Part shown: piece after piece, positions 1 to 48,620 of the stretch
How positions within the stretch are numbered: the stretch's first letter is position 1
How the letters are laid out: every line of letters starts with the position of its first letter
From: Saprospiraceae bacterium
GTDB taxonomy: Bacteria > Bacteroidota > Bacteroidia > Chitinophagales > Saprospiraceae
Reading direction: 5' to 3'
Length of the DNA stretch: 48,620 nucleotides
NCBI GenBank assembly: GCA_026983735.1
Contig: JALSTN010000194.1
Span: 1 to 48,620 of the forward strand
Program-made: the position numbers and the translations under genes
Notes under the pieces: generated by a model
Database searches by the model: none
Told to the model about the DNA's origin: nothing
What the model saw: only the letters and a program-made list of their open reading frames with translations

Positions 1-462
1 AGCCTCTTTATAACCTATTTGACCACTCAGACCATGGAGAAATTGAGTTTTCAAAAAAGTTTGTTGAGTAGAATTAAAAATACAGATTTGGAGGGGCTAA
101 AAGAAGCGCTTTACACGCTCTTCGCTGCCATTCCCTATAGCCATTTTACCAATAACAAGTTGCTCGAATACGAAGGGTATTACGCCAGTGTGGTCTATGC
201 CTATCTGGCGAGCTTAGGGATGACGGTTATCCCGGAAGATATCACCAACCTCGGGCGCATAGACCTCACCCTGCAGTATGAGGACAAAGTCTTCGTCATC
301 GAATTCAAACTGTCCGAAAAGGCGACCGGCAGTGCCCTTGAGCAGATTAAGGAAAAGCGCTACTATGAAAAATACCAATCTTATGAAAACGTTTATCTCA
401 TAGGCATCGAATTTAGCCGGGAGCAACGCAATATTATCGGGTATGAATGGGAGAAGCTTTAG
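1..462 (+). CDS. PD-(D/E)XK nuclease-domain protein, C-terminal fragment (AAA-ATPase-like/DUF1703 type)
   Basis: The reading frame is already open at base 1, so this is the C-terminal end of a longer gene cut by the window edge; the ATG-like codons inside are not true starts. What is visible is a compact PD-(D/E)XK nuclease fold: an Asp in a GRIDL motif, followed about 12 residues later by the strand VFVIEFKL with the E-x-K pair, then the helix ALEQIKEKRYYEKY that is typical of the PDDEXK_9 domain. In Bacteroidetes this domain normally sits behind an AAA-ATPase-like domain (roughly 500-600 aa in full), and these proteins occur in many near-identical copies per genome. The cellular role of the family is not established. 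The family call rests on the nuclease motifs and the helix; the ATPase half is inferred because it lies outside the window. Confidence 0.75.
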   Translation, partial: SLFITYLTTQTMEKLSFQKSLLSRIKNTDLEGLKEALYTLFAAIPYSHFTNNKLLEYEGYYASVVYAYLASLGMTVIPEDITNLGRIDLTLQYEDKVFVIEFKLSEKATGSALEQIKEKRYYEKYQSYENVYLIGIEFSREQRNIIGYEWEKL

Positions 463-731
463 ATAGAAAAAGAAAAAAGGCTTCATACAAGTAAGAATAG
501 GCTTAAATCTTTCCAATGTTTAATTAAAAACTCAAGTTTCCCTCCTTTGGATATGTAATACGAATACAAAGCGGGATTCAATCGCCTACTCATCTTAGGT
601 AAGAAATATCTTGGAATATCCATCAATGCTCTGTTTTTAAATTTTTTGTTTATCTTGAAGCAACTATTTATGTATCGTTTGCATATATCATAGTATCTTG
701 CACAAATAATCAAATATTAACTCTATTCAAC
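463..731. other. Intergenic gap, no gene seen
   Basis: This gap separates the nuclease fragment from the sigma-factor gene. A 76-aa minus-strand frame crosses it but has no recognisable domain and an unconvincing composition. No strong hairpin or full TTG-N19-TAnnTTTG promoter was found; a partial TATCTTG lies near 694-700, upstream of the sigma gene. Confidence 0.4.
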
Positions 732-1286
732 GTGTCAAAAAGGAAAGAGGATCTAAAGCTTATTGAGGCTTGTCTGCAAAATGACAGAAAAGCCCAAAAG
801 CAACTGTATGAAGAACACAAAACAGCATGGTTTTTGTGTTGCTTAAGATATGCAGAGGATAGGATGGAGGCAGAGGATATATTGCAAAATGCAGTTATCT
901 CTATCTTTACTTCTCTCAAATCCTTTGATCCGGACAAAGGGACTTTTAGTACTTGGTCTAATCGGGTAGTCATTAATGCAGCACTCCAATTCTTGCGCAA
1001 ATGGAGACCGGTAGATTACCGTACAGTTTCCGAAGCGGAAGCCTTGGATTATCCTGATAAATCAGAGACGATTTACGACCGGTTGAATGCACAGGAATTA
1101 GTAAGGATGGTGCAACAATTGCCCCTAGGATATCGAATGGTGTTCAACCTCTATGTCATCGAAGGATTCAAACATCATGAAATAGCCGAGCAGCTCAAAA
1201 TAACTATAGGTACATCCAAAAGTCAATTGTTCAAAGCCAAGAAAATGCTTAAAAAGCGACTGGAATTATTGTTTCAAAATCAATGA
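732..1286 (+). CDS. RNA polymerase sigma-70 factor, ECF subfamily
   Basis: This 184-aa protein is the normal length for an ECF sigma factor and redirects RNA polymerase to a dedicated promoter set. Region 2 spans about residues 24-91 (AEDILQNAV, then FDPDKGTFSTWSNRVVINAA, which contacts core and the -10 element). Region 4 spans about residues 120-175, with the helix-turn-helix HHEIAEQLKITIGTSKSQL binding the -35 element. There is no region 1 or 3. The start is GTG at 732; no better ATG precedes region 2. The stop codon overlaps the ATG of the next gene by 4 bases (ATGA), so the two are translationally coupled and the partner protein is the likely regulator or anti-sigma component. The subfamily assignment is secure; the regulon is unknown. 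Confidence 0.93.
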   Translation: MSKRKEDLKLIEACLQNDRKAQKQLYEEHKTAWFLCCLRYAEDRMEAEDILQNAVISIFTSLKSFDPDKGTFSTWSNRVVINAALQFLRKWRPVDYRTVSEAEALDYPDKSETIYDRLNAQELVRMVQQLPLGYRMVFNLYVIEGFKHHEIAEQLKITIGTSKSQLFKAKKMLKKRLELLFQNQ

Positions 1287-2749
1287 AAATGCGAGATCCC
1301 ATAGAACAAATATTTCAAAAATACCTCAAAAAACAATCACCTGAAAAGGAAGGGTGGAATACTCCTTCTGACGATCTTTGGGGTAAAATTGAGTCTGAAC
1401 TTCCTCTTAAAAACGAGGATAAAAGACCGGGGTTATGGATAGGAATCGGTATTATATTGCTTTTTCTTGGACTATCGGCATCATTTATATGGTTGTATTC
1501 GCTTCAGAAAAAGTTGGAATACATGCATTCGATAGAGCCCAAATCCTCTTTGCTTACCAATGAGGATACGGTCCAACCCAATAGAAAAGATAAACTGATT
1601 TCTTCAGATAACAAAAGAAGTGCTTCATCAGATAGAATATCCACTATTCCTCGTTCCACCAAAAAAAGATTTTTGAAGGATAATGCTGGCAGCAAATCGT
1701 ATATAGACCCAACCATTTCATACCAAAGACCTTTCGTTAAAAAACAAATTCTCCGCTCTGCATCTTCATTTGGAAAGTTGCAAGAAAAGGAAAACTGCGC
1801 TATATCGGACAAGGTCAATACGCCGACTCATTCTATCATGATGCATAACCGGAATGGACAACCGAATGCTAGGATTGCAACTCTTCCATCCTTGTCGACA
1901 AGACTTCAATCGGAAGGAAGAGACTACGCATTGACTATGGGAGGAATAGCGGTTCATAAATCTACCTCTAAACCCAATGAGCTTACACCATTGTCTATCA
2001 TAATGTATACCGGACTATCCGCCTCATCAGCTCCCATAAAAGGAGAGATGGCACAAGGCTATGAGCGGGTATTGGAAAGCAATAAAATGATGCCTACTTA
2101 TCATGTTGGGATTGAGTTATTAAAAGGGATCTCCTCCCATTGGTCGATTCGAGGAGGATTGAATTATCTGGATGTCAGCCTTTGGTCTTACTCTGATATT
2201 GAAGCGACCTATGATCCCGCTTCTGAACAAAAATCCGACAATGGAATGATGAAAAGTACTCAGCGATTTAGTGTGCCTTCTCATTCGGGTATGCGGAAAG
2301 GGTTAGCCCGGCTGCAATACCCTCAATCTATGGGGGTCTCGAAAGGAGAAATCATTGAGGGAAATATTGATATTGTTGAAAAATATCATATCCTAAAGTT
2401 TCCGCTGGGGATCCAATACGCATTGCCTTTACCATCTCGATGGTCCGTTTACACAGGAGCAGGGGTGAGCTGGAATTGGGTAATGGGTGGAAGAGCGATC
2501 GTTAGAGAGATGAGCATTAAAAACAAGCAATCCATGGAAGTCGAGGCCTTGCAACTTACGCAGCCCATCATCCCAAATTATATCGAATGGCAGGGTAGGG
2601 CAGGTGCTCATTATCGTATGAACTCCCAAACGCACCTCTTATTGGAAACAGAAATAAGAAGAAGTGTTCGCCCCATTCTTGATATCGATCAGATGAAATC
2701 GCATATCTTTGGGTATGATTTGAGGTTAGGTGTCTCTTATCGAATATAA
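1283..2749 (+). CDS. Membrane-anchored protein with beta-barrel-like C-terminal domain; putative anti-sigma partner
   Basis: This 488-aa protein overlaps the sigma gene by 4 bases. Residues 1-48 are charged and predicted cytoplasmic, including DDLWGKIESEL, which resembles the short N-termini of Bacteroidetes proteins encoded after ECF sigma factors. A single hydrophobic segment covers about residues 51-73. A Ser/Thr/Lys-rich linker (about 75-230) follows. The last roughly 250 residues alternate polar and aromatic/hydrophobic positions (for example GIELLKGISSHWSIRGGLNYL and LGIQYALPLPSRWSVYTGAGVSW) and end in YDLRLGVSYRI, like an outer-membrane beta-barrel with a terminal aromatic strand. The topology is odd because an inner-membrane anchor precedes a barrel-like domain. 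I infer a signal-transducing anti-sigma/sensor role; the function is unproven. Confidence 0.7.
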   Translation: MKMRDPIEQIFQKYLKKQSPEKEGWNTPSDDLWGKIESELPLKNEDKRPGLWIGIGIILLFLGLSASFIWLYSLQKKLEYMHSIEPKSSLLTNEDTVQPNRKDKLISSDNKRSASSDRISTIPRSTKKRFLKDNAGSKSYIDPTISYQRPFVKKQILRSASSFGKLQEKENCAISDKVNTPTHSIMMHNRNGQPNARIATLPSLSTRLQSEGRDYALTMGGIAVHKSTSKPNELTPLSIIMYTGLSASSAPIKGEMAQGYERVLESNKMMPTYHVGIELLKGISSHWSIRGGLNYLDVSLWSYSDIEATYDPASEQKSDNGMMKSTQRFSVPSHSGMRKGLARLQYPQSMGVSKGEIIEGNIDIVEKYHILKFPLGIQYALPLPSRWSVYTGAGVSWNWVMGGRAIVREMSIKNKQSMEVEALQLTQPIIPNYIEWQGRAGAHYRMNSQTHLLLETEIRRSVRPILDIDQMKSHIFGYDLRLGVSYRI

Positions 2750-2867
2750 TGTTATATTTATATAAATTATAACTAATTGACACTCGTGACAATGGACAAT
2801 ACTTCTTCAAAATCTCTCGTTCTTGGATAACTATCTTTTGATTAATTTACATTGCTAAAGCGGTAGT

Positions 2868-3968
2868 ATGAAATTCTTTAACTCTTTTCTCGTCCTATTC
2901 CTTTTTGTCAACTGCAGCAGACCGGTGGGCAATTCTGATATGAAATCCCCCTCCCCTGTCAGCACCCAAGAAATACAAGTCGATAAAACGCTAGATATCG
3001 ATACTACTTGGGTTACTAAAATAGAAAAGTCAGATGATTATTGGAAGAAAACATTAACGCCAAAGCAATATTATATCGCAAGACGAAAAGGGACAGAACG
3101 AGCTTTTTCACATCCTTATTACAAGAATAAAGAAGCGGGCATTTACCTCTGCTCCTCCTGCGGTAATCCCTTATTCTCTTCGAAGGCAAAATTCAAATCC
3201 GGTACAGGTTGGCCTAGTTTTTGGAAGCCATTTTTCTCCAAGAGTGTAGAAGAAAGAAAAGATCGCTCCTTGGGTATGGTTAGAGATGAATTGGTTTGTG
3301 CTAAGTGTGGTGCTCACATCGGGCATGTCTTTAATGACGGCCCGAGACCTACAGGGTTGAGATATTGTATCAATGGTGTTTCACTCGACTTTGTACCCCA
3401 GTCCCGTATACACCGTATTCTTTCACCACCTAGGATTAGAAAGGCGGTATTTGCCCAAGGTTGTTTTTGGTGTACCGAAGAGATTTTTGAGTCTATACGA
3501 GGAGTTTTGGATGTGGAATCCGGTTATGCTGGAGGAACCGAGCCCAATCCCACCTATGAAGAAGTCGGGCGAGGAAAGACAGGCCACGCAGAGTCCATCC
3601 AGGTAACCTATGACTCCAGCAAGATCTCCTACGAGGAATTATTGAAAGTGTATTTCAATTCCGGAGATATTACTCAGGTCAACGGGCAAGGTAATGACAT
3701 AGGAAAACAATATCGATCCATCATCTTCTACACTACACCTGAGGAAAAACAGTTGGCGGAGGCTTACATCCGCCGCTTAGAGGAATCCGGAAATTATACT
3801 CGCAAAATAGCCGTAGAAATTACCCCCTTCACTACTTTTTACCCAGCTGAAGAATATCACCAAAACTATGTTAAATTACATCCCAGACAACCCTATGTTA
3901 GGGCTGTATCCATCCCGAGATATAAACGCGCCATCAAGAAGTTTCCTGAGTTGCTAAAACGTCCTTAA
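2868..3968 (+). CDS. msrBA: Bifunctional methionine sulfoxide reductase lipoprotein, MsrB-MsrA order
   Basis: This 366-aa fusion reduces both methionine-R- and S-sulfoxide. A lipoprotein signal peptide ends in LFVNC, with the lipidated Cys at residue 16, so the enzyme is expected in the envelope facing the periplasm. The MsrB domain (about 56-176) has the zinc pairs C95/C98 and C144/C147, the GTGWPSF motif and the catalytic Cys in GLRYC (C167). The MsrA domain (about 192-355) has GCFWC with catalytic C199, followed by GYAGG, GHAE and [11 protein letters not shown]. The MsrB-first order is the reverse of the PilB-type MsrA-MsrB arrangement but is common in Bacteroidetes. The upstream 118-bp gap and the following convergent gene suggest it is transcribed alone. 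All catalytic residues are intact. Confidence 0.95.
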
Positions 3969-4071
3969 GAGCCTTTGAGAAGGAAGTTTGAAGCCAAGCC
4001 AATACTATCTATTTTTTCTCTTTAAAAATACATAAATCTAAAAGATTTTTGTTCCCTTATTTATTAGGCTG

Positions 4072-6909
4072 TTAATAGGGTGTATAACTTATACTTAAAA
4101 AATAATTTCGTCCGACCTGATATGATTTATAGACTTCCTTTTTGGCTTCAAAAGAACTGTAATACTGAAGAACAGAATTGCTTAATACATTTTTTACTCC
4201 AATACTCAAATTGATATTATTTTTCTTTCCAAATTGTACTCCGGCATTGACATTTATTCTATGAAAAGGGGCTTCATAAACATCAGGAACAATCCCACTC
4301 CCTACAAGCAGCAATTTGTCTCCCTGTACATTATAACTGATATTGGCATGTAGTCCACTGGATCGATGTGAAAAATTAAGCGATGAGTTAATTATGTAAG
4401 GCGCTTGCCCCTGCATCGAACGGATGGGTTTGACTTTTTCATCTTCTCCTGACTCAGTTATTCTGGCATTATTCACTCTTAGTTCGTATTCGGTTTTTCC
4501 ATTAATGTCCACGATGATATCCCTTGTATCCACCTGAGAAACAATATAGGTTAGGTTAGTCCTTAGATTGACGAATACTGCTGCATCCGGAGGTGTCATA
4601 TTTTTTCTCAATTCAAATTCAGCTCCATATACAGTAGCTGATGCTATATTTTTGGGCTGGATATTATTGGGATTCAGTTGGAAGGGTACTAATTCTATTG
4701 GATTGACAAATTGCTTATAGAATGTACTCAGCGAAAGCATTTGTTTGCCTCTATAGTACTCTAGCCTCAAGTCGTAATTTAGAATACTCGTCTCCTTTAA
4801 ATTTATATTGCCAATAAATACAGTTTGGGAAATAGGATCATCGATATGAGCATTGGACTTTTCTTTAAAAGATGGCCTAGCCAGAGTTTTAGTGAAAGAA
4901 GCTCGTAGGTTCATCTGATCCAACAATTCATATATCAAGTTAACAGAAGGCAGTAATGATAATTTATTATGCACCCAATCATTAAGTGGTTTATTATTGT
5001 AATATCCATTGTAATGCATGGTTGCCCATTCTGCTCGGACTCCATAATTTGCCTTTAAGGCGGGCAAAAGATCTATACTATGCATCATATAACCGGAAGA
5101 TACCTGCAAAAGCGATAAGTATTGATTGTTCCGATCTCTGTTGCCTATGACATACATGCCCGATCCCTTGTTCGAAGTCCAAAGATTTTGCGTTTCTAGA
5201 ATTTCATTAAAATTACCCGTGAAATGATTAAAATCTGAGGTTCTATTGAACTGGTACAGCAGTATTGCATAAGAACGTCTTTTTACAATATTCGATACCC
5301 CAAACTTTAATTGGGATGTTTTTCCTCTATTATTTTTTAACGACAGTTTTAGGTCGGTTTTAGTCGCTAAATTAAATTCATTCAAATAGCGAAAATATCT
5401 ATTGATTCCAGCGCCTTCACCCATTTTTAAGCTGTAAGTATGATCCTCTTCATCGTAAGAAAGTGATGTAGATCGTACATCCGGATCCAGGATACTAGAG
5501 AAGGAAGGAGAAATTTTCCAACCCAGGGATAGTTTAGCATTTCTAAAGTTATGTTTTCCGCTAATCAGTAGGTTTGTGACAGATTTTTGCGAGTAATCGA
5601 TGGCATTTTTATAAAGTGTTGCACTTGTCTCATCAAAATTATGAGAAATAAACTCCCCAGCTTGACCAATACCATTTTGGCTATGAATAACAGTAAAGCC
5701 AAGTTTGTTATTATTATTCTTTATTGCTATGCCTCCTAAGACATTCCATAGGACATCATTTCTACCTATATTGCCAATACTTATTTCTCTTTTATCTAAA
5801 TTTACAATATTTCTATTGGAATGTTTAAAGTATATCCCTTGCTTTACCCCCTGATAAAACGAGTAGGAATTACTGTAGTTTGCGATCAAATTAACTCCTA
5901 AGGTGTAATTTTTTTTATCGTATTGATTGCCAAATGAAAAGCTATAGCCTTGGTTGATAAAACTAGGGGCAGATCGACGCACTCCTAACTCCTTATTGAA
6001 CGAATTGGAGTATTGGTACAATTTCGGATTATTAGCTGTTTCATCGGGTATGTTCGTATTGGTATGAAATGGCAACATCCGTTTTTTTCCAGCAAAACCT
6101 GCCCAATCATAAGCCCCATGCTCATATCCGATAAAATTCTTATTAAAGTTCATTTTGGGATTGCCATTGATATTTATCGATGTTTTTATGGTTTTCTTTA
6201 TGGGGAAATCCCTTGTTACTATATTTACAAGACCACCGGTAAAGTCGCCATCCAGATCAGGAGTAAAGGTCTTATAAACTATGATATTATCGATCAAGCT
6301 AGTAGAAAACATATCCATTTGTAGCGTATTTTTATCCGGGTCTAGACCCGGTATGGTTACCCCGTTAAACGTCACCTTCGAATACCGATCCCCCAATCCT
6401 CTGACATACAGATATTTTCCTTCTTCAATCGTGATACCGGGAACCCGTCTTATGGCCATAGCTGCGTTTCCATCTCCTAATTTATTAAATGCTTCAGATG
6501 AGATACCGTCCAAGAGCGCTGGAGAGCGTTTTTGCAATGTCAAGACAGCAGCTTCTGACTGCTGACTATGTCTTCCCGTAACAATCACTTCGGCTAGCTT
6601 AGTGGCCACCTCTCCTAAGCGGACATTGAGTGTGACAACTTGTCCTGCCTGCACTTGTACTTTTTCGAGGATATAATCAGAATAACCAAGGTAGGTGAAT
6701 TTTAGATTATAGATTCCCGCTGGCAATTCAATCCTGTAATTCCCATCCAGGTCAGTGGTCGTTCCGGTGGAATCATTGACGTAGACATAAGCTCCGATAA
6801 TTCGCTCGCCCGATGTCCCACTCACAACGGCCCCCTGGATAATACCCAAATTCGCTTGCGCAATATAGGTAACTATAAAAATAAAAATAAAAGTGATTTT
6901 AATTTTCAT
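4072..6909 (-). CDS. TonB-dependent outer-membrane receptor with carboxypeptidase-regulatory-like domain
   Basis: This 945-aa protein has a signal peptide (residues 1-19, ending in IAQA), a CarboxypepD_reg-like beta-sandwich (about 24-107, with SGTSGERIIGAYVYVND and TDLDGNYRIELPAG), then a plug domain (about 110-230, with MAIRRVPGITIEEGKYLYVRG and TPDLDGDFTGGLVNI). The remainder is a roughly 700-residue 22-strand-type barrel ending in YFLSISYTPY with a terminal aromatic. The protein imports a substrate across the outer membrane using ExbBD-TonB energy. It lacks an STN domain, so it is not obviously a sigma-regulated signalling receptor. There is no SusD gene next to it; the nearest same-strand partner is the beta-helix lipoprotein 573 bp upstream. 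The substrate cannot be told from sequence. Confidence 0.93.
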   Translation of the reverse strand: MKIKITFIFIFIVTYIAQANLGIIQGAVVSGTSGERIIGAYVYVNDSTGTTTDLDGNYRIELPAGIYNLKFTYLGYSDYILEKVQVQAGQVVTLNVRLGEVATKLAEVIVTGRHSQQSEAAVLTLQKRSPALLDGISSEAFNKLGDGNAAMAIRRVPGITIEEGKYLYVRGLGDRYSKVTFNGVTIPGLDPDKNTLQMDMFSTSLIDNIIVYKTFTPDLDGDFTGGLVNIVTRDFPIKKTIKTSININGNPKMNFNKNFIGYEHGAYDWAGFAGKKRMLPFHTNTNIPDETANNPKLYQYSNSFNKELGVRRSAPSFINQGYSFSFGNQYDKKNYTLGVNLIANYSNSYSFYQGVKQGIYFKHSNRNIVNLDKREISIGNIGRNDVLWNVLGGIAIKNNNNKLGFTVIHSQNGIGQAGEFISHNFDETSATLYKNAIDYSQKSVTNLLISGKHNFRNAKLSLGWKISPSFSSILDPDVRSTSLSYDEEDHTYSLKMGEGAGINRYFRYLNEFNLATKTDLKLSLKNNRGKTSQLKFGVSNIVKRRSYAILLYQFNRTSDFNHFTGNFNEILETQNLWTSNKGSGMYVIGNRDRNNQYLSLLQVSSGYMMHSIDLLPALKANYGVRAEWATMHYNGYYNNKPLNDWVHNKLSLLPSVNLIYELLDQMNLRASFTKTLARPSFKEKSNAHIDDPISQTVFIGNINLKETSILNYDLRLEYYRGKQMLSLSTFYKQFVNPIELVPFQLNPNNIQPKNIASATVYGAEFELRKNMTPPDAAVFVNLRTNLTYIVSQVDTRDIIVDINGKTEYELRVNNARITESGEDEKVKPIRSMQGQAPYIINSSLNFSHRSSGLHANISYNVQGDKLLLVGSGIVPDVYEAPFHRINVNAGVQFGKKNNINLSIGVKNVLSNSVLQYYSSFEAKKEVYKSYQVGRNYFLSISYTPY

Positions 6910-7482
6910 ATTTGAAATATTATATATTTAATATTGAGATTAATTCATTATAATATTATGTATGGATGAAGCTTGCTGACACTTGCCCTTTGCTCTTTTC
7001 TACATTATATTTAAACCTACATCCCGTCTTAAGCCATTTCATAAATGGGGCAAATAATATTGATGACTTTTATCTGTAAACTATTGATTAGCACTTCCAT
7101 TCTCCGGAAGGCTTATTAAGATGCAATATCAATTTTACCTCTCCGTGAATGTCAAATTCTCGATTTTGCTCAAATGCACTTCTTAATCTATTGCACGATT
7201 TGGAATATAAGGCCAAAAGCCTTCATCCAGCTTTTCATAAAAAAGATGAATATATCGAAGGCTTTTGGCGATAAACATGAATCCCTAATTTATGGGTTAA
7301 CAGATCTACCTAAAAATAGAGCGTTTCATTATATTAACTATCGACAAGTATTTTGTCATCTTATGTGTAGAATTATTAGCTACATTGAAGTTCAGTGGAT
7401 AACTAGGAATACTTAAAAAATTGCAGTCTGATACACTCTAATTTAATTGTAGATTTTAGGTCAAAATAAGCAGAAGATATTT
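6910..7482. other. 573-bp intergenic region between two minus-strand genes; holds a 13-bp inverted repeat
   Basis: This AT-rich stretch separates the receptor from the beta-helix lipoprotein. An 80-aa plus-strand frame at 7174-7416 crosses the inverted repeat and has no family resemblance, so I do not call it. The receptor promoter should lie in 6910-7000 on the minus strand, but no TAnnTTTG box is visible there. Confidence 0.4.
7212..7269. repeat. 13-bp perfect inverted repeat with 32-nt spacer
   Basis: GCCAAAAGCCTTC at 7212-7224 is matched by its exact reverse complement GAAGGCTTTTGGC at 7257-7269. The spacer has further short complementarity (CTTTT with AAAAG). There is no T-run on either side, so it is not a standard intrinsic terminator. 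It could be an mRNA-stabilising hairpin downstream of the lipoprotein gene, a weak terminator, or a repeat remnant. Confidence 0.6.
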
Positions 7483-8802
7483 TTATATTTTTCCGTTTAT
7501 CGATGACCATGTCCAACCCTCAAAAGCAGATAAATCAGCTCCTTCCACTTGAATGTCCTTACCATTGCCGGCCTTGTCGAAAATCGACTGAACGGCTCCT
7601 TTCATCTCGTCGGTAATGCTACAAGTATTACCATTGTTATCTTGTGATTTGGTATATATATAAATTTGTGCATCCGTTTTATTTCCGGTCACTTTAAGGT
7701 TAGAGTCGATGTAGTTGTTGTAGGCATCGTGCTTTAACGTAGTACAATCTTCTTCGAACTTAGCACTCAGTTGAAATCTTGTCAACCCTTCAAACTTACA
7801 GTTGGTGATCACCCCTTGTGCTTTTGACTTTAGGTCAACTGAGCCATCTCCCGTCTTAGAAATAAATGTACAATTTTCGACGGTAAACTTCCCTTCTGCA
7901 TAAGTACTGTTTTCCGGACCATCAATTTCTAAAAATTCATCTCCGGTGTTATCGTAAATAGCTGCTGAATTGACAAATGTTCCTGCAAAATTTTGGTCAA
8001 TGTCAAATGCATCATCTCCTTGATAAGCCACTAAGGCATGTTCTACTGTTACAGTTCCTCCAAAACATTCTATACCATCATCTAGATTGGCTACGATCTC
8101 AATGTGGTGGATAGTGGTGCCGGAGCCGACGCCACCCAAGGTCAAGCCATTAATCTCGTTGCCTTCACCTATAAGTGCTCCCCCATGTCTGATAGATATA
8201 TAGGCTAAGGTTCCTGAGTTATCTTTATCATCCTCTCCTCCGTAGCGACCATAGTCTTCATCTGCCGGTATACCTTCGATTTGACCTTCTGTATCTCCTA
8301 TTTTTGCAGAGACCTTGGCTTTACCTAGAAGAATTACTCCTCCCCATTTTTGTCTATCCTTTTCATCGAGATTGGTTCCTGTCTTTTCACCTAATTTGAT
8401 ATTGTCCAATACCGAAGTGAAAATAATCGGATGCTCTACCGTGCCCACCGCTTCTATTTTGGCTCCTCTTGCAATAACCAATGCAGAAGCCAATGCTCCT
8501 GTACCTGTCCTTCCTTTAATAATCGTCCCCGGTTCAATAGTCAATGTCGCTCCTTGCTCAACAACAACTTTACCGTCTAGTTCCCAAATACGATCCGCCG
8601 TCCATGTGGTGGCGGTCTGTATTCTTCCGGATACAACCTGGACATCATCCTTCTTTTTATCCGGATCAAGTATGCATTTGCCTTGATCACAGATGTACCC
8701 TTCAGGACATGTGGTCTTTGCACATTTGTCTTGACAAGATGCCAATGTCAATATCAGTGCACCAGACATCAAAATTTTTTTAACCAAGTTTCTTTTTTTC
8801 AT
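7483..8802 (-). CDS. Secreted lipoprotein with right-handed beta-helix-like domain
   Basis: This 439-aa protein has a lipoprotein signal peptide ending in LASC (lipidated C23). A short Cys-rich EGF-like segment follows at residues 23-43 (six Cys, with a CPEGYICDQGKC pattern). The rest is Gly/Asp/Ile-rich and repetitive: VVVEQGATLTIEPGTIIKG, IIFTSVLDN, KWGGVILLGKA, ISIRHGG, THHIEIV-like turns, DDGIECFGGTVTV and GDDAFDIDQNF. This matches the Bacteroidetes envelope proteins with 'WGG-I-LG' repeats, predicted as parallel beta-helices. Relatives are often encoded next to TonB-dependent receptors, as here, which suggests a surface ligand-binding or substrate-presenting partner. That pairing is inference. 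No catalytic residues were recognised. Confidence 0.75.
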   Translation of the reverse strand: MKKRNLVKKILMSGALILTLASCQDKCAKTTCPEGYICDQGKCILDPDKKKDDVQVVSGRIQTATTWTADRIWELDGKVVVEQGATLTIEPGTIIKGRTGTGALASALVIARGAKIEAVGTVEHPIIFTSVLDNIKLGEKTGTNLDEKDRQKWGGVILLGKAKVSAKIGDTEGQIEGIPADEDYGRYGGEDDKDNSGTLAYISIRHGGALIGEGNEINGLTLGGVGSGTTIHHIEIVANLDDGIECFGGTVTVEHALVAYQGDDAFDIDQNFAGTFVNSAAIYDNTGDEFLEIDGPENSTYAEGKFTVENCTFISKTGDGSVDLKSKAQGVITNCKFEGLTRFQLSAKFEEDCTTLKHDAYNNYIDSNLKVTGNKTDAQIYIYTKSQDNNGNTCSITDEMKGAVQSIFDKAGNGKDIQVEGADLSAFEGWTWSSINGKI

Positions 8803-9284
8803 TTTTTAGTTTTTTTCAATTTTGTTAATGAATTATATCTGATGCAAAATTAGAGCTCCATATTGTGGTTAATGTTTGGATAATATCATGTAATGATGAA
8901 GTCTTTGAGGCTTAATAATTACATAAGTCTGAATTTAATGTTACCTCCCTCCCCAGTAGACTTTTACCGCCCTATGTATGCCTTAGTTTGGCACGTTTAT
9001 CTTGCCTTCCTATTCTCATATTTTGAGAATGTTCTCTTGTTTTATTCATAAAATGACCTTGTCCCCTATTCAGCAATCTCCATTTTTTGAGAGTTCTGTC
9101 CAGAAAACTCGCTTTCTAAAATAATCCTGCGTCCTCCATTAAAAAGAAATTTATTAGAGTAGGCAACCCTTTGACAAATTGTCGCACATAAAGAGTAGTT
9201 GCAACTTACTCGGTAATGTCTCTGGTGCACTTAGAACATTACCCTTCTTTCGTTTATCCATCATTCATTAAAAAACACATTAAA
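8803..9284. other. 482-bp divergent intergenic region
   Basis: This region carries the start-proximal sequences of the beta-helix lipoprotein (minus) and the spondin lipoprotein (plus). It contains a minus-strand -7 box (8845-8852), a 7-bp inverted repeat ATTCTCA/TGAGAAT with a 5-nt spacer (9012-9018 and 9024-9030), and a GACAA-A-TTGTC palindrome at 9173-9183 just after a TTTG (9170-9173). A TAGTTGC at 9196 may complete a weak plus-strand promoter. No gene was seen. Confidence 0.45.
8845..8852 (-). promoter_or_regulatory. Bacteroidetes-type -7 promoter box for the beta-helix lipoprotein
   Basis: Read on the minus strand this is TAATTTTG, an exact match to the TAnnTTTG -7 element of the Bacteroidetes primary sigma factor, about 42 nt before the ATG. 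No TTG was seen 19-21 nt upstream, so the call rests on the -7 box alone. Confidence 0.45.
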
Positions 9285-10511
9285 ATGAAAAGTTATATTT
9301 ATTTATCTATCTTGCTCATTGGTCTCGGGATGTCTTCTTGCAAGAAGAAAGAAGAGATGAAGGTCAGCAATAACTTTACTGTGACGATTGAAAATATATC
9401 GCAGGGAAAAAAATATTTCAATTCCGGAAAAACAGGTCTCATAAAACCCGGAGAGTCCGCTTCCTTTAGTTTTAATGCAGGGAAAGGGCATTATTTGCAA
9501 TTTGGGACGATGTACGTTCAGTCCAATGATTTATTCATAGCTCCCGGAGAGGAAGGAATACCCCTTTACACCAATGGAACACCCTTGACGGGAGATATCA
9601 CAGGGATGCTCCAATTGTGGGATGCCGGCACGGAAGTCAATGAAGAGCCCGGAAAAGGCCCCAATCAACCCCTTCGACAAGCAGGCCCCAATACCGGAAT
9701 GGATGAAAATGGTACGGTGCATCCTGTAATGGATGGATTTACCTATCCTGCTGTAAATGAAGTCGTCCAGGTGATGGTGACACATGATGGCGGGACGGGT
9801 TTTACCGTGACAATAAAAAATATCTCAGCAGCCTCTGCTATTCCTTCCCCATTAGCCCCCGGAACTTGGGTGATACACAGCAAAATGCAAAAACCTATGT
9901 TTGCCAATGGAGAAAAAGCTTCTCCCGGATTGGAAGGGTTGGCTGAAGATGGCAATATCACTAAGATGGACAACAACCTTTCCTCTAATAGTGGCCTCGT
10001 CATTCCTTTCGCTCCGGGTGCTTATGCCACAGGAGCCCAGAATGATATTTTTACGGTAGGAGCCAAAGCCAGTGCGGCCTTGGAAGCATTGGCGGAGGAT
10101 GGAATGGCCGCCGGATTCACTCAGGTGTTCAATACACCTGAAGGTGCCTCTTCACCGGGCCCACTTACCCCCGGAGGTAAGTATAGCTTCACTTTCACTG
10201 CTGAGGAAGGGGACAACTTATCCTTTGCACTCATGTTTGTGCAGTCCAATGATTGGTTTGCCGGTGTTGATAATATAGCTTTGTACAATGGGTCTTCACC
10301 CATGGAGGGAGACATCACGGCTAAGGTCACCCTTTACGATGCAGGTACTGAAGTAGATGAATATGCCGGAGCCGGCAATAATCAACCTCTTCGTCAATCA
10401 GGCCCCAATACCGGAATGGATGAAAATGGGAAGGTAGCTATTGAGAATAGTGTTAGTGACAATGTACCTTCTGTTTCTAACATGCTTAAGGTAACACTCA
10501 AACACGACTAA
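9285..10511 (+). CDS. Lipoprotein with two spondin_N-type domains
   Basis: The start is placed at ATG 9285 rather than an upstream frame extension because it yields a clean lipoprotein signal peptide, MKSYIYLSILLIGLGMSSC (C19), followed by a KKKEE spacer. The protein (408 aa) contains two copies of the spondin domain. Each has the pattern FTVTI(E/K)NIS, a Gly/Pro turn, (L/F)xFGTMYVQSND or LMFVQSNDW, LYDAGTEV(N/D)E, and NQPLRQ(A/S)GPNTGMDENG. Copy 1 covers about residues 30-165 and copy 2 about 170-405, the second with a longer middle. Spondin domains in bacteria are surface-associated and thought to bind ligand or calcium; acidic clusters around DAGTEVDE would fit metal binding. It is followed by a strong terminator, so it is a single-gene unit. 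The biological role is unknown. Confidence 0.88.
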   Translation: MKSYIYLSILLIGLGMSSCKKKEEMKVSNNFTVTIENISQGKKYFNSGKTGLIKPGESASFSFNAGKGHYLQFGTMYVQSNDLFIAPGEEGIPLYTNGTPLTGDITGMLQLWDAGTEVNEEPGKGPNQPLRQAGPNTGMDENGTVHPVMDGFTYPAVNEVVQVMVTHDGGTGFTVTIKNISAASAIPSPLAPGTWVIHSKMQKPMFANGEKASPGLEGLAEDGNITKMDNNLSSNSGLVIPFAPGAYATGAQNDIFTVGAKASAALEALAEDGMAAGFTQVFNTPEGASSPGPLTPGGKYSFTFTAEEGDNLSFALMFVQSNDWFAGVDNIALYNGSSPMEGDITAKVTLYDAGTEVDEYAGAGNNQPLRQSGPNTGMDENGKVAIENSVSDNVPSVSNMLKVTLKHD

Positions 10512-10550
10512 TCAACTGCGATTACTGTTAATATTTTGATTTATTTGTGA

Positions 10551-10582
10551 AAAGGGACAATCGGAGGATTGTCCCTTTTTTT
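10551..10582 (+). terminator. Intrinsic terminator after the spondin gene
   Basis: A perfect 12-bp stem, AAAGGGACAATC (10551-10562) with GATTGTCCCTTT (10567-10578), closes a GGAG loop and runs into a T tract. It lies 40 bases after the stop codon. Confidence 0.93.
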
Positions 10583-11094
10583 CTTAGATTTCCTGGAGTA
10601 GTAGTTACACAACTATAGGCCAAATACCACAATTTTGCCCCCTACAAGTTCCAAGCCTTTAACTTGCTGGAACAGGATAATTGAGATTCCGGTGTTCTAC
10701 ATTCACCCAATAAGTCATCAGCATGAGTTTAGACAGGAATAAGGGTTCAAATGTACACCCTCCCGAGCATATATCATTTAGTGAGATGGGTATGAAATGG
10801 TTCTACCCCCTCTTGATTTTGTTAGTTGTATCAAGATAAAGGACTAAAAAGGTTAACAACGGCTCCAAGGTCTCAAACGCACCCTATTCGTCAAATGTAG
10901 GAGTTTAAACACCACCAACGCTCTAAACTTACCCACCTGAGCAATACCATCTATCGCAGAGAATAAAAAAAATTGAGCGGTGGACGCTTGATTCTTGGCA
11001 TTATGACGAAAAGATACATTGCCATTATCAATAAATTAGATCAATGAATGAACATTAATCGTATTTTTACGATTAAATAAATAAAAAGAATATT
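10583..11094. other. About 510-bp gene-free stretch before arsM
   Basis: Beyond the palindrome next to arsM, I see no ORF with family resemblance, no tRNA-like fold and no repeat. It is the upstream regulatory region of arsM or simply non-coding sequence. Confidence 0.4.
11055..11076. promoter_or_regulatory. ArsR-like operator palindrome upstream of arsM
   Basis: TTAATCGTA (11055-11063), a TTTT spacer and TACGATTAA (11068-11076) form a perfect 9-bp inverted repeat ending 18 bases before the arsM ATG. Its AT-rich, ATCG-cored form is like operators of ArsR/SmtB-family metalloregulators, and it would overlap a TATTTTTA -7-like box. No arsR gene lies in the window, so the regulator would act in trans. 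The symmetry is direct; the regulator identity is inferred. Confidence 0.6.
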
Positions 11095-11898
11095 ATGCAA
11101 AAGAAAAAGAGAGATTTAAAGGATTTGGTACGCGAAAAATACACACAAATCGCGGTGGGCGCGCAAGGTGGCAGCTGTTGTGGTTGTGGTCCGGAATGTG
11201 GGACAGACTACACCGTATTTTCCGAGGACTATTCGGATAAGGAGGGATATGTCCAAGAGGCAGATCTTCAATTGGGCTGTGGCCTTCCTACCGAATTTGC
11301 CGGTATTCGACCGGGAGATACTGTCGTAGATCTGGGGTCAGGCGCAGGTAATGATGCTTTTATAGCACGTGCTGAAGCTGGGGAGATAGGACAGATTATC
11401 GGGATTGATATGACAGAAGCGATGATCGAACAAGCGCAAAAAAATGTCACGAAACTCGGCTATCAGAATGTATCGTTCCTCTTAGGGGATATCGAGCAGA
11501 TCCCCTTGGAGGATCATGTGGCGGACGTCGTGGTTAGTAATTGTGTCTTCAATCTCGTGCCGGACAAGGAAAAAGCCTTTCAAGAGACCCTCAGAATTCT
11601 GAAGCCGGGAGGACATTTTAGTATTTCAGATGTCGTCATCAGAGGGGATTTGCCTAAAGTACTTCAAGAGGAAGCTGAGCTTTATGCCGGCTGTGTAAGT
11701 GGGGCAATTCCCATCGAAGATTACCTGGATATCATCAGAGGTGCCGGATTTGTCAATCTTCAATTGCAAAAGGAAAAAGAAGTTGAACTGCCGGATTCTA
11801 TATTGGGTAAGTACATGGATGAAAGGGAGATCAATGACTTTAGAAGGAGTAAAACAGGGATTTACAGCATCAATGTATATGCAGAAAAACCCAAATAG
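11095..11898 (+). CDS. arsM: Arsenite S-adenosylmethionine methyltransferase
   Basis: This 267-aa class I methyltransferase converts trivalent arsenite to methylated species using SAM and thiols; it acts in the cytoplasm in arsenic detoxification. SAM motif I is VVDLGSGAGNDAF (about residues 77-89), followed by IIGIDMT and GDIEQIPL. The As(III)-binding cysteines of the family are present as C62 (QLGCGLP), C150 (SNCVFN) and C200 (YAGCVSG). The extra N-terminal cluster CCGCGPEC (C28, C29, C31, C35) is typical of bacterial ArsM. The gene stands alone, without arsB/acr3 or arsR beside it, behind a 9-bp palindrome. Confidence 0.95.
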   Translation: MQKKKRDLKDLVREKYTQIAVGAQGGSCCGCGPECGTDYTVFSEDYSDKEGYVQEADLQLGCGLPTEFAGIRPGDTVVDLGSGAGNDAFIARAEAGEIGQIIGIDMTEAMIEQAQKNVTKLGYQNVSFLLGDIEQIPLEDHVADVVVSNCVFNLVPDKEKAFQETLRILKPGGHFSISDVVIRGDLPKVLQEEAELYAGCVSGAIPIEDYLDIIRGAGFVNLQLQKEKEVELPDSILGKYMDEREINDFRRSKTGIYSINVYAEKPK

Positions 11899-11936
11899 AC
11901 CCCTTCTATAACAGGATATTCAGATGGGGTAGGAGC

Positions 11937-12680
11937 TCAGATCGAAATAGAGAAACGGAGGCCGTACCCCCCCGGTTCTGCGACAGGAATACATCCAATT
12001 TTGTCGCTCGATGCCGACCATTTCATACCGGGAAATGGGTCAAAATAATAGACCAAAGCCGGAATTAAAATACCTATACCGGCTCCTGCCAACACATCAT
12101 TCACCCAATGTCGATTATGGACGATTCTCAAGAGGCCCGTCGCAACCGCGAAGCTATACCCACTATAGGCTAGCACAGGATGTGTGTCCTTGTATTCCCA
12201 ATAGAGTACAGAGGCCGCTGCAAAGGCGTGGGTGGTATGTCCCGACGGGAAAGACAGATGCCCCCCGTTAGGTCTGCGCTCATTGATAGCCTCCTTGATA
12301 AGCGAGGTGAGCCCGACTGCGCCGACATTGGCCATAAGGGCATAAATTAGCTGTCCTTTTACGGTGTGCATGGGGTGATATCCACTTAATTGTGCACCTA
12401 CCAGAACGCCGTACGAACCATGCTGAAGGTAGTCTTCTATCGTCCGATCATGTTGAATATGCCCCAATACCCAAGCCTGAAATTTTTCCTTGGTCGATGA
12501 ATGATAGGTGGCGATCCCTCCACTTATAAGCCCAAGAGAAAGCAGCATGGGATTGCGATATTTTGGTATGAAATGGCTGGTGTCCGGGTGACAGCGAATC
12601 TGAAATTGGGCTTGAACTTCTGTCAACAAAAGTGGACTACTTAAGAGCATGAAAATAACAATTATCTTGTATTTATTCAT
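11937..12680 (-). CDS. PAP2-family phosphatase (phosphatidic-acid phosphatase type 2)
   Basis: The start is taken at ATG 12680 (seven codons inside the longest frame) because it gives a standard signal peptide, MNKYKIIVIFMLLSSPLLL, ending in VQAQ. The 247-aa product has the three PAP2 motifs: K129-x6-R136-P137, P-S-G-H at 145-148, and R185-x5-H191-x3-D195 (here LR instead of SR). These make a vanadium-haloperoxidase-like acid phosphatase site with a His nucleophile. Several hydrophobic segments (about 44-60, 92-126, 168-185, 195-212) place it in the envelope, with likely lipid-phosphate or undecaprenyl-pyrophosphate substrates. The gene is convergent with arsM and appears monocistronic. The exact substrate cannot be told. 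Confidence 0.9.
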   Translation of the reverse strand: MNKYKIIVIFMLLSSPLLLTEVQAQFQIRCHPDTSHFIPKYRNPMLLSLGLISGGIATYHSSTKEKFQAWVLGHIQHDRTIEDYLQHGSYGVLVGAQLSGYHPMHTVKGQLIYALMANVGAVGLTSLIKEAINERRPNGGHLSFPSGHTTHAFAAASVLYWEYKDTHPVLAYSGYSFAVATGLLRIVHNRHWVNDVLAGAGIGILIPALVYYFDPFPGMKWSASSDKIGCIPVAEPGGYGLRFSISI

Positions 12681-12899
12681 ATCGTTTCTTTTGGATTGCA
12701 AATGCTAAGGTATTTATTTTACCAAAATACAGCAGATATCGCGGGGATTATTCAATGCAAGAGTCTCCATCGCTCTATTCTAGGACTGTTTAAAAAAAGG
12801 ATGCTTTTTCATAAAGAGCGGTATAATATTTTGATTATAAATTATCACACGTTATTTCACCATTTTATACAAGTAGAAAACCTAAAGTTTCCTCAAAAC

Positions 12900-12929
12900 T
12901 TGGCTATTCAATAAAAATGTTTATCTTTG
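12900..12929 (+). promoter_or_regulatory. Primary-sigma promoter, TTG-N19-TAnnTTTG
   Basis: TTG at 12900-12902 is followed after exactly 19 bases by TATCTTTG at 12922-12929, an exact match to the Bacteroidetes -33/-7 consensus. Transcription would start near 12935 and give a structured leader of about 190 nt ahead of the membrane-protein gene. Confidence 0.75.
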
Positions 12930-12983
12930 ACCTTAGCAATCATTGTTTATGACAAATATGTAACCATTTAAAATATTAAAGAT

Positions 12984-12998
12984 ATGAAACGAACATGA
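12984..12998 (+). promoter_or_regulatory. Four-codon upstream ORF (MKRT-stop) duplicating the start of the next gene
   Basis: The 19-mer TTAAAGATATGAAACGAAC occurs at 12976-12994 and again at 13117-13135, where its ATG is the real start of the membrane-protein gene. The upstream copy reads ATG-AAA-CGA-ACA-TGA, so it encodes MKRT and stops. It overlaps the 5' arm of the long hairpin at 12993-13049. It could be a leader peptide for attenuation or a scar of a local duplication. Confidence 0.55.
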
Positions 12999-13049
12999 AT
13001 TTTATTAAACATAAATTTCACACAGAGTTTTGTTTAAAAAAATTCATGT
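12993..13049 (+). promoter_or_regulatory. Long leader hairpin, 18 of 19 positions paired
   Basis: Bases 12993-13011 pair with 13031-13049 with a single internal A/A mismatch; the loop is 19 nt. The 3' arm shares bases 13046-13049 with the 5' arm of the next hairpin (13046-13068), so the two stems compete. Stop of the upstream mini-ORF falls within the 5' arm. Confidence 0.65.
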
Positions 13050-13124
13050 GAGAGCGCAGCGGTTACATAGCTGCAGGAAATTTATAATACATTTATTTTC
13101 AATTTATTAGAAATTTTTAAAGAT
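13046..13124 (+). promoter_or_regulatory. Shared leader element, copy 1
   Basis: This 79-nt sequence begins with ATGTGAGAGCGCAGCGGTTA and ends at the base before the ATG. It aligns without gaps to 13833-13911; the first 24 positions differ at only three. It folds as a hairpin: T13047-A13069 through G13050-C13066, a bulged A, then A13053-T13064, G13054-T13063 and C13055-G13062 around a GCAGCG loop. Confidence 0.7.
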
Positions 13125-13667
13125 ATGAAACGAACGTTACTCGGCTTACTTATTCCGGCAATTATTTTCTTTATCTGGCAATTTTTATCCTGGGCTGCCT
13201 TGGGGGTCCATGAAGATAATCTGCGCTATACCCCCAATCAAATGGAAATTCTAAATACGCTCAAAGGCCAATTAGAAGATGGGACCTATTTTCTACCTAA
13301 AGCTCAACCGGGGATGTCTTATGAGGAAGAGCAGGCCTTTATGAAGGAACACGAGGGAGAAGCCTGGGCCGTTTTATCCTATCACAGCAGTTTTGATAGC
13401 AGCATGGGGATGAATATGATTCGTGGTTTTGCCACTGATCTGGTGATTGGGTTTATTTTGTTTTGGCTGATGGCGCAGATGGCAGGGATGAACACCAAGA
13501 GAGGTGTGATGATCGGTATTGCCATAGGTTTTTTGGGATTTTCTGCGATTAAATACATGAACAGTATTTGGTTTGATCAGAATACGATTCCGGATTTAAT
13601 CGATGCGGTTGTCCCTTGGGCATTATCCGGCGCCTGGCTTGGATGGTGGCTACCCAAGTCCGCTTAA
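13125..13667 (+). CDS. Small integral membrane protein of unknown function
   Basis: This 180-aa protein matches no family I recognise. It has a hydrophobic segment at about residues 5-27, then a roughly 70-residue polar region (31-100) rich in Glu and Asp with MSYEEEQAFMKEHEGEAW. Three further hydrophobic segments follow at about 100-120, 126-143 and 158-177. With an N-in start this gives a periplasmic loop followed by a three-helix hairpin, and it resembles a small accessory or sensor subunit rather than a transporter. It is expressed from a canonical promoter through a long structured leader. The same leader type stands before the downstream symporter gene, which implies co-regulation and a shared physiological cue. 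Confidence 0.75.
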   Translation: MKRTLLGLLIPAIIFFIWQFLSWAALGVHEDNLRYTPNQMEILNTLKGQLEDGTYFLPKAQPGMSYEEEQAFMKEHEGEAWAVLSYHSSFDSSMGMNMIRGFATDLVIGFILFWLMAQMAGMNTKRGVMIGIAIGFLGFSAIKYMNSIWFDQNTIPDLIDAVVPWALSGAWLGWWLPKSA

Positions 13668-13832
13668 GGACGTTGAACTTTAACTCAAGATGGAGTACTA
13701 TTTTTTGAATGCATCCACTTTTTGTGCATGCATTGAGACTTCATTTGCACGGTCTGTGTACAATGAAGCCTAGCAATTGTATTTTTTTTCATACTTTAAC
13801 GGCCTCAAAACAATCAGGTACAGATGTTCGAC
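13668..13832 (+). promoter_or_regulatory. Two hairpins in the symporter leader region
   Basis: AATGCAT-c-CAC (13708-13718) pairs with GTG-c-ATGCATT (13724-13734) around a TTTTT loop. CTTCATTTGCAC (13739-13750) then pairs with GTGTA-c-AATGAAG (13756-13768) around GGTCT with one bulge and one G-T pair. Neither is followed by a T-run. They precede leader copy 2 and make the whole 13.70-13.91 kb stretch structured. The first could also end the upstream transcript. Confidence 0.5.
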
Positions 13833-13911
13833 ATATGAGAACGCAGCGGTTCCATATGCGCAGAAGATTTGTAATACCTTTATTTATGATTTATGATAAA
13901 TTATTAAAGAG
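13833..13911 (+). promoter_or_regulatory. Shared leader element, copy 2
   Basis: This is the counterpart of 13046-13124, with the same length and the same 79-nt distance to the start codon. Its hairpin is stronger: CATATG (13832-13837) pairs with CATATG (13853-13858), there is a bulged A, and GAAC (13839-13842) pairs with GTTC (13849-13852) around GCAGCG. Relative to copy 1, two A-U pairs become G-U pairs, so base pairing is retained. A TACCTTTA at 13875-13882 resembles a -7 box, so an operator/promoter reading is also possible. Confidence 0.7.
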
Positions 13912-15234
13912 ATGAAAAAGTTAGCATTGCATTGGAAGATACTAATAGGCATGGTCCTAGGGGTATTGTTTGGTATCGGGATGAGTCAGTTGTCATGGGG
14001 GCCGGGTTTTGTTACAGAATGGATCAAGCCAATGGGTACGATATTCATTCGGTTGCTTAAGCTTATCGCTATACCTTTAATCATTGCGTCATTGATTAAG
14101 GGGGTTTCCGACCTTCAAGATTTATCCAAATTTTCCAGGATTGGTGGTCGAACGATATTGCTCTATATCTTTACGACGGTGATTGCTATTAGTATTGGGT
14201 TAGTGTTAGTGAACCTGCTCCATCCCGGTTCAAGTGTCGGTGAGTCCGTCGTTCAAAGAATAACAGAAGCGTATGAATCCACTGCGTCCGGCAAAGTAGC
14301 GCACGCGATGGAAGCCAAACAACGGGGAAAACTCCAGTTTTTAGTAGATATGGTACCCTCCAACTTTTTTGAAGCAGCTAGCAGCAATAGAAATATGCTC
14401 CAGGTGATCTTCTTTGCTATTTTCTTTGGCATCGCTCTTCTAATGGTAGAAGAAAAGTATGCGAAGCCTTTAAAATCTTTTTTTGATGGGCTCAATGAGG
14501 TTATCCTTAAAATGGTCGATCTAATCATGCTGATCGCCCCTTATGCGGTATTTGCACTCTTGGCCGGATTGATTACAGATACGCAGGATCCCTCTTTATT
14601 TGTGGCTTTGGGATGGTATGCATTTACTGTGGTTGTAGGATTACTTCTGATGTTGGTCTTTTACCTCACACTGAACTATTTCATAACAGGAACCAATCCC
14701 ATTACTTTCCTTAGAGGGATTGCCCCTGCTCAGCTTCTGGCCTTTTCAACCAGTTCCAGTGCGGCGACGCTCCCCGTAACGATGGAAAGAGTAGAAGAGC
14801 ACCTCGGAGTCGAGGGAGAAGTGGCTTCATTTGTCTGTCCGGTTGGTGCTACGGTCAATATGGATGGAACTAGCCTGTATCAAGCGGTGGCTGCTGTATT
14901 TATCGCTCAGGTCTTGGCTTTTGACCTGAATTTTAGTGACCAATTGACCATTATTGTGACCGCTACAATGGCTTCGATAGGAAGTGCGGCGGTACCCGGA
15001 GCTGGGATGATTATGCTCGTCATCGTATTGGAAGCGATAGGCCTGCCTCAAGAGAAATTAGCTGTGGGATTGGCCTTAATCTTTGCCGTCGACCGTCCAT
15101 TGGATATGTGCCGTACGGTGATTAATATTTCCGGAGATGCGACTGTGGCTATGCTCGTGGCAAAGTCCGTCGGCAAACTTTCCAAACCCCAACCTAAAGA
15201 ATGGGACGACCATTACCCCAAGGACGGGGAATAA
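13912..15234 (+). CDS. Dicarboxylate/amino-acid:cation symporter (DAACS, GltP/DctA-like)
   Basis: This 440-aa inner-membrane protein is the usual length for the family, which imports glutamate/aspartate or C4-dicarboxylates with Na+ or H+. It has about eight membrane helices plus the two re-entrant hairpins. The hallmark serine-rich hairpin STSSSAATLPVTMERVEE is near residue 278, and the NMDGT cation-binding motif is near residue 316. The second hairpin (TATMASIGSAAVPGAGMIML) and the DRPLDMCRTVINISGD helix with the substrate-binding Arg follow. Between helices 3 and 4 there is a polar insert (about 105-145) longer than in GltPh. The gene is preceded by the same leader element as the upstream membrane protein. 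Family assignment is firm; substrate is not. Confidence 0.95.
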   Translation: MKKLALHWKILIGMVLGVLFGIGMSQLSWGPGFVTEWIKPMGTIFIRLLKLIAIPLIIASLIKGVSDLQDLSKFSRIGGRTILLYIFTTVIAISIGLVLVNLLHPGSSVGESVVQRITEAYESTASGKVAHAMEAKQRGKLQFLVDMVPSNFFEAASSNRNMLQVIFFAIFFGIALLMVEEKYAKPLKSFFDGLNEVILKMVDLIMLIAPYAVFALLAGLITDTQDPSLFVALGWYAFTVVVGLLLMLVFYLTLNYFITGTNPITFLRGIAPAQLLAFSTSSSAATLPVTMERVEEHLGVEGEVASFVCPVGATVNMDGTSLYQAVAAVFIAQVLAFDLNFSDQLTIIVTATMASIGSAAVPGAGMIMLVIVLEAIGLPQEKLAVGLALIFAVDRPLDMCRTVINISGDATVAMLVAKSVGKLSKPQPKEWDDHYPKDGE

Positions 15235-15358
15235 ATATGGGTATGCGGTGGACGTAGATCGGATATCTTTTGCCACAAGGTGTCCGGACCTTGCAGGGCA
15301 GCGCCTTTTTATGCCTAAGCCAGTGGGTTTTTGTAAATGCCCCATCTGGGTAATTTTT

Positions 15359-17854
15359 TTACCTCTTCTCTACCAATTCTATATAATCATCGGCGCTTAA
15401 TACGGTGTCATAGAGCCCAATCTCCTCGCCGGCATGTCTGTTAATGCCAATGTATTCCAAACTCGCATCTTCGTACCTTTTGAACTTATATACCGCATCA
15501 TTCATTAAAGCCCCATTAAATACTCCGAGACTTACAAGCAATTCAAAATCCTTGACTTCAAGTCCGGTTACTTTTTTAAATAGACCCGGTTCGAGCTGAG
15601 TAATTACATCTTTCAAACTTCGTTCACGATAATCTGTCAGGTACATGAATACCGGTATTCTTGTGGCAAATTTGATAAGTTTATCTTGAATTTTCTTTCT
15701 TAAGCTTTTATATTCTCTTTCTTCGTCCGTCAATTCTTTTTTCGCTTTCTTTGAAAGCTTTTCATCATTAGCTTCTTTCTTAGCTTTTTTTACTGCTTCC
15801 GATTTGTTGATAATGGTTTCAATGTCTTGATTTAGATTTCTAAAGCCTTCGATGCTCATCAAAGCGTCCAGAGCCGCATCGTTTTTCATTAGACGAGCTA
15901 GGGTTGCATTATCCACGTTTACGAGCAATGCACTTTCCCACCGCCTTGCCAGTAATGTTGCGGTTGTCCCGCTCATGGCAATATCGAGTACTCCTGCGGC
16001 ATCGATTCTTCTCATCGAACTTCCATCATAAGCGAGTACGGGTAAGAAATGAATAAATTCTGCTACATTTTTTTCAGGGTTCGATTCATTGACATTTAAC
16101 CGACAGGCATAATCTGCGACTTGACTCAGCGCTCGATTGGGGGCAAAATCAAAGACATAGCATTCATTTTTTATGATTTCGGTTGTACCGTCAGGTTTAT
16201 GTATTGTCCAAGGAGATTGCACTCTAAAAGCGGCTTGAAAATAGGTCTCGGGGCTTGACGAATTACGAAGCATAAAAATACCTGTCCAAGGTTTTACCGT
16301 AACTCCGGTGGTCAATTTTCCACAAGAAAGTGTAATTGTTTTTGTTTCTAGAGGATTATCCATTGCTTCATAAACCGGTGGTAAAGCATGCACCCCTATC
16401 CCCGCTTGCGTTCCTGCTGCCACTACAATCTCATAATCATGCCAAAATGTGTTTTGTCGTTGGTGCATTAAGTTTCGCATGGCGTAACAAGAAGCGACGC
16501 TCGGCAAAAACCAAAAGGTATGCGTTAAAATATTCTTCAAACGAGCATCTGAAAAGGGCATGGGGGGCTTTCTAGCTCCCATTTTCAAATTATCCAGCAT
16601 GGTTTCTCTATAACTCCCACGAATTAAGTCTAACCACTTTTGAACATCGCTCTCCAACTTAAATTCAGCACTTTCCCCTGTGCCTTCTGCAGCAAAGAAT
16701 ACATTCAGATCAAACTCATTAAACTCTCCGCCAAGAGCAATTTCTCGTATCGCATCGGGCATTTGATAGGTAAGCATTACCATTCTTGGAAGCGCTGCAT
16801 AAGGATTTTCTCCTTTTGAATCGTCCCACTCTTCTTTGGCTCTTTGCTCATCTGAATAGGTCCAGTTAAATATTTGTTCTTCTATAAATTCACCCGAAGT
16901 AATGGCGCGAAAAGGTGTGCCCGAAAGATACAAAAAGGCATCGGTAGTAATGGGTAAAATATCCTCGTCAAACTCTCTCACATCTCCGGTATCTAGAATT
17001 CTTTCTCTCGCTTCACTTTCAAAGAGGTCTTTGGCATTTTCTCTCCATGCTCCATAGTGGTATTCATCAAAAATCACACAATCCCAATTTATCAAATGTA
17101 CCCATTCATTTTTGGTTTTTATTCCCCCTGTTGATGTGTTTTTGCCGAGAAAATCTTGAAACGAACCAAAACAAACAAAGGGTTTTTCCTTGTCTGCTTC
17201 TTCGTATGACAACCCGCCACGGGAAATAAATTGCCAACCTTCAAAATCTACATGAGTCATTAAATCTTCTTCCCATGCACTTTGAACGGCAGGCTTAAAA
17301 GTAAGTACTAATATCTTTTTCCACCCTTGCTTTTTTGCCAATTGATAAGAGGCAAATGTTTTCCCGAAACGCATTTTTGCATTCCATAAAAATCGTGGGG
17401 TTTTATCTTTGTTTTCCGGTTCTTTTCTAAAGCTCTCAAAATATTGAATCGTTTTATGGACAGCTCTTTCTTGCTCGGGGCGCATCTTGAAAGTCTGAGT
17501 TCTGTCCTCGATGTTTTCTCTTCTTTCTTTAATCGCAATAATAGCCGCTTTTACATCACGAGTATTACAAGTAAACCATTCTCCAACTGTATTTTTAAAT
17601 CCTTTCTTACGTAGATATTTATGTATGTCGTGGTCAGAAAAAGAACTTCCATCGTTACGGATGGCCGATTCAATAAGAACAATCTCGTATCTTGCACGAG
17701 TTGCACCAATCTGCTCGTTAATTCGCTCTTGGGCCGAACGAGTAGTAAAGCCGATTTTCAGTTGACCTTTGCGAGAAGTATCATTTGGCAGGGTATAAGC
17801 GTAAATGGTTGGTTTTGCTTTGGGGCGCTGTGGGAAAAAATCATTTTTACTCAT
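15359..17854 (-). CDS. GIY-YIG (T5orf172-like) nuclease / superfamily-2 helicase fusion, restriction component
   Basis: This 831-aa protein is the last gene of a four-gene operon. The N-terminal T5orf172/GIY-YIG-like nuclease spans about residues 16-100, with IYAY, LKIG, R44 and a catalytic Glu candidate in GEWF (E92). The helicase has a Walker A variant MRFGKT (161-166), a DEYH Walker B (263-266), motif III SGTPFR (311-316) and a motif VI-like QAAFRVQSPW. A Lys/Glu-rich coiled region (about 690-730) and a C-terminal domain that may bind DNA or partners follow. I infer ATP-driven translocation on DNA with cleavage by the N-terminal nuclease, acting with the upstream methylase proteins. It overlaps the preceding gene by 8 bases. 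The helicase is certain; the defence role is inferred from context. Confidence 0.85.
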   Translation of the reverse strand: MSKNDFFPQRPKAKPTIYAYTLPNDTSRKGQLKIGFTTRSAQERINEQIGATRARYEIVLIESAIRNDGSSFSDHDIHKYLRKKGFKNTVGEWFTCNTRDVKAAIIAIKERRENIEDRTQTFKMRPEQERAVHKTIQYFESFRKEPENKDKTPRFLWNAKMRFGKTFASYQLAKKQGWKKILVLTFKPAVQSAWEEDLMTHVDFEGWQFISRGGLSYEEADKEKPFVCFGSFQDFLGKNTSTGGIKTKNEWVHLINWDCVIFDEYHYGAWRENAKDLFESEARERILDTGDVREFDEDILPITTDAFLYLSGTPFRAITSGEFIEEQIFNWTYSDEQRAKEEWDDSKGENPYAALPRMVMLTYQMPDAIREIALGGEFNEFDLNVFFAAEGTGESAEFKLESDVQKWLDLIRGSYRETMLDNLKMGARKPPMPFSDARLKNILTHTFWFLPSVASCYAMRNLMHQRQNTFWHDYEIVVAAGTQAGIGVHALPPVYEAMDNPLETKTITLSCGKLTTGVTVKPWTGIFMLRNSSSPETYFQAAFRVQSPWTIHKPDGTTEIIKNECYVFDFAPNRALSQVADYACRLNVNESNPEKNVAEFIHFLPVLAYDGSSMRRIDAAGVLDIAMSGTTATLLARRWESALLVNVDNATLARLMKNDAALDALMSIEGFRNLNQDIETIINKSEAVKKAKKEANDEKLSKKAKKELTDEEREYKSLRKKIQDKLIKFATRIPVFMYLTDYRERSLKDVITQLEPGLFKKVTGLEVKDFELLVSLGVFNGALMNDAVYKFKRYEDASLEYIGINRHAGEEIGLYDTVLSADDYIELVEKR

Positions 17855-18863
17855 TGTTGCTCTCTATAATTTGGTTTAATGCTTCAATTAACTTTTCTTT
17901 TTCAGGTAGATAAAGTTGGTATTTGCTCACAAAAAGTTGATTGCTAATATTTTGGGTGGCATACTCTACAAGAATATGATCCTTATATGCTCCGAGAACT
18001 ATACCGATTGGCGGATTATCACCCTCTACATTTTCTTCGTTGTTGAAGTAGTTGAGATAGAGATTCATTTGACCAATGTCATTGTGTTCAACTTCTCCTC
18101 TTTTGAGATCTATAAGAACAAAACATTTAAGAATACGGTGATAAAAAACCAAATCGACAAAGAAGTGGCGACTGCCTATTAAAATTTTATATTGTCTGCC
18201 AATAAATGCGAAGCCCATGCCAAGCTCTAATAAAAACTTTTCAAGATTAGAGATTAGTTTTTCTTCAAGTTCACCCTCTAAATATCTATAATCAACAGGA
18301 ATATCTAAAAATTCAAAGATATACGGCTCTTTTATTATATCCTCTGCTTGGGTTATTTCTTGCCCTTTATTGGATAAGTCCAAAACACCTTGTTTATCTT
18401 TGCTGAGTGCCAAGCGATGAAAAAGCATACTTTTCATCTGTCTTTTTAGCTCTCTGACACTCCAATTCTCCTTTTCACACTGTTTAAGATAGAAGTTTAA
18501 CTCCAACTCATCATCACATTTTATAAGCTCAACATAATGGCTCCAACTCAATTGTTCAGACAGTGTCTGGATTTTTGGAAATTTTATATAAAACAATCGT
18601 ATTTGAAATAGATTGGAACGACTAAACCCTTTGCCAAATTCAAGTGAGAGGTCTTTTGATAATTTTGTTAGAAGTTCCTTGCCATATTTGGCTTTTACCT
18701 CTCCTTGTTGTTCAAACTCTACAATGTGATTACCAATATGCCAATAGGTTTGCAATAAGATGGTATTAACCGACTTAAATGCCCGCTTACGACCTTGCAC
18801 AAGAAGCTTGCTAATCTCTTGTTTAAGATTTTGGTAACTGTTTGGTGTTGGTAAGTTATTCAT
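17847..18863 (-). CDS. DUF1016/YhcG-type PD-(D/E)XK nuclease
   Basis: This 338-aa protein has the two-part architecture of the YhcG family. The N-terminal helical domain includes the motif TYWHIGNHIVEFEQQG (about 39-54), YGKELLTKLSKDLS and the SRSNLFQIRLFY segment, followed by LSWSHYVELIK. The C-terminal nuclease has D237 in HFFVDLVFYHR and the D252-x-K254 pair in VLIDLKRG, where most relatives have E-x-K, then GQMNLYLNYF. The family is found as stand-alone genes and beside restriction-modification genes; a DNA-cleaving or recombination role is suspected. Here it sits in the middle of the operon, 6 bases after the methylase gene and overlapping the helicase gene. It may be a functional subunit or a passenger. 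Confidence 0.88.
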   Translation of the reverse strand: MNNLPTPNSYQNLKQEISKLLVQGRKRAFKSVNTILLQTYWHIGNHIVEFEQQGEVKAKYGKELLTKLSKDLSLEFGKGFSRSNLFQIRLFYIKFPKIQTLSEQLSWSHYVELIKCDDELELNFYLKQCEKENWSVRELKRQMKSMLFHRLALSKDKQGVLDLSNKGQEITQAEDIIKEPYIFEFLDIPVDYRYLEGELEEKLISNLEKFLLELGMGFAFIGRQYKILIGSRHFFVDLVFYHRILKCFVLIDLKRGEVEHNDIGQMNLYLNYFNNEENVEGDNPPIGIVLGAYKDHILVEYATQNISNQLFVSKYQLYLPEKEKLIEALNQIIESNNE

Positions 18864-18869
18864 AGTTGT

Positions 18870-20363
18870 CTATTCCATCGGTCGTATCATGGATTCTATA
18901 AAATCTATCTCCTCCTGCGCAAGTCCATATTTTTTGTAGAGTTTTTCGTCTGTCCATTTTTCCTGCATATTCTGAACAGGGACAAAAGAATAAGAATCTT
19001 TGCTTATGTGATGCGAATACATAAATTGTGATACAAGAAACCTAAAAAAACGTGTCTTCATATATTTGACAAGATTTTCTGCCTCATTTCTGGAGTCGTA
19101 AACTCCAGTGACAAGATAAGTCTCAGTGCAAATGGTCCCTGGCGGTAAAATATCAATTTTAGAAAAAACGCGCCGTCTTCCGTCTTTTCCGGGAGAACCC
19201 GCATGATCATAACCTACATAAGATGTGATTACTTTCCACTTATCAATCATCTCAACACCTACCGTTATTTCATCTCGCATAAAAGGTCCTTCTCCTTTTT
19301 GCCAACGTAATATTATGTGACCGTGTTTTAGAGGTCGTACATTTGTTGCTAATCCAAATGGTTTTCTGCTTGATACCTGTTCACTCATTCCTTTCTCTTT
19401 TATTTGCATAACTTTTCTGATTATTGGTACTGCAAAGCTATGCCGAATAAAGGTGTCAAATTCGTTAAGAGACCTTACTACCACATTTATTTCACCATTT
19501 CTAATGTTGGCTACTTGACATTCACCATGAAAATCCCTGTTCCACAAAAAGTAACAAACTCCACCGGCTATATCAACACCAGGAAAAACCTCAGTTGCAT
19601 TTTCAAAGTCGATGATTTTCTTAATCCGATCATCATTCAACATTTCTTTGCGAAACTCATTCAGACCCTTCCCGCCTCCAAACCATCGGGACGGTATGAT
19701 CATAATCAAATATCTTGGGTTCAGTTTCTTTGCTTGTTCTACAAATTTATGATAAATAGGTCCGGCACTTCTTCCATGTCCCCCATCACTCAACTGATAA
19801 GGTGGATTTCCAATAATTACATCAAATTTCATATTAAATATTTTCTCCGGTTTATTCGTATGTATAAACTGATAAGCGTAAGTTTCCAAACTATCGGCTC
19901 TATCGTACACCTCTTGGCTTGCTCCGCAAAAGCTACACTTTCCTCTGTGCCAAGTGTGCTGTATATTACTAAAAACAATATTGCCTTGTGTGTCATTAAA
20001 TTCCGTGCAAAACGAGTATTTCCCATTGGCGGTTTTGCTGCCGTAAACCGTTCTGCGAGAAAGCAACGAAGTAAGTTCGGTAATGGCAATACCAAATAGT
20101 TGTTTGGTGAAAATATGGTTGGCTCGTTTTTGTTGGTCCGGTATTTCTTTTTCCAAACCTTTCATTAAGCGTTTGGCTATTTCTCGTAAAAAAACGCCCG
20201 ATTTACTTACCGGGTCTAGGAAGGTGGCTGTTTTGCTTTCAAACAACTCTTGTGGTAAACTATCCAAAATGTCATTGACCAATTTTGGTGGTGTAAATAC
20301 TTCGTCATTACTCAGGTTGGCAATGGCATCCAGTACATCGGGATTGTAATTTACATTAATCAT
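18870..20363 (-). CDS. Eco57I-like N6-adenine methylase, NPPY-containing subunit
   Basis: This 497-aa protein has a class I methyltransferase core with the catalytic motif IV NPPY at residues 186-189 ([19 protein letters not shown]). It has the [11 protein letters not shown] segment at 23-33 and, where the SAM-binding motif I is expected, [11 protein letters not shown] (48-57) rather than the canonical DPACGSGxF. A CSFC pair at about 143-146 after WHRGK suggests a small zinc element. The C-terminal half (about 330-497) resembles a target-recognition domain. It overlaps the preceding methylase-like gene by 8 bases. Adenine methylation is inferred from NPPY. Because motif I is divergent, SAM binding may depend on this family's own variant or on the partner protein. 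Confidence 0.88.
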
Positions 20364-21036
20364 GTTCTGCTAACTTCAAATAATGGGTTAACGGATACTC
20401 TTTTATGGGTTTGGGCAAAAACGCCGGATCGCTATCATAAAATTCTTCAAAAAGTCCGCCCGGGACTTTGGAGGCTTCTGCTTTAAGGAGATTATCCAAG
20501 GTGAAATCCCGTCTTTTTATCATACTACCATTTACTGTTGACCATTCGGAAAACACGATGGGTCTATTCTTGTCGGAAAGTAAGGTTAGAGCATCGCCAC
20601 GTAAGATGTTTCTTTGAAGAATAAATGCTACACTTTTTTTACAATCTTCTTTGCAGTTGCTTTTGAATTTTTTAGTGTATCGCTCATCGAATATATCATA
20701 CAGTCGTTTTCTTGCCTCTTCGACATTGTCTTGCAAGAGGTCAATACCGTAAATACTCGAAATAGCAATCACGGCATATCGCTCGTACTCTATTTGGTTT
20801 TTACCATAGCGTTGATTTACAACGGTTAATTTTCTTCGTAAAATTTCGACCAAAAAATTGCCATTGCCGCAAGCCGGCTCCAAAAATCTGGAATCAATTC
20901 TCTCGGTTTCCTGTTTAACCAAATCAAGCATATCGTTTACTATCCAGTCAGGTGTAAAAACCTCACCGTGGTCAGCTACTCGTTGTTTGGATTTTATTTG
21001 GTTTTTCACGAATGGATGTGTTTTGATATTTTGCAT
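20356..21036 (-). CDS. N6-adenine methylase-like subunit with SAM motif but no NPPY
   Basis: This 226-aa protein begins the four-gene operon. It has [16 protein letters not shown], the motif X region of type I/IIG adenine methylases, then a canonical SAM-binding motif [12 protein letters not shown] (51-61) and IYGIDLL with an acidic SAM-ribose contact. No NPPY-type catalytic motif IV is visible, and at 226 aa it is much shorter than a complete methylase. It ends with a region about [11 protein letters not shown] and a C-terminal helix. Together with the next gene product it could form one functional methylase. An exact TATCTTTG -7 box on the minus strand (21038-21045) abuts the start codon, so the transcript would be nearly leaderless. 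Confidence 0.82.
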
Positions 21037-21278
21037 CCAAAGATACAGATTTTATTCAAAATTGACTTGTTTGCATCTTAGTAGAATAAAAATATTGGGT
21101 TAAATGAAGGCCATTTTATGGCATTCACCTACAGATGATGAAGATACTTTTCATACATGATGTGACAGAAGTATAGTTTAGGAACGAGGGTATTTTCTAT
21201 ACAGGATCGGCAAGATATCGGACTTCCTATGCGTCTCCTCCCGCCACGCATTGCATCTCGTCTCTGAGGATTATCGCG

Positions 21279-24200
21279 CTATCTTTTCAATCGAACCTGT
21301 GTCCCTTTCGAAGGATCATTTTCCACAAATACGGCCACATCAACTTCTTCCTGGAGGGCTTCTACATGTGAGATGACCCCTACGATTCTATCCTCTTTTC
21401 GCAAGGCCTTTAAGGTGTCGAAGACTATGCGAAGCGCCTCCTTATCCAGTGTGCCGAAACCCTCATCGAGAAAGAAAAAATTCTGTCCCTTCCCCCGATG
21501 TTGCCGGATACTGTCCGCCAAGGCAAGCGCCAGACTCAAGGATAGCTGAAACATCTGTCCACCGGAAAGGGTGCTGACGCTCCTGACTCGTCCTTCGTTG
21601 AGATAGTCTCGCACTTGAAAGGTGTTGTCCGCTCTCAATTCCAAACTCAGCTGGTGACGGGTCAACTGGTGAAATCTCTTGTTGGCGGTGATGCAAAGTT
21701 GCTGAAGGTAGACGGTCGAGGCATAATCGATAAAGCCTCCTCCTCTAAACATATTTCTCAAGAGTTGGAGATTTTCCATCCTTTGGGACAGTAGTCGATA
21801 ATCCTCCGCCAGTTTCTCTTTCGCCTTGAGTTTTGCGAGATGATCTAAATGCTGGTGCTCCAGACTCCCCAATCGGTTATTAAGCGCCTTACTTTCTTCC
21901 GTTAGGGATTGCAATTGCTGGGTGAGTTGATCGTATTCCTCTTTGTCCGGCATTTGGCCATCGAGTTCTGTTTTCAGCTGTTCAGATCTTTGTAGGAGAT
22001 GGCTTTTTCGTTCTTCAAATGCCTGTACCTCACTCTGTGCCCGATGAATATCCAGCGAAGATGCCAAAACCTGCCGTACATCATCCAATGTATCAAAAGA
22101 TGCCTTTCCCAAGGTATCCAATAAGCTCTCTTTTAGTTGATCTATTGATAGTTGAAGAGTGCCACGCTGTGTTTTAATCGTCTGAAGGCTAGCCTCTAAG
22201 GCTTCCATATCCAATTGGGTTTTTCGATATTTGGCCTGTGTTGAGTCAAAGATTTGTATTTCTTTTTCTATGCGTTGTTTGATTTGAAGGGCGCGCTGTT
22301 GAAGTTCCGCATCATTTAGATCAGCCACAACCTCCGGCAAGTTTTCACTCGTCTGTTTTTGCAAGGTCTCCATACCAGACACAGCCCCTTGTCTATTCCG
22401 TTCCAATTGCTCAATCAGTCGCTCGTATTTTTGCAATTCGGTAAGTGCTATTTCATATTCCTGTTCGACTGCTCGGAGTTGATTCGTTAAGATTTTAATC
22501 TGTTTTTGATCTTCATTGACAGCCTGGAGGGCCTCTTCCACAGAAGGATAATTTTCATAGCCCGGAAGATGATCCGGGAGATTATTTTGAATAGCATTCC
22601 ATTCTTCTTGCTTCACGTTGTATTGGCTCTTCAGACGCTCGAATTGCTCCAATAAGGATTGTTGAGCAGCTTCAAAGGCAGACAAATACTGAAGGGCATC
22701 AGATAGTGCTTTTCGTCGGTGATGGAGTCTATGGATTTGGGCATTGTAGGCTTGGATTTCATCCTCAATACCTTCTACGACCAAGGGAGAGGGGTGATCT
22801 GTGGAGCCACAGAGCAGGCAAGGTTTACCCGGTTGAAGACTTTCGGCCTGTTCTTTGAGTTTAGCCTCCAACTCCCGGTTTTGGAGGGCTGCCCTTAGTG
22901 CCTTTTCATCGAGGGTAAGTTGATGTTCGAGCTGCACGATGGATGCATGTAACTCTGCCCTATTCATTGAATCGGCATCAAGTTCCTCTATGGAAAGGGT
23001 TTTAAGCTGTCGAGTCAGTTCAGAAGACTTCTTGTGGCGATCAGCTTCTACTCTTTCCAACTCTTTCTTTAGCTCCGCGATTTGATCTTGGAGCGTGTGA
23101 AGTCGGTGGTAGTTTTCGCTCCATTGTCGGAGTAGATTATGATCCGGGATGCGTTGGAGTAGGGTATCCAGTCTTTTTTTTATCTTCAGGCGTTTATCTT
23201 CTAAAGATTGTACCTGCTTCTTGTGTTGAGCGATAGTTTTGGCGCCGTTGAGAAGGCGGCGGTCGAGTTGATTTTTCTCTTCTCGGAGGGTGTGCATTTG
23301 CCTTAGGAGGTCGATGTCTCGTAGGGATTGGGTCAGCTCTTCCCGGAGAGCAGCAGTAGGACGCAGCCCTTCAAGTGTATTGCCCAATGTTTTAAATACT
23401 TCCTGTAAGTCGTTAAGTGCTTGTGATTGTTGCAGAATTTTCTCATCGAGTTCCCGGCAACTGATCCTTTTCTCATCGAAGGCGGATAGAGGTGTTTTAA
23501 AGTGTTCTATGCAGTACAACTTTCGCTTGATATCAACTTTGAGGACATTCATCGAAGCGGACTTTTCGAGAAGCTTGTGAAGTTCTTGTTCGACCTTTTG
23601 AGCTTGCTCATATGTTTTGGCAAGCTGTTGTAAACGAGAGTGTCGGCGGGTGATTTTTTGGAGTTTTACATCGTTCTTTTTAAGATCGGAGCGAGTATTT
23701 TTAAGGTTAGAAATTAATGTATGAAGGGATTCTTCTGTGTAGGCTTCCAGAGCGGATTGGCGTCCTAAGAGGTGTTCTAATTGGAGTTTGCAGGTATGAA
23801 ATAGTCGATTGACGGGCTCGGATAAATCAAATCGTTGTAGGCCAAAAAGCTCGACGAGCATTTTTCTTCTATCCGTATCGCCGAGTTCGAGGAATTCGCG
23901 GAATTTACCCTGAGGGATAATGACGGTTCTGCGAAAATTTTCATAACTCAGACCGATAATATCATCTGCCTTGTCGCTTTCTAAGGGAATCCATTGGTTT
24001 TCCTTCCATTGATATCCCATTCGCTTGAAGGTGGCTACTTTATGAAATTGTCGGCTATTGCGTCTGCCACTAACGACAAATCGGTACCGCTCCCCCTCGT
24101 CACTTTCAAATTCGAAGTCTATGAGGAGGGTATTGCTCCTTAAGTTCATCATATTGTAGGTGCGATTGGATCGTATGCGTTCCGTCTTGTTATACAGCGC

Positions 24201-24350
24201 AAAGGAGATGGCTTCGAGGATGGTGGATTTTCCACTACCCACTCCACCAAAGATGCCAAACACCTTGCCTTCCGTGAGTGTTTTAAAGTCGATTATCTGT
24301 TCGGACTGGTAAGAATAGATACCTTGAAGCGCAAGTCGGATGGGGATCAT
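21279..24350 (-). CDS. sbcC: Exonuclease subunit SbcC (Rad50-like ATPase)
   Basis: This 1023-aa SMC-like ATPase partners SbcD in the MR complex, which opens hairpins and trims DNA ends. The Walker A motif GVGSGKST is at residues 36-43. Two long coiled-coil arms flank a zinc hook CLLC at about residues 510-513. The C-terminal ABC signature LSGGQ and Walker B FFFLDEGFGTLD are followed by the D-loop. The size is normal for SbcC. Its start overlaps the sbcD stop by 4 bases (ATGA), so the pair is translationally coupled. The downstream 242 bp separate it from the methylase operon on the same strand. Confidence 0.96.
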   Translation of the reverse strand: MIPIRLALQGIYSYQSEQIIDFKTLTEGKVFGIFGGVGSGKSTILEAISFALYNKTERIRSNRTYNMMNLRSNTLLIDFEFESDEGERYRFVVSGRRNSRQFHKVATFKRMGYQWKENQWIPLESDKADDIIGLSYENFRRTVIIPQGKFREFLELGDTDRRKMLVELFGLQRFDLSEPVNRLFHTCKLQLEHLLGRQSALEAYTEESLHTLISNLKNTRSDLKKNDVKLQKITRRHSRLQQLAKTYEQAQKVEQELHKLLEKSASMNVLKVDIKRKLYCIEHFKTPLSAFDEKRISCRELDEKILQQSQALNDLQEVFKTLGNTLEGLRPTAALREELTQSLRDIDLLRQMHTLREEKNQLDRRLLNGAKTIAQHKKQVQSLEDKRLKIKKRLDTLLQRIPDHNLLRQWSENYHRLHTLQDQIAELKKELERVEADRHKKSSELTRQLKTLSIEELDADSMNRAELHASIVQLEHQLTLDEKALRAALQNRELEAKLKEQAESLQPGKPCLLCGSTDHPSPLVVEGIEDEIQAYNAQIHRLHHRRKALSDALQYLSAFEAAQQSLLEQFERLKSQYNVKQEEWNAIQNNLPDHLPGYENYPSVEEALQAVNEDQKQIKILTNQLRAVEQEYEIALTELQKYERLIEQLERNRQGAVSGMETLQKQTSENLPEVVADLNDAELQQRALQIKQRIEKEIQIFDSTQAKYRKTQLDMEALEASLQTIKTQRGTLQLSIDQLKESLLDTLGKASFDTLDDVRQVLASSLDIHRAQSEVQAFEERKSHLLQRSEQLKTELDGQMPDKEEYDQLTQQLQSLTEESKALNNRLGSLEHQHLDHLAKLKAKEKLAEDYRLLSQRMENLQLLRNMFRGGGFIDYASTVYLQQLCITANKRFHQLTRHQLSLELRADNTFQVRDYLNEGRVRSVSTLSGGQMFQLSLSLALALADSIRQHRGKGQNFFFLDEGFGTLDKEALRIVFDTLKALRKEDRIVGVISHVEALQEEVDVAVFVENDPSKGTQVRLKR

Positions 24351-25570
24351 GAGGCATTGTTTTGGTGAAGGATTTCGCTAAACAATTGCATAATTTCTTC
24401 ATTGGGTTCTTGACCATATCGGTGTTTGAAATATCGAGCAAATAAGGTGTTTCTATCGAGTGTCAGATCGACCTGCTTCCGATGGTTTTCGACATCCAAC
24501 GCATCTTTCACTTCGGGTATAATGGTGGTAATCCCCGAATGGGCGTTTTCCAGCAATTTGCGAGATTCTGCCGAGAGATAGCCCTCGGACACCATAGTGA
24601 GTTCGACCCATGTATGCGGGTGTTCTCTAAGCCATTGTGCGGCAAGTTGGACCTCTTCAAAACGCTTGCGCAATAGCCGTTTTCCGGCTTTAAGCTGAAT
24701 AGGTGTGACTTGGACAGGAGTGGCGGGCTTGGCATCAATGAGAAGCACATATTTGTCCTGATTCGCCTCAGCAAAACTATAACTCAAGGGACTTCCACTA
24801 TACATCACCGGACTGTTGTGCCCCGGGATGAGTTGTTTTCGGTGTAGGTGTCCCAAAGCGGTATATTGAATCTCATCCGGGATATCTTCTGTGTACACGG
24901 CTGATGCTCCGCCTATGTGTAGTATAGGGCGCTCGTCATCGGGCTCTTCGGGTATTTCGCCTCCTTTTGAAGCAAATAAAAGATGTGCAATCAGGACATT
25001 GACCCCTTCATCATCCCCCAAATGGTCTATTTGTTCTTGCCACTTCGCTTTCAACACCCGACGCAAGGCCTCCTCCTCTTCTTCATGTCCGAGATAGGTT
25101 TTTAATCGGATTTCATTGGCATAGGAGGTATGAAATATTCGCAAAGGATAGGGGCAATCCGGCAGAGTAAATTCCGTTATCCCCGGGCCAGATTTTACTA
25201 AGGCCAATCCCGAATTAAGAGCGAAGAGTGGAACTTCTGTGTTGGGATATCCGACCATCACAATACCGTTGTATCGCGCCAATGGATCGGGGGCTTCTAT
25301 GCGTTCCGGTGAATCGTGATTGCCGGCAATGATAAATACGAGTCTACGTCCGCCGGCACTCAATCGATGCAGGGTCTTATACAGTAGTTCGATCGCTTCG
25401 GTCGAAGGATTGAAGTGGTCGAATATATCTCCTGCGATGAGTACTGCATCGACCTTTTGGTGCTCTGCTATATGGCAGATCTCTTCCAAAACCTCTCTTT
25501 GTTCAGGTATTCTGGGATGTCCATCCAATCTCTTTCCCAGATGCCAATCTGCTGTGTGTAATAGTCTCAC
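24347..25570 (-). CDS. sbcD: Exonuclease subunit SbcD (Mre11-like phosphoesterase)
   Basis: This 407-aa Mn-dependent nuclease subunit has the phosphodiesterase motifs in order: D8 and H10 (HTADWHLGK), D48 (IAGDIFDHF), N84-H85-D86 (AGNHDS), a later His in IAHLLFA, and GHLHRKQ. The C-terminal capping domain and the final helices that bind the SbcC coiled-coil base follow. It is the first gene of the sbcDC operon and is transcribed divergently from the orphan 416-aa gene. Confidence 0.96.
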   Translation of the reverse strand: MRLLHTADWHLGKRLDGHPRIPEQREVLEEICHIAEHQKVDAVLIAGDIFDHFNPSTEAIELLYKTLHRLSAGGRRLVFIIAGNHDSPERIEAPDPLARYNGIVMVGYPNTEVPLFALNSGLALVKSGPGITEFTLPDCPYPLRIFHTSYANEIRLKTYLGHEEEEEALRRVLKAKWQEQIDHLGDDEGVNVLIAHLLFASKGGEIPEEPDDERPILHIGGASAVYTEDIPDEIQYTALGHLHRKQLIPGHNSPVMYSGSPLSYSFAEANQDKYVLLIDAKPATPVQVTPIQLKAGKRLLRKRFEEVQLAAQWLREHPHTWVELTMVSEGYLSAESRKLLENAHSGITTIIPEVKDALDVENHRKQVDLTLDRNTLFARYFKHRYGQEPNEEIMQLFSEILHQNNAS

Positions 25571-25966
25571 CGTCTATTGTTTAATCTCAAAAACTGCTGA
25601 TCAAGATACATTGCCAATTCTCCCTACTCTTTACCCGTTAACCCTATCGCTCAAAAATAGGACAAATAAACGACCCGAGGAATAACTTTCTTCAAACATT
25701 TTATGATTTCCCGGAACTAATTTTTTTATCCAAATGTTGGTTGGGTGTTCTCGGTTAAAAATTGCTATTGCGAAGATACAGCGCTGATTGGGGAAGATGC
25801 TATGGAATGCGCATTCTTCATGTGTGCCGGTGTTTCTTGGCTGTTGGGATCCACTTCCCTTGCGGATGAATTTTAACAACATAGAATTTATCTACATTTC
25901 ATACCGAAAAAAGACGGCACTATACCTAGTTATCATATAACGTTAAACCAACACTTAGCCCAATCT
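25571..25966. other. 396-bp divergent intergenic region
   Basis: This region lies between sbcD (minus) and the orphan gene (plus) and must hold both promoters. TACATTTC at 25893-25900 (plus) and TATCTTGA-like sequence near 25595-25602 (minus) resemble -7 boxes with one mismatch, without a good TTG. An 83-aa minus-strand frame here is not convincing. No repeat was seen. Confidence 0.4.
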
Positions 25967-27217
25967 ATGGACGCAAGAATTCGACGACTAAAAAAAATTA
26001 TTGCTAAAATCGAAAACCTTTACCCGCCGGATGACCTCATCCAATCCTACAGTGATTTTAAAAAATACCGCGATGTGCTGCATCATTATCAGTACAACGA
26101 AAAGGTGTTTTACAGCCTGGTGCGCGTCACCCACGATGTATGGCATTCCAAAAAACGGGTTAGCCGGCCGTCTTTAATAACAGTGATGCGCAACTACCGC
26201 AAAAAAGCCAGGGAAGTATCCACTCCTCCAACCGAAATCTCCAGTTATTTATTTGAGATATTTAAGGATGTAATCCATAAAGGGGTACTTAATCACTTGT
26301 CAGCGGACACCGTCCACGCCTGCATTCGCTACGTCAATTATTTACTGGCGGGAGTAGTCTTACGGCCTCGAGAGGTTCAATGGTTAGTCGATCACGTCGA
26401 CTTTTCATACAATATCCTCAACAGAGTGCTCCGCTATCCGATCAAATCCGATAAGATAACCGCTTGGTGTAGGTCATCCTATCACATAGATCGATACCGG
26501 CATAGAAGGGCTGAATTGACAGGGTGGATACTCGATGAAGAATCGGATTATACGATAGATCCAGCGGTTATCCAAAAGGATTTCGAGTATGAAATGATTG
26601 AAATCGAAGAGAAGTTGGATTATTATGAAAGATGGGTGCTAGCTTACAAAGAAAGCCAATTGGAATTGCGAATGATGGAAAAAGAAAGCTGGGGTACAAG
26701 TTTATTTTTTAATATGGGAGAGCGAATAGACTCTTATGCTACCCCCCCAAAAAAGAAGGAAGAACGAGATGTAATTCCTCCTTCACGGGCAGGAGATCTG
26801 CTGGTGCCAGCGTCTGAATCCTCTCCGGATCCTACTTACGTCGAACCTGTACTCTCTTTGAAGCAAATGGGTTTTGATCCCAACTTTGCTCCCGATACGC
26901 CAGAATTTAATCTTTACCCCACTATCTTTAATAGAAGTAGAATCCATGTGGATGAATATGGCAATATCCTTCCCATCTTAAAGGACTGCCGTAGAGAATA
27001 CGAAAAGAATAAGAAGCTTTTTTACACGCGTATTATGCTCTGGAGTATCGCCTATTCGCGTATGCCTATATCGGACAAACTCCGACGTTTTGATGCGTAT
27101 TATGAGGATAGTCTATATCCTTACTTTGAACCGATGGGAAGGAGAAAACTTAAAAATAGAGCTTATTTTGAATGGTTGATGGATAAGGTCGCTGAAGCGT
27201 CGGACAAGAGGGTGTAG
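25967..27217 (+). CDS. Hypothetical protein, 416 aa, mostly helical, no family recognised
   Basis: The frame is long, starts at a clean ATG and has normal codon use, so it is a real gene. There is no signal peptide or membrane segment, so it is probably cytoplasmic. The N-terminal two thirds (about 1-245) are rich in Tyr, Arg and Lys and appear helical (ALSADTVHACIRYVNYLL-like and CRSSYHIDRYRHRRAEL). A Pro-rich linker (about 250-290) follows, and then a C-terminal segment with FDPNFAPDTPEFNLYP and PYFEPMGRRKLKNRAYFEW. No enzymatic motif was recognised. It is transcribed away from sbcDC and flanked by an intergenic region on each side. Confidence 0.7.
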   Translation: MDARIRRLKKIIAKIENLYPPDDLIQSYSDFKKYRDVLHHYQYNEKVFYSLVRVTHDVWHSKKRVSRPSLITVMRNYRKKAREVSTPPTEISSYLFEIFKDVIHKGVLNHLSADTVHACIRYVNYLLAGVVLRPREVQWLVDHVDFSYNILNRVLRYPIKSDKITAWCRSSYHIDRYRHRRAELTGWILDEESDYTIDPAVIQKDFEYEMIEIEEKLDYYERWVLAYKESQLELRMMEKESWGTSLFFNMGERIDSYATPPKKKEERDVIPPSRAGDLLVPASESSPDPTYVEPVLSLKQMGFDPNFAPDTPEFNLYPTIFNRSRIHVDEYGNILPILKDCRREYEKNKKLFYTRIMLWSIAYSRMPISDKLRRFDAYYEDSLYPYFEPMGRRKLKNRAYFEWLMDKVAEASDKRV

Positions 27218-27574
27218 TACCTAAGACGATCCCTTGGGATATTCGTGTATTGGGTTGTTATGTGTCCAATGTGAAGGATAGACAGTGTGTGTGAAGCACG
27301 CATTTATCGAGGGGATGGTATAAGGGAGATAGAACCAATACCTAAACCATCTTTTTAAGACATCCGAATAGATTCCCCAATTTATTTGTAATTTTAGGAC
27401 TTTAAAAAAGGGTGACGGTGTTGTTTTTTTCTTTTAAGTATTTTTAAAGCAAGTACTCGGGTTATTGAAAAGTGCCTTAATGGAAGACGCTAAAATATCC
27501 TTTTACAATACCCTATTTGGCAGCTTTGGATGAAGATTAAGTGGAGATGAGGAAGCAATGCTAATCAGATAAAT
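27218..27574. other. 357-bp intergenic gap, nothing recognised
   Basis: The gap is AT-rich with several T-runs (27421-27440) and lies between two plus-strand genes. A run of T after a weak hairpin could end the upstream transcript, but the stem is not convincing. No full promoter was identified. Confidence 0.35.
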
Positions 27575-28300
27575 ATGAATAAAGGAGTAATGAAAAAAAT
27601 TATACTAAAGACTTATGACATGATAGGCTCTACCTACTTGAGCCCAATGCTTAATCTGGAGCAAAGGAAAAGACCTTTTCCAAAGATAAATGAAAGAGCG
27701 ACAGAATATACCTTTACGCTTAACCACCTGCGCCATTTATGTACCGGCAAGGTTCTTGACATCGGCCCCGGTAAATCTTCTTGGCCACACCTCTTGTCCA
27801 CCTGTGGATTTGAAGTCAAAGCTATTGACAAAATGGAGGGATACTGGGGAAGTTATTTTAACCGACATTATAAGATATACAACGACGACATCACCAATCC
27901 CAAAACAGATGAAAAATTTCAATTTTCGACCTGTCTAAGTGTATTGGAGCATATCCCCGACCATCGAGCAGCCATCAAAAACATCCACCGGCTTCTAGAG
28001 CCCAAAGGCTATCTCATTCTAACGTTTCCCTACAATGAAAAGGAGTACAGTCCTGACATCTACAAACACCCAAATGCAGGTTATGGTCAAAATGCTAATT
28101 TTATTACACAGGTTTATTCCAGAACCCAAATCGATGAATGGCTTTCCGATACATCCTTTAAAATCATCGATCAGGAATACTATAAAGTCTTCACGGGTGA
28201 GATGTGGACGATGGGAGAACGGGTAGTGCCCTGTGAACAAACCACCAAATCGGAATTGCATCACTTGACTTGTATATTACTACAAAAAAGGGGGAGTTGA
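27575..28300 (+). CDS. Class I SAM-dependent methyltransferase
   Basis: This 241-aa protein has SAM motif I VLDIGPGKSSW (60-70), the acidic motif II at VKAIDK (about 81-86), and LSVLEHIPDH (121-130), typical of Methyltransf_11/23-like enzymes. LLEPKGYLILTFPYNE (140-155) follows as the post-motif strand. A second in-frame ATG five codons downstream is an alternative start. The substrate is unknown; relatives modify small molecules or sugars in cell-surface or secondary-metabolite pathways. It stands alone immediately before a tandem repeat array. Confidence 0.88.
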   Translation: MNKGVMKKIILKTYDMIGSTYLSPMLNLEQRKRPFPKINERATEYTFTLNHLRHLCTGKVLDIGPGKSSWPHLLSTCGFEVKAIDKMEGYWGSYFNRHYKIYNDDITNPKTDEKFQFSTCLSVLEHIPDHRAAIKNIHRLLEPKGYLILTFPYNEKEYSPDIYKHPNAGYGQNANFITQVYSRTQIDEWLSDTSFKIIDQEYYKVFTGEMWTMGERVVPCEQTTKSELHHLTCILLQKRGS

Positions 28301-28400
28301 CGCTGATTAAATAATATAATATTATAGGAGATTCATGATAAGCTTCTTCCCTGGGAAGGTTGACAAGACCTGGTTTTATCTTTTGATGAACTTGTATTTA

Positions 28401-29312
28401 ACCCAAAACCTGCAGTAGAAGATTAATTGAACCAAGTAAGTATTACTCATAATGATCCTTCTTTACCCCTGTTTACAATTTAATTTCTTGTAAGCTTTTC
28501 TTCTAAATAGTGCTATTTTACCTCTGATTAATTTTAAAATTATTGCTTGCATATGACTCTAGGATATTCTTCTACTGCGGCGCATTTTGACTTCAAAAGC
28601 ATACATTTCCCTTCGTCGTCATAGCCCGCTATGCCTCCTCAGCGAAATACCCGCTTTTTTGCCAAAATGCCCCTCGCTACGAATTCTATTGCAGGTTTTG
28701 GGTAACCCAAAATCTGCAGTAGAAGATTAATTGAACCAAGTAAATATTACTCATAATGATCCTTCTTTACCCCTGTTTACAATTTAATTTCTTGTAAGCT
28801 TTTCTTCTAAATAGTGCTATTTTACCTCTGATTAATTTTAAAATTATTGCTTGCATATGACTCTAGGATATTCTTCTACTGCGGCGCATTTTGACTTCAA
28901 AAGCATACATTTCCCTTCGTCGTCATAGCCCGCTATGCCTCCTCAGCGAAATACCCGCTTTTTTGCCAAAATGCCCCTCGCTACGAATTCTATTGCAGGT
29001 TTTGGGTAACCCAAAATCTGCAGTAGAAGATTAATTGAACCAAGTAAATATTACTCATAATGATCCTTCTTTACCCCTGTTTACAATTTAATTTCTTGTA
29101 AGCTTTTCTTCTAAATAGTGCTATTTTACCTCTGATTAATTTTAAAATTATTGCTTGCATATGACTCTAGGATATTCTTCTACTGCGGCGCATTTTGACT
29201 TCAAAAGCATACATTTCCCTTCGTCGTCATAGCCCGCTATGCCTCCTCAGCGAAATACCCGCTTTTTTTGCCAAAATGCCCCTCGCTACGAATTCTATTG
29301 CAGGTTTTGGGT
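28401..29312. repeat. Three tandem copies of a 304-bp MITE-like/structured repeat
   Basis: Units are 28401-28704, 28705-29008 and 29009-29312, nearly identical. Unit 1 differs from units 2 and 3 at two positions (CCTGCAG/TCTGCAG and AGTAAG/AGTAAA); unit 3 has one extra T in its T-run. Each unit starts with ACCCAAAA(C/T)CTGCA and ends with TGCAGGTTTTGGGT, a 14-bp terminal inverted repeat (exact in unit 1). Inside unit 1 a second inverted pair, GCAGTAGAAG (28412-28421) with CTTCTACTGC (28569-28578), and a nested rod (28582-28670) are present: GCATTTTG/CAAAATGC, CAAAAGC/GCTTTTTTG, ATTTC/GAAAT and CATAG/CTATG around CCCG. No coding content fits. Origin as MITE or ncRNA is not known. Confidence 0.88.
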
Positions 29313-29502
29313 TCAACAATTATTCCCATATCCTCTTTTTCAAAATTTGGCCCCATTGGTTGATTCCTGAATTCGATGACAATTATAGGTCGCGCCCAAT
29401 GGCATTTAATACATTTTTACATTTTTTAAGTTTTCTTTAATTAAGTAGGGTAAATATTACATTCATATTTGCAAATGATTTGGCGACTAGCTAAAAATTT
29501 AG

Positions 29503-29533
29503 TTGACAAGTAACTGCTTATATTCTAATTTTA
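29503..29533 (+). promoter_or_regulatory. Promoter of the 1898-aa surface-protein gene
   Basis: TTG at 29503-29505 is followed after 20 bases by TAATTTTA (29526-29533), one mismatch from TAnnTTTG. Initiation near 29540 leaves a short leader before the ATG at 29555. Confidence 0.6.
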
Positions 29534-29554
29534 TAGACTTGAAATCACGTAAAA

Positions 29555-32500
29555 ATGAAAATTCTTATCAAAAAATTCTTTGGGGCATTTCTTTTAGTTA
29601 TTCTAACAATTATTGGAGTTGACGTCAATGGTCAATCTGTAAATGTCACCACAGTTGTGACGCCGCCATTTCCTATTTATTTAGAAAATGTAATGTCATT
29701 TGATTTTAATACTATTGTGACGCTTACAAACTTAAAAGGAAAAAGGGAGCGAATCAAATTAATTGCAAGATTGAATGGAGATAATGGTGTTAAAGCAATT
29801 ATTAAGGCTTCATATAGACCGTTAACACCCATTCTTTTACCGGCAAATGGAACATTAGTTTTAACAAAAACAGAATTAAAAAGAATTTTTGCCAACATAA
29901 AAGGGGAAGATATTTCGATTGAAGGGGTTGAGCGAAACACAATCTTCCAAACGGAGAAGTTACCTGAAGGTATTTATCAATTGTGTATTCAAGCCTTAGA
30001 CTATGATACAGGGGAGGAAAAATCTAGTGCATCTACAGGATGTACAAGCATTTTTATAACGGACTACGATCCACCGGTCATTACAAATCCTACTGCAGGA
30101 CAATGGTTGAAGCCTTTGTCTCCTCAATCAGTAATAGTAAATTGGACACCTACAGGTCAACCCCAATTTACAAGGTATAAATTTGAAATGGTTGACATGA
30201 CTTTAAATAAACTACAAGACCCCAATGATGCCTTTATTAATATAGGGGTTATATTGCATTATAAGAAGGAGGGTATTATTCAGAATAATTACTATTATGA
30301 TATAAACCACCCCAAATTAATTGAGAAGCATCAATATGCTTTGCGAGTAACGGCTTATGACCCTATGAAAAAGCTATCATTTAAGAATGGTGGTCGTAGT
30401 GAAGTTATTGCATTTAGGTATCAGGAGAAAAAGGCGGTCGTCAAGAAGGATAAAAAAATAAGTGGCGGAGGGAATATACAGTTTTCCATGAATGCTTGCC
30501 AAGAGCTCAATGGTCCCAGTGATAAGGCACCTGTGAAGGATGTTAAGGAATACGATGTTTTAAAAATAGGGGACCACAAGTTAAGAGTATTTGATATTAA
30601 TTGGTCAGGCAATAAATTAAGTGGGGAAGGAAAGATTATTAATTCATATTTCAAAACACCGGTTTTAGTTTCTTTTAAGGATCTAACCGTCAATAAGTCA
30701 CATGAGGTAATATCAGGAACAGCTGTTGCAAGAAACGATAACAATGTACCCTCTGAATGGGTAAGTGAATTAGGAGACGTTGATTTTCAAGGAGGAGACA
30801 TTGCGAATCTTCTTTCTAACCTTATGAACAAGAATGATCGAATAATAGAATATCCATATTCAAATGCGGACAGTATTGGTCTAGGGATGCCGATCGGGAT
30901 AAATAGAAAAATTGCAGGAGCTGATCAAATGATAGCAATTGTAGGTATGCAGTTTGGAGTCAAAGGAGCAGGACTAAATGCAGTTGCACAAATATCTTTC
31001 CCAAGCTATGGGAAAGATGTTCAATTAGCTGCAACATCAGTGTGTTTCAACAAGGATGGTTTTACGAAAGATGCTTTTTTGCATTTGGTTAAAGATTATA
31101 CTATAAATCCAAATGGTAAGGTAAGAGTAAAACTAGACAAAGGGGAGGAAGGCGACCCACCTACCGGGACATATGTAATCATGGAGTCAAAAGGCTTTAA
31201 AGAAGCTCAATTAGAGGGAGAAGTACAGGTTGATAAAACAATAGCAAAGCCTGTAGAAGGATTGGAGGATGAGGAAGGAAACCCAATAAAAGAAGTAAAG
31301 GGAACATTTAGTATTACGGTAGAGGATCCCTCTAATTTTATTGTAGAAGATATTACTATTACACCCTTTCAAATTACAAAATTCCCTGGATTTGAAGTAT
31401 CTGTCAATTCTGTCAATTTAGATATGTCAGACAAGAAAAACCCAGCGGGCATTCATTTTCCATTAGCAAATTACAATAAGGATGGCAATCTATGGAAGGG
31501 ATTTTATCTGAAGAGTTGCGATGTTAAATTGCCAGACAAATTACAAAAGAATGCTCATATCCAAGCTTCTGACTTTGTAATTGACAAGAAAGGATTTAGT
31601 GGTATAATGGAAGTCCCTAAGGTGTTTGATACGGAAAAAGGGCGTTTAGGAACAAAAAAGTGGAAGTGGTCCATGAAGAACTTCTATGTCAAAATAATCG
31701 AAAATAGCATCAATACGGCTAAATTTGACGGAGATATTCGAGTTCCGATTACTAAGGATAATACTTATCTCAAGTACGATGCCTTGATTACAAAGGATGG
31801 AAATGAGTTAAACTACAATATCACACTTGTAAATCAAGAAGACATACCATTCCCCGCAATCATCGCAAAGGGAGAAATCGCCCCAGAGACAAGAATTGAT
31901 CTAAATAATACTGGGAATGGATTTGAACCAGCGTTTCACTTTTATGGAAATTTAGAATTCAACAGAAAATTTGCTCTTGATGTGCAAGGTTTTCCTCTAT
32001 CACTAGACTCTGTAATTATACAGGATTTAATTGTCGATAAGGAAGGTGTAGGGCTTGGCCAAGATGGGGCAATTAGTTTTAGTTATGATGCCAAACAGCG
32101 TCAAGTAAATGGCTTTGACATTAACATTGATACATTCTATATTCAAAAGAAGAATGAATTTAATTTTGCAATTTCCATTGATTTGCTGGGCGAAAATAAC
32201 TCTGTGGGTGCCACTGCCGGATTTAAAATACTGACTAAGTACGAGGACAAATCAAATATGATGCGTCTTGACAAAGTTAAATTGACCGAAATTGCCATAG
32301 AAGGAGATATTAGTGTAGCAAAAATTAAAGGAGCGCTCAAAATAATGGAAGACGATCCGGTTTATGGCGATGGCTTTGATGGCTCCTTGAAAGTAACTTT
32401 AAACCTCGGAGAAAATGGAGAGGGGATTAATGCAGGAGCGAGCTTACATACTATATTTGGGAGGATGCCTGCAAAACAAAATGTAAAATCATATAAATAT

Positions 32501-35251
32501 TTCTTCTTTAAAGGTGAATTTTTTATTGAAAGTGGGATTCCCATTTCTGCAAGTTTAAGATTACGCGGATTACAAGGGGGTATGTATTTGAATATGGTGC
32601 AAGATGATGAAGACTATAGTGCCCCCCCTGTGCCATTTAAGGGGGATAATGAAGATACAAAATTTGGAATAATTGCAGGAGTAGATATAGGACTGGCAGA
32701 CGCCAAAGCATTTCATGCAAAACCAAAGTTTATAGTACAATTCGGGACAAAATCTGGCTTAGACTTAATTGCGATTCATGGAGAAGCTTATGTGATGACC
32801 GCTTATCAACAGACATTTGAACCATATGGACCTGGGACAAGTCCTGTGATGATACAAATGGAAGCTAAAATGAATTTTAAGAAAAAATTGTTTGAATTTA
32901 ATAGTATTGTCGATGTACAGTATCCCTTCAAGAAGAAACCCTTTATTAGCGCTCATGGTGGTATCGAAATGATGGTCCAAGGAAAGAATAAAAAGGATCC
33001 CAACAGTAAGATATCATGGTTTATTAAAATGGGTGTTCCTAATGACAAAGAAAATATATCCGTAAATATAGCCAATTTATTTACTAAGCAGCACTACTTT
33101 ATGGCGGGCAATGGTCTCCCGGGAATGCCTCCGGTACCACAAGAGATTCTAGAGAAGTTGCCCAAAAAATACAGCTCTCAGCGTAATGATGATGTAGAAA
33201 ATAGCACTGCTTTAAAATTTGCATTTGGAAGTCAGTTTAGTTTTCAATCTAAGGATCTAGAAGCATGGATTTTTTATGCAAAATTCGATATACTTTTCGG
33301 TTATGATTTAATGATTCAAAAAAATTATAACACCATTACACCCTGTGGATTTGGAAAAAATTATTGGTATGTTAGAGGTCAGGCATATGGTAAATTTGCT
33401 GCTGATATAGGGATTCATGCAAAAATGTTTGGGAAGGAAAGAAGATTTAGTTTAGTATATGTAGATGTAGCGGCATTGGTTCAGGTCGGCTTGCCTAATC
33501 CTAGCGGAATACAGGCTGTCATAAAAGGGGAGGCTAGTTTCATGGGAGTTATAGAAGGAGAATTTGAGTTTGAAGCTGATCAAGGGGAGATATGCCAACC
33601 TTCCAAATCACCTTTAGATGCATTAAATGATCTAAAATATATCCAAGATGTAGTGCCAACGGGAAACAAAATAAGCGTATTTGCAAATCCTGAAGTATCT
33701 CTTTTATTCTCCGGTGCAGGAAAAAGTTATACATTAGATGAAGTAGTTGGAGAAGGCACTAATAAGCTCGTGTTGCGATTTCCGGTGAAGACTATGCGTC
33801 TCACCGTAGCAGATAAAAATAGTCCGTTAAATGGGAAGGTTATTGCTGATATGAAATCATATGAATCATTTGATGGACAATTTAAATTTGAGCATAAAGG
33901 AGAAAGAATCGTGTATGAAGCCGATAAAATTCTTCCAGGAAAAACTAGATTTAAATTAGAAATAGAAATCGAACCACAAGAATTAGTAAAAGGAAGGTGG
34001 AAGGTAATCAAAGGTATAACTAAGAATAGCGTACGTAAAATAGTATACTTTAAAACCAAAAAAGCGCCTGATCATATTGTCAAAAATAATATCTATTATA
34101 TGTATCCTATGAATGGACAGCGATACTATTTACAAGATGACATTAATTATTCCTTCATTAAATTAAAGAAAGGGCAAGATAATCTATTTGATGGGTCAGA
34201 GGAAGGCGAAATCAAAATAAGATTCATCCCAATAAAGGGCGGGAATACGATCAAGGGTAAATATTTGGGGTATAGTGATAATGTTATAAAATATACACAT
34301 GATAAATTAGTAAATGGTGGATTGTATGTATGTCAGATATATAGACATTTTAAGCCTAAGTCAGGGAAAGATGCTCAGTCTGGAGGAAATAAACTAGGTA
34401 AGGCAAACTTCAATCACAATATATCTAAACGATTCAAATTAATCAAGCAGACTAAACTTACCGGTAAGGATATTTTAATACTGGAATTTGTCTTTGGAGT
34501 AAGCAAGTATAATAAGCTTCCTCAAAAACTTGCTAAAATGACACTCATCCCTTCAAAATCAACCATAGCATGTTTTAATAATGGAATGCTGTCTGTTGCT
34601 AATGCAAAATTCAAGGCTTTAGAAGAAGGATTTGATCTGGCAGATATTATTCATATGAAAGCTCAATGGTTTGTCGGAGGATCGTCTCTTTACAATAAAT
34701 ATAAAACTTCTGATGCAGGATATACTTATTATCAGAATTATTTAAAACCGGAGCTTTATATTCCATTAAAAAAGTACGTATCTACTAAATTCAATGTTAG
34801 CTCCAATACTTTGGAGCTTGATAGAGGTGTGTTTATAGATCATGAGCCATTAATTTCTCAAAAGGAAATTAACAAAATTCTAAAGCAAAAGGCATACCCT
34901 GGATTACAATTGAAGTTAGCACCTTCTAGCAAAATTGTTAATATGAGAATTGATGGGGTAAAGGATGCTCATGAAGACTATAATAAGTTTGTCTCATATA
35001 TGTGGAGTCCGGATATATTATCTAAGCCAATAAATATGAGTAAAGCAGAGAAGGAGAAGTATAAAGAGCTTTCTACCTACGTAAAGAATTGGAGATCCAA
35101 ACCTCATTGCTTTAAGTATATGGATATGAACAAGACGCAACACATCTTGATGCTACCTAAAGGCATCATGCAAAATACAGGTCCATATATGTATGTAAAG
35201 GTTTTCAAGCTAAGTAAAAAATCAAATTGCAAATGTGGGAAGAAACTGTAA
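29555..35251 (+). CDS. Very large secreted protein with TANFOR-like N-terminus
   Basis: This 1898-aa protein has a signal peptide (residues 1-26, ending near VNGQS). Residues 27-160 match the TANFOR-type pattern of Bacteroidetes: TTVVTPPFPIYLENV, TLTNLKGKRERIKL, LPEGIYQLCIQALDYDTGE and a Cys-containing turn (GCTSIFITDYDPP). A PITNPTAGQWL-like stretch and a fibronectin-like domain follow. The long remainder is beta-rich and looks repetitive, with segments such as KGEGSFMGVIEGEFEFEADQGE and FAFGSQFSFQSKDLEAW and no catalytic motif. Two cysteines end the chain (NCKCGKKL); no T9SS sorting domain was seen. It is first in a surface-protein locus and probably forms an extended surface or exported structure. 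Confidence 0.75.
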   Translation: MKILIKKFFGAFLLVILTIIGVDVNGQSVNVTTVVTPPFPIYLENVMSFDFNTIVTLTNLKGKRERIKLIARLNGDNGVKAIIKASYRPLTPILLPANGTLVLTKTELKRIFANIKGEDISIEGVERNTIFQTEKLPEGIYQLCIQALDYDTGEEKSSASTGCTSIFITDYDPPVITNPTAGQWLKPLSPQSVIVNWTPTGQPQFTRYKFEMVDMTLNKLQDPNDAFINIGVILHYKKEGIIQNNYYYDINHPKLIEKHQYALRVTAYDPMKKLSFKNGGRSEVIAFRYQEKKAVVKKDKKISGGGNIQFSMNACQELNGPSDKAPVKDVKEYDVLKIGDHKLRVFDINWSGNKLSGEGKIINSYFKTPVLVSFKDLTVNKSHEVISGTAVARNDNNVPSEWVSELGDVDFQGGDIANLLSNLMNKNDRIIEYPYSNADSIGLGMPIGINRKIAGADQMIAIVGMQFGVKGAGLNAVAQISFPSYGKDVQLAATSVCFNKDGFTKDAFLHLVKDYTINPNGKVRVKLDKGEEGDPPTGTYVIMESKGFKEAQLEGEVQVDKTIAKPVEGLEDEEGNPIKEVKGTFSITVEDPSNFIVEDITITPFQITKFPGFEVSVNSVNLDMSDKKNPAGIHFPLANYNKDGNLWKGFYLKSCDVKLPDKLQKNAHIQASDFVIDKKGFSGIMEVPKVFDTEKGRLGTKKWKWSMKNFYVKIIENSINTAKFDGDIRVPITKDNTYLKYDALITKDGNELNYNITLVNQEDIPFPAIIAKGEIAPETRIDLNNTGNGFEPAFHFYGNLEFNRKFALDVQGFPLSLDSVIIQDLIVDKEGVGLGQDGAISFSYDAKQRQVNGFDINIDTFYIQKKNEFNFAISIDLLGENNSVGATAGFKILTKYEDKSNMMRLDKVKLTEIAIEGDISVAKIKGALKIMEDDPVYGDGFDGSLKVTLNLGENGEGINAGASLHTIFGRMPAKQNVKSYKYFFFKGEFFIESGIPISASLRLRGLQGGMYLNMVQDDEDYSAPPVPFKGDNEDTKFGIIAGVDIGLADAKAFHAKPKFIVQFGTKSGLDLIAIHGEAYVMTAYQQTFEPYGPGTSPVMIQMEAKMNFKKKLFEFNSIVDVQYPFKKKPFISAHGGIEMMVQGKNKKDPNSKISWFIKMGVPNDKENISVNIANLFTKQHYFMAGNGLPGMPPVPQEILEKLPKKYSSQRNDDVENSTALKFAFGSQFSFQSKDLEAWIFYAKFDILFGYDLMIQKNYNTITPCGFGKNYWYVRGQAYGKFAADIGIHAKMFGKERRFSLVYVDVAALVQVGLPNPSGIQAVIKGEASFMGVIEGEFEFEADQGEICQPSKSPLDALNDLKYIQDVVPTGNKISVFANPEVSLLFSGAGKSYTLDEVVGEGTNKLVLRFPVKTMRLTVADKNSPLNGKVIADMKSYESFDGQFKFEHKGERIVYEADKILPGKTRFKLEIEIEPQELVKGRWKVIKGITKNSVRKIVYFKTKKAPDHIVKNNIYYMYPMNGQRYYLQDDINYSFIKLKKGQDNLFDGSEEGEIKIRFIPIKGGNTIKGKYLGYSDNVIKYTHDKLVNGGLYVCQIYRHFKPKSGKDAQSGGNKLGKANFNHNISKRFKLIKQTKLTGKDILILEFVFGVSKYNKLPQKLAKMTLIPSKSTIACFNNGMLSVANAKFKALEEGFDLADIIHMKAQWFVGGSSLYNKYKTSDAGYTYYQNYLKPELYIPLKKYVSTKFNVSSNTLELDRGVFIDHEPLISQKEINKILKQKAYPGLQLKLAPSSKIVNMRIDGVKDAHEDYNKFVSYMWSPDILSKPINMSKAEKEKYKELSTYVKNWRSKPHCFKYMDMNKTQHILMLPKGIMQNTGPYMYVKVFKLSKKSNCKCGKKL

Positions 35252-35378
35252 GGTAGATTATTTAGTAATCGAGACCAGAATAAAACTAGATGAACTAATA
35301 CTTAATTTAAACGTGTTCGTATTTATGGTTTGTATTTTTAATATTACCATAACTAAATGAGCATATAAAATAGATAAA

Positions 35379-37007
35379 ATGAAAATGAAAAAAAAATACG
35401 ATATTATCATTGCAGGAGCAGGAATTGTTGGGAATACACTGGCCAAAATTTTTTCAACCAATAACTTAAATGTTTTATTGCTAGAACAAGGCAAGCATCC
35501 AAGATTCTCATTAGGAGAATCTATGCTTCCTCAAAGTGCTATTTGGCCATTTATGATAGGGGAATATTATGGAATAGATGAAATTAAACATTTAAGTAAT
35601 GCAGAAGCTATTATTGAAAATATCACCTCTAACTGTGGCGTAAAACATTCCATTGGATTCATATATCACGAAGCCAATGAAAGACCTGATGGGGATAAAA
35701 TACACCAATTAATTCCACCAAGTATGCCTTTTTATTCAGAAAGCCATTTACTTCGGGAGGACATTGACGATTATTTATTTACTGTGGCAAAGGATGCTGG
35801 TACAGATTCCTATGAGGAAACAACTATTACCGGAGTAGAAATACTAGAAGATAAAGTTGTTGTTACTACGAATAAAAATACATTCTATGGAAAGTACTAT
35901 ATTGATTCTACAGGTAAAAATTCATTATTAGCAAAAGAAAAAAAATATAGAAATCCAGTACCCAATTTAAAATCAAATTCGCGTGCTATTTTTACTCATT
36001 TTGAGGGATTAGAACCGATAGATATGTTGATAAATGAAGAAGATCATCCAAAGCAAAACAATCAGCTACATCACGGTACATTGCATCACGTTTTCGATGG
36101 AGGTTGGATTTGGGTTATCCCTTTTGACAACCATCATAAATCGAGTTCAAAACTAGCAAGTGTAGGACTAATGTTAGATCCCGAAAAGTTTCCTTTCAAC
36201 GATAAAGTTAGTGCTGAAGAGGAGTTCCACAGCATCATTGATCAATTTCCAATGATTAGTGAGCATTTAAAAGCCGGGAAGAATGTTCGCCCTTGGATTA
36301 GGTCTTCTGGGAACCTGCAATATTCATCAAATCAAAGTGTGGGACACCGGCATATGATTACAAATAACACGTATGGTTTTGTTGGGCCACTTTATTCTAA
36401 TGGACTTATAAATTGTTTTGAAACAGTATTTTATGCTTCAAAGATCATTTTAAATGCGTTTGAAAATGACGACTATTCACTAGAGCAATTCCAACCGATT
36501 GAGAAATTGCATAGAAAACAACTACTTGATTCCGACTTTATGATCTCCAATGCTTATAAGGCCATGAAGAGTTTTAAAACATGGAACGCATGGACTCAAT
36601 TGTGGCTTGGGCAGGCTCTTTTTCATGACCTTTGCTTACAGCGATTGTGTTTTAAGTATTTCGAAAGTGGAGATAAATCAATCTTTGAGCATCTTATTAT
36701 AGACGGAAGATCTGGTGATGATGCTCCATTTATGGATAAAAAGAAATTGATGTTTTATAAAGTAGAACAGACGCTGAATGATTTCGCGGCAAATAACATT
36801 GATGACGAGGAAGCCAGCTCCATAATGCTGAAAGAACTTCAAGAACAAGATTGGTTACCAAAGCATGTTTATGATTGGGGTAATCCATTGTCAAGAAATG
36901 TAGATTTTACAAATATAGAGTTAGTTAAAAGTTTTATCGGATGGGGAATGAATGATGCGCCCGAAGATATTCAAGCTAATTTATTTGATTTTAAGGTTCC
37001 CTTTTAG
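35379..37007 (+). CDS. FAD-dependent halogenase-like oxidoreductase
   Basis: This 542-aa flavoprotein has an N-terminal FAD-binding GAGIVG motif (13-18) with the strand pattern IIIAGAGIVGNTLA, and FSLGESMLP (43-51), which is shared by flavin-dependent halogenases and geranylgeranyl-reductase-type monooxygenases. At about residues 241-248 GGWIWVIPF matches the GWxWxIP signature of halogenases, and FVGPLYSNGL resembles their second FAD motif. I therefore infer a flavin halogenase-like enzyme using reduced flavin; halogenation itself, the substrate and the catalytic Lys are not verified. No flavin reductase gene is in the window. It is unusual that it lies between genes for secreted surface proteins, separated by 127 bp on the left and 271 bp on the right. 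Confidence 0.72.
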   Translation: MKMKKKYDIIIAGAGIVGNTLAKIFSTNNLNVLLLEQGKHPRFSLGESMLPQSAIWPFMIGEYYGIDEIKHLSNAEAIIENITSNCGVKHSIGFIYHEANERPDGDKIHQLIPPSMPFYSESHLLREDIDDYLFTVAKDAGTDSYEETTITGVEILEDKVVVTTNKNTFYGKYYIDSTGKNSLLAKEKKYRNPVPNLKSNSRAIFTHFEGLEPIDMLINEEDHPKQNNQLHHGTLHHVFDGGWIWVIPFDNHHKSSSKLASVGLMLDPEKFPFNDKVSAEEEFHSIIDQFPMISEHLKAGKNVRPWIRSSGNLQYSSNQSVGHRHMITNNTYGFVGPLYSNGLINCFETVFYASKIILNAFENDDYSLEQFQPIEKLHRKQLLDSDFMISNAYKAMKSFKTWNAWTQLWLGQALFHDLCLQRLCFKYFESGDKSIFEHLIIDGRSGDDAPFMDKKKLMFYKVEQTLNDFAANNIDDEEASSIMLKELQEQDWLPKHVYDWGNPLSRNVDFTNIELVKSFIGWGMNDAPEDIQANLFDFKVPF

Positions 37008-37278
37008 ATGTAGTCTAACTTAAATACTTGGGTCTTCTGAATTCGATTAGTTATTATTGTTTTTAAGACGTAGCATAAGAATAGATAACTTATGCCTAAG
37101 CTGCATTGTATTGCATGGAGCTATCCTATGCTGTTGATGTATGGAACTAGCTATCATTCAATATGCACATTTTACATTTTTTTACATTTATTAAAATTAT
37201 TTTAATGGTATTAGTGGGCCTTGCACTCCATCTTTGAGGCAAATATTAATAGTTGATTTCAAAGCAAAAAATAGAGTA

Positions 37279-39360
37279 ATGAAAAAATATTTAATTTTAT
37301 GTATAATCACAATTTTATCGATTAGTGGACTTCTTGGACAGCGATCAAATAGTGAAAAATCTACGTACAAGCTACATTTATTAGGCTATTATGCAGGAGA
37401 TAAAGTACTATTAAGGTGGGCCCCATCTGATTATATACAATGGAAGGAAATGACTAAGAGCGGCGTAAGACTACAGAGGGCTACTTTACCGGATTCTTAT
37501 AATGCGTTAGATGCGTATGATTATGACCCTTCATTTGATCATATTGTAAAAGCATTGCCAAAAGATGACCAGATATGGAAGAATTTAGTCGAGAAAGATG
37601 GATATGCAATTGCTGGCTGGGCATCACTGTACAAGGATCGTCCAGAGGTGTCGGGTGGAGTTGTCGCTAGACTGAAGTCTCAAGACAATTCAGATAAGAA
37701 AGCTTTTTTTACTGCTATGATCGCCGCTGACCATTCTCATCCAACTTCTATTGCAATGGGATTGGGATGGGAAGATTTTACTATACAACAAGGACGGAAA
37801 TATCTTTATAAGGTTAGTGATATATCAGATCCATCTGTATTTGCACTAATGCTGGTTGATTGTTCTAATGAATATAAACTAGAAACTCCTTTCAGTCCAT
37901 TAACTATTTCAAAAGACAAGGCGGTAACAATATCATGGCCTAGAGGATTCAATGGCGGCACATTTACTTCCTATTACATTGAAAGAGCGAACGCCATAAA
38001 TGGTGAATACAGGCGACTTACAGATAAGCCTTTTTTGGATATAAATCCAAATCCTGAAGATACTTTGTCAAATACAGTATATTTCATTGATTCTGTTCCT
38101 GCTAATTACAAGCCCTACTACTATAGGCTCATAGGAATAAACCCATTTGGTATAGAGAGTAATCCATCGGAACCCGTTATGGGAATGGGACGAGACCTCA
38201 CACCTCCTAGCGGTATTATTGGATTACAAGCGATCCCCCAAAAGAACTCAGCGGTCAAACTCACATGGCAAAAAAAAATAAAGGAATCTGACTTCAAAGG
38301 GTATTTTGTTTTGAAATCGGAGAAGATGAACGGGCCATATTATGTCCTTAATGAAGATATTCTCCCGTTCGAACAAATGCATTATATTGATACAAATGTG
38401 GACCCAAAAGCCTATAATTTTTACAAAGTTTCAGTGGTAGATACGGCTGGAAATATCTTCGAAAGCCTACCTACATTTGCTATGATTGAAGATCATTCAC
38501 CACCGCCTACTCCAAAACTTCTTCACGGTTCAATAGATTCAAATGGTATCGTGGTTATACATTGGGCGCCAGTAGATGACCCCTATGTTATAGGTTATAA
38601 AGTATACAGTTCAAATAGCCCAAATCATACATTTATTATGAAATCGGGGGATATTCTTACAGATACTTTCTACAGTGAGAGAGTTACCCTACGTACGCTA
38701 AGTGAAATAATTATTTACAAAGTAGCAGCTGTTAATAATGGATTTGGGTATTCTGAGTTATCTGAAGGGCTAGAGTTAAAACGGCCGGACATTGTACCCC
38801 CAAGTTCGGGTGCATTCAAAGACTACCTGGTATCCGGAGATATAGTGCAGTTAACTTGGGCAAGATCAAATAGTGGCGATTTGGAGTACCAAGAATTATG
38901 GCGTAAGGATGCTAGTCATCCTTGGGCAAAAATTTCGAAGCTAGATAAAACAACGGAGAATTATCAAGATGTTGAATTGACCCCTGGCTTAGAATATAGT
39001 TACGCATTGCGTGCAGTTGATGATGATGGACTCCATTCAGAGTTTTCAAAGCCAGTGCATATAAGTACTGCAGAGTATGTGAAGGTAAAACCCATTCATA
39101 AGTTGATGTTATCCTACAACAAGGAGGCAAATACTCTTGAAGTAAAGTGGGATTATTCCCAATCGAGTAATTTTAGCTTTGTACTTTATCGAAGTAAAAA
39201 TTCTAAGGAGATAGTAAGTTATAAACATCTGACTAGTGGAACCAAATTCATAGATAAAAACATCGAACCAAATAATAGCTATACCTATGCATTACGTGTC
39301 ATTGATAAGGACGGTTTTGAAAGTAATGTTTCTAAGTTAACAACGATTGAAACTCGTTAA
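37279..39360 (+). CDS. Secreted fibronectin type III-repeat protein
   Basis: The start is placed at ATG 37279 because it begins a signal peptide MKKYLILCIITILSISGLLG ending near LGQ; an upstream TTG extension would bury it. The 693-aa product has an N-terminal unrecognised domain (about 20-205) and then five fibronectin III-like units. Each has a (V/I)xLxW strand and a YYxxxxV-type strand: AVTISWPRG, AVKLTWQKK, IVVIHWAPV, IVQLTWARS and LEVKWDYS, with phrases such as YSYALRAVDDDGL and YTYALRVIDKDGF. No enzyme motif or T9SS sorting domain was seen. The protein likely contributes to an outer-surface or exported complex with its neighbours. Confidence 0.82.
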   Translation: MKKYLILCIITILSISGLLGQRSNSEKSTYKLHLLGYYAGDKVLLRWAPSDYIQWKEMTKSGVRLQRATLPDSYNALDAYDYDPSFDHIVKALPKDDQIWKNLVEKDGYAIAGWASLYKDRPEVSGGVVARLKSQDNSDKKAFFTAMIAADHSHPTSIAMGLGWEDFTIQQGRKYLYKVSDISDPSVFALMLVDCSNEYKLETPFSPLTISKDKAVTISWPRGFNGGTFTSYYIERANAINGEYRRLTDKPFLDINPNPEDTLSNTVYFIDSVPANYKPYYYRLIGINPFGIESNPSEPVMGMGRDLTPPSGIIGLQAIPQKNSAVKLTWQKKIKESDFKGYFVLKSEKMNGPYYVLNEDILPFEQMHYIDTNVDPKAYNFYKVSVVDTAGNIFESLPTFAMIEDHSPPPTPKLLHGSIDSNGIVVIHWAPVDDPYVIGYKVYSSNSPNHTFIMKSGDILTDTFYSERVTLRTLSEIIIYKVAAVNNGFGYSELSEGLELKRPDIVPPSSGAFKDYLVSGDIVQLTWARSNSGDLEYQELWRKDASHPWAKISKLDKTTENYQDVELTPGLEYSYALRAVDDDGLHSEFSKPVHISTAEYVKVKPIHKLMLSYNKEANTLEVKWDYSQSSNFSFVLYRSKNSKEIVSYKHLTSGTKFIDKNIEPNNSYTYALRVIDKDGFESNVSKLTTIETR

Positions 39361-39386
39361 AATTACAGTTCTTTAAAAATAATATA

Positions 39387-41078
39387 ATGTATAGTTATCT
39401 AAAATGTTGTGTACCTCTCTTAATATTCTACATTGGGTGTACATCAACTCTCATCAAGGCACAGTATCCGTATACAACAACAGCTAAAAGCAAGCATGCC
39501 TTAGGTATAAGAGGAAGTATAGGGGCTGGCACACAATTGTACAATGCATTTGGAATAGAAGATCGAAACGTTAGTCCCATGTGGAATATTTATGGCTCAG
39601 CTGTTGTTTCGATATATAATCGTTATACACTTCCTTTTAGCTTTACCATTGGTAGATATGGTATAGATGGAAGTTACCCCACTTTTAAACAATTAGGATT
39701 TAGTCCTACCTATAAATGGATAACTGTTCACTTAGGATGGAGAAATATGATGTTTTCCAAATATACTTTAGGTGGGCAGACATTTTTAGGTGTTGGGGTA
39801 GAGCTTAAGCCTGGAATATTTAGGTTCTCAGCAATGAAAGGAAGATTTAGAAAACCGCTTAATTACGATAGCAATAAAAAATATTCAAATAAATTACCTG
39901 TCTACAAGAGGGAGGGGTATGCATTTAAAGTCGGAGTAGGATCAGCTGAATCATTCTTTGATGTTATCTTTTTTAAGGGTAAAGATGACCCTGAATCTGT
40001 AGATAAATTAAACCAAGATAGTTTACCTACTCCAGGAGAAAATGCTGTATTTGGAATTAATTCAAAACTTAGGATAAATGATCACATTAGAATCTTTACA
40101 GAAGCAGCAGGTAGCTTGTACACGCGTGATGTAAATGCAAGTGAGATTGAGAATAATTTATCCATCAATGCAAAAAAAGTTTTTACCCCCAGATTATCAA
40201 GTCGTATCAATTATGCTTTCAAAGCAGGGGTTTCCTTCTCACAGAGTTTATGGAATATCGGCATTTCTTATGAAAAAATTATGCCTGAATATGCAAGTAT
40301 GGGGGCTTATTATTTCAAAGATGATATTGAACGAATTAATATTTCTCCGACTTTAATTCTATTTAATAATAAGTTAAGATTTAGTGGTTCCTTCGGTTTA
40401 CAACGTAACAATCTACTAGGAGTTAAGCGAGAAACAACCAAAAATATCATAGGTAGAGGAAATATTTCATATCAGATGAATGAGGTCTTTGGTATAAATG
40501 CTTCTTTCAATTCTTTTAATCTAAAACAGGAGGATGGAAATTCAGTTTTAAACGATACATTCAGAGTAGCTCAAATAAACTCCAGCTATAGTATAGCTCC
40601 TTACTGGAATTGGGTCAAAGACTCAACATTAGTACAGTCGGTTACTGCAAGTGCTAACTTTCAAAACCTCAATGATAGAAATCCATTTACAAGAGAATTT
40701 ACAGACATGTCGACGTGGTTTGTGAATAGTACATATGTTCGTTCCTTGCCGATTAAAGGAATTAACATGAATATAGGTGCTAATTATAATATAATAATGT
40801 TATCGGAATATACTGCCATTCGATTTGGAGGAACTTTAGGGTCTGGGATACTTTCAAAAGATGAAAAATGGGGTCTAAACGCATCTACCACTTTTAATCT
40901 GAGCTCTATAGATCACTTATCAGATGGTTTCGTGTTGTCGGGTAATACTTCGATGACTTACAATTTAACTAAAAAACGATCGCTTACGTTTAGCGCATCC
41001 GTATTATGGAATAATTCTCAAAAATTTGATAATTATACAGAAATTATAGCAAATCTAAATATTTCACAATCATTTTAA
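39387..41078 (+). CDS. Outer-membrane beta-barrel protein, predicted
   Basis: This 563-aa protein has an N-terminal signal peptide ending near IKAQ (residues 24-27). The rest alternates aromatic and polar residues in strand pairs with Gly turns: SFTIGRYGIDGS, LHLGWRNMMFS-like, TLGGQTFLGVGVEL, AFKVGVGSAESFFDVIFF, RINYAFKAGVSFSQSLW and GLNASTTFNLSS. It ends in LNISQSF with a terminal aromatic. The length suggests a barrel of about 22-26 strands. No homologous family was recognised. It follows the fibronectin III gene by 26 bases and precedes the T9SS-sorted gene by 10 bases, so it is in an operon with both and could be the outer-membrane anchor or channel of the complex. Confidence 0.72.
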   Translation: MYSYLKCCVPLLIFYIGCTSTLIKAQYPYTTTAKSKHALGIRGSIGAGTQLYNAFGIEDRNVSPMWNIYGSAVVSIYNRYTLPFSFTIGRYGIDGSYPTFKQLGFSPTYKWITVHLGWRNMMFSKYTLGGQTFLGVGVELKPGIFRFSAMKGRFRKPLNYDSNKKYSNKLPVYKREGYAFKVGVGSAESFFDVIFFKGKDDPESVDKLNQDSLPTPGENAVFGINSKLRINDHIRIFTEAAGSLYTRDVNASEIENNLSINAKKVFTPRLSSRINYAFKAGVSFSQSLWNIGISYEKIMPEYASMGAYYFKDDIERINISPTLILFNNKLRFSGSFGLQRNNLLGVKRETTKNIIGRGNISYQMNEVFGINASFNSFNLKQEDGNSVLNDTFRVAQINSSYSIAPYWNWVKDSTLVQSVTASANFQNLNDRNPFTREFTDMSTWFVNSTYVRSLPIKGINMNIGANYNIIMLSEYTAIRFGGTLGSGILSKDEKWGLNASTTFNLSSIDHLSDGFVLSGNTSMTYNLTKKRSLTFSASVLWNNSQKFDNYTEIIANLNISQSF

Positions 41079-41088
41079 ATCCATTATT

Positions 41089-42453
41089 ATGTCAACTAAA
41101 CTTCATTTATTAATTGCAAGCTTTATCGTATCATTTCTCATTTTAAATATGGGAGAACTCTATGGTCAAGCAGGAAAACAAATAACTTATAAACCGGATA
41201 GTCTTGTATGCACTCAAGTTCCAAAGAAAATCGTAGTTACATTTAATTGCTTTTTTAATGGAAAGGTTAAATTGGAGATAGCAAATGACACACATAAAGT
41301 GTTTAAGATTTTATCGGTCAGTAATGTCGTGAAGGGGGTATTCGATTTTAAATATAAACTAAAGGCAGTTGCTCCCGATTCTCTTTTGTTACGCATCAAA
41401 GTTTTAGAAAGTGATGATCCAACGGGGTGCGCACTAGTAGGAAAGATATTTCATTCTGGTATGAAAACAAGATGCAAATGTGGGCCGATTATAACTTTAA
41501 TTAACAAAACAGATGAAAAATGTTATCAATGTAAGGATGGATTCATTCATGTTGAAGCTACAGGTATGAAAAAACCAATAAAATATGAATGGGACAATGG
41601 GTTGACCGGAAATATTATTATGGATTTAGAACCTGGGAGTTATTTCTTAAAGTGTACAGGAGCAAATAAGGAAAAATGTTCTGCCACTTTCACTACAAAT
41701 ATTGAAGCGTACCAATGTCCTCCAACGGAAGTGTCAGTCATTATTGAACCAACAAGCTGCAATAAGATTTGTGATGGATACGCCGAGATATTAGGATTAA
41801 AAAGTGGAGCTAAGATTAAAGAAGTTGAATGGAGTGATGGTTCAAAAGAATATGTAAGGACTGATTTATGCGCCGGGAATTACACAGTGATAGCTCGTTC
41901 AAAAGCCAATTGTCCGTATAGCCACCCAGTTCTCATAGAAGAACCAGATAAGTTGACTTTAAACGTGGTTGAGAAAACTAATGCTAATGAGCCTCATAAC
42001 GGAAAGATTAAGGTAAAAGCTCAAGGGGGATCTAAAAATTACCAATATTTTATTTATTTGGACAGTATGCAAGTGATGCACGACAGCCTTTTAAACGTTT
42101 ATGATAGTTTAGCTCCGGGCTGTTATCGTTTAGAAGTAAGAGACTTAAATGGCTGTTCAACTGTTATGGATAGTGTTTGCGTTGAAAATAGTACTGCCAC
42201 AACCCAAGTCCCAACGTCATATATTAGTGTCTACCCAAACCCGGCTTCGTCGTATCTATATATTGAAAACCATGAAGGTATTCATCTTAAATCTGTCAGT
42301 ATAACGAATGATTTAGGGGAAGTGCTTCTAATGTCTAAGTCCTTTATTAAGAATGGAATTGAACTACCATCTCAGTTAAGTGGTATTTACCAGTTAGAGA
42401 TTGTAACAGATGAAGGCATTTGGAGAGATCGGATTGTGATAATTGGCCATTGA
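41089..42453 (+). CDS. T9SS-secreted protein with SprB-like repeats and type A sorting domain
   Basis: This 454-aa protein has a signal peptide (about 1-27), an N-terminal domain (about 30-130) and then three SprB-like repeats (about 133-205, 214-285, 289-366) with the pattern Cys-x-G-x-I-x-V, W(D/S)(N/D)G, LxxGxYxLxxxxxN and a Cys-paired ending. The C-terminal sorting domain (about 375-454) starts with VYPNPASSYLYI and ends in a beta-sandwich, as required for translocation by the type IX secretion system (PorU/V/Q/Z) and anchoring at the cell surface. It is the only gene in the cluster with a visible T9SS signal. The downstream hairpin at 42556 probably marks the operon end. Confidence 0.85.
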   Translation: MSTKLHLLIASFIVSFLILNMGELYGQAGKQITYKPDSLVCTQVPKKIVVTFNCFFNGKVKLEIANDTHKVFKILSVSNVVKGVFDFKYKLKAVAPDSLLLRIKVLESDDPTGCALVGKIFHSGMKTRCKCGPIITLINKTDEKCYQCKDGFIHVEATGMKKPIKYEWDNGLTGNIIMDLEPGSYFLKCTGANKEKCSATFTTNIEAYQCPPTEVSVIIEPTSCNKICDGYAEILGLKSGAKIKEVEWSDGSKEYVRTDLCAGNYTVIARSKANCPYSHPVLIEEPDKLTLNVVEKTNANEPHNGKIKVKAQGGSKNYQYFIYLDSMQVMHDSLLNVYDSLAPGCYRLEVRDLNGCSTVMDSVCVENSTATTQVPTSYISVYPNPASSYLYIENHEGIHLKSVSITNDLGEVLLMSKSFIKNGIELPSQLSGIYQLEIVTDEGIWRDRIVIIGH

Positions 42454-42555
42454 TGGCTCTGACAATCCAACGTAGTATTGTTGTATTCGGAATGATTGAG
42501 TCTAAGTAGATGGTTTCTTTGTTAATTAGAAATCAGTAATTAGCACTTTAGTACG

Positions 42556-42600
42556 GTTCTTTTAATTTACCCGAGATTATTCCCGGGTAAATTAAAGAAC
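42556..42600. terminator. Strong hairpin between the T9SS-sorted gene and the HPt gene
   Basis: GTTCTTTTAATTTACCCG (42556-42573) pairs with CGGGTAAATTAAAGAAC (42584-42600), a 17-bp stem with one bulged T and a 10-nt loop. There is no clear T tract after it, so termination is inferred from position and stem strength; it may instead stabilise or process mRNA. It lies 103 bases after the stop and 38 bases before the HPt promoter. Confidence 0.65.
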
Positions 42601-42637
42601 TTATAAATCAAATGGTTCAGATTCGGATTCAAGGTAC

Positions 42638-42667
42638 TTGATGGATAAATTTTTTCATGTATATTTG
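42638..42667 (+). promoter_or_regulatory. Promoter of the HPt-hybrid kinase operon
   Basis: TTG at 42638-42640 is followed after 19 bases by TATATTTG (42660-42667), an exact -33/-7 match. Transcription would start near 42673, leaving about 23 nt before the HPt ATG. Confidence 0.75.
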
Positions 42668-42695
42668 AGCTCGTTGATAATTAATATGACCTAAA

Positions 42696-43031
42696 ATGAA
42701 TTTCAGCCAACTAAATGAGCTATTGGGCAGTCCAGTATTAATTCGTAAGTTTATTAAAAAATTTATTCTCCATACCCCGGAGATGGCTAATAAAATGAAA
42801 GATGCAATAGAGAGAAATGATTTTGATCAATTTATACTCAATGCACACAGTTTAAAATCTTTAGTTTCTTATTTGGGGCCTTCTGACTTATTGGACATCC
42901 TAAGTTTTTTTAATTGTTTAGATCCTTCTACGTCAGTCCGCAATGTTGAGATAAGAAAAAAAATGTGTACATTAGAGCTGGAATTACAAGATCTTATTGA
43001 GGAATTTATGGTGCATCTAAAGAAAAGTTGA
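42696..43031 (+). CDS. Stand-alone HPt phosphotransfer protein
   Basis: This 111-aa protein is a four-helix HPt domain with the phosphorylatable His in NAHSLKSLVSYLGP (H51), the usual HxLK signature. There is no receiver, kinase or membrane segment. It should shuttle a phosphoryl group between the hybrid kinase receiver and the output regulator. It lies 39 bases upstream of the hybrid kinase gene, which has a receiver but no HPt, so the pair complete one phosphorelay. It starts an operon behind a canonical promoter. Confidence 0.88.
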   Translation: MNFSQLNELLGSPVLIRKFIKKFILHTPEMANKMKDAIERNDFDQFILNAHSLKSLVSYLGPSDLLDILSFFNCLDPSTSVRNVEIRKKMCTLELELQDLIEEFMVHLKKS

Positions 43032-43070
43032 CCTTTAACCCTCTCCTGTGAATTAAATGTTAGTTATATT

Positions 43071-46000
43071 ATGTGTAGAGGTAATCGGGTAAGCTTTATA
43101 AAAGTGTTTTGCTTCCTTGTGGTCATTTCCATGGCTTTTGTTGTTCCTCGACTTAATGCCCAGTATAAGAAGGAAATATTTTTTAAACTTGGAGTAAGAG
43201 ATGGACTTCCACAAACACATGTATTTAGTATTGATACCGATCGAAAGGGATACATGTGGTTTTCCACTATGAATGGTCTTGGGAAATACGATGGGTTTAA
43301 ATTTGTAAATTATTATCATGATTCTAGTGATAGCTCAAGCTTGTCTTCTTCTTTTTGCTACCAATTCTTTGAAAGTGCAAATGGTCAAACCTATGTAGCA
43401 ACGACCAATGGGCTTAATATTATGACAGATAGAGTGCATGGAAAGTTTAAGAATTTCAAACATAATCCTAATGACAAAAATTCAATAAGTAATAATTCCG
43501 TGCGAGGTATTATAGATGGGCCAGATGGTAAAGTCTATGTTCTTACGGGTAAAGGTATTGACTTATTTGATCCTTACACGAATACTTTTACACATTATTT
43601 GCACCCGATGTTTGGGACTGATCGGCATTCCCCATGCATATATAGAGATAGCAATGGAGATGTGTGGGCCGGATCAGTAAATGGGTTATACCAACTTAAT
43701 AAAAAAGAGGGTAATTTGAATTTTTACCCTTTAAAAAGGCAGAATGGCTCATTTGTTCAAATAAATGAAATTCTACAAGATCATTCGGGTCAACTTTGGA
43801 TAGGAAGTTATAATGGTTTATATATTTTTAATACTCAAAATCATCAATTTATTCATTATGATTTGGATATAGAAGATATACTTGGAGTGAATGCATTTAT
43901 CGAGTGGAAGAAAGGCCAATTATACATAGGTACTTATAATTTAGGGGTCTTAGTCTTAGATACGAAAACTAAAAAGTTGATAGATCAGTTTAATTATCTT
44001 CCGGAAAATCCTGAAGGATTAGATGACTCCAATGTATATTCTATGAATACGGATCGATTCAATAATTTATGGATAGGGCTATTTAAAGGAGTAAATGTAT
44101 TATTAAATAACCCTTCTAAGTTCAAACAATATATTTTGACACCAGGAAAGGGCAACCCTAAAAACACAGTAGTTCGGATTCTTGCCGGGCAGGATTCTTC
44201 AGTTTGGCTGAGTACAATGAACGGAAATTTTGCAACTAATTTTAAAGAAGATTTTTTACAACCAGTGTTAAGGGAAAACACAAGTTCTCCTTCGTACGTG
44301 GCCATTACTTCCCTTGATAAGGATAAAAATAAAAATAGTTGGTTTTGCGTAAAAAAGAGTGGTTTATTTAAAATGGAAAAAGGCGCACCTATTTATAGAA
44401 ATATTGAGAATGGAGCATTTTTTAAGCACAGGCATTTATATTCCATTCGCATCGATCGCCACAATGATTCTCTGATTTGGATAGGTACTACCGGAGGGAT
44501 GGTAAGATACAACATTTTCACTAGAGACACCTTATGGTATTATCCCAAAAGGATAAATGCTACGGCATACAGCAATTATACGATGTCTGTAAGTCAAGAT
44601 GATGATGGTACAATATGGTATGGGAACTCAAATAGTATTTACCATTTGGATCCATCCAAGGATAAAACACAAGTATATCATAATAAGACCGGAGATTCTC
44701 TATCCTATCATGGGGGAGGAGTATACAATTTTCAGTTTACTAATGACAGAATTTACATAGGAGGAACCCACGCGTTTTCCTATTTCGATCGACAAAAAGG
44801 TATATTTAATAATTTTCCTAAGGGCAAACCACCCTACATTGGAGGATCAACTGGAATCCTCCTCGACCAAGAAGGAGATGTATGGATGTGTGCGGGGAAA
44901 GGCATTGTCCAATATGTGCCTGATTTGGATACTTTTAAACAGTATGAAATAATATATGAAAATGTGGGTGTGATTACATTCTCCTTTTATCGAACCAAGG
45001 ATGGAAAATTACTGTTTGGAGGATTTAATGGGATATTGGAAGTCGACCCTTTTCATATAAAAAAAGATACAATCCCCCCTAAGCTTGTTCTTTCAGAAGT
45101 CTCAATAATGAAACAACCAAAGCACTTTAATAAAGAGATAGAATACGTCTCCCAAGTTGACTTAGAAAAAAAGGAAAGTGCTTTGATTGAACTATCATTT
45201 ACTTCCCTTAATGATATATCACAGAGAGGAATTCACTATTTTTATAGTCTGAGTTCTTCTAAGAATAATGAATGGATAGATAATGGAACGGATAAAACTG
45301 CCGTATTTACGAATCTTCCACCAGGTAGATATGATTTTCAAGTAAAAGCCGTCAATTCGGATGGAATTCAATCTGAAAACGTGTTGCATGTTGGCATCAA
45401 CATTAAGCAGTCTCCTCAGTATTATTTGTGGTTAAGCCTCGGTGTAATTGCTTTTGGATTAATTGGTGTTTTACTTTATATTATTAGAGCACATACTATT
45501 AAGCTAAAGGCAGAACGAAAAGCTTCGCTTTATAAAAGTAAATTCTTAGCCAATATGAGCCATGAGATTAGAACCCCCATGAATGGCATATTGGGATTGA
45601 ATAAATTAATGTTGAAGACTGAGTTAAATGAAAAACAACATCGATATGTCTCTGCTATAAATCTATCTTGTGAGAATTTATTACTTATTATTAATGATAT
45701 TCTAGACCAAGCTAAAATTGAAAGTGGAAAACTTACAATTCAATATGAAGAGTTTAACTGGTATAGTATAATCGAGCAAGTAGGAGCCATTTTTGGACCT
45801 AAGATAAAGGAAAAAAAATTATTTTTCAAGGTTGAAATAGACGATGAATTGTATAAACTAGTTAAAGGAGATGGCACTCGGCTTTACCAAGTATTATCTA
45901 ACCTTGTCGGTAATGCTGTAAAATTTACTGATCAAGGAGGTGTTACGATTCGTGTTTCCCTAAATAGTGAAGAAGACAATAAGTATAATTTAAGATTTGA

Positions 46001-46676
46001 AGTTGAAGACACCGGAGTTGGTATTCCTGCGAATAAATTGAATGCGGTATTCCTCAGTTTTGAACAAATTGTACAGGCGAACTCCACTAAGTCATACATT
46101 AATAGAGGTACCGGGCTAGGGTTGTCCATTTCCAAGGAGATAGTAGAGCTTCAAGGTGGAAATATCGGTGTTCGATCAACTGTCGGAGTGGGTTCTACAT
46201 TCTTTTTTAATATTCCGTATGAAAAGTCTAACCAAGAGAGTAATTCAGCCCTTAAAGATAAAGAAGCTTTTTTTTCATTCCCGTCAGGATTAAACCTATT
46301 AATTGTCGAGGATAATGAGATTAACCAATTTTTAATAATAGAACTGCTGAAAAGTAAGCTGATCAACCCAAATATCTCTATTGCTGAAAATGGTAGAAGC
46401 GCCTTGGAGATGATTCAACTCAATAAGTATGACCTTATTCTAATGGATGTCCGTATGCCACGAATGAATGGATTGGAAGCCACTCGGATTATTAGAAGTA
46501 TGTCGGGTTCATACTTTAAAAATATCCCAATACTTGGACTTTCAGCAAATGCTATCCCATCTCAAATAGAAGAATGCCTTAAGGCTGGGATGAATGATTG
46601 TTCTACTAAACCAATCAAAGCAGATATTTTGTTTGAAAAAATGAAAATACTACTTAAGAATAAGGAAGGTGTATAA
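43071..46676 (+). CDS. Hybrid sensor histidine kinase with two-component-regulator propeller
   Basis: This 1201-aa protein has a signal peptide (1-30), then a large periplasmic sensor of propeller repeats (about 36-690; units such as GYMWFSTMNGLGKYDG, GQLWIGSYNGLYIF and DSLIWIGTTGGMVRY) and a Y_Y_Y-like domain (about 700-775). One membrane segment (about 784-808) leads to a HisKA domain with H831 in SHEIRTPMNG. The HATPase (about 935-1045) has NLVGNAVKF (N box), EDTGVGIP and GTGLGLSI; the receiver (about 1075-1195) has D1126 in LILMDVRMP. The usual C-terminal AraC domain of propeller kinases is absent; here the output goes through the separate HPt and probably the OmpR-type regulator next door. 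The sensed ligand is unknown. Confidence 0.95.
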   Translation: MCRGNRVSFIKVFCFLVVISMAFVVPRLNAQYKKEIFFKLGVRDGLPQTHVFSIDTDRKGYMWFSTMNGLGKYDGFKFVNYYHDSSDSSSLSSSFCYQFFESANGQTYVATTNGLNIMTDRVHGKFKNFKHNPNDKNSISNNSVRGIIDGPDGKVYVLTGKGIDLFDPYTNTFTHYLHPMFGTDRHSPCIYRDSNGDVWAGSVNGLYQLNKKEGNLNFYPLKRQNGSFVQINEILQDHSGQLWIGSYNGLYIFNTQNHQFIHYDLDIEDILGVNAFIEWKKGQLYIGTYNLGVLVLDTKTKKLIDQFNYLPENPEGLDDSNVYSMNTDRFNNLWIGLFKGVNVLLNNPSKFKQYILTPGKGNPKNTVVRILAGQDSSVWLSTMNGNFATNFKEDFLQPVLRENTSSPSYVAITSLDKDKNKNSWFCVKKSGLFKMEKGAPIYRNIENGAFFKHRHLYSIRIDRHNDSLIWIGTTGGMVRYNIFTRDTLWYYPKRINATAYSNYTMSVSQDDDGTIWYGNSNSIYHLDPSKDKTQVYHNKTGDSLSYHGGGVYNFQFTNDRIYIGGTHAFSYFDRQKGIFNNFPKGKPPYIGGSTGILLDQEGDVWMCAGKGIVQYVPDLDTFKQYEIIYENVGVITFSFYRTKDGKLLFGGFNGILEVDPFHIKKDTIPPKLVLSEVSIMKQPKHFNKEIEYVSQVDLEKKESALIELSFTSLNDISQRGIHYFYSLSSSKNNEWIDNGTDKTAVFTNLPPGRYDFQVKAVNSDGIQSENVLHVGINIKQSPQYYLWLSLGVIAFGLIGVLLYIIRAHTIKLKAERKASLYKSKFLANMSHEIRTPMNGILGLNKLMLKTELNEKQHRYVSAINLSCENLLLIINDILDQAKIESGKLTIQYEEFNWYSIIEQVGAIFGPKIKEKKLFFKVEIDDELYKLVKGDGTRLYQVLSNLVGNAVKFTDQGGVTIRVSLNSEEDNKYNLRFEVEDTGVGIPANKLNAVFLSFEQIVQANSTKSYINRGTGLGLSISKEIVELQGGNIGVRSTVGVGSTFFFNIPYEKSNQESNSALKDKEAFFSFPSGLNLLIVEDNEINQFLIIELLKSKLINPNISIAENGRSALEMIQLNKYDLILMDVRMPRMNGLEATRIIRSMSGSYFKNIPILGLSANAIPSQIEECLKAGMNDCSTKPIKADILFEKMKILLKNKEGV

Positions 46677-46810
46677 TGAACGATGAGATATTTCTGTTCG
46701 AAAACTATCTCACTAAGTAATAGATACCCTAAAAGCTAATACATTCAACAACAATGCAAATAATTCCAAGAATTAACAATTGAGGAGAGTAATACTGAAA
46801 AGGATGAGAA

Positions 46811-47509
46811 TCATTTTACGACGAGTTGATAACCGCTTCCATGAATATTGAGGATCTCTATATCTTGGGAATCATTAAAAAAATTTCTAAGCTTACTTAT
46901 GTAAACATTCAAACTCCTAGATTTAAAGTTGTGCTGATCTCCCCAAATCTGATTTAATGCTTGTTCTCTTAGAATTATCCCATTTGAAGACTCGCAAAAC
47001 ATTTGGAGAAGCTTTGTCTCTATTGAACTGAGACAAATAACTGAATCAGTTGTAGTGAGTTTTCGTGTATTTGCGTTAAACTGATATATTCCAATTTGAT
47101 ATAGATTTGTTGATGTATTTAAAAATTGGGTTGGTTTTGCTCTCTTTAGAATTATATTTACCCTTAGCAAAAGTTCTTTCATGCTAAATGGTTTGATGAT
47201 ATAATCCTCCGCTCCGATTTCGAGTCCTTTAATTCTATCCGCCTGTCCACTTAAGCTTGTTAAAAAAAGGAAAGGAATTTCTGTGTTGTACATTTGGATT
47301 TCTTTGGCAAGTTCATGACCATTTTTCATGGGCATTACAACATCAAAAATACAAAGATCAAAGCCCTCAGATTTAAAAGCTGATAAAGCGTCAAATGCAT
47401 TGTGTAACAAGGTGCACTCATACCCATTTTCCTCTAAATACTCCTTAAGTAAAGGACTTATTGTCTTATCGTCATCGACTATAAGAATCCTGTTTTTCTG
47501 TACATTCAT
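46811..47509 (-). CDS. OmpR/PhoB-family response regulator
   Basis: This 232-aa regulator has a receiver domain (about 5-120) with the acidic pocket VDDDK (D12-D14), phosphoacceptor D56 in CIFDVVMP, T84-S85 and conserved K106 in YIIKPFS. The C-terminal winged helix (about 135-232) has the recognition segment SRSLNVYISKLR and the wing LNIHGSGYQL. It is convergent with the hybrid kinase gene, 134 bases away, and is the only DNA-binding output domain in the neighbourhood, so it is the candidate end of the HPt phosphorelay. The surface-protein genes upstream are the plausible targets; that is inference. Confidence 0.93.
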   Translation of the reverse strand: MNVQKNRILIVDDDKTISPLLKEYLEENGYECTLLHNAFDALSAFKSEGFDLCIFDVVMPMKNGHELAKEIQMYNTEIPFLFLTSLSGQADRIKGLEIGAEDYIIKPFSMKELLLRVNIILKRAKPTQFLNTSTNLYQIGIYQFNANTRKLTTTDSVICLSSIETKLLQMFCESSNGIILREQALNQIWGDQHNFKSRSLNVYISKLRNFFNDSQDIEILNIHGSGYQLVVK

Positions 47510-47543
47510 GATAATTTAACTTAAAGAAGTAAATTTTAATCTA

Positions 47544-47551
47544 CAAATGTA
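47544..47551 (-). promoter_or_regulatory. -7 box of the response-regulator gene
   Basis: On the minus strand this reads TACATTTG, an exact TAnnTTTG match about 35 nt before the ATG. No TTG lies 19-21 nt upstream, so only the -7 element is supported. Confidence 0.45.
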
Positions 47552-47862
47552 TGAATAAATATTGCATTTATCATATACCTCCTCTAAAGTGTGACAATAC
47601 TAGTTTAAAAAACGGTGAATTAGACAAGCTAATGTAAAGAATATCTTCAACCTTAAAAAATTATTTTTGTCATTCAATAGTATTTACTTTTATCCTGTTT
47701 GGATTAGTCATAAGTTTGTTCTTTGATAGGGTCGTTTATCTTCACAACCCGCACTTCTAATATAGTACTCTCGTGTCCTGATCTATTAAATCGCCCCAAC
47801 CATATTTATGCAATTGATACAGACTCGAAGGTGTAGAGTTAAAGGATAGCCCGCAAAATAAA

Positions 47863-47890
47863 AAAAGCCACTTCAAAAGAAGTGGCTTTT
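47863..47890 (-). terminator. Intrinsic terminator of tRNA-Asn
   Basis: On the minus strand AAGCCACTTC pairs with GAAGTGGCTT around TTTT (47865-47888), extended by A/T pairs, and is followed by a T tract running to about 47852. It lies 7 bases beyond the tRNA 3' end. Confidence 0.92.
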
Positions 47891-47896
47891 CCTACG

Positions 47897-47970
47897 CGCC
47901 CCCTCAAGGACTTGAACCTTGGACCTACGGATTAACAGTCCGGCGCTCTAACCAACTGAGCTAAGGAGGC
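47897..47970 (-). tRNA. tRNA-Asn (anticodon GTT)
   Basis: The 74-nt minus-strand sequence folds as a complete cloverleaf. The acceptor stem GCCTCCT pairs with AGGGGGC (one G-T), the D arm is GCTC/GAGC with AGTTGGTTA, and the anticodon stem CCGGA/TCCGT has a G-rich closing and loop CTGTTAA with GTT. The T arm is CAAGG/CCTTG with TTCAAGT. The discriminator base is G. No CCA is encoded. Confidence 0.95.
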
Positions 47971-48053
47971 AATTAAGTGGGTAGAAAGATATTTATATGT
48001 GAAGTGAGAACACTTCATTACCTCTCATCCCACTCAAAGCGGGGGCAAAAGTA
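47971..48053 (-). promoter_or_regulatory. tRNA promoter box and structured pre-tRNA leader
   Basis: On the minus strand TACTTTTG (48046-48053) is an exact TAnnTTTG box; no TTG was found at the usual spacing. The 5' leader between it and the tRNA folds: TGAAGTG/CACTTCA (48000-48006 with 48011-48017) and an outer AGTGGG/CCCACT pair (47976-47981 with 48029-48034). This may matter for RNase P processing. Confidence 0.5.
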
Positions 48054-48112
48054 ATAAGAATTCAAAATTTAGTATAATCTTTGCGTGATTTTTTAATAAA
48101 AAAATAAAAAGT

Positions 48113-48620
48113 ATGAGTTTGTTGACAGTAGGGACAATGGCCTTTGATACGGTTGAGACCCGATATGGTAGAGCAGAGAGAATTATTGGAGGCGCATGTA
48201 CCTACAATGCTTGGGCTGCCTCCTATTTTACAGAAGACACCCGGATCGTATCCATTATCGGAGAGGACTTTCCGGAAGAAGAACTTCAGCTTCTTCATGA
48301 TAGAGGAGGAGATACACAAGGGGTTAAGAAAATTCCGGGAGGAAAGTCCTTCTTTTGGGAAGGGAAGTACCACTCCGACATGATTGGGCGAGATACTTTG
48401 ACAACAGACCTTAATGTCCTGGCTGACTTTGATCCCGTATTGCCGGAATCCTATCGAGATTCCGCTTTCATCATGTTGGGGAACCTCACACCCGATATCC
48501 AATTGAAAGTTTTAAATCAAATCAAGGGAAAGCCGGCCCTTAGCGTTCTTGACACGATGGACTTTTGGATAAATAGCGCTAGAGATACCCTTATGGAAGT
48601 CATTTCCAAGGTCGATGTTC
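48113..48620 (+). CDS. PfkB-family carbohydrate/nucleoside kinase, N-terminal part
   Basis: An ATG at 48113 opens a frame that runs to the window end without a stop (169 codons visible). MSLLTVGTMAFDTVET matches the N-terminal strand of ribokinase-fold kinases, and IIGGACTYNAWAASYF carries the conserved substrate-contacting GG(A/S)xxN motif. VSIIGEDFP is the GxD strand, and FIMLGNLTPDIQ and LDTMDFW are the lid and central-sheet segments of the family. The C-terminal DTxGAGD catalytic motif is outside the window. It is divergent from the tRNA. The substrate cannot be assigned. Confidence 0.85.
   Translation, partial: MSLLTVGTMAFDTVETRYGRAERIIGGACTYNAWAASYFTEDTRIVSIIGEDFPEEELQLLHDRGGDTQGVKKIPGGKSFFWEGKYHSDMIGRDTLTTDLNVLADFDPVLPESYRDSAFIMLGNLTPDIQLKVLNQIKGKPALSVLDTMDFWINSARDTLMEVISKVDV

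Follow-up and report, generated by a model that had tools for sequence, protein, structure and literature searches.

Two adjacent, unrelated genes of a Saprospiraceae bacterium share a 5' leader, and this sharing is explained by transposition and not by a common regulator. On the evidence of the sequences, the leaders are rather probably copies of a short Bacteroidota mobile element that carries no transposase, inserts 3' of ATGAA by a single-strand-type mechanism and is mobilised by an enzyme supplied in trans. Directly observed were a high copy number, tandem arrays, loci in relatives that lack the element, an anatomy that recurs in distant Bacteroidota, an excess of copies at start codons, and covariation in two hairpins and one further helix. 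The window is the whole stretch of 48,620 nucleotides that was analysed, and its source genome (3.3 Mb) is designated G000.

According to the original prediction, a small membrane protein gene and a symporter gene are preceded by the same 79-nt leader with a conserved hairpin. The shared leader is real: positions 13046-13124 and 13833-13911 align without gaps and are identical at 62 of 79 bases, compared with 41/79 for the best of 5000 dinucleotide shuffles. The expected identity of 21/24 was found for the first part, but the last part gave 43/57 and not about 46/57. Both leader copies run up to the base directly before the ATG of the downstream gene, as predicted, and the encoded proteins (a 180-aa membrane protein and an SDF/DAACS symporter, PF00375) are indeed unrelated, which rules out gene duplication as the source of the shared leader. 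The pattern of the conserved core described below matched twice in the window and never in 100 shuffles. The 79-nt segment is, however, part of a longer unit, and the element is larger than first described, copy 1 extending over 12983-13130.

Copy 1 (12983..13130, plus strand) is a full element in its short form of 148 bp, matched by covariance model R1 at 12984-13130 (125.8 bits), with the target TATGAA at its left end and an element-borne TATGAA at its right end. The left ATG, presumably the original start codon and now standing before element sequence, could open a four-codon ORF (MKRT plus stop; 12984..12998, plus strand). It is followed on the same strand by hairpin I (12993..13049), which has a covarying 20-bp stem in the family, and by the conserved core GAGAGCGCAGCGGTTACAT (13050..13068). 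The 5' strand of the core/right-end helix (13066..13072, plus strand) has its 3' strand at 13121-13127, over the right-end start codon; between the two lies hairpin II in an A+T-rich version (13076..13118, plus strand), identified by folding and covariation. In this copy the GTTACAT of the core (13062-13068) is complementary to the left-end ATGAAAC (12984-12990) except for one base, and the core/right-end helix is mismatched at its middle variable pair. The 180-aa membrane protein ORF (13125..13667, plus strand; sub-threshold match to DUF1761) starts on the right-end ATG. Its first 11 bases (13125-13135) are those with which the element begins (ATGAAACGAAC) and may be what is left of a tandem unit since lost.

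Copy 2 (about 13805..13917, plus strand) is old and decayed, and was matched by R1 with 42.5 bits (E 6.6e-7). Its 5' hairpin (hairpin I) is mostly gone and its core/right-end helix mostly unpaired; 13833-13911 is the portion noticed in the original prediction. The DAACS symporter gene (SDF family; 13912..15234, plus strand; PF00375, E 1.9e-125) starts on the right-end ATG of this copy. On the minus strand, the window also holds a three-gene defence-like island (15359-20363), comprising a helicase/REase that resembles part of a type IIG enzyme, a PDC-S02/PD-DExK nuclease and a type II/IIG methyltransferase.

A search of G000 with copy 1 detected at least 51 strong matches, copy 1 itself among them, with identities of 88-100% (40 of 185 candidates scored). 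The left-end 26-mer, with up to three mismatches, was present at 162 sites, and the reversed pattern used as a control at none. The element is not specific to the two genes or to transporters, and the sharing is that of a transposed repeat. The repeats start with TATGAAACGAACATG and end with TTTAAAGATATGAAA, and the short form measures 146-149 bp; ATGAA is not kept exactly at some left ends. Of the 53 G000 elements whose left end was recognised, 45 were of the short form (mean pairwise identity 0.927) and six of a long form, which measures about 313 bp because the hairpin I loop holds about 166 additional bases. The loop insert of the long-form copies (L020, L026, L027, L030, L035 and, on the minus strand, L010) is strongly foldable, and no Rfam family scored above its gathering score at L020, L026, L027 or L035. 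Of 40 arrays, 28 consisted of one unit, 11 of two and one of three, arranged head to tail, and tandem neighbours usually have one TATGAAA in common. The base before the target ATGAA was T in 37 of 41 cases in G000; outside G000, a choice of this base by the covarying bases of the core was not supported, with 17/71 matches against 17.9 expected, which counts against the mobile-element explanation. Stronger constraint on the start-codon copies of G000 was also rejected; divergence was nominally 3.7% for these (n = 14) and 4.9% for the others (n = 19).

The element also recurs outside the locus, as the original prediction required, with at least 13 other Bacteroidota genomes carrying it. In a collection with one genome per species, the core pattern matched 25 stretches, and the titles of 24 name Bacteroidota groups (Saprospiraceae, Lewinella, Chitinophagales, Crocinitomicaceae, Flavobacteriales, Bacteroidales, Prolixibacteraceae and Bacteroidetes); the remaining match, in Planctomycetota, had no element ends and is probably due to chance. 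Thirteen of the genomes behind these matches were searched again, and each held between 1 and 7 exact cores; the matched stretches also come from other genomes. Left-end searches of nine genomes gave 4 to 26 sites in eight, where the reversed pattern gave 0 to 3, and none in G258. A model search matched 10 of 396 genomes of the order, including the source genome, some of them with weak, variant copies only. A related variant with the core GAGTTCCATCTGG and the end AAATAGATGAA was seen at L221 and L228 in the Prolixibacteraceae JC049 genome (G100, which has two core copies and also contains L106). The element of L106 matched none of 72,556 plasmids and 50,697 phages, and the exact core pattern was absent from viral contigs, which argues against a phage or plasmid origin. 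A literature search covering open-licence papers, with most subscription journals outside its scope, returned no title or abstract describing the element.

The order of parts in the family is ATGAA/ACGANC, hairpin I, the conserved core, hairpin II and AAACNNATGAA/, where slashes mark the boundaries, and the full consensus reads ATGAAACGANCATGATATTTATTAATCAT-loop-ATGATTAATAAATATCATGN-GAGAGCGNAGCGGTTNCATNNGTGCAG-hairpin II-TTTTAAACNNATGAAA (alignment A2, 24 rows). The length is about 105-150 nt, with some longer members. In subfamilies of about 106 bp the right half is shorter, and the left end, hairpin I, GTTCCATCTG and the CAGATGAAA end are kept in most examples; as read from the sequences, the 106-bp type is apparently without hairpin II. 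Copies L267, L273, L274, L275, L284 and L286 contain G+C-rich palindromes, which suggests that small repeats are nested within them.

In A2, the 20 pairs of hairpin I, the 11 of hairpin II and the seven of the core/right-end helix, which include the start codon, were paired in 89.8% of cells compared with 80.1% after shuffling, and double changes were found in 79 cells compared with 25.9. When the partners were shifted by 1-3 columns, pairing fell to 37-49%. The element is thus structured, as originally proposed, but the particular hairpin named as conserved is not: it came out as the best fold for copy 2 and not for copy 1, and among 24 relatives it showed no covariation, with 77.3% of cells paired versus 76.2% after shuffling. 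Stem cells with G-T (22) and with A-C (24) were about equally frequent, or 22 and 12 without two poor pairs, and do not clearly point to a single functional strand. An upstream mini-ORF as a selected feature was rejected, since three of 24 rows have no stop and some copies carry CACGA in place of CATGA with compensation in the stem; the hairpin I stem looks better kept than the mini-ORF stop. The claim that no known riboswitch is involved was supported, and a known RNA was likewise rejected, as no Rfam 15 family exceeded its gathering score in the window or at nine loci (the four long-form loci and five others).

The CATNNG of the core pairs with CNNATG at the right end, over the start codon, and this helix covaries. 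Because A2 rows were selected on the core, the invariance of the core is partly by construction, with the NN of the helix left free. At the first variable pair, both sides had changed in 14 of 24 A2 rows, and outside G000 54 of 75 elements matched, against 20.6 by permutation (0 of 2000 permutations reached 54). The second variable pair gave 55/75 versus 52.6 expected, which was not significant, and the third 71/75 versus 69.1 (p 0.02), which was weakly so. Within G000 (n = 52) the third pair matched in 47 elements against 40.6 expected (p 0.001), whereas the second, middle pair matched in 4 and was unpaired in 48; this standing mismatch, although the copies have multiplied, counts against the mobile-element explanation. 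The test set comprised 127 elements, seven of 134 having no recognisable core. At the other end, ATGAAAC is complementary to the GTTNCAT of the core apart from N, and covariation is uninformative here because the pairs hardly vary: five of six are invariant and the sixth varies by one unpaired row. The N was never T in the 24 A2 rows or in the 127 elements, the search for the latter having favoured A, C or G. Pairing of the core with the left ATG and with the right ATG is mutually exclusive.

In the sample found by the core pattern, 26 of 27 elements had an ORF beginning at the final ATG, the miss being L104 (9 aa); the ORFs of L099 and L100 extend beyond the sequence examined, and L108 was left out as identical to L106 over 80 nt. 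In a Pfam scan of 17 target proteins, two of them from the window, the L34, Usp, ASADH, FAH hydrolase and SDR domains began at the first or second residue of the protein behind the element. Other genes behind the element encode MTHFR, DcuC, CcmE, an MBL-fold protein and a TonB-type outer membrane protein, and the protein at L089 belonged to no family. In five genomes (G101, G103, G108, G109 and G120), 44 of 52 two-ended elements were followed directly by an ORF that had at least 60 aa or continued past the end of the stretch, and one of the eight misses was rpmH, with 53 codons. This set mixes left-end, core and model matches without hand curation, and at least one hit and at least one miss look spurious; 41 loose left-motif matches without a recognised right end in the five genomes, and 14 in G411, were left out.

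In G411, six of 20 elements lay on gene starts and 14 did not lead into an ORF. For G000 the flanks were joined before placement because stops in the element break any ORF. Of 37 arrays, 14 then lay on a start, 22 were intergenic and one (L045) interrupted an antisense ORF; the last was called as a fifteenth start, with a 75-aa ORF behind the element, but lies inside a 455-aa antisense ORF and was counted as a gene interruption. Three further arrays had flanks too short for placement. As a baseline, 56 of 407 start-plus-intergenic ATGAA sites in G000 were starts according to a simple ORF caller (13.8%). Against this value, which was measured in G000 only and also applied to the other genomes, enrichment was significant for the five genomes (44/52, p = 3e-30), for G000 without L045 (14/36, p = 1.6e-4) and for G411 (6/20, p = 0.047). 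The element is therefore enriched at start sites, very strongly in the five genomes and less so in G000 and G411. The disappearance of older copies from other sites may add to the start-codon share. Copy age alone is insufficient as a cause, because the copies in G411 (mean identity 0.747) are as diverse as those of G108 (0.736) and G109 (0.743), yet only 6/20 lie on starts.

Relatives without the element provided a view of its target sites. In G001, of the same genus as G000, there was no element match at E 1e-5 (8 of 24 candidates scored) and no core pattern, and two model matches had a different core. In 41 loci (0.67 Mb) taken from G001, both flanks were matched at L038, L042 and L044, and all three sites were without the element. 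The L038 site has kept the gene start, with the same ATGAAATATAAATC; the L042 and L044 sites show no clear ATGAA, which counts against the mobile-element explanation. The DAACS leader in G001 is also without the element. The rpmH gene was found in 39 of 40 genomes, and a significant copy in one of the 30 rpmH loci scanned (G038). In G433, of the same genus as G038, the ORF lies behind a leader without the element, and both genomes have a TACCTTTG-type region upstream, which we take to be the promoter. In G038 the element lies between this region and the ORF, its left ATGAA joining the native leader and its right ATGAA the native second codon. The gene start behind the element is thus kept at rpmH as at L038, and the predicted leader position was supported at one sister locus at least.

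The placement at rpmH, together with the covarying start-codon helix and the share of copies on gene starts in the five genomes, would also suit a cis-regulatory RNA leader, whose core would cover either the upstream AUG (AUGAAAC/GUUNCAU) or the AUG of the gene (CAUNNG/CNNAUG), so that translation of a small upstream ORF controls the gene and copies are kept for regulation. Two Flavobacteriales-type genomes, moreover, have the element before the same MBL-fold gene (L086, L102). We consider this explanation unlikely: the target genes have no functional theme, the pairing of left AUG and core hardly varies, 22 of 37 G000 arrays and 14 of 20 G411 copies have no ORF behind them, and copies are as rare at rpmH as noted above. 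The expectation that copies would precede related transporter genes failed as well, since 0 of 19 DAACS loci fetched by homology (L065-L083) carry the element, which rules out DAACS-linked regulation; of the DAACS genes covered, only those of the window and of L208 (G411), which was fetched for its element, have a copy. A secondary cis-regulatory effect of the installed leader is possible.

Returning to the mobile element, movement as folded single-stranded DNA of the IS200/IS605 type is suggested by a hairpin near each end (hairpins I and II, both covarying), a short sequence that is common to the left target and the right end, the lack of further target duplication, and an internal segment that base-pairs with the ends. 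At rpmH and L038 the insertion lies 3' of a fixed 4-5 nt target with no further duplication. The mobilising enzyme would be supplied in trans, as for IS200/IS605-type elements. Insertion into a start codon, ATGAA/N, would let the right-end ATGAA rebuild it; because the element ends in ATGAA, the gene would keep its translation start and gain a structured leader of about 140 nt, and the tandem arrays would have the same origin. No guide was found at the 5' foot of each hairpin that pairs with a cleavage site; there is one guide-like segment, between the hairpins.

Y1_Tnp searches covered G000 and ten carrier genomes, nine of the ten with matches, and about 1.5 kb of flank per locus, some matches being below the cut-off. 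None of the 33 loci had a significant copy linked to the transposase (best E 0.17), one bare left-end motif was present at L250, and no parent IS605 with ends matching the element was found among these loci. The sole Y1_Tnp over the cut-off in G000 is RAYT-like and lies amid its own REP array, at L048 (G000:C313:1-2117), where the GCTCCGTAGGAGC-type palindromes are unrelated to the element.

The direct ATGAA at both ends, the head-to-tail arrays and the complementary ATGNAAC/GTTNCAT around hairpin I could also stem from site-specific recombination, in which a tyrosine recombinase would use DNA folded in the manner of attC, with crossover in ATGAA and the copies being gene-less, integron-like cassettes. 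Tyrosine recombinases below the integron cut-off were present in 8/8 carrier genomes, but also in 13/14 controls, and an integron integrase above the cut-off in 0/8. The six recombinase loci that were fetched are all without the element. The attC box layout was not seen in the element, where the paired boxes lie 2 nt and 12 nt from the stem, and we regard this explanation as improbable. A very small intron-like RNA that inserts into mRNA at AUGAA, and is maybe removed from it, is scarcely credible: the single internal segment complementary to both boundaries and the sense position in leaders would fit, but no Rfam match was obtained in the scans described above and intergenic G000 copies showed no orientation bias. 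Of these, 6 were parallel to both flanking genes, 7 antiparallel, 4 between divergent and 3 between convergent genes, and the similar numbers of parallel and antiparallel copies give no sign that insertion needs transcription or entry at the RNA level.

As a tentative proposal, the mobile family may aim at start codons by means of its internal anti-start-codon copy (GTTNCATNNG), with insertion tolerated even in an L34 ribosomal-protein gene by rebuilding of ATGAA, and every insertion may bring with it a preformed translational switch, in which the same segment covers the old or the new AUG. If the mobile-element explanation is right, the element would rewrite the 5' leaders and start codons of many Bacteroidota genes, including an L34 gene, would affect start-site annotation and searches for conserved leaders in Bacteroidota, and would offer a natural system of self-complementary ends associated with ATGAA.

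Several known systems resemble the element in part. HEARO/IscB elements insert at ATGA/GTGA and have non-autonomous copies, and are similar in target and in this respect; there was no HEARO match in the Rfam scans of the window and nine loci. REP/REPIN sequences with RAYT are likewise high-copy palindromic units in intergenic DNA (PMC8266576). In contrast to these, the consensus of the element contains no GTAG-hairpin unit, no GTAG-type tetranucleotide with hairpin was found linked to a RAYT gene, and the RAYT-like gene of G000 has an unrelated REP array of its own. ISDra2 insertion follows a fixed pentanucleotide (PMC2806898), and IS200/IS605 elements select their cleavage sites through base pairing with guides that lie 5' of the palindromes (PMC8266576). 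The element shares insertion 3' of a pentanucleotide and subterminal structure with these systems, and where they use an internal guide to pick cleavage sites it has a guide-like segment between its two hairpins; it differs in the absence of TnpA, the target ATGAA and a strongly conserved core of about 19 nt. PATEs, the IS605-related palindrome-associated transposable elements of Haloquadratum (PMC3119063), are also short and many-copied, with near-terminal palindromes, no transposase, no terminal inverted repeats and no target duplication, and likewise have other small repeats inserted in them. Unlike PATEs, the present element belongs to Bacteroidota, often lies on start codons, and carries an internal segment complementary to both of its ends.
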